NCBI GenBank assembly: GCA_017635875.1
Contig: JAGBKP010000115.1
Span: forward strand, 1 to 46,013
DNA length: 46,013 nucleotides
DNA from: Selenomonadaceae bacterium
Lineage (GTDB): Bacteria; Bacillota; Negativicutes; Selenomonadales; Selenomonadaceae
Direction of reading: 5' to 3'
The position numbers and the translations under genes were made by a program. The notes beneath the pieces were generated by a model. The model was given only the letters and a program-made list of their open reading frames with translations. It did not search any database and was not told the origin of the DNA. Below are positions 1-46,013 of the stretch, one piece after another (within the stretch, counting starts at the first letter, position 1; each line of letters starts with the position of its first letter).

Positions 1-240
1 CAAATTCAACAGTCGTTAAAGCGTATGGCGACGGCGGAAAAAGAAACCTCAAAGATTACGGATTCCATTCAAGAAGTAAGCGGTTTCAGTCGCGAGATGT
101 CCGGCAACGCGCAGTCCGTATCTGCGGCGACGGAAGAACAGACGGCGATGGTAAACGATATTACGGACGCGAGCGAATCGCTTGCAAATCTCGCCCAAAA
201 ACTTCAAAACGAGGTTATGCAGTTTAAACTTTCAAGATAA
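1..240 (+). CDS. Methyl-accepting chemotaxis protein, C-terminal fragment
   Basis: The reading frame is open from the first base and stops at 240, so the gene begins outside the window. The visible 79 residues form the end of the helical cytoplasmic signalling domain: a Gln/Ser/Ala/Glu-rich amphipathic repeat including SAATEEQTAMVNDI, typical of the distal methylation helix of chemoreceptors. The protein would relay ligand binding to CheA/CheW. The ligand domain is not visible. An apparent ATG at 25 is internal. A hairpin follows directly. Confidence 0.85.
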   Translation, partial: QIQQSLKRMATAEKETSKITDSIQEVSGFSREMSGNAQSVSAATEEQTAMVNDITDASESLANLAQKLQNEVMQFKLSR

Positions 241-246
241 GAATAA

Positions 247-286
247 AAAACAGCGGCGCAAGAATTTTAACTTGTGTCGCTGTTTT
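247..286. terminator. Bidirectional terminator between chemoreceptor and AEC transporter
   Basis: A near-perfect inverted repeat (AAAACAGCGGCGCAAG / CTTGTGTCGCTGTTTT) with A-rich and T-rich flanks lies between two convergent genes. It can serve both strands. Confidence 0.8.
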
Positions 287-294
287 AGTGTTTA

Positions 295-1236
295 TTACAT
301 AAATCCCATATTTTTAAATGCAAATATCCACAAGAATATAGTTAAACACGACAAAAGGGAAGTATATACCACGACGTTTCCGGCTAAATCCGCGTCGCTT
401 TCCATTTGTTGCGCCATAGCAAAAGAGGCTATTGCCGTAGGCGTTGCAAATATCGAAAGCAAAGTTAAAAGTTCCGCGTCTCTGTAGCCAAGATAAATCG
501 CTAAAGACATAATCACCGCAGGCACAACCACAAGCCTTGACAATACTGTTGCGGTAAGTTCTTTTATATGCTCGTGATAACTCTTTAATGAAAAGGACGC
601 GCCCAAAACTATAAGCGCGATTGGAGTAGTAGCGAACGCTACCTGTCTTATGGGTTTTAATATGGGTTCTGGGATAGGCACGGATAATAGCATAAAAACT
701 CCGCCCGCGATACCGCCAAGTATCATCGGATTTTTTAATACGCCCTTTAAAATTTTAAATATCTCTATTTTTCCGCCTCTAAATGTTTCCAAAACTATTA
801 CGGAGAACACATTGTAAAACGGCACTACAACCACTACAAGCATTGCCGGTATCGAGATGGCGGCGTCGCCGAAAATGTTTTGCACTATGGGAACGCCCAT
901 TATCACATAGTTGCTTCTGAAAATGCCCTGTATCATCGCGCCGCGTTTTTTATTGTCCTTCACAAAAGCGCAGACTAAAACGGTAGCAATAGTAAGTGCC
1001 GCCAAAAGCGCAAAGAAGCAAAAGAGCGCGAGAGTCATATTAAGATGTTTTTCGGGGTTTATGGTGTATATGCTGTAAAACATCAAACAAAAGAAGAACA
1101 CGCGGAAAACCATTCGGTTTATGTGGTTTAGTTCTTCTTTGTTTAAAATCCCCATATATTTCACGATAACGCCGATAAACATCAGAAAGAATATGGGCAG
1201 AACCGCGCTTACGGATATTATGAAATTTTCGTACAA
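295..1236 (-). CDS. AEC (auxin efflux carrier) family transporter
   Basis: A 313-residue, highly hydrophobic protein with about ten membrane segments, the usual length for bacterial AEC/MleP-type permeases. It carries family-like patches such as PTAIASFAMAQQM near the C-terminus and a glycine-rich segment followed by PIPEPILKPI mid-protein. Family members export or exchange organic acids such as malate; the substrate cannot be read here. The start is a TTG at 1236, supported by an AAGGAAGG ribosome site 9 nt upstream; no ATG fits better. Upstream lies triplex-type element A, so its control region contains that repeat. Confidence 0.8.
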   Translation of the reverse strand: MYENFIISVSAVLPIFFLMFIGVIVKYMGILNKEELNHINRMVFRVFFFCLMFYSIYTINPEKHLNMTLALFCFFALLAALTIATVLVCAFVKDNKKRGAMIQGIFRSNYVIMGVPIVQNIFGDAAISIPAMLVVVVVPFYNVFSVIVLETFRGGKIEIFKILKGVLKNPMILGGIAGGVFMLLSVPIPEPILKPIRQVAFATTPIALIVLGASFSLKSYHEHIKELTATVLSRLVVVPAVIMSLAIYLGYRDAELLTLLSIFATPTAIASFAMAQQMESDADLAGNVVVYTSLLSCLTIFLWIFAFKNMGFM

Positions 1237-1266
1237 AATTCTCGTCCTTCCTTATGTTTTGCTTAT

Positions 1267-1370
1267 TTACTTTCTTCTTTTCTCTCTTTCTTTTGCCTGT
1301 CCCCGTGAGGGGGAAAAAGAAAGAGAGAAAAGAAGAAAGTAACAAAGAAGAAAAGAGAGAAAGAAAACTT
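1267..1370 (-). repeat. Triplex-type three-arm repeat, copy A
   Basis: Arms of 28 nt at 1267-1294 and 1315-1342 form a perfect inverted repeat around a 20-nt loop that itself can pair (CCCC GTGA GGGG). A third arm at 1344-1367 is an exact 24-nt mirror of 1315-1338, centred on GTAAC. All arms are purely purine or pyrimidine on one strand. Read on the minus strand the order is Y1-Y2-R. The element sits in the divergent gap between the AEC gene and pncB. Apparent Lys-rich ORFs across it are composition artefacts. Confidence 0.85.
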
Positions 1371-1519
1371 TATCAAAAAAACATTTTAAAACTGTCTTAT
1401 TCATAATATTTTATCACCGAATTTTAAAATGGCAATATCTAATGCTTTTGCCGTATTGAAATTTTTTAAATTTTGAGTTATTATATGATTGATATTTTCA
1501 ATTCATCAGGAGGCGGGCT

Positions 1520-2980
1520 ATGACGCAGTTTGATAAACGAAACTTAAGTATGATGATGGATTTTTACGAAATGACTATGGCAAACGGTTATTTTGAAAAC
1601 GATATGAAATGCAAAAAAGTGGTCTTTGACGTTTTTTATCGTGAAAATCCCGACGGCGGCGGGTTCGCCATATTTGCAGGGCTTGAGCAGGTTATAGAAT
1701 ATGTTGAAAATCTCCGTTTCGATGAAGACGATATAGAATATTTTAGGTCGCAGAATATTTTTTCCGATAAATTTTTAAATTATTTGAAAGATTTTCGCTT
1801 TAAAGGCGATATTGTCGCTTTACCGGAAGGCACGGTAATGTACCCGAACGAGCCGATTGTAACGGTTATCGCCCCCGTAATAGACGCGCAACTAATCGAA
1901 ACCGCGATTCTCGCGCAGATAAATCATCAATCGCTTATAGCCACGAAGGCAAGACGAATAGTTTATTCCGCGGAGGGCAGAGCCGTCAGCGATTTTGGCG
2001 CAAGACGGGCGCACAATATGGACGCTGCGACTTACGGCGCAAGAGCCGCGTATATCGGCGGAGTTGTCGGTACCGCAACTGTTACGGCGGGGCAAATGTT
2101 TAACATTCCCGTGAGCGGCACTATGGCGCACAGTTGGATTATGCTCTACGGCGACGAATACGAAGCCTTTAAGCGTTACGCGGAGGTTTACCCCGACGCG
2201 TCCGTCTTTTTGGTTGATACTTACGACGTTGTTCATTCGGGCGTGCCGAACGCGATAAAAGTCGCAAAAGAAGTTTTAGAGCCTATGGGAAAAAGGCTCA
2301 AAGGCGTTCGTATAGATTCCGGCGATTTGGCGTATCTATCCAAGAAAATTCGCAAGATGCTTGATAACGCGGGGCTTTCAGATTGCAAAATAATAGTTTC
2401 GAACAGTTTGGACGAATTTACTATAACTTCGCTACTCCATCAAGGCGCGGCGATAGACAGTTTCGGAGTAGGGGAGCGGCTTATTACCGCAAAATCCCAG
2501 CCTGTATTCGGAGGAGTGTATAAACTTGCCGCGGTTGAAGAAAACGGCGAATTTATCCCGCGTATGAAGGTTTCCGAAAATATCGAAAAAATCACCAACC
2601 CGGGGCAAAAAGAAGTTTATAGGATTTACGATTCCACAAATCACGCCGTCGCGGATTTAATCACCCTCGCGGGCGAAAAAGTGGATATGTCGCTGCCGTA
2701 TAGGTACATAGACCCAAAAAAACCTTGGAAAAATCGTTTTTTTGAAAATTGCACGGCTAAAAATCTTCGCAAACTCTATGTAAAAGACGGAAAACGCGTG
2801 GAAAAATTGCCCGCTTTAAGCGAAATTCGCGATTATGTGAAAAAACAACTCGACGAAGAAATTTGGGACGAGGAGCAACGCTTTGAAAATCCTCATACTC
2901 ACTATCTTGATATGTCGCCGACTTATTACGAATTAAAAATGAGTTTGCTTCACGAAACGAAGCGTCAACACGAGGAGTGA
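1520..2980 (+). CDS. pncB: Nicotinate phosphoribosyltransferase
   Basis: A 486-residue enzyme that makes nicotinate mononucleotide from nicotinate, PRPP and ATP for NAD salvage. The N-terminus carries the family signature NPDGGGFAIFAGLEQV. Mid-protein HSWIMLYGDEYEAF, then VDTYD and GVRIDSGDL, build the phosphoribosyl/phosphate site. Length fits the long Firmicute/PncB2 type. AGGAGG precedes the ATG at ideal spacing. It heads a three-gene run with aroE (4 nt downstream) and mtnN. The promoter was not confidently resolved in the AT-rich stretch after element A. Confidence 0.95.
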   Translation: MTQFDKRNLSMMMDFYEMTMANGYFENDMKCKKVVFDVFYRENPDGGGFAIFAGLEQVIEYVENLRFDEDDIEYFRSQNIFSDKFLNYLKDFRFKGDIVALPEGTVMYPNEPIVTVIAPVIDAQLIETAILAQINHQSLIATKARRIVYSAEGRAVSDFGARRAHNMDAATYGARAAYIGGVVGTATVTAGQMFNIPVSGTMAHSWIMLYGDEYEAFKRYAEVYPDASVFLVDTYDVVHSGVPNAIKVAKEVLEPMGKRLKGVRIDSGDLAYLSKKIRKMLDNAGLSDCKIIVSNSLDEFTITSLLHQGAAIDSFGVGERLITAKSQPVFGGVYKLAAVEENGEFIPRMKVSENIEKITNPGQKEVYRIYDSTNHAVADLITLAGEKVDMSLPYRYIDPKKPWKNRFFENCTAKNLRKLYVKDGKRVEKLPALSEIRDYVKKQLDEEIWDEEQRFENPHTHYLDMSPTYYELKMSLLHETKRQHEE

Positions 2981-2984
2981 AGTT

Positions 2985-3851
2985 ATGATTACGGGAAATA
3001 CGAAACTGCTTGGAGTTATGGGGCATCCCATAAATCATTCCTTTTCCCCCGCCATACACAACGCGGCGTTAAACGACGCTGGGCTTGATTACGCGTATTT
3101 GCCCCTTGAAGTGCCGAAAGAATCTTTAAACAATACGCTAAAATGGATTAAGACGCTGAATTTTCGCGGTTTTAACGTAACAATTCCGCATAAAAACGAT
3201 ATTTTGCCGCTTTTGGACGAAGTGACGGAAGAAGCCAAAACTGTCGGCGCGGTAAACACGGTTATAAGGGAAAACGGACGGCTTATAGGATATAATACGG
3301 ATATAGTGGGCTTTACTGCGGGGCTTGCCGAAGCAAATTTTAAAGCTGAAAACAAAAACGCCGTAATCCTTGGCGCGGGCGGCGCAGCGAGAGCTGTGAT
3401 AGCAGGGCTTTTAAAGGAAAAGATAAAAAATATCGCGATAGCGGCAAGAAATACGGAAAAAGCCGAAATTCTCGCAAAAAATTTCAATAGGGGCGTTGTT
3501 TGCGTGAATTTTGCGGACGAAGAATATAATAACCTCCTAAAAGACGCCGATATCGTGGTAAACACAACGCCGCTCGGTATGTACCCCAATGTGGACGCTA
3601 TGCCTCCGATTGATTTTTCAATCGTAAAAAAAGACGCGCTAATCTATGATATAATATATACGCCCGAAGAAACAAAATTTTTAAAAGAAGCCAAAGAAAA
3701 AGGATTAAAAACTGCAAACGGCGAAACTATGCTTGTAGAGCAGGGCGCGGCGGCGTTTAGACTATGGACGGGGGAAGATCCCAACGTAGACTTAATGAAG
3801 GAAACTTTAAGGAACGCTCTTAAAGACTGCAGGCACGAGGGAGTGGAGTAA
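2985..3851 (+). CDS. aroE: Shikimate dehydrogenase (NADP+)
   Basis: A 288-residue AroE that reduces 3-dehydroshikimate to shikimate in chorismate synthesis. Visible motifs are the substrate site NVTIPHK (about 61-67), the dinucleotide site GAGGAARAV (about 126-134), NTTPLGM, and the C-terminal NGETMLVEQGAAAF. It starts 4 nt after the pncB stop, with GAGGAG in the end of pncB as ribosome site, and ends immediately before the mtnN ATG, so translation is probably coupled. Other aromatic genes (aroF, tyrA) lie 10 kb away and separately transcribed. Confidence 0.95.
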   Translation: MITGNTKLLGVMGHPINHSFSPAIHNAALNDAGLDYAYLPLEVPKESLNNTLKWIKTLNFRGFNVTIPHKNDILPLLDEVTEEAKTVGAVNTVIRENGRLIGYNTDIVGFTAGLAEANFKAENKNAVILGAGGAARAVIAGLLKEKIKNIAIAARNTEKAEILAKNFNRGVVCVNFADEEYNNLLKDADIVVNTTPLGMYPNVDAMPPIDFSIVKKDALIYDIIYTPEETKFLKEAKEKGLKTANGETMLVEQGAAAFRLWTGEDPNVDLMKETLRNALKDCRHEGVE

Positions 3852-4547
3852 ATGAAAATCGGAATAATCGGCGCTATGGAAATGGAAATAACGCTGTTAA
3901 GAGAAAAAATGACTGAGATTAAGTCGACCGAAATCGCGGGCATAACCTTTTTTGAGGGGAAAATCGGCGATATATCCGTCGTTCTTGCTCGCTCCGGCAT
4001 CGGCAAAGTAAACGCCGCTATGACGGCTGAAATCGCCATATCTTCATTTAAAGCGACGCATATCATAAACACGGGTTGCGCCGGCGCGCTTGACAAGACT
4101 CTCGTCGTAGGCGACGTTGTAATCTCAAAGGACGCCGTGGAGCACGACCTCGACACTTCCGCCATAGGTTTTAAAAAGGGCGAGCATCCCTTTATGAACA
4201 TTCGTTTCTTTGAAGCGGACAAAGAGCTTTCCGAAAAAGCCGTTGCCGCCGTTAAAGGCGTTTTCCCCGAAATAACCGTAAAATACGGCAGAATATGCTC
4301 GGGCGACCAATTCATTTCATCGAAAGAGAAAAAAGCGGAGCTTACGGAGGAATTTGACGGGTCCTGCGCTGAAATGGAAGGCGCGGCGATAGCGCACGTT
4401 TGCTATTTGCACAAAGTTCCTTTTTGCATCATACGCGCAATAAGCGACCAAGCGGACGAAAAAGGGCAGATGTCTTTTGAGGAGTTCGCTCCCATAGCCT
4501 CGAAACGCAGCGCGGAAATTACAAATTATATGCTTAAAAATTGGTGA
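3852..4547 (+). CDS. mtnN: 5'-methylthioadenosine/S-adenosylhomocysteine nucleosidase
   Basis: A 231-residue Pfs/MtnN enzyme that hydrolyses MTA and SAH to adenine plus the thioribose product, recycling SAM by-products. It shows IGIIGAMEMEI with the catalytic-site Glu, NTGCAGAL, VVGDVVISKDAVEHD, the nucleoside-binding CAEMEGAAIAHVCY and RAISDQAD. The start codon directly abuts the aroE stop. A weak inverted repeat (TTTCA/TGAAA) follows, and then element B. Confidence 0.95.
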   Translation: MKIGIIGAMEMEITLLREKMTEIKSTEIAGITFFEGKIGDISVVLARSGIGKVNAAMTAEIAISSFKATHIINTGCAGALDKTLVVGDVVISKDAVEHDLDTSAIGFKKGEHPFMNIRFFEADKELSEKAVAAVKGVFPEITVKYGRICSGDQFISSKEKKAELTEEFDGSCAEMEGAAIAHVCYLHKVPFCIIRAISDQADEKGQMSFEEFAPIASKRSAEITNYMLKNW

Positions 4548-4645
4548 TTTGGCAGGAAATTTTCATTTTTTGGTGAAATAAAAAATAATTGGATATGTTC
4601 AGACTGTCGACAAAACAAAAAAATTAAAAATCAATAATGAAGAAA

Positions 4646-4760
4646 ACTAATCAATAGAGTTTAGTAAAGTTTTTTCTTTCTTCTTTTTCTTTGCTACTTT
4701 CTTTTTCTTCTTTCTTTTTTTCAAAAAAGAAAGAAGAAAAAGAAAGTAGGATAAGTCTAC
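4646..4760 (+). repeat. Triplex-type three-arm repeat, copy B
   Basis: After a leader CAATAGAGTTTAGTAAAG come pyrimidine arm Y1 (4670-4692), centre GCTAC (4693-4697), pyrimidine arm Y2 (4698-4720), a 2-nt loop, and purine arm R (4723-4745) closed by GTAG. Y2 with its CTAC pairs perfectly with R over 27 bp. Y1 is an exact 23-nt mirror of Y2. Copy C is almost identical over the leader and arms. The remaining part of this 300-base gap (4548-4645, 4761-4847) holds only a weak hairpin and the ribosome site of the next gene. Confidence 0.85.
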
Positions 4761-4847
4761 CAGATGAGATGTTTTGATTTTTTTAGGGGTAACAAGTTCG
4801 TCCGCAGGGATTTGGGAAATGCTCCGTAATTCATACGAGGTGGTTTT

Positions 4848-6701
4848 ATGGTCATCGGAAAAAAGCGTTATGACGAATTGGAAACCGGAGAACAACAAAT
4901 ACTTACAGGCAAATATGGTATTCAGCCAAAAAGCGGCGGCGGATTTTCAAAATATGTTATAGAATATGTAAGAGAACTGACCGACGACGAGAAGATTTTT
5001 TTCCAAGAGAAAAGTTTTTTATCGCCGCATTTTGTGACGCAGAGTCTTTATAAGCTGAAGGGCAATTTACAACCGATTCGCTTCAACAGGATTTTAAAGG
5101 AAAAGCTCGCGCAATTTGAAGCTCTTCGCACAAATTATACGCTTTTAAACGACAAGAAGGTCGCCGTTGTTTTTGAGGAAAGGTCGGATTTTCCGACTGT
5201 GAATTTTAAAAGTTTGGCGACTATGGACAAGGAGCAGGTTAACCGCGCGCTCCGCACGATAATGGAAGCGGATATGCGCGAACATTTCGATATAAATCGT
5301 GGTTCTTTGATTCGCTTTTCCATTTACAAAACCGGCGCGGACGAATACGCCGTTTTGGTTACGATGTCACATCTCATCTTTCCTCGTGTGGACTTAACCG
5401 GTTTTTTCCAAGAAATATTAGGATTTTCGGTCGCAAAAACAGTCGAAAAAGAGCAGACCTCCGCGTATAAGGTTAACGATCCGTTGGTTAAATCTTACTG
5501 GGAAAAAATGCTTGAAAATCTTCCGAGTTTGCCGCAGATTCCTTACGCTAAAATCGGTAATTTCGCCAAAAAACAATCAAAGGTATACAGGAAAAAATTG
5601 CCGGAAGATTTAACGAGCGAGCTCCTTCATATCGCAAAATCCAATCGTATGCTCTTAATGGCGATAATAGAATCCGCGTGGAGCATTTTGCTTGCCGAAT
5701 ACAATGACAGCGAAGATGTGTTTTTTTCCGCGCTTTTGCCTGATAAAAAAGCAAACGTAAAAGTTCCGAATGTCCGCGCTATGCCCGTGAGAGTTAAAAT
5801 CAATCGAAATATAAGCGTTGAGCAGTTCGTAATGAATAATTTTCAACAGCTTATAATCTCAAAGCCGTACAGTTCGCTTCAAATAGACGAGCTTCACGAC
5901 ATCGCCGGAAAAGGCGGAAATTTGTTTAACCATTTTTTGAGTTTCTACGATTTTATGGAGGAAGAAAAGGAGTATTCGGACGTTGAAGGAACCGATTCGG
6001 GCGCGTTGGTTTTGAGAAATTCGTGGGACTCGGGGCCTTCTCATATCGGGCTTTATTTTCAATATGAAGATGGGAGCGTTACGCTCACTTTAATCTACGA
6101 TTCCGGCTTTTTTGCGAATATGTCCGAAACTCTCTTGCTTGACAGATTTTTCTGCGTAATACTTCAAATGTTGAACGATTATAATCTGTCGTTTTCGCTG
6201 TTCATGGCAAGGCTGAAGGAGCGTATTGTTCTTGGCGGAACAAAGACCGAGAAAAGAGAAAATCTCGATCTTTATCTTAAATACGAGCTTGCAAGAACCA
6301 GCATATTCAGCGGGGTGAACGGCGATGATTTTGCTATTGCGCTCAAAAAAGCCGAGCATAAGATTTTCTTTGAAGGCGATAGAATATCAGGCGACGATTT
6401 AAAAGAAAATTTGGTCTTCTTGCTAAAAGGCAGAGTTGCCAGAAATGTGGACACGGGCGACGGTTGGTATCGAACGCTTGATATTTTGAAGGAAGCTTCC
6501 CTTCTAAACATAACCTACGCGCTTGAAAATCCGAGACTTCCTCTGTCGTTTGAAATTTTGACCGACGAAGCGGAGGTTGTATTTATCAAAAGGGATTCTA
6601 TGATAAGTCTGATACGCAAAAACAGCAAAATAGGCGAAAAGTTATTGTGCTACGCGCTTAACGATATGGAAAAATATCAATTTCTTTGGATGCAATCGTA
6701 A
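4848..6701 (+). CDS. Condensation-domain-like protein fused to a cyclic-nucleotide-binding-like domain
   Basis: A 617-residue protein. Residues about 55-450 resemble the NRPS condensation/acyltransferase fold: a segment with SHLIFPRVD (His175) at the place of HHxxxDG, an internal LLMAIIESAWSILLAEY helix, and FNHFLSFYDF near the second half. The active-site motif is degenerate: one His is kept, the first His is Ser and the Asp is Pro, so acyl transfer is doubtful. Residues about 500-612 look like a cNMP-binding beta barrel (LVFLLKGRVARN and the following strands). There is no NRPS module around it. A STAS protein follows 27 nt downstream, which suggests a signalling role. Start chosen by GAGGTGG before the ATG. 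The domain assignment is inference from pattern. Confidence 0.6.
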   Translation: MVIGKKRYDELETGEQQILTGKYGIQPKSGGGFSKYVIEYVRELTDDEKIFFQEKSFLSPHFVTQSLYKLKGNLQPIRFNRILKEKLAQFEALRTNYTLLNDKKVAVVFEERSDFPTVNFKSLATMDKEQVNRALRTIMEADMREHFDINRGSLIRFSIYKTGADEYAVLVTMSHLIFPRVDLTGFFQEILGFSVAKTVEKEQTSAYKVNDPLVKSYWEKMLENLPSLPQIPYAKIGNFAKKQSKVYRKKLPEDLTSELLHIAKSNRMLLMAIIESAWSILLAEYNDSEDVFFSALLPDKKANVKVPNVRAMPVRVKINRNISVEQFVMNNFQQLIISKPYSSLQIDELHDIAGKGGNLFNHFLSFYDFMEEEKEYSDVEGTDSGALVLRNSWDSGPSHIGLYFQYEDGSVTLTLIYDSGFFANMSETLLLDRFFCVILQMLNDYNLSFSLFMARLKERIVLGGTKTEKRENLDLYLKYELARTSIFSGVNGDDFAIALKKAEHKIFFEGDRISGDDLKENLVFLLKGRVARNVDTGDGWYRTLDILKEASLLNITYALENPRLPLSFEILTDEAEVVFIKRDSMISLIRKNSKIGEKLLCYALNDMEKYQFLWMQS

Positions 6702-6728
6702 GAATACTTATAAAAAAGGAGAATAACT

Positions 6729-7028
6729 ATGGAAATAAAGAAAGAACAAAGCGGGTCGAATTTAACGATTTTTTTGGAGGGAAGACTAGACGCAACGACG
6801 GCTCCGTCTCTTGACAAAGAAATCGGTTCGTCCCTTGACGGCGTAACAAATCTTGTATTTGATTTTTCAAAACTTGTGTATATAGCGTCCGCGGGTTTAC
6901 GCACCCTTTTGGTGGCGCAAAAGCGAATGAAAAAGCAGGGCAGTATGAAAATTGTTCACGTCAGCAAAGACGTAAACGATGTGCTTGAGATGACGGGTTT
7001 CATAGATTTTCTTACCATAGAAAATTAA
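6729..7028 (+). CDS. STAS-domain anti-sigma factor antagonist (RsbV/SpoIIAA-like)
   Basis: A 99-residue single STAS domain. The signature VFDFSKLVYIASAGLRTLL contains Ser54 immediately before AG, the position phosphorylated by RsbW/SpoIIAB-type kinases, and the C-terminal helix has VLEMTGFIDFL. In this family the unphosphorylated protein binds the kinase/anti-sigma factor and frees the sigma factor or another target. It has an AAGGAG ribosome site and probably shares a transcript with the condensation/cNMP fusion. No kinase or phosphatase is adjacent; candidates are at 43337-45930. Confidence 0.9.
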   Translation: MEIKKEQSGSNLTIFLEGRLDATTAPSLDKEIGSSLDGVTNLVFDFSKLVYIASAGLRTLLVAQKRMKKQGSMKIVHVSKDVNDVLEMTGFIDFLTIEN

Positions 7029-7045
7029 TATGAAAATAAAAAAAT

Positions 7046-7109
7046 AGGCTCTGTAATAAATGTTGTGGAGTGCTCTTCGGCAAGAACCGCAACATTTATT
7101 ACAGAGCCT
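7046..7109. terminator. Long bidirectional terminator
   Basis: Perfect 20-bp arms at 7046-7065 and 7090-7109 (AGGCTCTGTAATAAATGTTG and its complement), flanked by A-rich sequence on the left and T-rich on the right, lie between the convergent STAS and MsrA-like genes. Confidence 0.85.
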
Positions 7110-7132
7110 TTATTTGTTCAAATTTATACTTT

Positions 7133-7696
7133 TTAAAATTTCACATATTCCCGAAATTTTGCAAAGTCAATAAAAGTTTCTTCGTTTTTATGAGTTTGCA
7201 AATAATTTTGATGTTCGCTTTCGGCTTCTTGAAAACTCTTTAAACTTTTTGCCAGTGCGTAACAATGCCTTGCAAGTTTGGGATCGCTGTTCGGGTCGTT
7301 CATAGTAATGCCTATGCAAGAAACCGCCGGCGGTTTGCCGCGGTTGGCTATGAAGTTCAGATGCAGTTCCACCTGCGGCTCATCTTCAGGGTCTTTGTAA
7401 AACACTCCCGCGCGGTACATTTCCCCGCGCGCTTTGCCCTGCCCGTCGGGAACGTAAGGATTTACAACGGCAAAAAGCACGTCCATCAGTTTGGATAAAT
7501 CCGTCTTTTTAGGGTTATATGCTACTTCTACACCCATATAGCCTTTGTTTTCGCCGCTTGCTACGTTTTTAAAACTTGCGTTCGCCTCTGCGTTTATGTA
7601 GCCGGTTTGTGTTTCCAAAACGCCGGGCAAATTCATAAAGACTTCTTGCAATTCGTGAAAATCGCCGCCGGAAAAATATATTTTTTTTATATACAT
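7133..7696 (-). CDS. MsrA-like protein lacking the catalytic cysteine
   Basis: A 187-residue protein with the overall layout of peptide methionine-S-sulfoxide reductase: an N-terminal FSGGDFHELQEVF aligning to the GGCFWG region, LPGVLETQTGYINA, VEVAYNPKKTDL, GEMYRAGVFY, and the C-terminal AESEHQNYLQTHKN matching AE.YHQ.YL. The nucleophilic Cys is Asp12 here and the following Trp is His14. Two other Cys (127, 145) are present but not at the usual site. It begins 4 nt after meaB, so it is co-transcribed with methylmalonyl-CoA mutase genes. Reductase activity by the known mechanism seems impossible; a binding or altered role is inference. Confidence 0.75.
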   Translation of the reverse strand: MYIKKIYFSGGDFHELQEVFMNLPGVLETQTGYINAEANASFKNVASGENKGYMGVEVAYNPKKTDLSKLMDVLFAVVNPYVPDGQGKARGEMYRAGVFYKDPEDEPQVELHLNFIANRGKPPAVSCIGITMNDPNSDPKLARHCYALAKSLKSFQEAESEHQNYLQTHKNEETFIDFAKFREYVKF

Positions 7697-7700
7697 AATA

Positions 7701-8891
7701 TCACTCTTTCTCCGGGTGGAAAATATCCACTTGCCGCATTGACGCCCGTTTTACGTCAAAGAGATTTATAAGTTCCGCAACGGCTTGAGTAGGGGAAATC
7801 TGCCCTTTTAACACAGCCTCGCGAATTTCCGGCATTCTTCCCGTAACTACTGCGTCTTCAAAGAAGAGATTGTGAAGATGTTCGTCGATCATACTGTGCA
7901 TCCAGTCAAGGAGCTGACCTTCCCTGCGTTTTTGCCAAACTCCGCTTTCTTTTGTGATTTTTTCAAACCCTTTTATAACTTCCCAAAGCTCCTTTAGCCC
8001 GGTATGCTCTACGGCGGAGCAGAGATAGGCGTGAGTTGCCCAACCCGGCGTGGCGGGACGGATAAATTCTATCATACGCTCGTATTCGCCTCTTGCGACT
8101 TTCGCTTTCATAAGATTATCGCCGTCGGCTTTGTTTATAACTATAGCGTCCGCAAGTTCCATAATGCCTTTTTTTATGCCCTGCAAATCGTCGCCCGCGC
8201 CGGTTAAAACTATGAGCAGGAAAAAATCAACCATAGAGCGCACGGTTGTTTCGGACTGCCCAACGCCCACCGTTTCAATTATAATAACGTCGTACCCGGC
8301 AGCTTCGCACATCAGCATAGTTTCGCGACTTTTTCTTGCAACGCCGCCAAGGGTTCCGCCTGCGGGTGATGGTCTTATAAACGCTTCGGGACGGCGCGAA
8401 AGAGTCCCCATACGCGTTTTGTCGCCTAATATAGAGCCTTTGGTGACAGAACTTGTGGGGTCTATCGTAAGCACAGCGACTTTATGTCCTTCGTCGCAGA
8501 GCATATTTCCGAACGCCTCAATGGTAGTGCTTTTTCCCGCGCCGGGAACGCCCGTGAAACCGATTCTAAGGGCGTTTCCCGTACGGGGCAAAAGCCTCTG
8601 CAAGACTCTTTGCGCTTTTTTGAAATGTCTGGGGCTGTTGCTTTCTATAAGGGTAATAGCGCGAGAGAGCGTAATTCTGTCGCCGTTTGCGACGCCGTTT
8701 ACATAATCGTCCTCGGACAAAATCATACGTCGCTTTGGTTTTATTTTGCCGCTGGCGATATTGGGGTTAATATTTCCTACTGTAGTATCCTTAATTCCAT
8801 CTATTCCGCTCATAACGGAGCAAGCAAATTTATCGTCGTCCTTTTCCGGCACCCAGCTTGGTTTTGAAGTTGTGTATTTCTGCTCTTCCAT
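7701..8891 (-). CDS. meaB: Methylmalonyl-CoA mutase-associated GTPase MeaB
   Basis: A 396-residue G3E-family GTPase that gates adenosylcobalamin loading and protects methylmalonyl-CoA mutase from inactivation. Walker A GVPGAGKS is at 114-121. It is followed by the metal/switch region DPTSSVTKGSILGDKTRM, the Walker B-like IIIETVGVGQSE, and the base motif NKAD. The open frame extends to 8921, but the ATG at 8891 has AAAGGAGG at proper spacing, so the shorter form is chosen. It lies 3' of mutB, separated by a terminator, so it may have a separate promoter or rely on read-through. Confidence 0.93.
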   Translation of the reverse strand: MEEQKYTTSKPSWVPEKDDDKFACSVMSGIDGIKDTTVGNINPNIASGKIKPKRRMILSEDDYVNGVANGDRITLSRAITLIESNSPRHFKKAQRVLQRLLPRTGNALRIGFTGVPGAGKSTTIEAFGNMLCDEGHKVAVLTIDPTSSVTKGSILGDKTRMGTLSRRPEAFIRPSPAGGTLGGVARKSRETMLMCEAAGYDVIIIETVGVGQSETTVRSMVDFFLLIVLTGAGDDLQGIKKGIMELADAIVINKADGDNLMKAKVARGEYERMIEFIRPATPGWATHAYLCSAVEHTGLKELWEVIKGFEKITKESGVWQKRREGQLLDWMHSMIDEHLHNLFFEDAVVTGRMPEIREAVLKGQISPTQAVAELINLFDVKRASMRQVDIFHPEKE

Positions 8892-8990
8892 ATTTCCTCC
8901 TTTATCGGGGCTTTGCCACAAACCACGGCAGAGCGCCGTCCTGCGTATGCCAAAAGAGTTTCGCCCTTTGGACTTTCATTTTTATTTAGC

Positions 8991-9022
8991 AAAAGCCTTC
9001 CCAAAATATGGGGAAGGCTTTT
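8991..9022 (-). terminator. Terminator downstream of mutB
   Basis: Perfect 12-bp arms AAAAGCCTTCCC / GGGAAGGCTTTT separated by 8 nt, just 3' of the mutB stop on the minus strand. It should reduce read-through into meaB. The stretch 8892-8990 holds nothing else recognisable. Confidence 0.75.
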
Positions 9023-9035
9023 ACTGATTAAAGGT

Positions 9036-11225
9036 TTATTCTTCTTCTTTAGCTTTATCCATAAGGAGCTGCAAAAGTTTTATTCCCGCCTCGGGGATAT
9101 TGGTGCCGGGCGCGAATATGGCGACTGCGCCGTGGTTGTAAAGGTTATCGTAATCCTGTACGGGGATAACGCCGCCTATACATACCATAATGTCTTCGCG
9201 GCCGAGTTTTTTAAGTTCGTCCACAAGCTGCGGCAACAAGGTATTGTGACCTGCGGCAAGGGAACTGAAGCCTACCATATGGACGTCGTTATCCACAGCG
9301 TCTTGCGCCGTTTCCTCCGGAGTTTGGAAGAGCGGACCCACATCGACATCCCAACCCATATCCGCAAAGGAGGAAGCGATAACTTTCTGACCTCTGTCGT
9401 GACCGTCTTGACCCATTTTCGCCACAAAGATACGCGGGCGACGACCCGTGAGTTTTTCAAACTCGTCTGCCATACCTCTCGCTTTGTCGAGTTCGGTCTT
9501 GTCGGTAAATTCGTTGGAATATACGCCGGAAATGGTGTGGATAACCGCTTGGTAACGTCCCGAAACCTTTTCGACGGCGTCTGAGATTTCTCCCAAAGAC
9601 GCGCGAACTCTCGCGGCTTCAACGGCGCATTCAAGTAGGTTGCCGTTGTCGCGGCTTTCGGCTGCTTTTGTGATGGCTTCAAGAGCGGCGCGAACATCGT
9701 CTTCGTTTCTTTCGCGGCGAAGTTTTTCAAGTCGCTCAACCTGCGCGTTGCGGACAGCCGTGTTGTCGATAGCGAGAATTTCCAAAGGATCTTCTTTCTC
9801 CAAGCGATATTTGTTAAGTCCGACGATAGTTTCGTTGCCGGAATCAATTTGCGCTTGACGACGAGCCGCGGCTTCTTCGATACGCATTTTCGGAAGTCCC
9901 GTCGAGATTGCTTTTGCCATACCGCCCAAAGCCTCGACTTCTTGAATATGCGCCCAAGCGCGGCGGATAATTTCGTTTGTGAGGGCTTCCACATAGTACG
10001 AGCCGCCCCACGGATCTATTATCTTGCAGACGCTGGTTTCGTCCTGAATATAAAGCTGCGTGTTGCGAGCGATACGCGCGGAAAAGTCCGTGGGAAGAGC
10101 GATGGCTTCGTCGAGCGCGTTGGTGTGAAGGGACTGCGTATGCCCCAAAGCCGCGCCCATAGCTTCCATAGCCGTGCGAGAAATGTTGTTGAACGGATCT
10201 TGCGCCGTAAGCGACCAACCCGAAGTTTGGCTGTGGGTGCGAAGAGCCATAGATTTTGGATCTTTTGCGCCGAAGGATTTGACGATTTTTGCCCAAAGCA
10301 CGCGAGCCGCGCGCATTTTCGCGACTTCCATAAAATAGTTCTTGCCGATTGCCCAGAAGAACGAAAGACGTTTGGCAAACGCATCGACGGGAAGTCCCGC
10401 CTTAATGCCGGTGCGGATATATTCAAGACCGTCCGCCAAAGTGTAGCCAAGCTCAATATCTGCGGGCGCGCCCGCTTCTTGCATATGATAGCCGGAGATT
10501 GAAATACTGTTGAATTTAGGCATATATTTGGTGGTGTACTCAAATATATCGCCGATAATACGCATAGACATATCCGGCGGATATATGTAGGTGTTTCTCA
10601 CCATAAATTCTTTTAATATATCGTTTTGGATAGTGCCCGCCATAATCTTTTTATCAACGCCTTGCTCAACGCCGGACTGGATAAAGAACGCGAGAATGGG
10701 AAGCACCGCGCCGTTCATCGTCATCGAAACCGACATCTGATCGAGCGGAATCCCCGAGAACAATATGTTCATATCAAGCATAGAGCAAACTGAAACGCCG
10801 GCTTTGCCGACGTCGCCGACAACGCGCGGATTATCCGCATCGTAACCTCTGTGAGTCGGAAGGTCGAACGCTATGGAAAGACCTTTTTGACCTGCGGCAA
10901 GGTTGCGGCGATAGAAGGCGTTTGATTCTTCCGCCGTGGAAAATCCCGCGTACTGACGAACAGTCCAAGGACGGAAGACATACATCGTGGAATATGGACC
11001 CCTTAAGCAAGGCGGTATGCCGCTCGCAAAATCCAAATGATTCATATGGTCGTATTCGTCGTGGTTATATAAAGGCTTTACGGGAACATGCTCCATTGTG
11101 CGTTTTGTAAGAGCGTCAAACTCCGCGCCCGCCTTTTTTTCAAAAGACTTTTTCCATTCGGCGGCGTCCGCTTTAGGAGCTTCCTGCAAGCTCATTTTCG
11201 TAAAATCGGGGTTGTTGTAAGCCAT
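9036..11225 (-). CDS. mutB: Methylmalonyl-CoA mutase, large (catalytic) subunit
   Basis: A 729-residue adenosylcobalamin-dependent mutase interconverting succinyl-CoA and (R)-methylmalonyl-CoA, the key step of succinate-to-propionate conversion or its reverse. The N-terminal TIM barrel shows [35 protein letters not shown] and [15 protein letters not shown]. The C-terminal B12 domain has GQDGHDRG with His609 as lower axial cobalt ligand, then [14 protein letters not shown]. The ATG overlaps the mutA stop, as expected for a co-translated heterodimer. Confidence 0.97.
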
Positions 11226-13405
11226 TACGCAATCATCCCTTTCTTCTTCTGCAAAAGCTGCAGGATCTGATAACAGTTGGCGCGAACGGAAATATATTCG
11301 TCAATGCCGGCGTTTTTGTAAGTGTCCGACAGTTCCTTCGGCGCGGCGCCCGCAAGGAACACCGTTGCGTTCGGAAGCGCGTCGTGGAGTTTTGGCGCAA
11401 GCGCGGGAACTATTTCGGGATAAGTTGCGTCGGTGGAGCAGATAACCACAGCGTCTGCGCCGGATTCTTTTGCGGCCTTTGCCGCATCATCGACGGTTTC
11501 AAAGCCGTTGTTTGTAAGGACTTCAAACGCGCCAACCTGCAAAAAGCCTGTGGTGAAGTCCGCGCGGGCTTTGTGCTGCGGGATTGGTCCCATATTCGCG
11601 AGGAAAATCTTAACGTTGTCGCCCTTCGTGTCGCGATAATTTTCGGTAATTTTCCTGAGCGCTTCAAAGCGTTCGCTCCAACGGTGCGGCGCGATGGCTT
11701 TGACTTCTTCGCTTGCGGAATCGCCGTTTGCCGCGTTTGCGATTTCTTCTATCGTTGCGCCGGCTTCTGCCGCCTCTATTGCTTTATCTATAGAAACGTC
11801 GCTCTTTAACGCCGCAAGTTTGCCGTCTTTTGCGGAAACGTCTATTTTTGCAAGATATGCGTCAACTTCTGCAATTCTTTCTTTTTTGACTTCGTTTATG
11901 TCCTCTTCGCGGGAATCCAAGAGTTTTTCGGTCATATTGGGGTACATATTGTTGCCGACTATGCGATCCTTGCGAAGTTCCGCCGCCTTAAAGCGATCCT
12001 CTAAGACCTTTGCAATCGCGTCTTGCGGATAGCCCGCTTTAAGAGCCTCGACTATGCCGCCTTTGGATTCAATCGCTTGAAATTCTTCCCAAATCTTCTC
12101 TTTCATCTGTTTGGTGAGGGTTTCAACCGCCCAAGAACCGCCCGCGGGATCTATCGGTTGCAAAAGTCCGAATTCTTCCTGCAAAATAATTTGCACGTTG
12201 CGCGCGATACGGCGTGAAAATTCGTCGCCTTTTCTTATAGGCTCGTCAAACGGGCTACTTTCAAAGGAATCAAGCCCGCCGACCACGCCGGAGAAAATTT
12301 CGGTGGTGTTTCTGAGCATATTTACATAGGGATCGTAAACGGTTTTAAAGAATAGGGCGGGTTTTGCGTGAATGTGCATACGCTGCGCTTCTTTAGAGCC
12401 GCCGAAAGCGTCCACTATTTGCGCCCATATCGGACGAAGCGCGCGAAGTTTGGCTATCTGGAGGAAGAAGTTTGCGCCCATAGAGAAGCCGAAAACTATT
12501 TGCTTTGCGGCAGTTTCCACGTCTACGCCGCGTTCAAGCAACGCTCGTAAATAAGATACGGCGACGGAAAGGGTATAAGCCGCCTCTTGTACGTCGTTTG
12601 CGCCGCCTCTGCTGAATACGTCGCTTCTTGCGAATACGGTTTTAAGCTCCGGCGCGTTTTCTTTTGTCCACTTTGCGGCAAGAGCCATCTCATCGTACAA
12701 TTTGTTTAAGGAAACGGCGTTCTTGCCGTGTTCGACAAGTTCTCCGATAGGATTTGCGCCTATAAAACCCTTTAGTTTCTTTAAATCTTTTTTCGAGGCC
12801 TTAACGGAGCTTGCGACAAGGGAAAGCATCGGTAGCGCGGTTGCGCCTGCGTATATATAGAGCGGATATTCTTCTAATTTTAGCCCGTCTAAAAGCGCGT
12901 TCATATCGCCTAAAGCAGTTACGGAAACGCCTTCGTCGCCGGGTTTTTCCGCGTTTTTGACGTCTTTACCTGCAAGCGTCGCGCTGTCTAATCGAATGTT
13001 ATAAATAGTAGAGCCCTTTTCGATTTCGTGGCGAAGAAGTTCGTTGTTTTCCTTAGGCATAGTCTCATCGCATGACTGCGCAATGCCCCAAGGCTTGCCC
13101 ACATAGCCGTTTTCCTGACTGCCGCGCATAAAATCGCCCATACCGGGGAAAGACGCTTTGGGTAAAATATCCTCGGTATCTTTTCTGAAATACATAGGGT
13201 CAAAAGTTATGCCCTCGTAAGTTTTCGTATACATCTTCTTTTCAAAGGGCGCGCCTTTCAAAAGAGCGATACACGCCTCTTTCCACTCGTCGTAAGTGGG
13301 AGGGGTAAATTCATCGAGAGGCACTTCGGGAAAATCCGTCTGTGCTTCGGCTTTTTTTAGTATTGCTTGAAGGTCAAGCTCACCTTTTTCGCCGATTTCG
13401 CTCAT
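11225..13405 (-). CDS. mutA: Methylmalonyl-CoA mutase, small subunit
   Basis: A 726-residue partner of MutB. It has the mutase barrel ([16 protein letters not shown], a [12 protein letters not shown]-type segment, [17 protein letters not shown]) and a C-terminal flavodoxin-like domain, but the DxHxxG cobalamin motif is replaced by a QHKARADF segment, as in non-catalytic small subunits. The open frame continues to a TTG at 13528, but the ATG at 13405 has AAAGGAGG upstream and gives the family N-terminus, so it is chosen. It is the first gene of the mut operon, about 200 nt downstream of a cobalamin riboswitch. Confidence 0.94.
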
Positions 13406-13436
13406 CGCTATACAGCCTCCTTTAAAAATTAAATAT

Positions 13437-13470
13437 CGGCGACTCATTCGCCTTTGCAAACAAATCGCCG
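13437..13470 (-). terminator. Possible expression-platform hairpin between riboswitch and mutA
   Basis: CGGCGA / TCGCCG arms (13465-13470 and 13437-13442) form a hairpin on the minus strand followed by an interrupted T-rich run, directly before the mutA ribosome site. A second hairpin (AAACGAAAA / TTTTCGTTT, 13569-13600) lies closer to the aptamer. Either could be the regulated element; neither is a textbook terminator. Confidence 0.4.
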
Positions 13471-13599
13471 TTCTTGGATTTATCTCCGCCAAAATCTTAC
13501 CGTAAAACTTTGCCGAAAGAAAAAACAAGAATGACTACAAATCCCCTACCCATCGCTCGCAGGCACATAAACGAAAAACGCAGAGCGCAAATTTTCGTT

Positions 13600-13770
13600 T
13601 AAACGGTGACGATAAGCAGGCAGTTCTCCTGGCTTGGTTTCATCATCCCGCTCGCCTTCCCAAAATACGCATATCTATTTCAGTGACATAATGAGTGGGA
13701 CTCCACCGCACAGTGGCGGGACCGCTTCGGCTTTTACCGAATTTTCTATTGAGTCTTTCGACACCTGCTC
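13600..13770 (-). ncRNA. Cobalamin riboswitch
   Basis: On the minus strand the stretch contains the B12-box-like AGCCAGGAGAACTGCC, the conserved GCCACTG within CCCGCCACTGTGCGG, and a terminal P1-like helix GGTGTCGA / TCGTCACC (13758-13765 with 13605-13612). Order and spacing fit the AdoCbl-type aptamer. It lies in the leader of mutA, downstream of a near-consensus promoter. The usual action of this class is repression when cobalamin is abundant, which is unexpected for a B12-dependent enzyme. Confidence 0.92.
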
Positions 13771-13793
13771 CATAATGTTTTAATATATTCAGA

Positions 13794-13822
13794 ATTTTAT
13801 AGTATTTTGTAGAATTTGTCAA
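13794..13822 (-). promoter_or_regulatory. Promoter of the riboswitch-mut operon
   Basis: TTGACA (13817-13822) and TAAAAT (13794-13799) with a 17-nt spacer on the minus strand, about 25 nt upstream of the aptamer. Near-consensus sigma-70/SigA type. Confidence 0.8.
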
Positions 13823-13913
13823 GAAAGTATAACGCTTTGCATTTTTTTTTAGCATTTTTTCACAAGCCTTAATTTTGTATACAGGTATATTTTCAAAGTA
13901 TTCAAAATTTTAC

Positions 13914-13942
13914 TTTTCATATCTTAAAAAGTATGCTAAAAT
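13914..13942 (+). promoter_or_regulatory. Likely promoter of aroF-tyrA
   Basis: TTTTCA (13914-13919), a 17-nt spacer and TAAAAT (13937-13942) preceded by ATGC, about 65 nt before the aroF start and divergent from the mut promoter. The -35 is weak. Confidence 0.45.
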
Positions 13943-14006
13943 GACAAATGTTTTCATTGTTGCATTTATAAAGAACTCAAATAAATACTTATCGGAGGGA
14001 ATTTTT

Positions 14007-15020
14007 ATGGTTATAGTTATGAATCCTAAAGCGACGCAAGCTGATATAGAGAGAGTCGTTGCGCGTATTGAAAAAGCGGGGCTTAAAACTCATTTATCCA
14101 CCGGAGAAGAATGTACTATAGTCGGCGTTATCGGCGACAAGAAAAAAATCGCGGGACTGGAGATGAACGTTATGCCGGGAGTTGACAAAACTCTTCGCAT
14201 TACCGAAAAATATAAATTGGTTAGCCGCAATTTTCAAGCTGAAGATACAATTATAGATGTTGACGGCGTTAAAATAGGGGGAAAGCATTTTGCCGTAATG
14301 GCGGGTCCTTGCGCCGTTGAAAGCATTGAACAATTAAACGAAGCGGCAAGAGCGGTAAAAAAAGCGGGGGCGCAATTTTTGCGCGGCGGCGCGTTTAAGC
14401 CGCGCACTTCTCCCTACGATTTTCAAGGACTTCACGAAGAAGGTTTAAAGCTTTTAAGAGACGCGGCAGATAGGGAAGGGTTAAAGGTCGTAACGGAAGT
14501 TGTCGATCACGACGATATAGAACTGATTGAAAAATACGCGGATATTTTACAAGTCGGCGCGAGAAATATGCACAACTTTGAATTGTTAAAGGCTTTAGGT
14601 CACGCCCATAAACCCGTTATGCTTAAGCGCGGACTTTCAGCAACCATTACAGAATGGTTAAACGCCGCCGAATATATTATGAGCGGCGGCAATACGAACG
14701 TTATTTTCTGCGAGCGCGGTATCAGAACCTATGAAACGTACACAAGAAACACCCTTGACTTATCGGCCGTCGCTATTATAAAAGAACTTTCCCACCTTCC
14801 CATTGTCGTAGATCCAAGTCACGGCACGGGCAAGCGTTCTTTGGTTGCGCCTATGTCAAAAGCCGCTGTCGCGGCAGGCGCGGACGGTCTTATAATAGAA
14901 GTGCATCCGCATCCGGAAGTTGCGCTCTCTGACGGCGATCAATCCCTTACGCCGGAAGATTTTGAAACCCTTATGGGAGACATAAAAGGCTTGACAAAAT
15001 TCGTAGGTAAGGTGTTATGA
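14007..15020 (+). CDS. aroF: 3-deoxy-7-phosphoheptulonate (DAHP) synthase
   Basis: A 337-residue enzyme condensing PEP and erythrose-4-phosphate, the first step to chorismate. Residues 1-70 form the ferredoxin-like regulatory domain ([18 protein letters not shown]...) seen in Thermotoga-type enzymes, followed by the barrel with [54 protein letters not shown] and [17 protein letters not shown]. The open frame extends 44 codons upstream, but only the ATG at 14007 has a strong site (CGGAGGG) and the family length. The N-terminal domain suggests feedback control by Tyr or Phe (inference). It overlaps tyrA by 4 nt. Confidence 0.95.
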
Positions 15021-15874
15021 AACTCTATATTATAGGAGTCGGTCTTATAGGCGGCTCATTGGGGCTTGCGTTAAAACAAAGCCTAAAGAATGAAATTTAT
15101 ATCACGGGTTACGGAAGAAATAAGGATAATTTAAGAGAAGCAAAAAAATTAGGCGCGATAGACAGTATCGCGCTTAATTTAGAAGATGCGGCGGATAGCG
15201 ATATAATTTATTTATCAACTCCGGTTTTAAAAATTGTCCCGATTATAAAGGAATTGACGCCTTTTTTAAGCCCGAATACGATAATAACGGACGCGGGCAG
15301 TACGAAAGGAGAAATTTTTTCCGAGATAAAGCGAATTTTGCCGAAAAATATATATTATATAGCGGGTCACCCTATGACGGGGCGGGAAAAAAGCGGCGTT
15401 ACGGCGGCGAGCGCGGATTTGTTCAAGGATAAAACATATATTGTCATAAAGGACGAGGAAACTCCGCAAAACGCTTATGATAAATTGATGAATATACTTA
15501 AAAATATCGGCGCAAAATTCAGTTACCTTCCTATCGAGGCTCACGACAGCGCGGCAAGCGTTATAAGTCATCTTCCGCATATAGCGGCGGCGGGGCTTGT
15601 GCATCTTTTGAAGCAAAGCGAAAATTTAGATACGGCAAAATATTTAATCGGCGGCGGTTTTCGCGACACTACCAGAATAGCGTCGTCAGACCCCGATATG
15701 TGGGCGGATATTTTAACGACCAACAAAGACGCTATCGCAAGAGATATTGATAAATACATAGATATTTTATCCGATATAAAGTCTGCCGTTACAGCAAAAG
15801 ACCGCGATAAATTTTATTCTTTTTTTGACGAAAGCAAAAAATTTCGCGATAATTTGCTTTACGAAATGAAGTAA
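15017..15874 (+). CDS. tyrA: Prephenate dehydrogenase
   Basis: A 285-residue NAD(P)-dependent TyrA converting prephenate to 4-hydroxyphenylpyruvate for tyrosine. It has the N-terminal Rossmann motif GVGLIGGSLGLALK, DAGSTKG, the catalytic GHPMTGREKSGV (His in GHPM), and FRDTTRIASSDPDMW near the C-terminus. There is no ACT domain, so feedback probably acts on the upstream AroF. The ATGA overlap with aroF indicates translational coupling. Confidence 0.95.
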   Translation: MKLYIIGVGLIGGSLGLALKQSLKNEIYITGYGRNKDNLREAKKLGAIDSIALNLEDAADSDIIYLSTPVLKIVPIIKELTPFLSPNTIITDAGSTKGEIFSEIKRILPKNIYYIAGHPMTGREKSGVTAASADLFKDKTYIVIKDEETPQNAYDKLMNILKNIGAKFSYLPIEAHDSAASVISHLPHIAAAGLVHLLKQSENLDTAKYLIGGGFRDTTRIASSDPDMWADILTTNKDAIARDIDKYIDILSDIKSAVTAKDRDKFYSFFDESKKFRDNLLYEMK

Positions 15875-15891
15875 ATTATGTGGCGCGTATT

Positions 15892-15943
15892 AAAAAGAGG
15901 GCGCAGCATCAGCGATTTTTTGATTATGCTGCCGCCTTCTTTT
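15892..15943 (+). terminator. Terminator of aroF-tyrA
   Basis: GAGGGCGCAGCAT / ATGCTGCCGCCTTC arms with one or two mismatches, A-rich before and TTTTG after, 18 nt past the tyrA stop. Confidence 0.75.
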
Positions 15944-16042
15944 GTTTTGGTATAAAATGCAGGAATATAAAAATAAGAGTCGAATTTTTACAAAATGAGA
16001 ATCAAGATTTAAAGTTATCCTATTGTGAAAGAAGGTAAAAAA

Positions 16043-18688
16043 ATGGAGTTTAAAGGACTTAGCGCATCAGAAGTTGCGGAGTCCAGAAGCAAGTATGGCG
16101 CAAATGTGATTCCCGAATCTGAGCCTACTACTTTTTGGGACGAATTTAAAGAAACTTTTAAAGACCCAATGATTAGGATTTTGCTTGTTATCGTTGCAAT
16201 TATGATTATTATGTACGCTCTCGGGCAAGCTGAAATCTATGAACCTATCGGCACTATCGTGGCGGTTTTAATCGTCGCTTATGTTACGGCGAAAACCGGC
16301 GTAGCGTCGGATACGAAATACCGTGAGTTAAAATCCGGCATAAAAAAAGATGTCGTAAAGGTTTATCGCGACGGCGCGATAGCGCAGGTTGAAATTGACG
16401 ATATCGTAGTGGGCGATAAGGTGCTGCTACAGGCGGGCGACAAAATTCCTGCGGACGGCATTATTATAAGCGGCGGTTTGAAGGTAAACAATTCCGCGCT
16501 AAACGGCGAGGTGGAGGAGTGCCCCAAAATTCCCGCCGAGGAAAAAATCGAGTTCCCCGAAAATTTGACGGGAGACGTTATCACGGGGAAACATATACTT
16601 TTCCGCGGCGCGGTGGTTTTTGACGGCGAGGCTGTTTTGGACGTTTGCAAAGTCGGCGTCGATACGCTTATGGGCAAAATGGCGTCGGAGATGAACATAG
16701 AGGAAGTAGATTCGCCGCTAAAAGTGAAACTGAGCATTTTGGCGAAGCAAATTTCTCGTTTCGGTTACGCCTCCGCCGTTATTATCGTGGTCTTGTATAT
16801 GGCGTATTTTGTGTCCGGCGCGGGCGGCGTATCCGAATATTTATCTCTGGAGTGGGGCAAAATACTCGGCGACGTTATATCCGCGGTGTCGCTTGCGATT
16901 TTAATCGTGGTGTGCGCTGTGCCGGAAGGCTTGCCGCTTATGATTTCCCTCGTCTTAATGCAAAATACCGGAAAAATGCTCTCGCATAACGTTTTGGTGC
17001 GCAAGGCTATCGGCATTGAAACCGCGGGCTCCTTGAATATTTTATTCAGCGATAAAACGGGGACGATAACAAAAGGTCAGCTTGACGTGGTGGAGTTTTT
17101 ATCGGCGGACGGAAAAGTTATTATGCCCGAAAACTTAAACGAATATGCAGAAATAAAAAGACTCGTAAATATTGCTATAGGCAAAAATTCCGCGTCGCAG
17201 TTTGACTCAAATCACAACGTAATAGGCGGCAACGCAACCGACCAATCCCTTATGAGATTTTTGGGCGAGGAGGATTACCGCTCTCTTGATAAAATCTATA
17301 CGGTTACGGAAAAACAGGCTTTTAACTCTTCCAATAAGTTCAGTCAAGCGTTTATAAAAGAGGAAAACAAGGTCTTTTATAAGGGTGCGCCCGAAAGACT
17401 TATGGCGAAGGGCGGCTTAAAAGGCGTCGATACAAGCGGTAAAATTATAGATATAGACACAGACCTTATCAATGCGAAGATTAACGATTACGCGGGACGC
17501 GCTATGCGTATCATCGGGTTTTCATACTCAAAATCCCCTATGACCGAAAACAAAATAAATGAAGATTTAACGATTATCGGTTTTGTGGCGATACGCGACG
17601 ATGTTCGTGCGGAGGCTCGCGACGCGATAAAAGACGTGCAAGACGCGGGTATACAAGTCGTTATGATTACGGGCGACCGCAAGGAAACGGCGGTAGCCAT
17701 AGCTAAAGACGCGGGACTTATCCGCGCGGAGTCGGACAGAGTTATTGATTCCACCGAACTTTCAAAAATGACGGACGAGGAGATAAAAGCCGTTATAAAG
17801 GATATCCGCGTTATTTCCCGCGCGTTGCCTACGGATAAATCGCGTATGGTAGGTCTTTGCCAAGAATTAAACCTCGTAGTCGGTATGACGGGCGACGGCG
17901 TAAACGACTCGCCCGCGCTAAAACGCGCGGACGTCGGCTTTGCAATGGGCAGCGGGACGGAGGCGGCGAAAGAAGCGGGAGAAATCGTAATACTGGACGA
18001 TAATTTCCGCTCCATAAAAGACGCTGTTCTTTATGGACGCACTATCTATCACAATATTTTAAAATTCTGCAGTTTCCAGCTTATGATAAACGTTGCGGCA
18101 GTCGTTGTTTCGGCTATAAGCCCCTTCTTTGGCATAATAGAGCCGCTGAAGGTGACGCATCTTCTCTTTGTAAATCTTGTAATGGACAGCTTGGGCGCGA
18201 TTATGCTGGGCAACGAGCCCGCCAAATCGGAGTATATGCGTGAACTGCCGAGAAGAAGGGACGAAAGCATTATTTCAACTTCTATGGCGTCGCAAATTCT
18301 CTTTATGGCAGGTTGGCTTGTGGTTTTAAGTTTCTGTTACTTGAAACTTCCGTATTTTGCGTCGTTCTTTGACAACGAAAAGGAACTTTACACATCGTAT
18401 TTCGCGCTGTTTATACTTGCCGCGCTTATGAACGGTTTCAATGTGAGAAGTGCCGGTTTCGATATTTTTAGCGGTTTGTCGGAAAATCCGGGTTTTGTGA
18501 AAATTCAAATCGCCATCGCGCTGGTAGTTTTTGCGATAGTAAACGCCGCGCTCATTGCCCCCCTTGCGATAATCAGCAATATGTTCAGTTGCGCTCCGTT
18601 TGGCGCAATCGGTTGGTGTTTGATAATCGCGCTTTCGTTTACAATGATACCTGTGGATTTGATTAGAAAAGCGTTAAGCAAACATTAA
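16043..18688 (+). CDS. P-type Ca2+-transporting ATPase (PMCA-like)
   Basis: An 881-residue P2-type cation pump of the inner membrane. The phosphorylated Asp337 lies in SDKTGTITKG. Hinge MITGDRKETA and MTGDGVNDSPALKRADVGFAMGSG follow. M4 has VCAVPEGLPL and M6 has NLVMDSLGAIMLGNEPA, both typical of Ca2+ pumps of PMCA type. The actuator loop reads ALNGEVEE instead of TGES; the key Glu156 is kept. An in-frame GTG at 16025 exists, but the ATG at 16043 follows GAAGGT and is preferred. A short ORF follows. Confidence 0.9.
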   Translation: MEFKGLSASEVAESRSKYGANVIPESEPTTFWDEFKETFKDPMIRILLVIVAIMIIMYALGQAEIYEPIGTIVAVLIVAYVTAKTGVASDTKYRELKSGIKKDVVKVYRDGAIAQVEIDDIVVGDKVLLQAGDKIPADGIIISGGLKVNNSALNGEVEECPKIPAEEKIEFPENLTGDVITGKHILFRGAVVFDGEAVLDVCKVGVDTLMGKMASEMNIEEVDSPLKVKLSILAKQISRFGYASAVIIVVLYMAYFVSGAGGVSEYLSLEWGKILGDVISAVSLAILIVVCAVPEGLPLMISLVLMQNTGKMLSHNVLVRKAIGIETAGSLNILFSDKTGTITKGQLDVVEFLSADGKVIMPENLNEYAEIKRLVNIAIGKNSASQFDSNHNVIGGNATDQSLMRFLGEEDYRSLDKIYTVTEKQAFNSSNKFSQAFIKEENKVFYKGAPERLMAKGGLKGVDTSGKIIDIDTDLINAKINDYAGRAMRIIGFSYSKSPMTENKINEDLTIIGFVAIRDDVRAEARDAIKDVQDAGIQVVMITGDRKETAVAIAKDAGLIRAESDRVIDSTELSKMTDEEIKAVIKDIRVISRALPTDKSRMVGLCQELNLVVGMTGDGVNDSPALKRADVGFAMGSGTEAAKEAGEIVILDDNFRSIKDAVLYGRTIYHNILKFCSFQLMINVAAVVVSAISPFFGIIEPLKVTHLLFVNLVMDSLGAIMLGNEPAKSEYMRELPRRRDESIISTSMASQILFMAGWLVVLSFCYLKLPYFASFFDNEKELYTSYFALFILAALMNGFNVRSAGFDIFSGLSENPGFVKIQIAIALVVFAIVNAALIAPLAIISNMFSCAPFGAIGWCLIIALSFTMIPVDLIRKALSKH

Positions 18689-18716
18689 GGAGGAAGTATT
18701 TCGGAGGTAAATTTAA

Positions 18717-18875
18717 ATGGAACTTTCGGATTTGCTGAATTTACTGCAGGAAAACAAAAAAACCGGCGTTATTAAAAACGCTGATGTTTACGGTACGAGG
18801 ACGATATCGGTGCCGACGAGTTTTGAAGAGGACAAGACCTTTAAACCTATGGATTTTAAAAAGATACGAGAATAA
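18717..18875 (+). CDS. Small uncharacterised protein (52 residues)
   Basis: Starts MELSDLLNLLQENKKTGVIK and ends DFKKIRE. A strong CGGAGGT precedes the ATG by 8 nt, and the ORF sits 28 nt after the Ca2+ ATPase stop and before the shared terminator, so it is probably the last gene of that transcript. It is charged, has no membrane segment and no recognised family. Translation signals support it being real; function is unknown. Confidence 0.6.
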   Translation: MELSDLLNLLQENKKTGVIKNADVYGTRTISVPTSFEEDKTFKPMDFKKIRE

Positions 18876-18890
18876 ATCAAAATAATTTGC

Positions 18891-18932
18891 GCAACAAAAA
18901 GGAGGGCAAATGTCTGCCCTCCTTTTTGTTGC
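18891..18932. terminator. Bidirectional terminator
   Basis: Perfect 17-bp arms GCAACAAAAAGGAGGGC (18891-18907) and complement (18916-18932) between the convergent small ORF and nitrogenase-like gene. Confidence 0.85.
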
Positions 18933-18939
18933 CTGAAGC

Positions 18940-20097
18940 TTATAGCTTATATTTTTTTATTTCATCGACTATTTTATAAAAATCTTCCGCTAAATTTAGC
19001 GTATCGCCTCTGTAAGTGCGCCCCGAAAAAGCCGTATGTGGCAGGGGAATAAATGGAGTGTTTCCTGCTATCGCTTGATACATTGGGTCTGCGATTATTA
19101 AATCAGCGCGTTTGAATTTTTCTTCTAATTCGCTCTCGCTTTTAAAAACTTCATCGCCTGCTCTAATAAATTCTTTTTCGGTCGTCGTCGTGTTGATTAC
19201 CGTTATTTTGCAACCTATTTCGTGTTCAAGCGCAGTGGCGAGAGAGGCGGCGATTATGCTTTCGTATATTAAGTAAAATTTTTTTTCTTTTTTTAGGTTT
19301 AAGTTTAAATTATAAGCTGCGCCGTTATTATTTGTCTTTATCAGCTTTAAAATATTTTCGCCGACCATTCCTACGGGAAGTCCGATTATATACGGAATAT
19401 TCCACGCCTTTTTCATCGTTTTGGCGGCGGAAAGTCCTCCGTAAGAAACTACGATATTATAAGCCGCTTTGTAGGCGTTGTTTAACTTATCAAAATCGGT
19501 ATTCATAGCGAATGTTGATATTACGGGAATATCTTGATTTTCAAAAAATTCTGTTATGGCTTTATCCGCGCCGTTTAACGCAAAATCTAAAGGGGTAAGA
19601 CCTAATATATTTACCCCTTTTCTTAAGTTTGGCGGATAATGCTTTTTTGTGTTTTCGATTATAATACCAGCGATTTTTTTAAGCGCAAGACTAATGCCGA
19701 CGGAATAGTCTTGCATACTTGTGGTAGGCAGAGCGAAAGTTTTTATATTCGTGTTTTTTTCGATAACTTTTGATATTCCGTTCATATCAATACCGAGCAT
19801 AGCGGGCATCTGCGCGGATAAAAGAGCGATAAACTTGGGCTTTTGCAAAAGAGCCGTTTTTGTAACGTCGTCTATAAATTTCTTATCGTTTCCAAGTATC
19901 GCGTCTCTTTCCGTCAGCGCGGAAATATATAGGAGCGTTTTAGAATCAAACCAGCGCGGCTCGTCGTGCGTCGTATACGTAGAATTGCAACCCGACGGGT
20001 CGTGTATAACAATCATACCGCCAAGTTCAAAGAGCGCGGACACGGCTCCGAACACATCGGCGGAATATGTTGAAATAATGCGATTGACTTGTTTCAT
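18940..20097 (-). CDS. Solitary nitrogenase component 1-type (NifD/NifE-like) oxidoreductase
   Basis: A 385-residue member of the nitrogenase component 1 superfamily: an N-terminal FELGGMIVIHDPSGC segment with Cys37 at a P-cluster-like position, then HDEPRWF, three Rossmann-like subdomains with NILGLTPLDF, SYGGLSAAKTMKKAWNIPYI and DLIIADPMYQAIA. It is shorter than NifD and only one N-terminal Cys could bind a cluster. No NifH-like reductase or second component 1 gene is adjacent, so substrate and partner are unknown. Start chosen at the ATG 20097 with AAAGGG upstream; the open frame extends 29 codons further without support. Confidence 0.75.
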   Translation of the reverse strand: MKQVNRIISTYSADVFGAVSALFELGGMIVIHDPSGCNSTYTTHDEPRWFDSKTLLYISALTERDAILGNDKKFIDDVTKTALLQKPKFIALLSAQMPAMLGIDMNGISKVIEKNTNIKTFALPTTSMQDYSVGISLALKKIAGIIIENTKKHYPPNLRKGVNILGLTPLDFALNGADKAITEFFENQDIPVISTFAMNTDFDKLNNAYKAAYNIVVSYGGLSAAKTMKKAWNIPYIIGLPVGMVGENILKLIKTNNNGAAYNLNLNLKKEKKFYLIYESIIAASLATALEHEIGCKITVINTTTTEKEFIRAGDEVFKSESELEEKFKRADLIIADPMYQAIAGNTPFIPLPHTAFSGRTYRGDTLNLAEDFYKIVDEIKKYKL

Positions 20098-20117
20098 TGT
20101 ATTCCCTTTTCGAATAT

Positions 20118-20142
20118 ATAAAAAAAGAAGCCGTAAGGCTTC
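20118..20142 (-). terminator. Terminator between tRNA-Leu and nitrogenase-like gene
   Basis: Hairpin GAAGCC TTAC GGCTTC followed by seven T on the minus strand, 5' of the nitrogenase-like gene and 3' of the tRNA-Leu plus element C region. Confidence 0.75.
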
Positions 20143-20149
20143 AAGAATG

Positions 20150-20301
20150 TAGACAAAATTAAAAATTACAAAGCAATAGAGCAAAAACTAATCAATAGAG
20201 TTTAGTAAAGTTTTTTCTTTCTTCTTTTTCTTTGCTACTTTCTTTTTCTTCTTTCTTTTTTACAAAAAAGAAAGAAGAAAAAGAAAGTAGGACAAGTCTA
20301 C
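20150..20301 (+). repeat. Triplex-type three-arm repeat, copy C
   Basis: Same layout as copy B and almost identical: leader CAATAGAGTTTAGTAAAG ending at 20210, Y1 20211-20233, centre GCTAC, Y2 20239-20261, a 2-nt loop, R 20264-20286 closed by GTAG. Outer ends read GTAGAC and GTCTAC. It is flanked by the 12-bp direct repeat CCGTAAGGCTTC (20131-20142 and 20312-20323). It lies antisense to the tRNA-Leu transcript. Confidence 0.85.
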
Positions 20302-20335
20302 AAACCGAAAACCGTAAGGCTTCGTAATTTCTTTT

Positions 20336-20419
20336 TGGTGCGGATGAAGGGACTTGAACCCCCACACCAAAGGTACCAGATCCTAAGTCTGGCGCGTCTG
20401 CCAATTCCGCCACATCCGC
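20336..20419 (-). tRNA. tRNA-Leu (UAG)
   Basis: Acceptor stem GCGGATG / CATCCGC, D-arm GGCGGAATTGGCAGACGC, anticodon stem CCAGA-CTTAGGA-TCTGG with anticodon TAG, a long variable arm typical of class II tRNA, T-arm GGGGGTTCAAGTCCC, and an encoded CCA (20336-20338). A near-consensus promoter lies immediately upstream. Confidence 0.96.
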
Positions 20420-20428
20420 AACAACCGC

Positions 20429-20458
20429 ATTGTATCATACATACTTTTATTGTGTCAA
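20429..20458 (-). promoter_or_regulatory. tRNA-Leu promoter
   Basis: TTGACA (20453-20458) and TACAAT (20429-20434) with 18-nt spacing on the minus strand, 9 nt before the tRNA 5' end. Confidence 0.8.
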
Positions 20459-20464
20459 GAAAAT

Positions 20465-21757
20465 TTAAATATCCTTCCACACAAGGTCGGATAATTTTTC
20501 ATAAGCCTTTGCTATATCGTTTGGGTCAATTTGCGTAATGCAGTGCATTTTCCCAATCATAGAACAACCGCCTATGGTAGAATTTTCGTTATCGCATGGC
20601 GGCAGAGGTTTTTTCGGTCTTACGATTACAGACGGAGTCTGCCACGGAGCGCATCTGTCGACTATAGAAGTTGCGTCTGTTTTTAGCGTAACGGGGGCGC
20701 AGTTTATCTCTATTACGGGCAAACGCAACGCGGCTGCCATGTGCATCGTGCCCGTATCCATTCCGATATACATAGAAGAAAGGGAAAGCGCGGCGGCGGT
20801 TTCTCTTAGAGTTGTTTGTCCTATAAGATTTAATGCTGCGTCTTGTAATTTTTCGTGTAAAAAAGAGCCGAATTCCTTTTCGGATTTTCCTCCCAAAAAC
20901 ATAAAACAATTATGGGGGCGTTTTATTTTTTGCAGAGCGATAAGCATTTTTTCGGGCGGATAAGTTTTGTGAAGCCATTTAGAGCCGACTGTTACGGCGA
21001 TTACTTGTCTTTCTTTTGCAAAATTCGATATGATTTGCTGCATACGCCTATAATCTTCTTTATCGTACCAAAGTTCCATATGGGTGTTTTCAACTCGCAA
21101 GTTTTTGGCTTTCAGCATATAAAAATTACGCGCAGCCTCGTGAATTACATCGTGAGGAGCAATTAACGGCGCGGTCAAGAGTTCGTCTATATACGGCTCA
21201 AAATTTTTTCTCAAAGAATGAACGCTTGCGCTGTATCCTATGCGTTCTCTTGCGCCGCTTAAATATGCCAAAAACGCGGCGTAGCGATCGCCGTCTATAT
21301 CCCAACGCGGTAAAAAAGCGACGGAATATCTTCTTTTCCACAGTCTGTGATAGCAGAGGTTGACAATTTCCTCAAATCGCGATACTAAATTTGGCAAACG
21401 GTCAACGGAAAAACCTATAACTTCATTTACATAAGGACAAAGTTCCATTAAAGGGGCTACCGTTGGATTAACAATCGATGTAATGAAAGCCGTAGGGTAA
21501 TTTTTCCTGAGTTCTCGAAAAAAACCGCTTGTAAGCACATTATCTCCGATTTCGTCAAGACGAACGACAAGTATGCTCATTTGTCCGCAAAAGTCCTCTC
21601 TGTATCCCTCTTGTATAAACGCGGGCTCCATATAGGATTTAAGCATATCGACACTAATAGTTAGCGTTTTTTCGACCTCGTTAAAACAATTTTCAACGGC
21701 TCGCTTTAGTATTGCAGAAGACGATTTTATTTCGGGGGGGGGGTATTGCTGACACAT
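20465..21757 (-). CDS. Family 9 glycosyltransferase (heptosyltransferase-like), probably phase-variable
   Basis: A 430-residue GT9 enzyme of the type that adds heptose or related sugars to lipopolysaccharide. The core begins at about residue 60 with SILVVRLDEIGDNVLT; later come VTVGSKWLHKTYPPEKM and the donor-site region YIGMDTGTMHMAAALRLPVIEI. Codons 5-8 contain ten consecutive C (21734-21743 on the plus strand as G10). With 9 C the frame meets TAA two codons later, and with 11 C it meets TGA about 14 codons later, so tract slippage would switch it off. The ATG at 21757 has GAGGTG upstream; an internal ATG near residue 60 could give a core-only product. Confidence 0.85.
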   Translation of the reverse strand: MCQQYPPPEIKSSSAILKRAVENCFNEVEKTLTISVDMLKSYMEPAFIQEGYREDFCGQMSILVVRLDEIGDNVLTSGFFRELRKNYPTAFITSIVNPTVAPLMELCPYVNEVIGFSVDRLPNLVSRFEEIVNLCYHRLWKRRYSVAFLPRWDIDGDRYAAFLAYLSGARERIGYSASVHSLRKNFEPYIDELLTAPLIAPHDVIHEAARNFYMLKAKNLRVENTHMELWYDKEDYRRMQQIISNFAKERQVIAVTVGSKWLHKTYPPEKMLIALQKIKRPHNCFMFLGGKSEKEFGSFLHEKLQDAALNLIGQTTLRETAAALSLSSMYIGMDTGTMHMAAALRLPVIEINCAPVTLKTDATSIVDRCAPWQTPSVIVRPKKPLPPCDNENSTIGGCSMIGKMHCITQIDPNDIAKAYEKLSDLVWKDI

Positions 21758-21770
21758 TTTTTCACCTCGT

Positions 21771-21813
21771 AAAAAATTATTCGGCAGACGCGCATAATAC
21801 GCAAAGTCTGCCG
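21771..21813 (-). terminator. Terminator between galE and glycosyltransferase region
   Basis: CGGCAGAC (21782-21789) pairs with GTCTGCCG (21806-21813); on the minus strand an AT-rich, T6-containing run follows. It lies 3' of galE and overlaps the leader of the GT9 gene. Confidence 0.7.
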
Positions 21814-21831
21814 TTTTAGCTAAATTTTAAC

Positions 21832-22821
21832 TTATTTTTTAAATCCCTCGGGATGGCTCTTATGCCAACTCCAAGCCGACGCGATAATATCCTTTACGTC
21901 GATGAATTTCGGCTGCCAGTTTAAGATGCGTTTCGCTTTTTCGCTTGACGCTATCAAAACTGCGGGGTCTCCCGCTCTGCGCTCTCCCATTTCCACCTTT
22001 ATCTCTTTGCCCGTAACAACTTTGGCCGCCTCTATCATCTCTTTAACGGAAAAGCCCTTGCCGTTTCCGAGATTCATAATATCGGACTTGCCGCCGTTTC
22101 TGAGGTAATTAAGCGCCAAAATATGCGCGTCCGCAAGGTCGAAAACGTGTATATAATCGCGTATGCAAGTGCCGTCCTCCGTGTCGTAGTCGTCTCCGAA
22201 AATCGTTATAGCGTCCCGCTTTTTCAGTGCGGTTTTTAAAATCAAAGGTATAAGATGCGTTTCGGGGTTGTGGTCTTCTCCGAAAGAGCCGTCAAGAGTC
22301 GCCCCCGCCGCGTTGAAATAGCGAAGCGATACGAAGCGAATATTGTGCGCTTTTTCCACCCAACGCATCATCTTTTCCATAGCGAGTTTCGTTTCGCCGT
22401 AAGTGTTCGTCGGAATAGTGGGGTCGTCCTCTTTAATAGGTATGCTTTTCGGCTCTCCGTAAGTCGCCGCCGTGGAGGAAAATACGATTTTATCCACGTT
22501 ATGCTTAACGAGAGCGGACAGGAGAACTTCCATACCATGTACGTTGTTGTTGTAGTATTTAAGCGGCTCTTTCATACTTTCGCCCACAAGGGAATTGGCG
22601 GCAAAATGAATTACCGCCTCTATTTTCTCCGTTGCAAAGAGTTTGTCCAAAAAAGCAAAATCCCTTAAATCTCCCTCGTAAAATTTCGCCTTTTTGTTTA
22701 TCGCTTCTCTATGTCCGGATTGCAAATTATCGAGTATTACAACGTCTTCGCCCGCTTCAACCAATTTATAAACAGTATGCGAGCCGATATACCCCGCGCC
22801 GCCGCAAACCAAAATCGCCAT
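21832..22821 (-). CDS. galE: UDP-glucose 4-epimerase
   Basis: A 329-residue extended short-chain dehydrogenase interconverting UDP-glucose and UDP-galactose for surface polysaccharide or galactose use. It shows the NAD site GGAGYIGSHT at the N-terminus, FSSTAATYGEP, the catalytic YGETK (Tyr/Lys), RYFNAAGA and DGTCIRDYIHVFDLADAH. It starts 2 nt after the purD stop with a GAAAGGG site, so it is the last gene of the pur transcript, an uncommon association. Confidence 0.95.
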   Translation of the reverse strand: MAILVCGGAGYIGSHTVYKLVEAGEDVVILDNLQSGHREAINKKAKFYEGDLRDFAFLDKLFATEKIEAVIHFAANSLVGESMKEPLKYYNNNVHGMEVLLSALVKHNVDKIVFSSTAATYGEPKSIPIKEDDPTIPTNTYGETKLAMEKMMRWVEKAHNIRFVSLRYFNAAGATLDGSFGEDHNPETHLIPLILKTALKKRDAITIFGDDYDTEDGTCIRDYIHVFDLADAHILALNYLRNGGKSDIMNLGNGKGFSVKEMIEAAKVVTGKEIKVEMGERRAGDPAVLIASSEKAKRILNWQPKFIDVKDIIASAWSWHKSHPEGFKK

Positions 22822-22823
22822 AT

Positions 22824-24101
22824 CTATTCCCTTTCCAATGCCCGATGCGCTATATCTTTTCTTGAAAACGCGCCGTCAAATTTCACAAGCGCAACGCCGT
22901 CGTAAGCCTTATCGCGCGCCTCGCGAATGTTTTTTCCCATATCGACAATGTTAAGCACGCGTCCGCCCGCAGTTACGATTTTTCCGTCCTTTGACTTCGT
23001 CCCTGCGTGAAATACTAAATGTCCCGCGTTTTTCGCGCTGTCAAGTCCTTCGATGACTTTTCCTTTTTCATAAGAGCCGGGATAGCCTTTTGACGCGACG
23101 ACAAAGCAAACGGCGGCTTCTTTTTTCCACGAAAGGGAAATATTTTTCAAATTACCTTGGGCGCAAGCGAGCATCACTTCAACCAAATCATTCTCCAAAA
23201 GCGGAAGCACAACTTGAGTTTCCGGGTCGCCGAAGCGGGCGTTAAACTCCACCACTTTTGCGCCTTCGCTTGTTATCATCAGCCCCGCGTAAAGACAGCC
23301 TTGATATTTTCTGCCCTCTTTTTTCATCGCCGCGACGGTGGGTTTTAAGATTTTTTCCGTCGCTTCCGCTATAAGTTTTTCCGTCATAACAGGAGCGGGC
23401 GCGTAAGACCCCATTCCTCCGGTGTTCGCTCCTTTGTCGCCGTCGAAAACCCGCTTATGGTCTTGAGAGGGAATCATCGGAATTATGGTTTCGCCGTCCG
23501 TAAAAGCGAGGAGCGACGCCTCTTCGCCCTCCATAAATTCTTCGATAACAACGGACGCGCCCGCGCTCCCGAAAGTTTCGTCAACCATAATCGCGTCAAC
23601 CGCTTGTATGGCGTCTTCAACCGTTGCCGCGACGGTCACGCCTTTTCCCGCCGCAAGCCCGTCAGCTTTTACGACGATAGGCGCGCCTTCTTTTTTTATA
23701 TAATCCTTCGCCGCCGTCGCGTCCGTGAACACCTCATATTTTGCGGTGGGAATATTGTATTTTTTCATCAGATTTTTGGAAAATGACTTTGAGCCTTCCA
23801 AAATCGCCGCGTTCTTTTTCGGCCCGAAAACCTTGATGTTTTCTTTTTCGAGCGCGTCCGCAAGCCCCAAAGTGAGCGGCACCTCAGGACCGACAACGAC
23901 CAAATCAATTGCAAGTTCTTTCGCCTTTTTTACGATGCCGTCAATATCTTCGACGGAAATATTTTCTACACACTCCGCGATTTCCGCAATCCCCGGATTT
24001 CCGGGCAAGCAAAAAAGTTTTTCGCATTTTTCGCTCTGCGCCAATTTATAGCATAGAGCGTGTTCGCGGCCGCCGCCGCCCACAACCAAAATATTCATCA
24101 T
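22824..24101 (-). CDS. purD: Phosphoribosylamine-glycine ligase
   Basis: A 425-residue ATP-grasp enzyme, second step of IMP synthesis. Motifs: [15 protein letters not shown] at the start, [52 protein letters not shown], and [18 protein letters not shown] with metal-binding Glu and Asn. The ATG overlaps the purH' stop (ATGATG), so either Met1 or Met2 may start. Confidence 0.96.
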
Positions 24102-24691
24102 TTTTCCGCCTGTTCTTTTAAATATGCGGTGATAGCCGCGTCATAATTCGCCGTATGGTTAAAAGCGTCCCTTGCAAGCTCCATACGAAGCATACCGCTG
24201 ACGCATCCGTCTTTTTCGATTAAGGACGCGACTTCGTCATATTTTGCGGGATTGGTGACAACGGTTACAAAGTGGAAATTTTTAGCCGCCGCGCGAATCA
24301 TAGCCGGACCGCCGATGTCTATATTTTCAATGGCTTCCGCAAGCGTAACGTTAGGTTTTGCGATAGTTTCCTGAAACGGGTACAAATTTACGACAACGAG
24401 GTCTATTGGTTTAATATTATGCAACTTCATTTCCTCTTTATGGCGCAAATTGTCCCGCACCGCCAAAATCCCGCCGTGGATATAAGGGTTTAAAGTTTTA
24501 ACGCGACCGTCCATTATCTCGGGGAATCCCGTAACGTCGCTAACGTAAGTAACGGGAACCCCCGCTTCTTTTAACGCCTTCATAGTGCCGCCGGTAGAAA
24601 TTATTTCCACCCCCGCGGCGGCAAGCCTTTTTCCGAACTCCACAATACCGGTCTTATCCGATACGCTTACAAGCGCGCGTTTGATTTTCAT
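24098..24691 (-). CDS. purH: IMP cyclohydrolase (N-terminal half of PurH only)
   Basis: A 197-residue protein equal to the MGS-like IMP cyclohydrolase domain of Pur[73 protein letters not shown]. Bifunctional PurH is usually about 510 residues; the C-terminal AICAR transformylase domain is absent. The stop is followed without gap by purD, so this is not a local frameshift. The open frame extends to 24760, but AAGGAG precedes the ATG at 24691. The transformylase must be encoded elsewhere or replaced. Confidence 0.92.
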
Positions 24692-24707
24692 AGTACATTC
24701 TCCTTTT

Positions 24708-25319
24708 TTACTCCAAAATCTTAACCTTTCGCCCCTCAACTTTAAGTTTCCCTTCCGCAAAAAGCCGTATAGCCTCGGGATAAATTCTATGCTCCACTTT
24801 TAAAACCCTAGCCGCGAGCGTTTCTTCCGTATCGCCATCCAGCACGGGCACAGCCTCTTGCAAAATAATCGGCCCCGAATCCATACCTTCATCCACAAAA
24901 TGCACGGTGCAACCCGAAACTTTTACGCCGTAGGCGAGAACGTCGCGATGAGCGTGCGCCCCTTGAAAAGACGGCAAAAGCGCGGGGTGAATGTTCATAA
25001 TCCGCCCTTCGTAAGCGCGAACAAATAACGGGCTTAAAAGGCGCATAAATCCCGCCAATATAACGAGGGTTACATTTGCCGCTTTTAATTCTTTAATGAG
25101 AGCCTTTTCAAAGGCTTCTCTCGTTTCAAATTCTTTTCTGTTTACGCATACGGCTTTAATTCCCGCATCCTTTGCGCGTGAAAGTGCCATAGCGTCCGGT
25201 TTGTCCGTCAAAACTATTTTAATCTCGGCGTTTATATTGCCGCTTTCGATGTTTTCAATAATCGACTGCAAATTGCTTCCTCTACCGGAGCAGAGTATTC
25301 CTAAATTTTCCTTAGCCAA
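24708..25319 (-). CDS. purN: Phosphoribosylglycinamide formyltransferase
   Basis: A 203-residue 10-formyl-THF-dependent GAR transformylase, third step of IMP synthesis. Motifs: [14 protein letters not shown] at the N-terminus, and the catalytic Asn/His/Asp set in [25 protein letters not shown] and [12 protein letters not shown]. The start is a TTG at 25319 that overlaps the purM stop; no in-frame ATG is available upstream before a stop, and the family N-terminus fits. Confidence 0.95.
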
Positions 25320-26361
25320 TAAAAACGCCGCCTTTGATGTTCACTTTATCGCCTTTTACCACTTTTCCGATTTCATAGCATTTTTCATCTATAGCGGAAA
25401 GTTCCGCCTTTATCTTCTCCGCGTCGTCTTTGTCAACGACAAGTACCATACCGATACCCATATTAAAGGTGCGGTACATTTCTTCCGGCGGCACGTTGCC
25501 CCATTTTTTCAGAAGTTTAAAGATTTCGGGGACTTTCCAAGCGTCGCCGTCAATGTGAGCGGTCAAACCTTTCGGCAAAACGCGCGGAATGTTTTCGTAA
25601 AATCCGCCGCCAGTAATATGGGCTATGCCGTGGATATAATATTTTTCGATTAAGGGCAGGCAGATTTTCGGATAAAGGCGGGTTGGCGTCAAAAGTTCCT
25701 CGCCGATAGTTTTATTTAATTTATCAAAATATTCGTCACCTTTTAGATTTTGACGCTCGAAAACTATTTTCCTCACCAATGTATAACCGTTTGAATGTAA
25801 GCCGGAGGAGGGCAAGCCTAAAACAATATCCCCTTCTTTAACCCGCTCGCTTGTTATGATTTTATCTCGTTCGACAACGCCGACGGCAAAACCCGCTATA
25901 TCGTATTCGCCTTCGGTATAAAAGCCGCGCATCTCCGCAGTTTCGCCGCCTATAAGGGCGCAGCCGGATTCTTTGCAAGCGTTCGCGACGCCTTTTACAA
26001 TATCTGCAACGCTCTCCGGCACAAGTTTTCCCACCGCCAAATAATCGAGGAAAAACAGCGGCTCCGCACCTTGCGCCAAAATATCGTTTACGCACATCGC
26101 AACCGCGTCTTGTCCGATAGTGTCGTGCTTATCCAGTATAAACGCTATTTTTAACTTTGTACCGACGCCGTCCGTGCCGGAAATCAGCACGGGATTTTTA
26201 TATTTTTTCGTATCGAGGGCGAAAAGCCCGCCGAAACCGCCGAGGTCGCCCAATACTTCGCTTCTGTACGTCGATTGTACGCATTTCTTTATCATATCGA
26301 CGGACTTATTCCCCGCGTCAATGTCTACGCCCGCGTCTTTATAGGTAAGGCTGTCGCTCAT
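25312..26361 (-). CDS. purM: Phosphoribosylformylglycinamidine cyclo-ligase
   Basis: A 349-residue AIR synthetase, fifth step of IMP synthesis. It has YKDAGVDIDAGN at the N-terminus, LISGTDGVGTKLKIAF, QDAVAMCVNDILAQGAEPLFFLDYLA, LIGGETAEM, GLPSSGLHSNGYTLVR and HITGGGFYENIPRVLP. ATGA overlap with purF upstream and an 8-nt overlap with purN downstream indicate a translationally coupled run. Confidence 0.97.
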   Translation of the reverse strand: MSDSLTYKDAGVDIDAGNKSVDMIKKCVQSTYRSEVLGDLGGFGGLFALDTKKYKNPVLISGTDGVGTKLKIAFILDKHDTIGQDAVAMCVNDILAQGAEPLFFLDYLAVGKLVPESVADIVKGVANACKESGCALIGGETAEMRGFYTEGEYDIAGFAVGVVERDKIITSERVKEGDIVLGLPSSGLHSNGYTLVRKIVFERQNLKGDEYFDKLNKTIGEELLTPTRLYPKICLPLIEKYYIHGIAHITGGGFYENIPRVLPKGLTAHIDGDAWKVPEIFKLLKKWGNVPPEEMYRTFNMGIGMVLVVDKDDAEKIKAELSAIDEKCYEIGKVVKGDKVNIKGGVFIG

Positions 26362-27776
26362 AGTTTTTTCCTTTCCTCAAACATATATTTTCCTGCGCCG
26401 CTCACGCTCTCTCCCGCAACGGGATACGCGCTGTTAAAGCAAGCGTAACACATAGTTTCGGGGTCTACCTCCGTCAAACTCTCTTTTAGCCCTTCAAGGG
26501 AGAGGAAATAAAGCGAATCCGCGTTTATATACTCGCGTATTTCTTCCACCGTCTTTGTTGAGGCGATGAGTTCCTTTCTTACGGAAGTATCAATGCCGTA
26601 ATAGCAGGGATAACCGATAGGCGGCGAGCTTATGCACATATGAATTTCCTTTGCTCCCGCGTGTCTTAGCATTTTTACGATTTTTCCGCTGGTCGTGCCG
26701 CGAACGATGGAATCGTCTATTAAAATAACGCGCTTGCCTTCCACCACGGATTTAACGGGATTAAGTTTGAGTTTCACCGCAGTTTCCCGCATACTCTGCA
26801 CGGGTTGTATAAACGTGCGTCCAACATAACGATTTTTGACAAGTCCCTCTCTAAAGGGAATCCCCGACGCGTGAGAAAATCCTGCGGCGGCGGTGTTCCC
26901 CGAGTCCGGCACGGACACAACGATGTCGCCCGTAAATCCGCTCTCTTTCGCCAAAATTTCGCCCATCTTAAACCGCGCCGCGTGTACGCTCTGCCCGTCT
27001 ATAACCGAATCCGTACGGGCAAAATAAATGTGCTCGAATATGCAGGAGGCTTTTTTCTCCTCCGTTGCAAAGGGAATGGAAGTAACGCCGCGAGAATCTA
27101 TCACAACGACTTCGCCGGGCAAAACGTCTCTTATAAACGTCGCGCCCACAACGTCAAGCCCGCAAGTTTCCGACGACACAACAAAGCCTCCCGCCTCGGT
27201 CTTACCGATGCAAAGCGGGCGAAAACCGTGAGGGTCGCGGGCGGCGATTAGTTTATCTTCCGTCATAATCGTAAGACAATACGCGCCTTTAACCTGTTTT
27301 AAGCTCTCGACAATGCGTTCCTCAATGGTTTCCTTTCTCGAACGGGCGATTAAATTCACTATCACTTCCGAATCAATGGAAGTTTGAAAAATAGTGCCGC
27401 TGTGTTCAAGTTCTTTTCTTATCTCCTGCGCGTTCGTAAGATTGCCGTTATGAGAAAGCGCAATTCTCCCGCCCGCGTAGTTCACCATCAACGGTTGGGT
27501 ATTTGCCAGCAAACTTGAACCCGTAGTCGAATACCTAACATGACCGATAGCTATTTTCTGTCCGTCCATATGCGGTATCTGATGCCGAAACACCTCGTTA
27601 ACAAGTCCCATACCGCGCGAAACGTCCATCCACGCGCCGTCCGTTACGGCTATTCCCGCGCTCTCCTGTCCTCTGTGTTGCAGAGCGTAAAGCCCGAAAT
27701 ATGTCATTTCGGTGACGTTCTCGTTTTCGGAATAAACTCCGTAAACCCCGCAGGCTTCTTTTAATTTATCTTCCAT
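26358..27776 (-). CDS. purF: Amidophosphoribosyltransferase
   Basis: A 472-residue first enzyme of purine synthesis. A short propeptide MEDKLKEA precedes Cys9, the nucleophile of the glutaminase domain after processing. GHVRYSTTGSS and ALSHNGNLTNA follow. The phosphoribosyl domain has VILIDDSIVRGTTSGKIV. Cysteines in SCIFEHIYFARTDS, YPCYYGIDTS and MCYACFN match the [4Fe-4S] ligands of the Bacillus-type, oxygen-sensitive enzyme. It probably has its own promoter just upstream. Confidence 0.97.
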   Translation of the reverse strand: MEDKLKEACGVYGVYSENENVTEMTYFGLYALQHRGQESAGIAVTDGAWMDVSRGMGLVNEVFRHQIPHMDGQKIAIGHVRYSTTGSSLLANTQPLMVNYAGGRIALSHNGNLTNAQEIRKELEHSGTIFQTSIDSEVIVNLIARSRKETIEERIVESLKQVKGAYCLTIMTEDKLIAARDPHGFRPLCIGKTEAGGFVVSSETCGLDVVGATFIRDVLPGEVVVIDSRGVTSIPFATEEKKASCIFEHIYFARTDSVIDGQSVHAARFKMGEILAKESGFTGDIVVSVPDSGNTAAAGFSHASGIPFREGLVKNRYVGRTFIQPVQSMRETAVKLKLNPVKSVVEGKRVILIDDSIVRGTTSGKIVKMLRHAGAKEIHMCISSPPIGYPCYYGIDTSVRKELIASTKTVEEIREYINADSLYFLSLEGLKESLTEVDPETMCYACFNSAYPVAGESVSGAGKYMFEERKKL

Positions 27777-27814
27777 TTATTTGCCCCTTATATCTTGTTT
27801 TGATAATTTATCAT

Positions 27815-27842
27815 ATTTTAGCATAAAATGACCTAAAAGCAA
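27815..27842 (-). promoter_or_regulatory. Likely promoter of purF-purM-purN-purH'-purD-galE
   Basis: TTGCTT (27837-27842) and TAAAAT (27815-27820) with a 16-nt spacer on the minus strand, about 40 nt before purF. No purine riboswitch is visible in the short leader. Confidence 0.5.
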
Positions 27843-27867
27843 ATTTCTTCTTTTTTATCGCTTATTT

Positions 27868-29130
27868 TCAAAAATTCACGCATTTTTCCAATACGGCTCT
27901 ATTTTCCTTAACAATAGGATTGACCGTGTTTATTTGCGACGCTTTGTAAAAATCCGCCCACGCTTCTTCGTATTTTTTTAGTTTTATTTCGCATATGGCT
28001 TTATATGTCGCAATTTCCGCAACATGCGGGTTGATTGACAATGTTTTCTTAAAATCCGCTTCGGCTTTTTCGTATTCGCCTAAACTAAAATATAATAATC
28101 CCCTGTTATAATATAATTCTTCCTGCGCAGAGGAGATTTTGGCGGCGTTATTATAAGCGTCTATTGCTTTTGCGAAGTTTTCCGTTTTGGTATAGAGAAC
28201 GCCTAAATTATAATACGCTTCCCACGTTTCTTTTATTGATATTGATTTTGAAAAATCATTCAGGGCTTTATCCGTATTTCCGTTCTTGAAATAAGCTATG
28301 CCGCGATATATGTAGACAGTATAATCATTGGGAGCTATCCTTAACAAAAGATTGGCATCTTCAATTTCTTCTGATAATCCGCTAGGAGAGAGCGCGTAAT
28401 TTAATTTTTTGATTATATCTTGACCGTAATATGTGCCGGGAACTGCCCATCTGCCGTTTAATCCTATCCAAGTCTTTATATTTCCGAAAATATCGGGGCG
28501 GGCTTGTTTTACCAGCGCATATCTCGGATCTACAATTTCCGTTTTGGGCGGCTCTTTTGACGCGTAAACCTTTATATGCTGAATATGCGCTCTTGCGCCT
28601 ATCTGCGGAGTGGGAAAAGCCGCGCCGTGCTTTCCTCCGCCCGTCGCTCCAAGTCCGCAATAATTGTTTTGCGAAGGACGAACGTCTCCTCCGTAATTGT
28701 AAAATCCAGTTTCCTTAAAGGATTGACAAAGAGCCAAATCCGGGCGTATTCCCTCTGCGGCGGCTTCAACATAATAGTAATGAATAAGTTCTTCCGGCGA
28801 GCAGGTGAGTTTTGGGGTTTTATTGTGTTTTAAAAGGAAATCGAGCATTTGCGTTTCGGTAGCTACGGCTTCCCCCATAATTTTAACGCTTTGGGGCGAA
28901 GTTTTTGAAGCGGTTGTCATATCTTCTCTAAAATTGCCGATAATCCATTTTGCGTCTTCGAGAGCGCGTTTGATTTTATCCGTAAAAACAGGGGACTTTT
29001 CGCTAAAAGACGAATCCCTTTCTATAAATTCGGTTTTATTGTCGTATGAAACTTTGTCGGTTTGAGCGTGCGTAGCGCAAACAAAAGAGAACGTGCAGCA
29101 TAACGCCGTAAAGATTTTTAGCAATTTCAC
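27868..29130 (-). CDS. Secreted glucosaminidase-domain protein with TPR repeats
   Basis: A 420-residue exported protein. A signal peptide (MKLLKIFTALCCTFSFVCA, cleavage near THA) leads to a linker, then at about 75-235 a GH73-like glucosaminidase domain: YYYVEAAAEGIRPDLALCQS, FKETGFYNYGGDV with the probable catalytic Glu, NNYCGLGATGGGKHGAAF, QIGARAHIQHIKVYAS, and GLNGRWAVPGTYYGQDI. The C-terminal half holds about four TPR repeats (YYNLGVLYTKTENFAKAIDA). It likely cuts peptidoglycan glycan chains. The start is GTG at 29130 with AAGGAAA upstream. It lies between purE and purF, an unusual place. Confidence 0.8.
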   Translation of the reverse strand: MKLLKIFTALCCTFSFVCATHAQTDKVSYDNKTEFIERDSSFSEKSPVFTDKIKRALEDAKWIIGNFREDMTTASKTSPQSVKIMGEAVATETQMLDFLLKHNKTPKLTCSPEELIHYYYVEAAAEGIRPDLALCQSFKETGFYNYGGDVRPSQNNYCGLGATGGGKHGAAFPTPQIGARAHIQHIKVYASKEPPKTEIVDPRYALVKQARPDIFGNIKTWIGLNGRWAVPGTYYGQDIIKKLNYALSPSGLSEEIEDANLLLRIAPNDYTVYIYRGIAYFKNGNTDKALNDFSKSISIKETWEAYYNLGVLYTKTENFAKAIDAYNNAAKISSAQEELYYNRGLLYFSLGEYEKAEADFKKTLSINPHVAEIATYKAICEIKLKKYEEAWADFYKASQINTVNPIVKENRAVLEKCVNF

Positions 29131-29164
29131 AAGAATTTTCCTTTCAATATTTGCCGATATTACC

Positions 29165-29206
29165 GTACAACTCGCTGCCGAAATAATATTTCAGACAACG
29201 AGTTGC
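29165..29206. repeat. Inverted repeat in the purE-glucosaminidase gap
   Basis: CAACTCG (29168-29174) and CGAGTTG (29199-29205) enclose a second pair GAAAT/ATTTC. It could be a weak terminator or leader structure; there is no T-run. Confidence 0.4.
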
Positions 29207-29261
29207 ATAAAGGCATTTCTAAAAATTACATACTGCCTTTGGTTTAATATCAGTTTTGATT

Positions 29262-29750
29262 TTACTCCAACTGCGCCTTGACGCGTTCGGCTTTTTTGGA
29301 TACATCAGCCTTCATCTTCTCGCGATATTTTACAAGTTTTTCTTTTAAATTGTCGTCGCTTACGGCAAAAATCTCAATAGCCATCATAGCGGCGTTTTTC
29401 GCGCCGTTTACCGCCATCGTAGCGACGGGCACGCCGGAAGGCATTTGCACCGTGCTTAAAAGCGCGTCAAGCCCGTTTAATGAAGTCGCGTTTATGGGAA
29501 CGCCGATAACGGGAAGCGTCGTATAGCTTGCCACTACTCCCGCAAGATGCGCCGCCGCGCCCGCCGCTACGATAAACACCTTTACGTCGTCTTTTTCCGC
29601 GTTTAATACATATTCCCGCACTCTTTCAGGCGTTCTGTGAGCAGACGCTACCGTAGCATCTATCTCAACGCCAAACTCCTTCAACAAATCCGCCGCAGGT
29701 TTTAAAATGGGAAAATCCGAATCGCTCCCCATAATTATAGCCGCTTTCAT
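29262..29750 (-). CDS. purE: N5-carboxyaminoimidazole ribonucleotide mutase
   Basis: A 162-residue class I PurE converting N5-CAIR to CAIR. Motifs: [42 protein letters not shown], and [25 protein letters not shown] precedes the ATG. purK, purB, purC, purS, purQ and purL, which often follow purE, are not in the window. Confidence 0.96.
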
Positions 29751-29826
29751 CGCGTTCCCCTCCTGATGTTCGATTTCATATTCTTACTTTTTTTTGATTA
29801 CATAAACTTAATTTTAAAAAAATATA

Positions 29827-30138
29827 TCACCCTTTGATTCTTTTAGCTACTATATCATATATTTTTTCATCTTCTCGCACGCCTATCGCTTTTATTTGCA
29901 TATTGCCTTCATCATCAAGCTCGTATATTATACGAAGACCTTCGCCTCTAAGTTTGCCTTCAAGCAAACCGGTTAAGTTGTTATTTCCTTTATGCCCTAA
30001 CGGAATACCGTAACCACCATTATCCTTCGACTGGGGATTTTGCATCAATCGTCCTATCATTCGGGTGATAATTTTTTGCTGATTTTTGGGAAGAGATGTA
30101 AAATCCATCAAAGCATCTAATGAGAAAGCTACTTTCAT
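29827..30138 (-). CDS. RelE/ParE-superfamily toxin
   Basis: A 103-residue basic protein with the family layout: an N-terminal VAFSLDALMDFTSLPKNQQ helix, then LTGLLEGKLRGEGLRIIYEL and IKAIGVREDEKIYDIVAKR, matching the RelE-type strand and C-terminal turn. Members usually cut mRNA at the ribosome. The start overlaps the antitoxin stop by 4 nt (ATGA), the standard type II order with the antitoxin first. It lies inside a run of housekeeping genes. Confidence 0.8.
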   Translation of the reverse strand: MKVAFSLDALMDFTSLPKNQQKIITRMIGRLMQNPQSKDNGGYGIPLGHKGNNNLTGLLEGKLRGEGLRIIYELDDEGNMQIKAIGVREDEKIYDIVAKRIKG

Positions 30139-30335
30139 TCAAATTCGATTCCTTCCGTATTATTGAGTTCGGATTCATCAATATTGCATAAGGCTAAAAC
30201 ATCGGAAAGCGGTATTGAAGCGTCTTTTATAGGGTGACGCTCTATATATTCATCCATAGCTGTTTTAATAAAACTATGCAAATTAAATCCTCGCGCAGTT
30301 GCGGCTTCAATATAATAATTACTTGTCGTAATCAT
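30135..30335 (-). CDS. Antitoxin of the RelE-type pair
   Basis: A 66-residue acidic protein beginning MITTSNYYIEAATARGFNL. The short N-terminal half could be a DNA-binding helix pair and the acidic C-terminus (ESELNNTEGIEFE) the toxin-neutralising tail. No named family was recognised; the assignment rests on size, position and overlap. The ATG at 30335 follows GAGGTG; a GTG three codons upstream is less likely. Confidence 0.65.
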   Translation of the reverse strand: MITTSNYYIEAATARGFNLHSFIKTAMDEYIERHPIKDASIPLSDVLALCNIDESELNNTEGIEFE

Positions 30336-30381
30336 ATTTAACACCTCGCAATTTAATTTGTTATGAACTTAATTACGGTAT

Positions 30382-31575
30382 TCACAACAACTTCTCAACC
30401 TCATCCAAAATAATCTTCGCAAGCTCGCTTTTTTGCATAATCGGCGCGTCAATCTCGCGTCCGTCTTTAAAGATAAGTTTTGCTATATTTGTATCTGTGC
30501 CAAAGCCCGCGCCTTCTTCTTTTACGTTGTTTGCAACGATAAAATCAAGATTTTTTTCGCGTAGTTTTTTGTTTGCGTATTCAACAAGATTATTCGTTTC
30601 AGCCGCAAAGCCTACCAATATTTGATTTTTCCTCTTTTCGCCCAGTTCCTTTAATATATCCGGGTTTCTTACAAGTTTAAGGGTAAGTTCGTCGCCTTGC
30701 TTTTTTATCTTTTCTGTCGCGACTTCCGCGAGCCGATAATCTGCAACCGCCGCTGATTTAATAACCGCGTCAGCGTCGTCGTATTCGGCTAAAACTGCCG
30801 CTCGCATTTCTTCCGTAGTATTTACTCTAATAGTTTTTACTCCGTCGGGATTTTTTAAATGCGTAACTCCAGCTACAAGCACAACATCTGCGCCGCGTTT
30901 TGCCGCTTCTTTTGCGATTTCAAAGCCCATCTTCCCCGTTGAATGATTTCCTATAAACCGCACGGGGTCAATGGGCGCGATAGTCCCCGCCGCCGTTACT
31001 ATTATTTTTTTACCCTTTAAACTTAAATTTTGCGACAAAATATTTTCCGCAAAATTTACAATATCAACAGGCTCGGGAAGCCTACCCGCGCCTATCGCGC
31101 CGCAGGCCAAAACCCCTTCGGCGGGTGGCATTATATATGCTCCGCGTTTTTTTAATTCCTCGATATTTTTTTGCGTTATCGGGTTTTCGTACATATTCGT
31201 ATTCATAGCGGGGGCAATCATAATAGGCGTGCGAATGGCGAGAAGCGTCGTTGTGAGCAAATCGTCGGCTATGCCAAGTCGTGCTTTTGCGATAAAGTTT
31301 GCCGTCGCGGGGGCGACTATAGCCATATCCGCGTTTTCTGCAAGCCGTATATGTATAGGCTCGCTCTCTTCGTTCCAAAGATTTGTATAGACTTTTCTTC
31401 CCAAAACTTCGCCGAAAGTTAAGGGCGTTACGAAATTTTCCGCGCCTTTTGTCAAAACAACGTCTACCAGCGCGCCTGCTTTTTTCAGTCTGCTTGCGAC
31501 TTCTATCGCCTTATAAGCCGCGATTCCGCCGGTAACGCCCAAAAGAATACGTTTTTCTTTAAATCCGCCGCTCAT
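30382..31575 (-). CDS. coaBC: Bifunctional phosphopantothenoylcysteine decarboxylase/phosphopantothenate-cysteine ligase
   Basis: A 397-residue CoA-synthesis enzyme. The N-terminal CoaC flavoprotein half shows VTGGIAAYKAIE, the HIRLAENADMAIVAPATANF segment, IAPAMNTNMYENP and VLACGAIGAGR. The C-terminal CoaB half has VTAAGTIAPIDPVRFIGNHS, then KMGFEIAKEAAKRGADV, and a later VGFAAETNN. It overlaps rpoZ by 4 nt. Confidence 0.96.
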   Translation of the reverse strand: MSGGFKEKRILLGVTGGIAAYKAIEVASRLKKAGALVDVVLTKGAENFVTPLTFGEVLGRKVYTNLWNEESEPIHIRLAENADMAIVAPATANFIAKARLGIADDLLTTTLLAIRTPIMIAPAMNTNMYENPITQKNIEELKKRGAYIMPPAEGVLACGAIGAGRLPEPVDIVNFAENILSQNLSLKGKKIIVTAAGTIAPIDPVRFIGNHSTGKMGFEIAKEAAKRGADVVLVAGVTHLKNPDGVKTIRVNTTEEMRAAVLAEYDDADAVIKSAAVADYRLAEVATEKIKKQGDELTLKLVRNPDILKELGEKRKNQILVGFAAETNNLVEYANKKLREKNLDFIVANNVKEEGAGFGTDTNIAKLIFKDGREIDAPIMQKSELAKIILDEVEKLL

Positions 31576-31895
31576 TTTTCAGTCTCGCTTGCGTCTTCAA
31601 CGGATAAATCCGGCTCACCTGCCAGAGCATCGTCAAGCTCGATATCTTCCAGCGCGTATTCTGCCGTTTCTTCTTGAGGATTACCTATCTCATAGGTTAT
31701 TTTTCCCTCCAAAATTTCCTCCAGAGCATTAGTCACATTCTTCGTGGAAGAACTTTTAACTTTCAATTCATCGCCGGCGAGAAGTTCGCGCGCGCGACGC
31801 GCCGCAAGCACCACCAAGCCGTATCTTGTGTCGACTTTTTCCATAAGCGCGTCTGTCGAGGGATTTACCATACTTGTTGTCGCTGTGTTTTTCAT
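31572..31895 (-). CDS. rpoZ: DNA-directed RNA polymerase omega subunit
   Basis: A 107-residue omega with MVNPSTDALMEKVDTRYGLV near the N-terminus, VLAARRARELLAG and NVTNALEEILEGKITYE, followed by an acidic tail. It assists core RNA polymerase assembly. The ATG at 31895 overlaps the gmk stop (ATGA) and has GGAGGA upstream. Confidence 0.93.
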   Translation of the reverse strand: MKNTATTSMVNPSTDALMEKVDTRYGLVVLAARRARELLAGDELKVKSSSTKNVTNALEEILEGKITYEIGNPQEETAEYALEDIELDDALAGEPDLSVEDASETEK

Positions 31896-32491
31896 TTAAG
31901 TTCCTCCAATAAATTCAAATTTCGTTCGGATTTTAATTTTTCCGCTTTTAAAATATTTTTTATGCTTTTTACCGCATTTTCAATTTCATCGTTTACCACC
32001 AAATATTGATATTTTTCGCCGAGAGCGATTTCTCCTTTCGCCGCGCCCAAACGCTTTTTAAGACTTTCTTCCGTCTCCGTGCCGCGTCCTTCTATGCGCC
32101 GTTTTAATTCGGCTAGACTTGGCGGAAGCAAAAATATAAACACGCCTTTGGGCATTTTTTCCATCACGTTTAATGCGCCCTGCGTATCTATTTCAAGCAG
32201 AATATCCTCGCCGTTTTTCAGGCGTTCTTCCACTTTTTTCAGCGGCGTGCCGTAGTAATTGTCGTAGACCTTTGCCCACTCCAAAAACTCTCCCGCCTCT
32301 ATCATCTCTTCAAACCGCTCTTTTTTTAAAAACCAATAATTTACGCCGTCAACTTCGCCTTCCCTAGGGGCGCGGGTAGTGGCAGAAACTGAAAACGCCA
32401 ATTTTTTTTCGGTTTCAAAGAGTTTTTTGCAAACCGTGCCTTTTCCCGTGCCGGAAGCTCCCGATATTACGACTAATAGTCCTTCCTTCAT
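31892..32491 (-). CDS. gmk: Guanylate kinase
   Basis: A 199-residue kinase phosphorylating GMP to GDP. P-loop GASGTGKGT at about 11-19, GMP-binding [18 protein letters not shown], then [13 protein letters not shown] and [11 protein letters not shown]. It overlaps remA by 4 nt in the conserved remA-gmk-rpoZ order. Confidence 0.97.
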
Positions 32492-32742
32492 TCATCTTTC
32501 TCCTTATCTTCCATACGCGACGCCAATGTTTCAGGCTGCACCGTTGATAGCACGATATGGTCGCTGTCCGTTACTATAACCGCCCGCGTAGGTCGTCCGC
32601 AAGTCGCGTCTATCAGCCGATTTTCTTTTTTCGCTTCGCTTACAACTCGCTTTATAGGCGCAGAATCCGGCGCGACAATAGCAATCACACGATTTAAGGA
32701 CACCATATTTTGAAACCCAATATTCAAAAATTTTATTTCCAT
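32488..32742 (-). CDS. remA: RemA-like extracellular matrix/osmoregulation regulator (DUF370)
   Basis: An 84-residue DUF370 protein: [19 protein letters not shown], then [21 protein letters not shown] and [18 protein letters not shown]. In Bacillus, RemA forms a DNA-binding ring that activates matrix genes. Its place next to gmk is a strong Firmicute signature. It normally follows yicC closely; here 233 bp with elements D and E intervene. Confidence 0.92.
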
Positions 32743-32765
32743 AAATTACCTCTATTCTGAAAACC

Positions 32766-32869
32766 TTACTTTCTTTTTCTCTTTTCTTTTTTATAAAAAA
32801 GAAAAGAGAAAAAGAAAGTAACAAAGAAAAAAGAGAAAGAAAAAACTTTACTAAACTCTATTGATTTAG
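32766..32869 (-). repeat. Triplex-type three-arm repeat, copy D
   Basis: Perfect 27-bp inverted arms 32766-32792 and 32795-32821 with a 2-nt loop; a third purine arm 32823-32845 mirrors the middle arm at 19 of 23 positions, differing by a one-base register shift of GAG. Centre GTAAC. Its leader (complement of CAATAGAGTTTAGTAAAG, ending at 32866) matches copies B and C. Y1-Y2-R reads on the minus strand. Confidence 0.85.
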
Positions 32870-32884
32870 TTTTTTATATTAAAA

Positions 32885-32963
32885 TTCTTTTTCTTTCTTT
32901 TGGTACTTTTCTTTCTTTTTCGCCTGTGCCCTTTGGGTATATAAGAAAAAGAAAGAAAAGTAC
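32885..32963 (+). repeat. Triplex-type three-arm repeat, copy E
   Basis: Y1 32887-32901, centre GGTAC, Y2 to 32921, loop GCCTGTGCCCTTTGGGTAT, R 32945-32963. Y2 with its GTAC pairs perfectly with R over 19 bp, and Y1 is an exact 15-nt mirror. It is inverted relative to copy D and shares the GCCTGT...CCC...GGG loop with copy A. Confidence 0.85.
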
Positions 32964-32975
32964 GGTTTTAAAAAA

Positions 32976-33848
32976 TCATTCAATATTTTGCGCTTGTTCG
33001 CGAAATTTTTCGATTTCGGCTTTCATATCCACCACAAGGCGGGAAACTTCTTTGTTGTTGCCTTTGGAGCCTATGGTGTTTGCTTCTCTGTTCATTTCTT
33101 GGATTAAGAAATCCAACTTTCTTCCGCATGGCTCGTTTGTTTCAAGCAAATTTTTGAATTGGTGGATGTGGCTTTTGAGGCGCACTATTTCTTCCGTGTA
33201 ATTAACTTTGTCCGCGTATATCGCAACTTCTTGCAAGAGTCTGCCTTCGTCGTAGGGAATATCGCCCAACATCTCCTTCACAGTAGATTTTAGGCGTTCG
33301 CGATGCGCGTCAACCACTATTTTTTCAAGTTCTTGCGCCGAATTTACCATTTTTTGAAGTTCGTCTACGCGAATGAGAAAATCCTTTTCAATTCGCCCGC
33401 CTTCTCTCAGACGCATAGAATCTAAACTTTCAAGAGCGTCTGAGAGGGCTTTGTATAAAATGTTTTCGACTCCGTCCAAACTCGCTTCGTCCGCGATAAG
33501 CACGCCCGGATATGCCGCTATTTGCGTCGCGCTTTCGGTTTTCGGCAAATTAAGCGCGTTGCTTATCTCGTTTAACGCGTTGTAATACGCTTTTACAAGC
33601 GGCATATCCACTCTTAACGCCGCCGCGTTTTCTCTAAAGTCTTGAAAATTTATCGAAATTTCAACTTTGCCGCGGGTGAGTTTTTCCTTTATGCGGCGCG
33701 TCATTTCTTCTTCGTAGTGGAAAAATCCGCGCGGCATACGAAAGGTTAAATCTAAAAATCGCTGATTTACGGCGCGAATTTCAACGGTTACGCGAAAATT
33801 TTCGTCTTCTGCGTCCGCCGCGCCAAAACCCGTCATACTCCTAATCAT
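32976..33848 (-). CDS. yicC: YicC/YloC-family endoribonuclease
   Basis: A 290-residue protein with the family N-terminus MIRSMTGFGAADAEDENFRV, EIRAVNQRFLDLTFRMPRGF, and C-terminal GRKLDFLIQEMNREANTIGS followed by EIEKFREQAQNIE. Members are RNA-degrading endonucleases. It overlaps dapF by 8 nt upstream; downstream, elements E and D separate it from remA. Confidence 0.93.
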   Translation of the reverse strand: MIRSMTGFGAADAEDENFRVTVEIRAVNQRFLDLTFRMPRGFFHYEEEMTRRIKEKLTRGKVEISINFQDFRENAAALRVDMPLVKAYYNALNEISNALNLPKTESATQIAAYPGVLIADEASLDGVENILYKALSDALESLDSMRLREGGRIEKDFLIRVDELQKMVNSAQELEKIVVDAHRERLKSTVKEMLGDIPYDEGRLLQEVAIYADKVNYTEEIVRLKSHIHQFKNLLETNEPCGRKLDFLIQEMNREANTIGSKGNNKEVSRLVVDMKAEIEKFREQAQNIE

Positions 33849-34671
33849 TTATTTCTCCTTCAAACACCAATTCGGCAGGTCCCGTCATAAAAATTCTTCC
33901 GTCATCCTTCCATTCTATTTTAAGCGCGCCGCCGTCGAGTTTCACCTCGGCGCGTCTTTTCGCTCTTTCGTTTAGCACGGCGGCAACCAAAGAGGCGCAC
34001 GCGCCGGTGCCGCAAGCAAGCGTTATAGCCGCGCCGCGCTCCCATACTCGCATACGAAGATGCGTATCGTCGATAACTTGCACAAATTCCGTATTGGTTT
34101 TTCTGGGAAACGCGCCGTGTGTTTCAAAATGCCGCCCAATGCTCTCTATGTCGCATTTTTTTATATCGTCGACAAAGACGACGCAATGAGGATTTCCCAT
34201 AGATACGCAGGTTATATTGTAAGTTTTACCCAAAACTTCAATGGGTCTGTTTATAACTTTTTCGTTTCCGAAACCGACAATCGGAATTTCTGCGGCGTTT
34301 AAGCGCGGTTTTCCCATATCCACGGTTACGCCCGAAACTTTTCCGTTTTCCGCGACGATTTTGGGCGTTAAAATTCCCGCGCCGGTTTCAACCGTAAATT
34401 CTTCGTTTTTTATTATGCCGTAATCGTATAGGGCGCGAGCAAAACAGCGTATGCCGTTGCCGCACATCTCCGGCTCCGTGCCGTCGGGGTTTATTATTCG
34501 CATACGAACATCGGCTTTGTTTGTGTTTTCCAAAACGAGCACGCCATCTGCGCCTATGCCGAAGTGTCTGTCACAATATTTTTTTGCAAAATCGGCGTAG
34601 TTTATATCGGCGTTTCTGCCGTCTATATAAATAAAGTCGTTTCCTGCGCCTTGCCATTTTGAAAATTTCAT
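33841..34671 (-). CDS. dapF: Diaminopimelate epimerase
   Basis: A 276-residue enzyme converting LL- to meso-diaminopimelate for lysine and peptidoglycan. The catalytic Cys pair lies in MCGNGIRCFARAL and ITLACGTGACASLVAA. The N-terminus reads MKFSKWQGAGNDFIYID. The open frame extends to 34707, but GGGAG precedes the ATG at 34671. Its presence supports meso-DAP peptidoglycan. Confidence 0.96.
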   Translation of the reverse strand: MKFSKWQGAGNDFIYIDGRNADINYADFAKKYCDRHFGIGADGVLVLENTNKADVRMRIINPDGTEPEMCGNGIRCFARALYDYGIIKNEEFTVETGAGILTPKIVAENGKVSGVTVDMGKPRLNAAEIPIVGFGNEKVINRPIEVLGKTYNITCVSMGNPHCVVFVDDIKKCDIESIGRHFETHGAFPRKTNTEFVQVIDDTHLRMRVWERGAAITLACGTGACASLVAAVLNERAKRRAEVKLDGGALKIEWKDDGRIFMTGPAELVFEGEIND

Positions 34672-34714
34672 ATTAAATTCTCCCACTTGCGATTTTTTTC
34701 TCTCCAATATATAC

Positions 34715-34741
34715 TTACAATAGTATTTACTCTATTATAAT
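34715..34741 (+). promoter_or_regulatory. Possible promoter of the NFACT gene
   Basis: TATAAT at 34736-34741 with a weak TTACAA 15 nt upstream, 40 nt before the start, in the gap divergent from dapF. Confidence 0.35.
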
Positions 34742-34781
34742 AAAAAATCCTGCATTTGCAAAGATAATTTTGGAGGTTATT

Positions 34782-36521
34782 ATGAACCTTGAAGGATTTT
34801 CAATACCGCCTTTGGCGGAAGAATTAAACTCTGCTCTCCGGTATGCGAGAATAGATAAAATCACACAGCCCTCAAAGAGCGTTATGTATTTCGCGATGAG
34901 GAAGCCCGGCGAAAATTTGCTTCTTTGTATATCCGCCGCAACGCAAAATCCCGCCGTTTATCTTACCAAAAATCAACCCGAAAATCCAAGCGAACCGCCG
35001 ACTTTTTGTATGGTTCTGAGAAAGCAACTGGAATCCGGACGAATAGCAGGCGTGCGCGAGCGTAAAGGTGACCGCATTATTGATATGGATATTGATACCA
35101 TAGGCGCAGGGGGGAAAATAATCACAAAAACCCTTATAATCGAGCTTATGGGGAAAAACAGCAATATTATTTTGACTGAAAACAATATTGTAATCGACGC
35201 GCTCCGAAAAGTGGGCGCGGGAAAAAGCAAAACGCGAATTATTTTGCCAAACAACGTATATATTCCGCCCGCGCCGCAGGAAAAATTCGATTTAAGGGAA
35301 GACGATATTGAAAGCATAATCAAATCGCTAAAAAATAAAAAAGAGTCGCCGCTCTCGGCGGCTATTATAGACACCGTTTCGGGTTTTGGGAAAATACACG
35401 CAAAAGAGGCTTGTTATCTTTCGGGGTTACCGACGGGTATTTTAATAAATTCTTTGGACGATGCGGATTTTTTATCGTTAAAATCAGCGCTTTTAGAAAT
35501 AAAAAATGCAAAAAATCCTACGATAATTCTTAACGAAAACAATAAGATTTTGGCTATAGCGACTATTCCGATAAACTGCGAACAAAACGCAAACAAAAAA
35601 GAGTTTTCAACAATAAGCGAAATGCTCGAATATTCCTCCAAGATGACTTACAGTTACATTCCGCCCGACAAGGAGCGTTTTCAAAAACTCGTCAAAAACG
35701 AACTTACAAGGGCGAAGAACAAACTTTTGAAGCTTGAAAAAGAATTAAGCGATGCGGAAAATGCGGAAATTTATAAGATAAAAGCGGATAATTTAATGAC
35801 GTATCAATATGATTTTAAAGACCACGAAGACGCTAAAATAAAAGTGAAAAACATTTACAGCGAAACGGGCGAAACAATTGAAATCACGCTAAATCAACGC
35901 TTTACAATTCTGGAGAATATGCAAAATTTCTACAAGAAATACGATAAACTAAAACGAGCGAAAGCGTATTTAACGGAGCAAATTTTAAAGAATAAAGAGG
36001 AAATTTCATATCTTGAAAGCGTGGAAAATTCTCTTGAGAGTTCAAACTCTTTGTCGGAGATAAACGACATTCAAAGAGAACTTGTGGCGGGGCATTATTT
36101 AAAGGAAAAAGCGGCGAAAAAAAATAACGAAAAACAAGCTAAACCATTTTTATTTACGGCAAAAGACGGCGCTCAAATACTCGTTGGAAAAAATAACGCC
36201 CAAAACGATATTTTGACATTTAAAACCGCCGCGCCGACAGACGTATGGCTTCATACAAAAGATATTCCCGGCTCTCATATTATCATAAGGCGACCATTAG
36301 CCGAAATAAGCGAAGACACGCTCCTTCTGGCTGGAAATTTTGCGGTATATTTCAGCAAAGCAAAAGGGTCTAACAATGTGCCGGTCGATATGGTGGAGTG
36401 CAAATACATAAAGAAACCGAGCGGAAGTAAACCGGGTTTTGTGACTTTTACGCATCAAAAGACCATCGCCATAAACGCTGATGAGGCATTACTTGAGGAA
36501 TATTTAAAAGGTGTGGTTTAA
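34782..36521 (+). CDS. rqcH: NFACT-family ribosome quality-control protein (RqcH / FbpA-like)
   Basis: A 579-residue protein with the NFACT-N domain (residues about 1-200, including the FAMRKPGENLLLCIS region), a long coiled coil at about 290-430 (LTRAKNKLLKLEKELSDAENAE), and the C-terminal NFACT-R domain with VWLHTKDIPGSHIIIRR. In Firmicutes it binds stalled 50S subunits and directs alanine tailing. TGGAGG precedes the ATG at 34782; a TTG four codons upstream is less likely. Confidence 0.9.
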   Translation: MNLEGFSIPPLAEELNSALRYARIDKITQPSKSVMYFAMRKPGENLLLCISAATQNPAVYLTKNQPENPSEPPTFCMVLRKQLESGRIAGVRERKGDRIIDMDIDTIGAGGKIITKTLIIELMGKNSNIILTENNIVIDALRKVGAGKSKTRIILPNNVYIPPAPQEKFDLREDDIESIIKSLKNKKESPLSAAIIDTVSGFGKIHAKEACYLSGLPTGILINSLDDADFLSLKSALLEIKNAKNPTIILNENNKILAIATIPINCEQNANKKEFSTISEMLEYSSKMTYSYIPPDKERFQKLVKNELTRAKNKLLKLEKELSDAENAEIYKIKADNLMTYQYDFKDHEDAKIKVKNIYSETGETIEITLNQRFTILENMQNFYKKYDKLKRAKAYLTEQILKNKEEISYLESVENSLESSNSLSEINDIQRELVAGHYLKEKAAKKNNEKQAKPFLFTAKDGAQILVGKNNAQNDILTFKTAAPTDVWLHTKDIPGSHIIIRRPLAEISEDTLLLAGNFAVYFSKAKGSNNVPVDMVECKYIKKPSGSKPGFVTFTHQKTIAINADEALLEEYLKGVV

Positions 36522-36553
36522 GTTATTTATATGTATCTATTTTTTCTTAAAAT

Positions 36554-36582
36554 TTGAAGTGAGTAAAAATTTTTGTTATAAT
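36554..36582 (+). promoter_or_regulatory. Promoter of the 36622 gene cluster
   Basis: TTGAAG (36554-36559), 17-nt spacer, TATAAT (36577-36582), about 40 nt before the GTG start. It probably drives the 36622-39653 run. Confidence 0.65.
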
Positions 36583-36621
36583 GCAAATTGTATTTATTAT
36601 AAATTTTAAGGAGTGATTTAA

Positions 36622-36903
36622 GTGTCTCAGCGTATGACCATAGACGAAGTGTTGAAAGAATACGGCGCGCCGCAGATTAAACTTGATATTCACGCGACTA
36701 AAACCGAATGTCTTCGCCTTCGCGAAAAACTTATCGCCATTCGCGATTTATCCGCCGCTAAAGAACAAGGTTATCTCGATATCGACTGCAAACTCTATAT
36801 CGACGTGGACGATATAGACCGCTATTTATCGGGCGAACTTGACACTTTGGGCGAAATTTACGCTTTTCCCGACGATATTAAGGCTTTTCGTGAAGAAGAA
36901 TAG
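36622..36903 (+). CDS. Uncharacterised 93-residue acidic protein
   Basis: Starts at GTG (36622) behind AAGGAGTG. It begins MSQRMTIDEVLKEYGAPQIK and is acidic and soluble, with a helix TECLRLREKLIAIRDLSAAK and a C-terminal DDIKAFREEE. No family was recognised. It lies 11 nt upstream of a secreted protein gene and is probably co-transcribed with it and gmhA. Confidence 0.75.
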   Translation: MSQRMTIDEVLKEYGAPQIKLDIHATKTECLRLREKLIAIRDLSAAKEQGYLDIDCKLYIDVDDIDRYLSGELDTLGEIYAFPDDIKAFREEE

Positions 36904-36914
36904 GAGGATTAAAT

Positions 36915-37526
36915 ATGAAAAAAATTTTTGCCGCCATTGTGGCGGGCGCGTTTTTATTTACCGCCGTCCCCGTAATTACGGGAACGACTGAAACGGTTTA
37001 CGCCGCTAAAGGCGGCGCGAGAATTGCGCCGCGTTCTGCGCCGAAAGCCGCCCCTGCGCCAAAATCCAACGCGGTGGAATCTGCGCCAAAAACAGGTCCA
37101 AATCAAAAAGATTACGCTCCCTCTAAAAGCGCGAAAGATTTAAACAAAGAAGCTCCAAAAACAAATTCCGCCGCGCCTGCCGCAAACGCCGCAAATTCCG
37201 CGACGAGCGGTATGGGAAATATGATGCGAAACATCGGGCTTTTCGCAGGCGGTATGCTGCTTGGCGGGCTTATCGGCAATATGCTCGGAATGGGCGGTAT
37301 GGGCGAAATCTTTGGAATACTCGCAAACGTTATTCTTGTAATTTTCGCTTTTATGGCTATTCGTTGGCTTTGGAGAAAGTTTAAAAACAGAAACAACGAA
37401 AATCCGTATCAAAACAATTACAGCAACAATAACACCAATATAGAAATTCCGCCAATCAAAAACGTAACCCCGCCGGAAGACGGATACAACGCTAAAACTA
37501 TGGCTAATCGTTACCGCAACCGTTGA
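36915..37526 (+). CDS. Secreted/membrane protein with a glycine-rich transmembrane region
   Basis: A 203-residue protein. A signal peptide (MKKIFAAIVAGAFLFTAVPV, cleavage near VYA-AK) precedes an Ala/Pro/Lys-rich low-complexity segment, then a Gly/Met-rich hydrophobic stretch (GGMLLGGLIGNMLGMGGMG) and a membrane helix (ILANVILVIFAFMAIRWLW), ending in an Asn-rich tail. The middle resembles the N-terminal part of bacterial Tim44-like proteins, but the Tim44 domain itself is absent. AGGAGG precedes the ATG. Function unknown. Confidence 0.7.
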   Translation: MKKIFAAIVAGAFLFTAVPVITGTTETVYAAKGGARIAPRSAPKAAPAPKSNAVESAPKTGPNQKDYAPSKSAKDLNKEAPKTNSAAPAANAANSATSGMGNMMRNIGLFAGGMLLGGLIGNMLGMGGMGEIFGILANVILVIFAFMAIRWLWRKFKNRNNENPYQNNYSNNNTNIEIPPIKNVTPPEDGYNAKTMANRYRNR

Positions 37527-37534
37527 GGTTTGAA

Positions 37535-38182
37535 ATGAAGCAAACTACTTTAAAAAAGCTTGACGACCTTTTTATTCGTTATCCCGCGCTGGTTTCTTGT
37601 AAGGATTCGATTATAAACGCCGCGGAAGCGATAATAAACTGCTATAAAAACGGCGGCAAGGTAATAACCGCAGGAAACGGCGGCAGCGCGGCGGATGCCG
37701 AGCATATCGTAGGCGAACTTATGAAGGGATTTATCCTTAAAAGAGAGCTTGACGATGGTACTAAAGCCGCTTTAGACAAAAGCGTAGCAAGCGAAACAGC
37801 CGATTATTTGAAAAAAAATTTGCAAATGCCGCTGAGGGCCATTTCTCTCGTAAATCAAATCGCCCTCGGCACGGCTTTTGCCAACGACCAAGCGGCGGAT
37901 TTGGTTTTTGCCCAGCAAATTTTAGGTTTAGGCGATATTGATGATGTGTTTATCGCTATTTCGACTTCCGGCAATTCAAGGAACATTATATACGCCGCTG
38001 AAGTCGCAAGGGCAAAAGGGCTTACGACAATCGCGCTTACGGGAAAAAGTGGCGGAAAACTTAAAAATATAGCGGATATTTTAATAAACGCGCCGGAAAC
38101 GGAAACTTACAAAATTCAAGAGTTGCATTTGCCGATATATCATAGTCTTTGCATTATCGCGGAAGAGGAAATATATGGATAA
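37535..38182 (+). CDS. gmhA: SIS-domain sedoheptulose-7-phosphate isomerase (GmhA-like)
   Basis: A 215-residue SIS-domain protein: ITAGNGGSAADAEHIVGEL, then TAFANDQAADLVFAQQI, AISTSGNSRNIIYAAEVA, and IQELHLPIYHSLCIIAEEE with the metal/active-site residues of phosphoheptose isomerases. It would start ADP-heptose synthesis for the LPS inner core. It is somewhat longer than typical GmhA because of an insert around 75-95. GAGG lies before the ATG at 37535; it overlaps the next gene by 8 nt. Confidence 0.82.
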   Translation: MKQTTLKKLDDLFIRYPALVSCKDSIINAAEAIINCYKNGGKVITAGNGGSAADAEHIVGELMKGFILKRELDDGTKAALDKSVASETADYLKKNLQMPLRAISLVNQIALGTAFANDQAADLVFAQQILGLGDIDDVFIAISTSGNSRNIIYAAEVARAKGLTTIALTGKSGGKLKNIADILINAPETETYKIQELHLPIYHSLCIIAEEEIYG

Positions 38183-39653
38183 GAAAGATTTAGCGAAACT
38201 TCAAAACGGAAGCGACATAAGAGGCGTTGCGACGGAAGGCGCGGGCGAAGCCGTAACGCTTACCGAAAATGCCGTATATTTGATAACTCTGGCGTTTGTA
38301 AAATTTTTGTCCGAAAAATTAAAAATAGACCCAAAGCGTATGACTATTGCCGTAGGTCACGATTCTAGAATTTCCGCGCCGATTTTAAACAACGCCGTCG
38401 TAGCCGCGCTTATAAAAAGCGAAGTATTTCCTATTGATACGGGGCTTTCGTCAACGCCCGCCATGTTCATGGCGACTCAATTCGACTCCGTAAGAGCCGA
38501 CGGCGCGATTATGCTTACCGCAAGCCACCTTCCATACCAAAGAAACGGTATGAAATTTTTTACCGCAGAGGGCGGCGCGGAAAAAGAAGATATTCGTAAA
38601 ATCTTAGAAATTGCCTCCGCCGCAGAAGAAAAATATATACATAAGGAATACGAAGCGGATTACGCGCCGCTTATGACTATGTATGCTCGTCATCTGCGCG
38701 GGAAAATAATTGACGCTTTGGGCGAAGATATGCCGCTAGACGGTATGAAAATAGTAATAGACGCCGGAAACGGTGCGGGCGGATTTTTCGCTTACGACGT
38801 GCTTATACCGCTTGGCGCGGAAATAAAGGGCAGCGTTTTTTTGGAGCCTGACGGAAATTTTCCTAATCATATACCTAATCCCGAAGACAAAACGGCGATG
38901 GCGGCGATAAAAAAAGCGGTCAAAAACGCTAACGCAGATTTAGGCATTATTTTCGACACGGATGTAGACCGTATGAGCGCGGTGCTTTCAAACGGCGAAA
39001 TCATAAACCGCAACGCGCTTATAGCTATGATGTCCGCCATTCTTGCAAAGGATTATCCCCGAAGTACGATAGTGACGGATTCGGTCACAAGCGACGAACT
39101 CACGGATTTTCTGGAGGGTTTGGGTTTAAAACATCACAGATTTAAGCGCGGATATAAAAACGTCATCAACGAATGTAAGCGATTAAACGAAAGTGGCGTT
39201 GTATCTCCTTTAGCGATCGAAACCAGCGGACACGGCGCGCTTATCGAGAATTATTATTTAGACGACGGCGCGTACCTTGCGATAAAACTTATTATAGCCG
39301 CAGCTCGCGCCAAACGCGATGGGAAAGACCTTTCCTCTTTAATCGCGGATTTAAAATATCCTCTGGAAGAAAAGGAAATTCGCATAAAAATCTTAACCGA
39401 AGATTTTAAGAATTACGGGGAAAACGCGCTAAAAATTTTTGAACAGCGGGCAAAAGAAAGCGAAATAAAAATAGCCGCTCCTTCTTATGAAGGAGTGCGG
39501 CTAATCTTCCCGCATGGGTTTGCGCTTTTAAGAATGTCCCTGCACGACCCCATTTTGCCCCTTAATATGGAAAGCAGAAAAGCGGGAGGGGTTGACGAAA
39601 TTTTAACTGCGGTTAAAAATTTGTTGAATGGATTTGACAAGTTGAAGTTTTAA
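38175..39653 (+). CDS. Phosphohexomutase (phosphomannomutase/phosphoglucomutase family)
   Basis: A 492-residue alpha-D-phosphohexomutase with NGSDIRGVA at the N-terminus, the phosphoserine loop TASHLPYQRNGMKFF, metal site FDTDVDRMSA, sugar-binding ETSGHGALIENYY, and a C-terminal phosphate-binding loop with SYEGVRLIFPHGFALLRMS. It moves phosphate between C6 and C1 of a hexose or related sugar. Overlap with gmhA suggests a joint role in nucleotide-sugar supply for LPS; exact substrate not readable. Confidence 0.88.
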   Translation: MDKKDLAKLQNGSDIRGVATEGAGEAVTLTENAVYLITLAFVKFLSEKLKIDPKRMTIAVGHDSRISAPILNNAVVAALIKSEVFPIDTGLSSTPAMFMATQFDSVRADGAIMLTASHLPYQRNGMKFFTAEGGAEKEDIRKILEIASAAEEKYIHKEYEADYAPLMTMYARHLRGKIIDALGEDMPLDGMKIVIDAGNGAGGFFAYDVLIPLGAEIKGSVFLEPDGNFPNHIPNPEDKTAMAAIKKAVKNANADLGIIFDTDVDRMSAVLSNGEIINRNALIAMMSAILAKDYPRSTIVTDSVTSDELTDFLEGLGLKHHRFKRGYKNVINECKRLNESGVVSPLAIETSGHGALIENYYLDDGAYLAIKLIIAAARAKRDGKDLSSLIADLKYPLEEKEIRIKILTEDFKNYGENALKIFEQRAKESEIKIAAPSYEGVRLIFPHGFALLRMSLHDPILPLNMESRKAGGVDEILTAVKNLLNGFDKLKF

Positions 39654-39744
39654 ATAATGGCGTATTATTGACTTAAATGAAGAGTAATTTTTTGCGAATA
39701 AGCAGAATTATAAGCGGAATTAGCGGAATTATGCCCGCTAATTA

Positions 39745-39773
39745 TTGACATTAAAAATTTTTTGTGATAAATT
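39745..39773 (+). promoter_or_regulatory. Promoter of the rpmG-secE-nusG-rpl operon
   Basis: TTGACA (39745-39750), 17-nt spacer, TAAATT (39768-39773). Just upstream, ATTAGCGG / CCGCTAAT (39719-39742) forms a small hairpin that may end the previous transcript. Confidence 0.65.
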
Positions 39774-39816
39774 ATATAAGCATTTTTATTTGACGAGAAA
39801 ATTGAGGGGTGAAATT

Positions 39817-39966
39817 ATGCGCAACGCTGTGACACTTGCCTGCACCGAGTGCAAGAACCGCAACTATCAGACCAACAAAAACAAGAAAAACAATCCTGAT
39901 AGATTGGAATTTAACAAATATTGTAAGTTCTGCAAGAAGCACACGCTTCATAAGGAAACGAAATAA
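39817..39966 (+). CDS. rpmG: 50S ribosomal protein L33
   Basis: A 49-residue zinc-ribbon L33 with Cys9, Cys12, Cys36 and Cys39 (CTEC...CKFC), the zinc-binding C+ form. The open frame extends upstream, but GAGGGGTG precedes the ATG at 39817 and the family length fits. First gene of the secE-nusG operon as in other Firmicutes. Confidence 0.95.
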
Positions 39967-39981
39967 GAAAGCGGTGTCAAG

Positions 39982-40194
39982 GTGGCAGAGGCTGAAGTTA
40001 CCCCAAAAGAGGGGTTCAATTTAAAACGCTTTTTGACGGAAGTATCGGCTGAACTTAAAAAAGTGACTTGGTCGACCAAAAAAGAGCTGATTACATATAC
40101 CGAAGTGGTGTTTGTCGCGGTCGTTATCGTCTGCGCCCTCATTTGGATATGCGATACGATTTTTGCGAGATTATTTCATATTATATTAAGGTAG
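39982..40194 (+). CDS. secE: Protein translocase subunit SecE
   Basis: A 70-residue protein with one membrane helix (VVFVAVVIVCALIWICDTIF) preceded by the conserved amphipathic FLTEVSAELKKVTWSTKKEL. Part of SecYEG. Starts at GTG (39982), 15 nt after rpmG. Confidence 0.95.
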   Translation: MAEAEVTPKEGFNLKRFLTEVSAELKKVTWSTKKELITYTEVVFVAVVIVCALIWICDTIFARLFHIILR

Positions 40195-40207
40195 CGGGAG
40201 GAGAAGT

Positions 40208-40735
40208 ATGGAGCTTGACGAAAGGTCGTCCGAAAGGGCTTGGTATGTTGTGCATACTTATTCCGGCTATGAAAATAAGGTGAAAGCAAATTTAGAGCGA
40301 AAAATCGAATCACAAGGGCTTCAAGATGTAATTTTTCAAGTTGTTGTTCCCGTTGAAGACGATATGGAAGAAAAAGACGGCAAACAAAAACTTATAAAAC
40401 GTAAAATTTTTCCCGGCTATGTGCTTGTGGAAATGATTGTAAATAATCATTCTTGGTATATCGTGAGAAACACTCAAGGCGTAACGGGGTTTGTCGGCAC
40501 GGAAAAAGAGCCTATACCGTTATCCGACGCGGAAGCTGAGAAAATTTTAAGTTCTATGAAAAAAGAAGCAAAAACTATTTCCGTATTAAACGGAGATACC
40601 GTTCGCATAAAAGACGGCTGGTTTAAGGATAAAACCGGCGTTGTAAAAGAGGTAGACGCTTCTGAAGGCACTCTTAAAGTCGAAGTCGAAGGCAATATTT
40701 TAGAGCTTGAAGCCGATAATGTGGAGAAAGTTTAA
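40208..40735 (+). CDS. nusG: Transcription termination/antitermination protein NusG
   Basis: A 175-residue NusG: NGN domain AWYVVHTYSGYENKVKANLE, KRKIFPGYVLVEM, VRNTQGVTGFVG, and a C-terminal KOW domain GDTVRIKDGWFKDKTGVVKE. It binds RNA polymerase and couples to Rho or the ribosome. GGAGGAG precedes the ATG. Confidence 0.97.
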   Translation: MELDERSSERAWYVVHTYSGYENKVKANLERKIESQGLQDVIFQVVVPVEDDMEEKDGKQKLIKRKIFPGYVLVEMIVNNHSWYIVRNTQGVTGFVGTEKEPIPLSDAEAEKILSSMKKEAKTISVLNGDTVRIKDGWFKDKTGVVKEVDASEGTLKVEVEGNILELEADNVEKV

Positions 40736-40756
40736 CACATAAAGGAGGTGAGAAAG

Positions 40757-41182
40757 ATGGCAAAAAAAGTTGCAAAAATGGTAAAACTTCAAGTCGTTGC
40801 AGGAAAAGCTAATCCTGCGCCGCCGGTAGGTCCTGCGTTAGGTCAGGCCGGCGTAAATATTATGGCGTTCTGTAAGGAATTTAACGAGCGCACGAAAGCG
40901 CAAGCAGGTCTTGTAATTCCTGTTGAAATTACGGTTTTTGAGGATCGTTCTTTTACTTTCATTACGAAAACTCCGCCTGCGGCAGTGCTTTTAAAGAAAG
41001 CCGCAAAAATCGACAAAGCGTCCGGCGAGCCTAACAAGAAAAAGGTAGCGAAACTGCCGAGAGCGGAAGCGAAAAAAATCGCGGAAACCAAAATGCAGGA
41101 TTTAAACGCCGCCGATATCGAAGCCGCAACTCGTATGATAGAGGGTACGGCGCGCAGTATGGGCATAACGATTACCGATTGA
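40757..41182 (+). CDS. rplK: 50S ribosomal protein L11
   Basis: A 141-residue L11: [37 protein letters not shown], and [16 protein letters not shown]. It forms the GTPase-associated centre. AAAGGAGGTG precedes the ATG at 40757; an in-frame ATG 9 nt upstream lies inside that site and is rejected. Confidence 0.97.
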
Positions 41183-41195
41183 CGCTTATGCGTTA

Positions 41196-41226
41196 TTCGT
41201 GGGAGGAAATTCCGATAAACCACGAA
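41196..41226 (+). promoter_or_regulatory. Putative L1-binding autoregulatory site before rplA
   Basis: TTCGTGG / CCACGAA (41196-41202, 41220-41226) enclose an asymmetric loop GA / GATAAA and an inner GGA / TCC helix. The pattern GTGGGAGG...CC...AAACCAC resembles the L1-binding helix of 23S rRNA (GUGGGAGG...CC..GAAAUACCAC). It overlaps the rplA ribosome site, so L1 binding would block its own translation (inference). Confidence 0.65.
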
Positions 41227-41237
41227 AGGAGAAAATT

Positions 41238-41921
41238 ATGGCAAAACACGGAAAAAAGTATCAGGAAGCCTTTAAACTTCTTGAGGACGGCAAACTCTAC
41301 GCGGCAAAAGAAGCCGTGGAGCTTGTGAAAAAAACGGCGACGGCAAAGTTTGACGAAACTATCGAACTTCACGTTCGCTTAGGCGTTGATCCCAAATACG
41401 CGGATCAGCAAGTGCGCGGCGCAGTCGTGCTTCCTCACGGGACGGGCAAGACAAAAAGAGTGCTTGTGTTCGCAAAAGGCGAAAAAGTTAAGGAAGCGGA
41501 AGACGCAGGCGCAGATTTTGTAGGTTCTGACGAAATGGTGCAGAAAATTCAAGGCGGTTGGCTTGAATTTGACGTAGCTGTAGCAACCCCGGATATGATG
41601 GGCACCGTCGGTCGTTTGGGTAAAGTCTTAGGACCGAGAGGTCTTATGCCTAACCCGAAACTTGGAACGGTTACAATGGATTTAGCGAAGGCAATTTCAG
41701 AAATCAAAGCAGGTAAAGTAGAATATCGCACCGATAAAGCCGGCAACGTTCATTGCCCGATTGGCAAAGCGTCCTTTGATGAAGAAAAGCTCCTTGCGAA
41801 CTATCAGACGCTTATGGATACGCTAAACCGCGCAAAACCTGCGGCGGCAAAGGGACAGTATGTGCGTTCCATCACTTTAAGCGCAACTATGGGACCCGGC
41901 GTTCCTATCGCGCTCAACTAA
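41238..41921 (+). CDS. rplA: 50S ribosomal protein L1
   Basis: A 227-residue L1: [20 protein letters not shown], then [29 protein letters not shown], and [15 protein letters not shown]. It builds the L1 stalk and represses its own mRNA. GAAAGGAG precedes the ATG at 41238; the open frame further upstream crosses the regulatory hairpin and is rejected. Confidence 0.97.
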
Positions 41922-41939
41922 TTTTGAAAAAAACTTCAT

Positions 41940-42047
41940 ATAGACCGGAGACAGCAGGTTTGAATTTTTCATCTAACGGCAAAGCCGCCTGCAGAGGTCG
42001 GAGAGAATGAATATATATTCTCCGGCAGTCCAGTCCGGAGTTTTTTT
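41940..42047 (+). ncRNA. Ribosomal protein L10 leader with attenuator
   Basis: The rplA-rplJ gap contains AGACCGGAGACAGCAGGT and GCCGCCTGCAGAGGTCGGAG, the characteristic L10(L12)4-binding leader, and then CTCCGG (42020-42025) / CCGGAG (42035-42040) followed by seven T. The alternative pairing GGAGAGAAT with ATTCTCC could act as anti-terminator. L10-L12 excess would stop rplJL transcription. Confidence 0.88.
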
Positions 42048-42086
42048 ATAGTAATCTATAAAAATAAATAAAAAGGAGGTGTTCTT

Positions 42087-42635
42087 ATGGCAGTCACATC
42101 AAAAGTCACTCCTAAAAAAGAGGCTATAGTAAAAGAGCTTAAAGACCAGATGACTTCTTCTAAAGGCGTAGTTATTACGAGCTATCGCGGACTTACCGTT
42201 GCAAACGATACAAAACTTCGCCGCGCTCTCCGTGAAGCGGGCGTTCATTATCACGTTGTTAAAAACACGATGATGCGTATTGCCGCAAAGGATGCGGGGC
42301 TTGAAGAAATCGCCGAGCATTTGGAAGGCACTACCGCTATGGCGTACTCTGAAGATGCCGTTGCGCCCGCGAAGGTTATTTGCGATTTTATCAAGAAGAA
42401 TAAACTTGACGAAGCAAATATTTTAAGCGTAAAAGTCGGTCTTGTCGAAGGCAAAGTTATAGACGAAAAGGAAGTAAAGGCGCTTGCGTCGCTACCTTCT
42501 CGCGAAGAACTCATCGCAAAGATGCTTGGCAGCATGAACGCGCCTATTACAAATACCGTCGGCGTGCTTTCTGGCGTTCTCAGAAACTTCGTCTATGCGC
42601 TTGAAGCTGTTCGCGCAAAGAAAGAATCCGCTTAA
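42087..42635 (+). CDS. rplJ: 50S ribosomal protein L10
   Basis: A 182-residue L10: KEAIVKELKDQMTSSKGVVI, SYRGLTVANDTKLRRALREAG, HYHVVKNTMMRIAAKDAG, and the C-terminal helix FVYALEAVRAKKE that holds L12 dimers. AAAGGAGGTG precedes the ATG. Confidence 0.97.
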   Translation: MAVTSKVTPKKEAIVKELKDQMTSSKGVVITSYRGLTVANDTKLRRALREAGVHYHVVKNTMMRIAAKDAGLEEIAEHLEGTTAMAYSEDAVAPAKVICDFIKKNKLDEANILSVKVGLVEGKVIDEKEVKALASLPSREELIAKMLGSMNAPITNTVGVLSGVLRNFVYALEAVRAKKESA

Positions 42636-42671
42636 AAACAGAATTAAGCGAAAAAATTTTAATATTTTACT

Positions 42672-42758
42672 AACTCCAATAAATGGGGTGCAGGGGCGAA
42701 AGTCCCTGCTGGAGTCAAGGGGTAAAACCCCTTGCAGGGTATGGGACAGAGTCCCATA
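42672..42758 (+). repeat. Array of three hairpins between rplJ and rplL
   Basis: HP1: ACTCCA (42673-42678) / TGGAGT (42710-42715) around GCAGGG / CCCTGC (42690-42695, 42704-42709). HP2: CAAGGGG / CCCCTTG (42716-42722, 42728-42734). HP3: TATGGGA / TCCCATA (42740-42746, 42752-42758). No T-run follows, so this is not a standard terminator. Possibly a processing or stability element, or a REP-like insertion. Confidence 0.75.
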
Positions 42759-42790
42759 AATAAAAATCGAAATATACGGAGGTATATAAA

Positions 42791-43162
42791 ATGACTAAAG
42801 AAGAAATTATGCAGGCTATAGAGAGCATGACCGTGCTCGAATTATCCGAACTCGTTAAGGCTATGGAAGAAAAATTCGGCGTAAGCGCTGCGGCTCCCGT
42901 TGCTGTTGCGGCTGCTGCTCCCGCTGCGGGCGGCGCTGCTGCTGAAGAAAAGAGCGAATTTAATGTTGTTCTTGCTGCTACAGGCGATAAGAAAATCAAC
43001 GTTATCAAAGTTGTTCGCGAAATCACCGGTCTTGGTCTTAAAGAAGCGAAAGAACTCGTTGACGGCGCGCCTAAAGCTGTTAAAGAAGGCGTAGCTAAAG
43101 CTGAAGCCGAAGAGATGAAGAAAAAACTCGAAGAAGCCGGCGCAACTGTCGAACTTAAGTAA
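42791..43162 (+). CDS. rplL: 50S ribosomal protein L7/L12
   Basis: A 123-residue L12: [20 protein letters not shown], an Ala-rich hinge ([18 protein letters not shown]), and the C-terminal factor-binding domain [20 protein letters not shown] with [26 protein letters not shown] lies before the ATG. A strong terminator follows and no rpoB is present. Confidence 0.97.
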
Positions 43163-43187
43163 TAAAAAAACATCGCAGAGATTTCTG

Positions 43188-43247
43188 GATGCTACTGAAA
43201 AAGTCCAATCAAAGCATACACTTTGATTGGACTTTTTTAGTAGCATC
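43188..43247. terminator. Long terminator after rplL
   Basis: Arms of 27 nt (43188-43214 and 43221-43247) pair with a single G-T mismatch; the centre pairs GTCCAATCAAAG with CTTTGATTGGAC around a 6-nt loop, and A5/T6 runs sit inside the stem. It ends rplKAJL and faces the inverted SpoIIE gene. Confidence 0.85.
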
Positions 43248-43336
43248 TTATCGGTATCTTTTTGACGAAGTTTATTTTTGCTCGGCTTTCTTCAATTCGT
43301 CGGGAATTTTTTCTGCCTTAATCTAACGCGAGCGGA

Positions 43337-45514
43337 TTATCCCAAATACTTAATTCCGAGCATTGTAATATCATCGGATTGTTCTGCGCCGGCGGAGAAT
43401 GTTTCGATGTCTTTGCCGACTGCCGTTAAAATTTCTTCGGCTGTTAAAGAGTCCTTGCCTTTTTGGTTTAATATATCGTTTAAGCGTTCGTCGGAATATA
43501 GCTCGCCGCTTTCGTTCATGGCTTCCGTTACGCCATCCGTATAGAGGAAGAGCATATCGCCGGGGTTTAATGTCAGCTTATTTGTTTCAAACTTATAGTT
43601 TGGCCTAATACCTACCATGTGATTGACTTTTTCCTGAGTTACATAATACCAGTTGGGATTTGAACTTTCGACCTTGCCTATAAGGGGCATATTGTGACCG
43701 CCGTTCGCATAAGTCAGTTCGCCTGTCCTCGTGTCTAAAATCCCAAGCCATATAGTAACGAACATCATTTCCACATTGTTTTCGTAGAGTTGTTCATTTG
43801 TCATATTCAAAATCGACGCCACATCTTCGTAATTTTGGGACATAATTGTCAAATTCTTTAAAATGGTCTTGCTGCGCATCATGAAGAGCGCCGCGGGAAC
43901 GCCTTTGCCCGATACGTCCGCAATTGTTATGACAAAATGGTTTTCGTCCAAGCGATAAAAATCGTAAAAATCGCCGCCGACTTCCTTTGCCGCCACCATA
44001 GACGCATAGAGATCAACCTTATCATGTTTTGGGAAATCATGCGGTAAACTGCCTTCCTGGATGTCTCTTGCCATTTCAAGTTCCGTTGAAATACGCTCTT
44101 CGTTGGCAACCGCTTGCGATAGGTTTTTCATATAGGTTTTCAATTCCGTTGACATATCGTTAATGCAATTTGCAAGATATTCAAGCTCGTCATCGGTTTT
44201 TATTTCAAGTTTTTTATCTAAATCTCCCTTTGCGATTTCTTTTACCCCATTAGCTAAAGCAGCAAGAGGAGTGAGAAATTGTTCCGCGGCTCTGCGGCTG
44301 ATAAAGACGCTTGCAACGGTAATGATAATAAAGAGCAACGTCAGTATCGCGATGTTTTCCCCAAAAATGGTATACATATTTGAAACAAAACTGTCCGATT
44401 GATTTAAAATTTCTGTTTTGGCCACATGAGCCGACTCCAGCATTTCCTCTTTGTTGATTAACGTAGCGAAATACCAATCCGGAGTGGGTAACGGCGCATA
44501 ACCTAAATAATATTCTTTATTGTCAACGGTTACTTTCGTTACGCCGCTTTTTCCGGTCATCATGAGCTTTATTGCTTCGGATAGGCTTTGATTATGGGAT
44601 TTTCTAAGATCTAAACCGTTTTTTTGATATGAAAGGCTGAGTTCGCCTTTATCTTGAGATGAAAAGAGCAGTTCTCCTTTGTTATTTATGGCAAAATTTA
44701 TGTCGCCCTCTCCCAAGGTTTTTTTCATAATATTTGAATGGCTAATCTCTAATTTATAAACAATACCGATAACGCCGACAAATTCATCGTTTTTGTAACA
44801 TGGCGTGGCGAATGAAATTACTCGATTGCCGGCATCGTCAAAATAAATATCGCTGGCAACGGTTTCGTCTTTTTTCTTCTCTTTTGCTAATTTATACCAT
44901 GGTCTATTTCTGTTATCATAGTTTATATCTTCTTTATGACTGTCATTATGGTCGTTGGACGAGATATAGAGCGTATATCCTTTTTCGGAGACGAAACAAC
45001 AAGTTATGTCAATTTCTTCACAACGTTTTGACATAATGGACATAATATCGCCTAAGTTTCCCACTAATCCGATTTCATTTTGGGCAGACGGACTGACTCC
45101 TTTAGTTCTAAGTTCGGGAGAATATATTAAATATGCGGTATCCTCCTTAACCTTACCTGTCGGAAAGGGTTCTATGCTACGGAATTTATAGTTTTCGGGA
45201 TGTTCCAAGATTAAACTTATAACATCCGATAAAATCGTTAAATCCACGTTAAGTTGGGAAAGTTCACGTTCAAGTATGCGGCTTTTTTCATATGCATCGT
45301 ATTCAAGTACCTTGGTTGTTCGGTCGATTATAAATTGTTCGGTAAATTGAGCGGTAGAATCGCCCATAGCTTGACCGTGTTCCAATACGCCTTTTCTTAT
45401 GTCATAAAGACTAAGAGCAGCTAAAACACTTATGCCTATAAACAAAATTACCATAAATGCGATATGAACTCTTAATTTGTGTTTTATACTGCCGCTAAAA
45501 AATTTAATTTTCAT
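43337..45514 (-). CDS. Membrane sensor SpoIIE/RsbU-type PP2C serine phosphatase
   Basis: A 725-residue protein: membrane helix about 17-38, a large extracellular Cache-like sensor (about 40-375, with PWYKLAKEKKKDETVASDIY), a second helix about 385-407, HAMP (FLTPLAALANGVKEIAKGDL), a short coiled coil, and a PP2C/SpoIIE domain from about 480 (ARDIQEGSLP, AKEVGGDFYDFY, ADVSGKGVPAALFM, LFLYTDGVTEAMN with metal-binding Asp). It should dephosphorylate a STAS protein in response to an external ligand. It overlaps the kinase gene by 4 nt. Confidence 0.92.
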   Translation of the reverse strand: MKIKFFSGSIKHKLRVHIAFMVILFIGISVLAALSLYDIRKGVLEHGQAMGDSTAQFTEQFIIDRTTKVLEYDAYEKSRILERELSQLNVDLTILSDVISLILEHPENYKFRSIEPFPTGKVKEDTAYLIYSPELRTKGVSPSAQNEIGLVGNLGDIMSIMSKRCEEIDITCCFVSEKGYTLYISSNDHNDSHKEDINYDNRNRPWYKLAKEKKKDETVASDIYFDDAGNRVISFATPCYKNDEFVGVIGIVYKLEISHSNIMKKTLGEGDINFAINNKGELLFSSQDKGELSLSYQKNGLDLRKSHNQSLSEAIKLMMTGKSGVTKVTVDNKEYYLGYAPLPTPDWYFATLINKEEMLESAHVAKTEILNQSDSFVSNMYTIFGENIAILTLLFIIITVASVFISRRAAEQFLTPLAALANGVKEIAKGDLDKKLEIKTDDELEYLANCINDMSTELKTYMKNLSQAVANEERISTELEMARDIQEGSLPHDFPKHDKVDLYASMVAAKEVGGDFYDFYRLDENHFVITIADVSGKGVPAALFMMRSKTILKNLTIMSQNYEDVASILNMTNEQLYENNVEMMFVTIWLGILDTRTGELTYANGGHNMPLIGKVESSNPNWYYVTQEKVNHMVGIRPNYKFETNKLTLNPGDMLFLYTDGVTEAMNESGELYSDERLNDILNQKGKDSLTAEEILTAVGKDIETFSAGAEQSDDITMLGIKYLG

Positions 45515-45930
45515 CTTATTGTCAACTCCATCGTAAGATGATTAGCCGGGAATCCTTCGATTTCTTCATATTCGTACGTTACGGATGCGAAGAATTTTTT
45601 TACGAGGAAAATACCATACCCGCCCGGTCGTTGATTTAACGATGGAGGATTGGTTCTTTGAGGAGCTTCTAAAGGATTAAACTTTTTACCGTAATCGACA
45701 ATTTCTATTATGAATCTATCGCCTGAAATATAGTATTTCACCAAAATCGGACGATTGGCGGAGTCATACGCGTAACTTATAACATTAACGACAATTTCCT
45801 CTAATCCAAGCTCAAGTTTTATCAATTTTGCATCGGAAATCCCGGCATCTTTCGCCGATTTTACCACATCGTCGCGAATTGAGTAATAATTTTCAGGCAT
45901 CGCTTCATATTTCTTCCATGAAGTTTCCAT
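45511..45930 (-). CDS. RsbW/SpoIIAB-like serine kinase / anti-sigma factor
   Basis: A 139-residue HATPase_c protein: N-box LELGLEEIVVNVISYAY, G1 DYGKKFNPLEAP, G2 GGYGIFLVKKFF. Members phosphorylate the STAS partner and bind a sigma factor or other target. It lies between a STAS gene and the phosphatase, the normal partner-switching order. No sigma factor gene is visible in the window. Confidence 0.9.
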   Translation of the reverse strand: METSWKKYEAMPENYYSIRDDVVKSAKDAGISDAKLIKLELGLEEIVVNVISYAYDSANRPILVKYYISGDRFIIEIVDYGKKFNPLEAPQRTNPPSLNQRPGGYGIFLVKKFFASVTYEYEEIEGFPANHLTMELTIR

Positions 45931-45955
45931 GATGATACCTCATTTCTTCTCAATT

Positions 45956-46013
45956 TTATTTCTCATAAACATTTATAATTTCGGTAAATCCCGTAACTTT
46001 AAATACATCCATC
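45956..46013 (-). CDS. STAS-domain protein, C-terminal fragment
   Basis: The frame upstream of the kinase gene ends at 45956 and reads MDVFKVTGFTEIINVYEK at its C-terminus, the typical last helix of RsbV/SpoIIAA proteins (compare VLEMTGFIDFL in the 6729 gene). The gene continues beyond the window. It is probably the true substrate of the adjacent kinase and phosphatase. Confidence 0.7.
   Translation of the reverse strand, partial: MDVFKVTGFTEIINVYEK

Follow-up and report, generated by a model that had tools for sequence, protein, structure and literature searches.

Does a run of ten cytosines in the first codons of a glycosyltransferase gene act as an on/off switch, or is it an accident of sequence drift or of assembly? 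This question is raised by the window analysed here, a stretch of 46,013 nucleotides corresponding to contig C72 of a Selenomonadaceae assembly (2.39 Mb in 222 contigs, 89% complete; hereafter G000). On its minus strand, a gene encoding a family 9 glycosyltransferase (GT9) of 430 amino acids is found at positions 20465–21757. The plus strand reads ten G at positions 21734–21743, i.e. exactly C10 on the minus strand (21743–21734), and this tract covers codons 5–8 of the open reading frame (ORF), as the initial annotation had stated. From position 21757 downwards, the ORF opens with ATG TGT CAG CAA TAC, continues with CCC CCC CCC and then with GAA ATA AAA, so that the tract is in frame (ON) in the assembly and the product, beginning with MCQQYPPPEIKSSS, is intact. 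A Shine–Dalgarno sequence (GAGGTG, 21763–21768, minus strand) stands 5 nt upstream of the ATG.

The early stops expected from the loss or gain of a single C were also recovered: one C less gives CCG AAA TAA, and one C more gives TGA after 12 full codons, the open lengths downstream of the tract being 422, 1 and 12 codons across the three frames. No other C or G run of at least 7 exists in the window (the next longest is 6), and C/G 8-mers have three overlapping matches, as compared with a mean of 0.36 per shuffle (1 of 100 shuffles reached as many). The gene thus displays two of the features looked for in an SSR phase-variable gene, namely a tract longer than chance, by window shuffles and, as the stronger test, by genome-wide counts, and its place early in the ORF with stops in both alternative frames.

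In our view, this C10 run very probably works as a translational phase-variation (contingency) switch and belongs to a genome-wide set of poly-C/G tracts. Slipped-strand mispairing during replication would add or remove C in the tract, and the ensuing change of frame would leave GT9 either full-length or terminated within about 10–26 codons, so that, within one population, a particular sugar would be transferred to a surface glycan in some cells and not in others; the assembly would have captured the ON length. Slippage at this locus, its reversibility, the glycan phenotype and the acceptor sugar are what we infer from the DNA.

For such a switch, the place of the tract within the protein matters. 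The product matches Pfam Glyco_transf_9 (PF01075; E = 1.8e-14, 54.1 bits for a cut-off of 22), and both this sequence family and a predicted GT-B fold assign it to GT9. An AlphaFold model built from 11 sequences (mean pLDDT 87.7) has its closest solved structures in the Veillonella parvula GT9 protein (3tov; Foldseek E 4.9e-20), WaaF (E 5.1e-18) and WaaC, at 16–19% identity. In this model, residues 1–12 have a pLDDT below 50 and are predicted to be disordered; ordered structure starts at residue 14, with the confidently predicted helices 14–31 and 36–49. The tract-encoded residues are unconserved in homologues as well as predicted to be disordered, in line with the initial view that the GT9 core does not need them, and the model places the C10 tract in a dispensable N-terminal tail. 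Consequently, changes of three bases should be tolerated, and changes of one base should abolish the enzyme. Neither the orthologue of the same genus, 55% identical, nor ten other homologues carry a C/G tract at the start of the gene, which makes C10 lineage-specific.

One could object that translation begins inside the gene (at Met38, Met43 or Met60), that the enzyme is therefore always produced and that the tract touches a leader only. In-frame ATGs are indeed present and the Pfam-matched portion begins after residue 60, the position of the internal ATG from which a rescue of expression had initially been proposed (Met60; 21578–21580, minus strand). However, this ATG lies downstream of the conserved helices spanning residues 14–49 and of the invariant E44, F47, G51 and R53, and a product initiated there is therefore unlikely to be a normal enzyme. 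Against any internal start, moreover, a good ribosome site precedes the ATG at 21757 by 5 nt, and most homologues have the same N-terminal extension from their own start codon. This extension, with its motif MEPxFxxxGYR, is common to GT9 homologues of the same genus (55% identity) and of the family (about 33–41%). Constitutive production from within the gene thus appears very improbable.

The function of the switched enzyme is less directly readable. The initial annotation called the glycosyltransferase ‘LPS-type’, a label that goes no further than an assignment by family and fold: the Pfam match and the fold are shared with WaaF (1psw), WaaC (2gt1/2h1h) and 3tov, and an LPS-type role may be supposed from the family. 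It finds no echo in the location of the gene, as no LPS core gene, such as would surround a heptosyltransferase of the WaaC/WaaF/WaaQ type, is present among the annotated neighbours. Upstream lie galE, purD and other purine genes, and on the other side a nitrogenase-component-1-like oxidoreductase and a cation ATPase. Beyond the low identity, this predicted enzyme differs from WaaF, WaaC and 3tov in being encoded outside an LPS cluster and in its conserved additional N-terminal helical module bearing MEPxFxxxGYR. The immediate upstream neighbour on the same strand, a galE-like NAD-dependent epimerase (21832–22821), is without a tract. Between the two genes, folding revealed a terminator-like GC-rich hairpin followed by AAUAAUUUUUU (21782–21813, minus strand; −20.7 kcal/mol for the whole 72-nt fold, z −2.9), which was not among the results of a stricter pattern scan. 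The oxidoreductase adjoining the GT9 gene (18940–20184, minus strand) is a stand-alone gene.

If alone in the window, as first noticed, the C10 tract is far from alone in the genome. Pattern searches of G000 retrieved 34 C/G runs of at least 8, 26 of at least 9 and 17 of at least 10 (the longest being 14), for composition-based expectations of 16–20, 3.3–4.3 and 0.7–0.9, respectively. Runs of A or T of at least 9 number 118, only about 2.5 times a rough composition estimate, hence the excess is stronger for C/G. Across a class-wide survey of 253 Negativicutes genomes, most contain 0–2 runs of C10 or more; the counts reach 86 in G100, 40 in G097, 28 in G098, 27 in G135, 16–17 in G000 and 11 in G002. 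These counts bear on the possibility that C10 is a chance or neutrally drifted run of proline codons, recent and unselected, whose occasional slippage has no adaptive meaning. The absence of the tract from orthologues and an unconserved tail that tolerates any sequence would suit such an origin, and neutral drift is counted among tract origins (PMC6321876). Nevertheless, we regard it as improbable, given 17 runs of at least 10 for about one expected, their concentration in surface-type genes and promoters, and the 0–2 such runs of most complete genomes in the survey.

Loss of mismatch repair was ruled out as the cause of the tracts in G000, where mutS1 and mutL are both present, so that no general hypermutation lies behind the tract. 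Matches to both genes are above cut-off in G000, G001 and the tract-rich G100, and having these genes does not distinguish genomes with many tracts from those with few; the fragmented G002 has no mutL match and that of G099 is partial. The 86 runs of G100 (genus g13) occur in 2.4 Mb of a 100% complete genome, many being 12–13 long, and three GT2-type paralogues of this genome bear C11–C12 a few codons past their start.

The reading of C10 as a switch further depends on whether the lengths themselves can be trusted, since G000 is a single metagenomic consensus in which homopolymer lengths can be wrong, with one consensus genome per species. The actual run might have fewer than ten C or otherwise differ in length, or errors in poly-G reads might have been assembled: the genome is in 222 contigs, two tracts lie at contig starts, and the tract count of another genome, G078, comes from long poly-C stretches on its contig C9 (about 2500–4660), probably an assembly artefact inflating that count. 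By contrast, the G000 tracts are internal to contigs and lie in coherent genes, paralogues as well as genes of other assemblies carry homologous tracts at the corresponding place, and read errors would favour neither surface genes nor a common flank. An artefactual origin consequently seems very improbable. Contigs C24 and C124 were also considered as the two halves of one broken tract, an idea set aside because they do not agree at the second base ahead of the run.

Length differences and frame states are consistent with switching. Seventeen tract genes could be scored, each with a start codon and a ribosome-like site before the run: five, GT9 included, read in frame and the other 12 are displaced by 1–2 nt, an ON share of about one third, as free length drift predicts. 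Past the run, the 12 out-of-frame genes remain open for 123–953 codons, and such intact ORFs argue against decay. Unequal lengths between homologues were seen for other tract families of G000, the GT9 orthologues being without a tract: two citrate-ligase-like genes, 63% identical, carry G9 and G11 at the same position, the flagellin tracts are G10 and G14, and one promoter family displays G8, G9, G9 and G10. Likewise, two adjacent paralogues of G100 (82% identical) have C14 and C11. Together with the genome-wide excess and the surface-type genes involved, these mixed frames and unequal lengths lend good support to the initial proposal of a likely phase-variable gene, which for GT9 itself is drawn from its sequence.

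The tract-linked ORFs of G000 provide a view of what else might be switched. Pfam identified GT9, GT92/GT2, GT11 and PglD/hexapeptide proteins, methyltransferases (three FkbM, one TylF and one other), two flagellins, a type I restriction specificity subunit (HsdS), three citrate-lyase-ligase-like proteins, a kinase-like protein and a GNAT acetyltransferase. The GT9, GT92/GT2, GT11, FkbM, TylF and other methyltransferase, PglD-like, flagellin and HsdS genes are of classic phasome types. Tract-bearing FkbM-type genes occur in each of the four genomes examined, the tract lying on one strand or the other and at differing positions; this recurrence suggests that switching of the FkbM function has been selected repeatedly. 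In the two flagellin genes (L075:3861–3870, G10; L092:3995–4008, G14), the run falls in the conserved N-terminal helix and both are out of frame. The HsdS-type gene (L078:4008–4015) has a G8 between its two recognition domains, is also out of frame, and this G8 is a possible phasevarion switch.

A second mode of action emerges from five G000 tracts (L079, L082, L094, L095 and L071) located between TTGACA and TATACT-like hexamers. Their spacers measure 18, 19, 19, 20 and 20 because the G runs are 8, 9, 9, 10 and 10 long, following the pattern TTGACA-N7-G(8–10)-N3-TATACT; four of the five are the sole four copies of this promoter element in G000, and the ORFs downstream are large and begin with or near M-N-x-x-FDLQxF. 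We regard this family as putative promoter-spacer phase variation. The poly-C/G set would accordingly act on surface-glycan, methyltransferase, flagellin and restriction genes either through the reading frame, as at GT9, or through promoter spacing, as at these other loci. One of the five, the G10 tract of L071 (C89:2052–2061), is located a short way upstream of miaB-mutS-mutL, in divergent orientation. A phase-variable mutator was envisaged at this site and set aside, the promoter-like spacer facing the divergent surface-type gene and not mutS.

Poly-G/C phase variation is well known from Neisseria, where it affects LPS glycosyltransferases and includes a promoter-spacer type such as that of porA. 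Both arrangements are met here, the reading-frame type at GT9 and the −35/−10 spacer type at other G000 loci, where the promoter family precedes large ORFs; the likeness considered is one of arrangement. Another parallel comes from Campylobacter jejuni and its relatives, which have dozens of G/C mononucleotide runs per genome, mostly 8–11 long, in glycan-modifying and flagellar genes with translational ON/OFF states, such states being deduced from sequence in the present case. In Campylobacter, tracts of at least 8 switch and lengths of 9–10 dominate (PhasomeIt, PMC6321876), and C. jejuni NCTC11168 has 29 loci with tracts of at least 7 (PMC4965091). The G000 lengths of 8–14 fall in this switching range (PMC6321876) and thus fit phase variation. 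The host studied here differs from Campylobacter in belonging to another phylum, the diderm Firmicutes, in having both MutS1 and MutL, and in the common flank of its tracts.

The open-access literature searched contained nothing relevant on phase variation in Selenomonas, Negativicutes or Selenomonadaceae, and within that literature a multi-locus phasome in this clade appears to be new. The existence of large poly-C/G phasomes in uncultured Negativicutes is suggested by G000, from an uncultured gut-type bacterium, and by relatives of which G100 is one; the named relatives, RUG11858 and Selenomonas sp. SUG490 among them, are MAGs. Those of the GT9 gene are found in one Veillonellaceae MAG and one Selenomonas sp. 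MAG, which places the host in Negativicutes, probably in Selenomonadaceae. With such phasomes, individual cells would differ in their surface sugars, flagellin and restriction, a variation plausibly directed against phages or protozoa.

Finally, the long runs share a flank. Among 89 C runs of at least 8 in three genomes of the genus (G000, G001 and G002; loci L065–L126 and L161–L175), the adjacent 5′ base is A in 82% and the one before it T in 67%, and the adjacent 3′ base is G in 65%. This TA-Cn-G flank separates long runs from runs of 4–5 C (Fisher P = 5.8e-11, 4.0e-10 and 8.2e-6 in G000, G001 and G002, respectively), and in G100 (loci L127–L156) the flank is TG-Cn-G (P = 3.5e-8); these tests treat sites as independent, some sites being paralogues. 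A by-product of short-run composition was rejected, as the runs of 4–5 C are without the signature. Coding, promoter and Fur-box-like sites all carry the signature, on both strands, so that codons do not account for it. T-to-C changes at run edges could account for the missing T, but not for the choice between A and G or for the second base. A lineage-specific process or factor that would create, maintain or tune hypermutable tracts in a recognized TA-Cn-G (or TG-Cn-G) context may be imagined from these flanks, although we think it rather unlikely; such a tuning layer on poly-G/C phase variation was not described in the open-access papers searched. Some C8–C10 runs directly adjoin Fur-box-like sequences such as GATAATAATTATCATTTGCATT (L109 and L113 in G002; L110, L118 and L161 in G001), an arrangement which suggests that iron genes may be under tract control.
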